Positions 1-7,011 of a DNA stretch of 7,011 bases are shown here, one piece after another. This stretch comes from Candidatus Methylomirabilis sp. Its GTDB lineage: Bacteria; DYJV01. Location of the stretch: NCBI GenBank assembly GCA_020722945.1, contig DYJV01000092.1, positions 1-7,011 on the forward strand. The letters are read 5' to 3'. The notes below the pieces were generated by a model that was not told where the DNA came from, did not search any database, and worked only from the letters and a program-made list of their open reading frames with translations. The translations under genes were made by a program, and so were the position numbers. The first letter of the stretch is position 1. Every line of letters starts with the position of its first letter.

Positions 1-185
1 GTCGGCAGGCAAGAGATCTAATTTTTATATTTTATCTCTTCTTTCGTTATACTCAAACTACCTTTCGTTGTAAAAATTTTTAAAAACTCAATATCAATAG
101 GGAATATCAGGGAGAGAGTATGAAATCATATATAATTTTTATTTTAAATATCTTCTGAAAGGTGGTGGATATAAATTTCTAAAAT
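1..185. other. AT-rich non-coding region upstream of the liv control region
   Basis: I see no convincing gene here on either strand. Visible small structures are an AT-rich inverted repeat (AAGAGAT at 11-17, ATCTCTT at 34-40, 16-nt loop) that could be a weak terminator for a gene off the left edge, two copies of CTTTCGTT (41-48 and 62-69, 21 bp apart), and two copies of AATATCA (90-96 and 103-109). In frame 1 the window opens with six sense codons and then TAA at 19-21, so the tail of an upstream gene is possible but unsupported. Confidence 0.5.
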
Positions 186-219
186 TGGCGAAATCACCTT
201 TTGTGGCGAGAAATCGCCA
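186..219. promoter_or_regulatory. Palindromic element plus partial second copy; candidate upstream activator site
   Basis: A perfect inverted repeat TGGCGA-GAAA-TCGCCA lies at 204-219. Just upstream, at 186-198, is a related imperfect copy, TGGCGA-AA-TCACC, so the TGGCGA half-site recurs after 18 bp. The centres lie about 130 and 150 bp before the transcription start inferred from the sigma-54 promoter at 318-332. That is the usual range for enhancer sites of sigma-54 activators. The GC-rich half-sites stand out from the AT-rich surroundings. Inference: this is the binding site of an NtrC-type enhancer-binding protein controlling the liv operon. It does not match the classic NtrC site (TGCACC-N5-GGTGCA), and it could instead be an operator for another regulator. 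Confidence 0.5.
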
Positions 220-317
220 TTAAAACCGAAAAAAGAGTGCTATTTTGAATATAAAAAATAATAAAACAGTGTGTTATAAAAGGTAGTTACAATCAAAAAT
301 ATTTTAAGTAATAAGAG

Positions 318-332
318 TGGCACTTCTATTGC
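318..332 (+). promoter_or_regulatory. Sigma-54 (RpoN) -24/-12 promoter of the liv operon
   Basis: The sequence TGGCAC-TTCTA-TTGC matches the sigma-54 core consensus exactly. The invariant GG is at 319-320 and the invariant GC at 331-332, with the required 10-bp spacing. Transcription would start about 12 bp downstream, near 344, giving a leader of about 36 nt that contains the AAGGAGG ribosome site at 366-372. No convincing sigma-70 -35/-10 pair was found nearer the gene. Established knowledge: such promoters need ATP-driven activation by an enhancer-binding protein bound upstream, which fits the palindrome at 186-219. Confidence 0.82.
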
Positions 333-365
333 GTTTAAAAAGCAGTTTAACTTTAATCAAATCAC

Positions 366-372
366 AAGGAGG
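366..372 (+). promoter_or_regulatory. Ribosome binding site that fixes the livK start
   Basis: AAGGAGG is followed 7 nt later by ATG at 380. This sets the translation start at 380 rather than at the in-frame GTG at 317. That GTG overlaps the sigma-54 promoter, lies upstream of the inferred transcript start, and would put 21 residues in front of a well-formed signal peptide. Confidence 0.9.
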
Positions 373-379
373 ATTTATT

Positions 380-1582
380 ATGAGGAGGTATTTTCTTTTT
401 TTTCTACTCTCTTTTATGCTGGTTTTATCTGTTCCAGTAGTTAGTTCAGCAGCACAAGATGTAATCAAATTTGGCTGTGCAATATCTTTTACAGGAGCAC
501 AGAGCAGAACAGGGAAATTATATGTTGACTCTTACAATCTTGCAGTTAAAGAGATCAATCAAAAGGGTGGTATAAAGGTAGGGGACAAAAGTTACAAAGT
601 TGAGATTGTCTACTTTGATGACAAAAGTGATGGGACAGAGAGTTCCAAACTTACAGAGAAGCTTATAGCAGAGGACAAAGTTAATTTTATTTTAGGACCT
701 TACACAAGTGAATTTACTATTACCAACAGCATTGTAGCACAGAGATACAAAATACCTATGGTTGAAGGTGGCGGGGCATCAGGTAAAATATTTGAAAAAA
801 ACAACAAATATGTATTTGGGTTACTTCCAAGTGCAGGTGATTACTTCAAAAGCACTCTTGAATATTTAAACACAGTTAATCCAAAACCTAAAAATATTGC
901 AATACTTTACGCTGATGACAAATTTGATGTCAGTGTAGGGACAGGTGCAAATAAATCTGCCAAAGATATGGGATTTAACGTTGTTCTATTTGAAAAATAT
1001 AAAGAGGGGCAATCTGATTTTACTTCAGCAATTACAAAAGCAAAAAGTAGTAATGCAGAGATTGTATTAGTAGCAGGTCATACAGAGGAGAGCCTCAATT
1101 TTGTCCAGCAGGCAAAAGAGCTCAACTTTACACCAAAAATGATCAGCCTTACAGTAGGACCATCAGAAGCTGATTTTAGAAAAGCTCTCGGTAAAGATGC
1201 AAATTTTATATTTGGAGTTGCATCTTGGTCAACACAGATGAATTTTAAAGGTTATCTTATGAAAGATACTCAAGAATTCATCGAGAAATTCAAAAAAGAA
1301 TTTAATTACGATCCTGATTACCACAATGCAGCAGGATTTGCTGTTTTATCTGTTTTCAAAAATGCAATAGAAAAAACAGGTTCATTAGATCCTCAAAAAG
1401 TTAGAGATGAGATTGCCAAAACAGATTTGGATACAATCTACGGTAAAATTGCCTTTCATCCAACTGGACAGATCAAAGGAACAAGTGTAGTTCTTGAGAT
1501 ATTGGATGGTCAAGTTTCTCAAGTTTACCCCGGAAAGTATAAAAATCCTGTTTATCCAATGCCAGCTTGGAATAAAAGATAA
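380..1582 (+). CDS. livK: Periplasmic ligand-binding protein of a branched-chain-type amino acid ABC transporter
   Basis: A 400-residue type I periplasmic binding protein (Peripla_BP_6, LivJ/LivK-like) that captures the ligand and delivers it to the LivHM channel. Residues 1-25 form a signal peptide: Arg-Arg, a long hydrophobic core (YFLFFLLSFMLVLSV), then SSA-A or SAA-Q as the cleavage site. There is no lipobox Cys at the cleavage site, so it should be soluble in the periplasm. The body starts at about residue 28 (IKFGCAISFTG). Probable ligand contacts lie at GPYTS (106-110) and EGGGAS (129-134). The C-terminus ends in YPMPAW, and the segment DDKFDVSVGTGA replaces the QQYG stretch that holds a ligand-stacking Tyr in E. 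coli LivJ/K. From memory this places it in the LivK-like subfamily of unresolved ligands, so branched-chain amino acids are likely but not certain. It is first in the operon and is followed by a terminator at 1598-1630. Confidence 0.9.
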   Translation: MRRYFLFFLLSFMLVLSVPVVSSAAQDVIKFGCAISFTGAQSRTGKLYVDSYNLAVKEINQKGGIKVGDKSYKVEIVYFDDKSDGTESSKLTEKLIAEDKVNFILGPYTSEFTITNSIVAQRYKIPMVEGGGASGKIFEKNNKYVFGLLPSAGDYFKSTLEYLNTVNPKPKNIAILYADDKFDVSVGTGANKSAKDMGFNVVLFEKYKEGQSDFTSAITKAKSSNAEIVLVAGHTEESLNFVQQAKELNFTPKMISLTVGPSEADFRKALGKDANFIFGVASWSTQMNFKGYLMKDTQEFIEKFKKEFNYDPDYHNAAGFAVLSVFKNAIEKTGSLDPQKVRDEIAKTDLDTIYGKIAFHPTGQIKGTSVVLEILDGQVSQVYPGKYKNPVYPMPAWNKR

Positions 1583-1597
1583 ACTTCTATATTTTAA

Positions 1598-1630
1598 GGG
1601 AGAGACACTTCTACTATCTCTCCCCTTTTT
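1598..1630 (+). terminator. Intrinsic terminator inside the operon, between livK and livH
   Basis: A perfect 8-bp stem, GGGAGAGA (1598-1605) with TCTCTCCC (1617-1624), encloses an 11-nt loop and is followed by C and TTTTT (1626-1630). This is a classic rho-independent structure. An outer TTTTAA/TTAAAA pairing (1592-1597 with 1629-1634) would allow a bidirectional shape. It sits 24 bp before livH, and no separate promoter is evident, so partial readthrough is the likely role: excess binding protein relative to the membrane complex. Confidence 0.87.
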
Positions 1631-1653
1631 AAAATCAATCGGGAGAAAATTAT

Positions 1654-2517
1654 ATGTTAACACAGGTATTGATAAACGGTGTTCTTAAAGGTGGGCTTTA
1701 TGCACTTATGGCTCTTGGTATGTCTCTGATATGGGGAGTTATGGATATAATAAATATTGCTCACGGCTCATTTATTATGCTTGGGTCATACACTACTTAC
1801 TGGATGTTTACAGCTTTTGGAGTCGATCCCTTTGTGAGTCTTGTAATCTCAATGGGTGTAATGTTTCTTTTAGGTTATACTATTCAGAAAAATATAATAA
1901 ACCTGATTATAAAAGCTGAGATATTTATTACACTTATACTCGCTTTTGGAATTGAAATTTTTATTAACAACTTTGCTTTACTCGCATGGACATCTGATGT
2001 TAAAAAAGTTAAAGTTGCTTATGCTGCAAGTAATTTTCAATTTTTAGATATTACTATACCATATGTTAGACTTTTTGCATTTATTCTCGCAATCATAATA
2101 AGTATTATCTTATTCATCATCCTAAATAAAACACGATTGGGGAGAGCAATCCGTGCAACCTCCCAAGACATTGACGCTGCAAAACTTACAGGGGTCAAAG
2201 TATCCCATATATATGCAATAACATTCGGAATAGGGACAGCTCTTGCAGCAGCAGCAGGAACCCTCTGGTCAATCCTCTTTCCAATAAGCCCTATTATGGG
2301 TGGAGAGTTGACTCTAAAATCTTTTGTAATTACAATTATAGGTGGTCTCGGCACAATGCTTGGACCTATAGTAGGAGGGCTTACACTCGGTATAATTGAA
2401 GCACTCGGGACAAATTGGTTTGGCACAACTTTTGAAAATCTTATAAGTTTTACAATTCTCGTGTTGGTGCTGATATTTATGCCAAAAGGGATATTAGGGG
2501 GTAAAAGTAAATCATGA
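1654..2517 (+). CDS. livH: ABC transporter permease, LivH type
   Basis: A 287-residue inner-membrane permease, one half of the LivHM channel for branched-chain-type amino acids. Family marks are NIAHGSFIMLG at 34-44, the cytoplasmic coupling (EAA-type) loop at about 160-192 (TRLGRAIRATSQD, then AAKLTGV), IIGGLGTMLGP at 228-238, and the closing MPKGILG at 276-282. Hydrophobic segments run through the whole length, and the size matches the usual 285-310 residues. A GGGAG ribosome site (1641-1645) lies 8 nt before the ATG. The gene ends in an ATGA overlap with livM, which indicates translational coupling and equal amounts of the two permeases. Confidence 0.95.
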   Translation: MLTQVLINGVLKGGLYALMALGMSLIWGVMDIINIAHGSFIMLGSYTTYWMFTAFGVDPFVSLVISMGVMFLLGYTIQKNIINLIIKAEIFITLILAFGIEIFINNFALLAWTSDVKKVKVAYAASNFQFLDITIPYVRLFAFILAIIISIILFIILNKTRLGRAIRATSQDIDAAKLTGVKVSHIYAITFGIGTALAAAAGTLWSILFPISPIMGGELTLKSFVITIIGGLGTMLGPIVGGLTLGIIEALGTNWFGTTFENLISFTILVLVLIFMPKGILGGKSKS

Positions 2518-3470
2518 AAAAAACATTTCTAATAATATTTTTTATAGCTGTTGTTATTGCTATCCCATTTCTGGGTAATAATTTTATGATGAGATTTGCC
2601 ACTGATATCTTACTATTTGCAATCATGGCAAGTTCGTGGAATATTATCGGGGGATTTACAGGATATGCTTCATTTGGCAATGTGGTATTCTTTGGACTTG
2701 GGGCATATCTAACTGCACTTTTTATGAATTTACTTGGGATACACTTCTTCATTGCTATGGGTTTGAGTGCAGTATGTAGTGGGCTTTTTGCTTTTCTCAT
2801 AGGATTACCAGTCTTGAGACTTACTGGACACTACTTTGCAATAGCAACTCTTGGGGTTGCTGAAGCAATGAAAGCACTTGTTCAGAATCTTGAAATAACA
2901 GAAGGGAATTCTGGTCTCTATCTTCCAGCTCTTGACCTTGGAATAAACGCAACCTACAACTTTTTCTACTTTACATCACTTGGAGTATTAATAATACTGT
3001 TAGTTACAACCTCTCTGATACTAAAAACAAAGTTAGGCTACGGTATGATAGCTATAAGGGAGGATGAAGATGCTGCTAATTCACTTGGGATCAATGCAAC
3101 TCTATTTAAATCAACATCTTTTGGAATATCAGGATTTTTTACAAGTCTTGCAGGGAGTATCTACGCTTATCAACAAGGTTTTATCAAACCAAGTGCAGTA
3201 TTTGATGTTATAATCACCGTAAAAATGATTGTTATGGCTGTATTTGGTGGGATAGGCAGTATATTTGGACCATTAGCAGGTGCAATATCGATAGAGCTGA
3301 TATCTGAATTTTTATCCAACTATTTCCTTATGGCACATACTCTATTTTTTGGCACAATCATAATACTTGCAATACTATTTTTTCCAAAGGGTGTTGCAGA
3401 TATATTCAGCTTTAAAAGAAAGATAGGGCTTACATACTTTCTCGAAAATATAAAAAATAATAAGATATAA
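2514..3470 (+). CDS. livM: ABC transporter permease, LivM type
   Basis: A 318-residue inner-membrane permease and the partner of LivH. It carries the family motifs GYASFGNVVFFGLGAY at 50-65, LRLTGHYFAIATLG at 101-114, EGNSGL at 130-135, the coupling loop at 175-204 (GYGMIAIREDEDAANSLGI and following) and FGGIGSIFGPLAGA at 244-257. The end after FFPKG is a short basic cytoplasmic tail of about 27 residues. The length is close to the shorter LivM forms (about 310-330), lacking the N-terminal extension of E. coli LivM (about 425). The start shares ATGA with the livH stop. A purine-rich GGGGG stretch at about 2497-2501 is rather far upstream, so initiation probably depends on coupling to livH. 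Confidence 0.95.
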   Translation: MKKTFLIIFFIAVVIAIPFLGNNFMMRFATDILLFAIMASSWNIIGGFTGYASFGNVVFFGLGAYLTALFMNLLGIHFFIAMGLSAVCSGLFAFLIGLPVLRLTGHYFAIATLGVAEAMKALVQNLEITEGNSGLYLPALDLGINATYNFFYFTSLGVLIILLVTTSLILKTKLGYGMIAIREDEDAANSLGINATLFKSTSFGISGFFTSLAGSIYAYQQGFIKPSAVFDVIITVKMIVMAVFGGIGSIFGPLAGAISIELISEFLSNYFLMAHTLFFGTIIILAILFFPKGVADIFSFKRKIGLTYFLENIKNNKI

Positions 3471-3488
3471 CTTTATGGAGAGCACTTT

Positions 3489-4250
3489 ATGGGAAAAATA
3501 GGTGAAGTAATTTTAAAAGGTGTTGAACTTACTAAAGAATTCGGTGGGTTAAGGGCAAATAGTCAAGTAAGTTTTGAGCTAAATAAAGGTGAAATACTTG
3601 GATTAATAGGTCCTAATGGTGCAGGGAAAACCACTCTTGTAAATATGATTGCTGGGAACACATCGATAACATCAGGTGATGTTTTCTACAACAACAAATC
3701 TATAAAAGGGTTTAAACCTTTTCAGATAGGGAGGATGGGTATTTCAAGAACATACCAGATAGTCAAACCTTTTCCCGGTATGACTGTTCTTGAAAATGTT
3801 TCAGTAGGAGCTATGTTTGGATCAAAAGGGAGTAAGAGAAGTGCTCGTCAGGCTCTCGAAGCTGCAAAAGATGTTGTTTCATTTGTTGGTCTGGAAAAAT
3901 ATAAGAATGATCGGGCAGATGTCCTTAATATTGCCTCAAGGAAGAGGCTTGAGATAGCAAAAGCCCTTGCAATGTCTCCAGAGATAATTCTATTTGATGA
4001 AGTTATGGCAGGATTAAATTTAAGCGAAATAGATAAAGCAATCGAACTTATACTAAAAATAAGGGAAAATGGGACAACCCTTTTTGTAATAGAGCATGTT
4101 ATGCGTGTAATAAAAGCAATATGCGATAGAGTTTTTGTTTTACACCATGGAGAGAAAATTGCTGATGGACCACCAGAAAAAGTTTTAAACGATGAAACCG
4201 TTATTAAAGCATATCTTGGCAAACGATACAAAGAGCTTGCTTGCAGCTAA
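3489..4250 (+). CDS. livG: ABC transporter ATP-binding protein, LivG type, with a non-canonical signature motif
   Basis: A 253-residue cytoplasmic ATPase that pairs with LivF and drives the LivHM channel. Walker A is GPNGAGKTT (41-49), the Q-loop Gln is Q90 (SRTYQIVKPFPGMTVLENV), Walker B is IILFDE (166-171) and the H-loop is H203. The canonical LSGGQ signature is missing: the equivalent site reads LNIASRKRLEIAKAL (146-160), followed by DEVMAGLN instead of the more common DEPAAGLN. I recall a LivG branch with LxLAxRKRLE and DEVMAGL, so this looks like a subfamily trait rather than decay. GGAG at 3477-3480 lies 8 nt before the ATG, and the gap to livM is 18 bp. The length is typical for LivG. 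Confidence 0.94.
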   Translation: MGKIGEVILKGVELTKEFGGLRANSQVSFELNKGEILGLIGPNGAGKTTLVNMIAGNTSITSGDVFYNNKSIKGFKPFQIGRMGISRTYQIVKPFPGMTVLENVSVGAMFGSKGSKRSARQALEAAKDVVSFVGLEKYKNDRADVLNIASRKRLEIAKALAMSPEIILFDEVMAGLNLSEIDKAIELILKIRENGTTLFVIEHVMRVIKAICDRVFVLHHGEKIADGPPEKVLNDETVIKAYLGKRYKELACS

Positions 4251-4286
4251 AATTTCAAATATAGAGAGAAAACTTTAGGAGGATAA

Positions 4287-4994
4287 ATGTTAATCGAAGT
4301 TAAAGATCTAAATGTTTCTTACGGTGATGTTCAAGTGCTATGGGGACTTAACTTTACGATAAAAGAGGGTGCAATAGTTGCACTTGTTGGCTCAAATGGA
4401 GCAGGCAAAACAACATTTTTAAGAGCTTTATCAGGAATCATCAAATACAAAAATGGTGATATACTCTACAATGGAGAATCACTTAAAAATATGCCTTCCG
4501 AAAAAATTGTCGAAAGAGGGATAATTCATGTTCCTGAAGGGAGAAAGTTATTCCCTGAAATGACCGTTGAAGAGAATCTTCTTATGGGTGCATATCATAG
4601 GAAGGGTGACCCTGAGATAAAAAATGACATTGATAACATATATTCACTCTTTTCTCGATTAAAAGAGCGAAGACTTCAAAAAGCTGGGAGTTTATCTGGT
4701 GGCGAGCAGCAAATGTGTGCTATTGCAAGGGGATTAATGGGTAGACCAACTGTTTTACTTATTGATGAGATGAGCCTTGGTCTTGCTCCACTCATTGTGG
4801 ACAATCTGATAGATATAGTTCACAAGATACGAAAAGATGGGACTACCGTAGTTTTAGTTGAACAAGATGTTCAGCTTGCTCTTGATAACTCTGATTACGG
4901 TTATGTCATAGATACAGGTAAGATAGTGCTTGAAGGGAATTCAAAAGATCTTTTATGCAACTCTGATGTTAAAAAGATATATCTTGGACTTTGA
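4287..4994 (+). CDS. livF: ABC transporter ATP-binding protein, LivF type
   Basis: A 235-residue cytoplasmic ATPase and partner of LivG. Walker A is GSNGAGKTT (35-43). VPEGRKLFPEMTVEENL (82-98) is the LivF-typical region in place of a plain Q-loop. The signature LSGGEQQ (136-142) is intact, Walker B is VLLIDE (156-161), and VEQD (191-194) puts Gln at the usual H-loop His, as is normal in LivF. AGGAGG at 4277-4282 lies 4 nt before the ATG, and the gap after livG is 36 bp. This is the last gene of the operon. The length matches the family (233-240). Confidence 0.96.
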   Translation: MLIEVKDLNVSYGDVQVLWGLNFTIKEGAIVALVGSNGAGKTTFLRALSGIIKYKNGDILYNGESLKNMPSEKIVERGIIHVPEGRKLFPEMTVEENLLMGAYHRKGDPEIKNDIDNIYSLFSRLKERRLQKAGSLSGGEQQMCAIARGLMGRPTVLLIDEMSLGLAPLIVDNLIDIVHKIRKDGTTVVLVEQDVQLALDNSDYGYVIDTGKIVLEGNSKDLLCNSDVKKIYLGL

Positions 4995-5232
4995 TTATTT
5001 AAAGAAGAGAAAAGAGGTATTGAGAGTAATATACGATTAGCTTTCAGGTTGAGAAATATAGCACTCAAATATTTTTATCGTATCTATCTTGTTATCCTAT
5101 TTTAAAAAAATATTTGAAATGAAATAGTAGCTACAATTTAAAATTTGAGATTTAAAATAGTAATTGCTAAACTACTAAATTTAGAGTGTTTTTTAGCTTT
5201 GGATCTAAAAATTTAATTTACGATTTGTATAA
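4995..5232. other. Convergent intergenic gap between livF and the NFACT gene
   Basis: These 238 bp are strongly AT-rich and contain no supportable gene. No classic GC-stem plus T-run terminator for the liv operon is visible. The main structure is the inverted repeat at 5065-5117, listed separately. A short palindrome CTAAATTTAG lies at 5175-5184, and GTAGCTAC at about 5127-5134. Confidence 0.6.
5065..5117. repeat. Perfect 12-bp inverted repeat downstream of livF
   Basis: TCAAATATTTTT (5065-5076) is the exact reverse complement of AAAAATATTTGA (5106-5117), with a 29-nt spacer. The stem is nearly all A/T, so it would be a weak hairpin. It may help end the liv transcript or protect its 3' end, but it lacks the GC-rich stem and immediate T-run of a standard terminator. 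The match is seen directly; the function is not known. Confidence 0.5.
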
Positions 5233-6744
5233 CTACAATTTTACGAAAATTGTGTTGAATTTACTGACATGGACAAGACCCGGCTTCCCACCTTTAGGTT
5301 TTTTAACATATTTAAGCTCTGTATATATCACTTCACCCTTGCCATTCTCCCTTGCTTTTGAATTTTCAAATGCTTTCTTGGCTGCAAAGAGAAGAAGCTC
5401 CTGAGATATCTCTTTTCTTGCCTTTGGGATTATAACATGGGCACCAGAGTAATCTTTTACATGTAACCACAAATTATCAGGTTTCCCAACATGCTTTACA
5501 AGATAATCGTTGGCACTACTTGATTTACCTATGAAAATCGTCACACCTTCAAAAACTTCCTCTTTGTAAGGTTTGACCTTTTCATCAACCTGAATTTCTT
5601 TCTCTTTAATTTCCGGACTTTTCATAACACCCCTATCTTTATTAAAATTGCTCTCTTTGAGCGATGAGAGCTCTTTTTTGATATTTTCAATCTCTGACTC
5701 TATAAAATTCTTACGATCAATTAATTTGGTAAGACCCCTTTTAAATTTCTTACCCTGTTCAAAGTAAAACTCAACATTTTCTATCGGCAACTTATCAATT
5801 TTTAATGGAATAACAACTGTATCAAGATTTTGAGTAAAATAATTTACAACTTCAATCTGACTTTCACCCTTTTTTATATTATGGATATTGTTTTTAAGAA
5901 GCTCCCCCATCTCAAAATAATATTGGAAATTTTTTTTAATATTTATCTCATTATCTATCTTTAAAAGTGTCTTCTCAAACCTTTTCAACTCTTTTCTATA
6001 TCTCTGCTCATCTTCAGATATCGAAATATTTACAACCATATTTTTAAATAGTAGATCGTAAAGTTCTGAAAAGGATTGAAAATCAGTAGCATAGGTAAAC
6101 TTTTCAGAGATATTTGAGACTTTATAGGGGTAAACTCTGTTCCCAATGAGAAATGGTGTAAACTTGATATCAAAATTATATAGCTGTGTGTATCTTGAAA
6201 AAGCCCCCTCGATGCCGAAATTTTTATATACAGATACAATCTCATCAACTGCAAATGGTGGGAAGCCATCAATATTACTACATTCTAAAGCATTTATCAG
6301 CTCTTCAGAGTCTAAAAATTTTATATCAGGATGTTCACCAAGAGTATATCCTTTAAAATTAGAAATAATATTGCCACTATCAGATACTATTAGATTGTTC
6401 CCTTTGCCTGTAAAAGTAAGAAAAAGTTTGAAAATACCAGATTTTTTCTGAATATCTATCACACAGAATCTGTAAAATTTGTAAGAGTAAACTCTTTTTA
6501 TCAAACCTCTTGTTAAAAATTTTCTCATTATCATACAAAAAGCAGTTGGTGAAGATGGTGGCTTAATTGGAGGATTCCCCACAAAGATAGCCGGAAGTTG
6601 AGGTGTAAGGGATATTACGACTGTTTGCTTATTTGAAAGTTTGAGGAGAAATGTCTCATCTATCTGATATATCTTATCTATCAAAGCACCCGAAATCTTG
6701 CTATCCAACTCCTCTGACAAAGCATACAAAGTAAAAGTATCCAT
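5233..6744 (-). CDS. rqcH: NFACT-family protein, RqcH/FbpA-like (ribosome-associated quality control)
   Basis: A 503-residue cytoplasmic protein. Established RqcH proteins bind stalled 50S subunits and add C-terminal alanine tails to nascent chains using tRNA-Ala. Domain order: NFACT-N from residue 1 (MDTFTLYALSEEL, then KISGALIDKIYQ), FCMIMRKFL at 69-77, a helix-hairpin-helix-like region at about 157-185, coiled coil at about 244-292, a second helical segment at about 330-365, and NFACT-R (DUF814) at 392-503 with NDYL, NLWLHVKDYSGAHVII and KPKGGKPGLV. It is shorter than typical RqcH (about 560-570). The Asp-Arg pair needed for tRNA use (D97-R98 in Bacillus subtilis RqcH) appears as Tyr91-Arg92 by eye alignment, so tailing activity is uncertain. 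The start is fixed by the family's typical MD opening; no Shine-Dalgarno site is visible. Family assignment is firm, activity is inferred. Confidence 0.88.
   Translation of the reverse strand: MDTFTLYALSEELDSKISGALIDKIYQIDETFLLKLSNKQTVVISLTPQLPAIFVGNPPIKPPSSPTAFCMIMRKFLTRGLIKRVYSYKFYRFCVIDIQKKSGIFKLFLTFTGKGNNLIVSDSGNIISNFKGYTLGEHPDIKFLDSEELINALECSNIDGFPPFAVDEIVSVYKNFGIEGAFSRYTQLYNFDIKFTPFLIGNRVYPYKVSNISEKFTYATDFQSFSELYDLLFKNMVVNISISEDEQRYRKELKRFEKTLLKIDNEINIKKNFQYYFEMGELLKNNIHNIKKGESQIEVVNYFTQNLDTVVIPLKIDKLPIENVEFYFEQGKKFKRGLTKLIDRKNFIESEIENIKKELSSLKESNFNKDRGVMKSPEIKEKEIQVDEKVKPYKEEVFEGVTIFIGKSSSANDYLVKHVGKPDNLWLHVKDYSGAHVIIPKARKEISQELLLFAAKKAFENSKARENGKGEVIYTELKYVKKPKGGKPGLVHVSKFNTIFVKL
5235..5253. 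repeat. Perfect AT-rich hairpin across the stop of the NFACT gene
   Basis: ACAATTTT (5235-5242), ACG, AAAATTGT (5246-5253) form a perfect 8-bp stem with a 3-nt loop. It covers the last codons of the - strand gene and the first base of its TAG stop. It might stabilise or end the transcript, but no GC-rich stem or U-run follows, so a terminator role is only a possibility. Confidence 0.4.
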
Positions 6745-6748
6745 ACAA

Positions 6749-6779
6749 ATTATCTATTTCATTGAAAAGATATTGTCAA
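6749..6779 (-). promoter_or_regulatory. Sigma-70-type promoter of the NFACT gene, next to the ATG
   Basis: On the - strand a perfect -35 TTGACA (6779-6774) is followed, after 19 bp, by GATAAT (6754-6749; five of six consensus bases). An alternative -10, TAGATA at 6756-6751, has the optimal 17-bp spacing but matches less well. Either choice puts the transcription start within a few bases of the ATG at 6744, so the mRNA would have essentially no leader. This fits the lack of any ribosome binding site in this stretch. Confidence 0.6.
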
Positions 6780-6959
6780 TAAAAAGATAAAGTAGGAAAT
6801 TATAGAAAATTTTGAGATTGTTTAAGGTCAAACAGAAATAACAAGTTTATTTTAACTAAAAAATATGGGTAAAATGAAGATTACACAAAATAAAAAAATA
6901 GTAACAACAAATTTAGAAACCTCTCAGCCCCAACATCTACAATTTCAAAGTCAACTTTA
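6780..6959. other. AT-rich non-coding stretch upstream of the NFACT gene
   Basis: No supportable gene is seen. A 31-codon reading frame (ATG 6865, TAA 6958-6960) lacks a ribosome site and was rejected. A short palindrome AAAGT-CA-ACTTT lies at 6947-6958, directly next to the GC-rich repeat that starts at 6960. Confidence 0.5.
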
Positions 6960-7011
6960 ATTCCCCTCTGAAGGAGGGGTGGCACCGTCAGGTGATGGGG
7001 ATTCCCCTCTA
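6960..7011. repeat. GC-rich palindromic repeat, start of a 41-bp-period tandem, cut by the window end
   Basis: The unit begins ATTCCCCTCT at 6960-6969, and the same ten bases recur at 7001-7010, giving a 41-bp period. Within the unit, CCCCTC (6963-6968) pairs with GAGGGG (6974-6979), and CCGTCA (6985-6990) pairs with TGATGG (6993-6998) through one G-U wobble; CACC/GGTG (6983-6986 with 6991-6994) is an alternative small hairpin. Base composition jumps sharply against the AT-rich flanks. It resembles the dispersed intergenic palindromes with CCCCTC/GAGGGG stems and a GTCAGGTGACGG-like core that I recall from several bacterial phyla. The second copy diverges right after the tenth base (A instead of G at 7011), and its remainder lies outside the window. 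Confidence 0.72.

Follow-up and report, generated by a model that had tools for sequence, protein, structure and literature searches.

The five genes livKHMGF are predicted to form an operon under enhancer-dependent control, with a sigma-54 promoter in front of livK and an AAA+ activator that would act by DNA looping from two sites farther upstream, a reading to which a probability of roughly 0.6 is assigned. In this reading, sigma-54 RNA polymerase would transcribe livKHMGF from the element at 318-332, starting near 343-344, and an enhancer-binding protein of the AAA+ type, acting as a dimer and carrying a Fis-type helix-turn-helix, would bind the tandem TGGCGA-type sites at 186-219, loop over about 100 bp and remodel the closed complex through ATP hydrolysis. 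The window, meaning the whole stretch of DNA that was analysed, is an entire contig of 7011 bases (C1) from a genome assembly of 2.51 Mb in 184 contigs with contamination of 5.79%, and all genome-wide statements about motifs refer to pattern searches of these contigs. The contig begins 379 bp upstream of livK; the G+C content of this upstream stretch is 27%, and positions 1-316 contain no long reading frame. The genes livK, livH, livM, livG and livF follow, and beyond livF the other strand encodes an RqcH/FbpA-like gene. The far end of the window (6958-7011) is a G+C-rich stretch (ATTCCCCTCTGAAGGAGGGG...) resembling a dispersed repeat that broke the assembly; no match to it was found in the other loci compared. 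The coordinates of the features discussed are collected in Table 1.

Table 1. Genes and predicted control elements of the livKHMGF region, in coordinates of the window.
Feature	Coordinates	Strand	Basis or remark
Degenerate second copy TGGCGA-AA-TCACCT, predicted second activator site	186-199		centre about -151 from inferred start; sequence
Perfect palindrome TGGCGA-GAAA-TCGCCA, predicted activator site	204-219		centre about -132 from inferred start; sequence, shuffles
Predicted sigma-54 -24/-12 element, TGGCAC-N5-TTGC	318-332	+	sequence, genome pattern searches, shuffles
Inferred transcription start	about 343-344	+	predicted position, placed about 12 bp past the GC of the -12 element
Shine-Dalgarno AAGGAGG of livK	366-372	+	sequence
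livK, Liv/Urt-type substrate-binding protein, 400 aa	380-1582	+	family search
livH, permease	1654-2517	+	family search
livM, permease	2514-3470	+	family search
livG, ATPase	3489-4250	+	family search
livF, ATPase	4287-4994	+	family search

The element TGGCACTTCTATTGC, TGGCAC-TTCTA-TTGC, is an exact match to the -24/-12 consensus in the correct orientation, 48 bp before the livK ATG, with the ten-base spacing between GG and GC that the sigma-54 form demands; the original prediction had given its sequence, spacing and coordinates correctly. The pattern TGGCAC/T-N5-TTGC appeared in none of 5000 dinucleotide shuffles of positions 1-379, a figure that flatters the promoter, as those below flatter the palindrome and its second copy, because all these calculations followed the choice of the feature. 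The genome has one rpoN, on contig C23 (PF04552, E 1.3e-57). The exact sequence TGGCAC-N5-TTGC occurs three times genome-wide: once each upstream of livK, upstream of a flgH-like gene and within purE. The pattern TGGCAY-N5-TTGC occurs at 15 sites, versus 2 for a reversed control pattern, and 13 of the 15 precede genes in the correct orientation, namely nine flagellar operons (one of these sites falls at the end of the gene before it), three acyl-CoA genes, all on contig C69, and livK, the gene names at the 15 sites being read off translations and reading-frame context without a family search; the other two sites are inside unrelated genes. Because the same motif precedes flagellar and acyl-CoA genes, the promoter before livK is of the ordinary working type in this organism, and its identification as a sigma-54 promoter is well supported and almost certainly right.

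The acyl-CoA genes constitute a firmer sigma-54 circuit than that of livK. A PAS-domain sigma-54 activator is encoded on C69:1-8000 (L076) among genes for an acyl-CoA dehydrogenase, a thiolase, a dehydrogenase and a hydratase, and the cluster has three TGGCAT-N5-TTGC promoters. The activator is 67-69% identical to its counterpart on contig C341 of G001, where three such promoters are kept. G001, from the same order as the host, is the sole relative among the compared genomes that is closer than the same domain; it contains four TGGCAY-N5-TTGC sites, of which three fall in the matching acyl-CoA cluster and the fourth precedes a flagellar gene.

Upstream of the livK promoter, the palindrome TGGCGA-N4-TCGCCA and its partial second copy have the positions and sequences originally reported for them, with 98 bp separating the palindrome from the -24/-12 element. 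The second copy differs by two mismatches and by a spacer of 2 bp versus 4 bp. Inverted repeats of 6 bp are no more frequent in positions 1-317 than shuffling would produce (3 seen, 3.0 expected), but those with at least four G:C pairs arose in 0.3% of shuffles, and a further TGGCGA-like site would turn up within 60 bp with a chance of about 0.002 (148 kb of this genome contain 2 of them), both figures being subject to the caution given above. The tandem palindromes are non-random by these counts, and -132 and -151 are usual distances for sigma-54 activator sites. Enhancer-dependent control as originally proposed for the operon is supported in part: its sigma-54 promoter is backed by rpoN, by the activators described below and by the same motif before 12 other operons, whereas the tandem palindrome may plausibly act as an enhancer.

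The palindrome at 204-219 is the sole exact copy in the genome. Nine other matches have two mismatches or fewer, eight of them inside genes and one on the unrelated contig C166. No TGGCGA palindrome lies within 260 bp of the other 12 sigma-54 promoters, apart from one match with three mismatches. Several candidate second sites were rejected. A second exact match to the core (GGCGATTTTTCGCC, contig C61) is inside an apparent type III restriction gene, and a BLAST match of window positions 167-196 on contig C44, close to an activator gene, falls within a reading frame for a TPR protein. The intergenic match on C166 was set aside; this phage-like contig has an nrdD-like gene bearing an apparent insertion. 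The insertion in this gene, which resembles that of an anaerobic ribonucleotide reductase, appears intein-like; C166:1-1748 (L123) also has short direct repeats, and the contig looks like a phage or an assembly contaminant. The expectation that the palindrome would mark a regulon of several operons was not upheld, as genome searches at zero, one and two mismatches gave no sensible second site; therefore the palindrome either serves the livK operon only or is not an activator site. Since the site is seen once, it cannot be called a motif. When the palindrome core and the promoter were sought 80-110 bp apart in 386 genomes, the combination was found at three other places in two genomes, all of 56-59% G+C and overlapping open reading frames, and conservation across phyla was rejected. 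Among 27 papers listed as containing the strings TGGCGA/TCGCCA, none stood out as clearly pertinent. The best reading of 186-219 is a tandem activator site for livK only.

The genome encodes ten proteins with a strong sigma-54-activator domain, all ten of which have a Fis-type helix-turn-helix. Six of them (E3, E4, E5, E7, E8 and E9) have reciprocal counterparts of more than 50% identity in G001, and four do not: E1 (contig C140), E2 (C31), E6 (C160) and E10 (C114). The loop that contacts sigma-54, GAFTGA, is altered to GAFTNA in E6 (L075:5402-6766) and to GVATGV in E10 (L078:578-1810), and both may therefore fail in the usual sigma-54 activation. The response regulators E1, which adjoins an NtrY-like kinase, and E2 are slightly favoured as the activator of livK, because their contact loop is intact and they have no clear counterpart in G001, whose livK lacks the promoter; this weak pointer assumes joint gain or loss of activator and promoter, which is itself a weak assumption. 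No activator gene adjoins the liv operon within contig C1, which starts 379 bp before livK. An enhancer-binding protein that may be uncharacterised is compatible with the data as the protein that binds the palindrome. The narrower proposal, that a lineage-specific sigma-54 activator recognises TGGCGA-N4-TCGCCA and controls the livKHMGF operon only, is put forward tentatively, at somewhat less than even odds.

The order K-H-M-G-F, together with family-level matches, is the arrangement of a Liv-type ABC transporter. All five genes score under the curated cut-offs of the Liv and Urt (urea) models, and the substrate of LivK is left unassigned because its best NCBIfam score, 109 bits, falls short of the cut-off of 477. 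Among possible functions of the livKHMGF product, uptake of amino acids would be the most probable; a particular substrate, and nitrogen status or fermentation as the signal for the operon, are unsupported guesses. The LivK protein of G001 is 73% identical to that of the host, and its gene has neither a -24/-12 element nor the palindrome upstream in this one relative of the same order. It lies 72 bp after an acetyl/propionyl-CoA synthetase-like gene, with a sigma-70-like TTGACA-N17-TATACA readable between the two, and it is not succeeded by livH, the next frame being short and convergent (C260:1-3223, L051). This arrangement differs from that of a livK heading livKHMGF, so that it speaks neither for the predicted control nor clearly against it, and the position of the lone G001 gene after a CoA synthetase-like gene hints that its substrate is not a branched-chain amino acid. 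Before the livK homologues of other genomes (33 loci), a search for -24/-12 promoters gave only two weak matches, with two mismatches.

The uniqueness of the palindrome leaves room for other roles. The sigma-54 promoter might be real and the palindromes the operator of a different regulator, such as a repressor or a dimer with a helix-turn-helix that works on a sigma-70 promoter farther upstream or blocks the loop, with the true activator site elsewhere in 1-317. The absence of the palindrome from all other sigma-54 promoters fits this alternative, as does the 27% G+C region, which has other possible sites and includes weak sigma-70-like matches at 2-31 and 24-53. However, the 36 sigma-70-like matches counted across the window do not clearly exceed the mean for shuffles (28.2, sd 5.1), and tandem dimeric sites at -132 and -151 occupy the usual positions of an activator; a different regulator is judged unlikely. 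Alternatively, the palindrome might be functionless, a product of chance or a relic, with only the sigma-54 promoter of importance. It is unique in the genome, is not conserved in the sole relative G001 and was singled out post hoc in a large scan; against this, the rarity of its G+C-rich arms among shuffles and of a second copy so close by makes an accident improbable.

The palindrome could also act as RNA, as a hairpin (stem and GAAA tetraloop) within a longer transcript initiated at a point farther upstream. Positions 200-224 fold at -10.6 kcal/mol, compared with a shuffle mean of -2.1 (z -4.9), and just upstream, at about 120-158, there is an Ile/Leu-rich reading frame of 12 codons, MKSYIIFILNIF, preceded by GGGAGAGAG, which could be a leader peptide or a chance occurrence in A+T-rich DNA. 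Good folding is expected of any perfect G+C-rich palindrome, however, and the short frame has no alternative hairpin beside it. No terminator is listed near the palindrome and no T run is present on either strand; in Rfam no family scored above threshold, the best match (E 0.47) being an unrelated sRNA on the other strand. Because the -24/-12 element is downstream of the palindrome, the hairpin would be missing from the main transcript, and a role in RNA is considered highly improbable. The preferred reading is still that of an activator site paired with the sigma-54 promoter. If it is correct, one more transporter operon joins the sigma-54 regulon of a little-studied lineage, a regulon with flagella and acyl-CoA breakdown at its core, and the palindrome offers a defined DNA site for capturing the activator.

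The NtrC consensus is TGCACY-N5-RGTGCA. NtrC-activated promoters such as glnAp2 resemble the livK promoter in having tandem dimeric sites 100-150 bp upstream of the -24/-12 element, but the TGGCGA half-sites with 4-bp spacing do not fit the NtrC consensus, in agreement with the original prediction. The acyl-CoA cluster on contig C69 shares the TGGCAY-N5-TTGC promoter with livK; unlike livK, it encodes its activator beside the targets and is conserved in G001, and it has no TGGCGA palindrome. In Desulfovibrio, every activator recognises a motif of its own, with nearly half of the 33 motifs unlike any other, and most sigma-54 regulons comprise one to four operons (PMC4641369). Because such small regulons are usual there, a site with a single target would not be odd, although the Desulfovibrio motifs were derived by comparing orthologous promoters in several species and the palindrome is one instance. 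The Liv families COG0683, COG0559, COG4177 and COG0410 are reported to be over-represented among the predicted sigma-54 targets of Proteobacteria, mainly for alpha-, beta- and gammaproteobacteria (PMC12316311), and in Sinorhizobium livKFGMH responds to nitrogen stress (PMC3596328). The transporter families are the same here; what differs is the host, from a lineage of which two genomes were compared, and a palindrome that is not NtrC-like. The arrangement before the liv operon is accordingly an ordinary one that leaves general ideas on sigma-54 control unchanged, sigma-54 control of Liv-type transporters having already been described in Proteobacteria.
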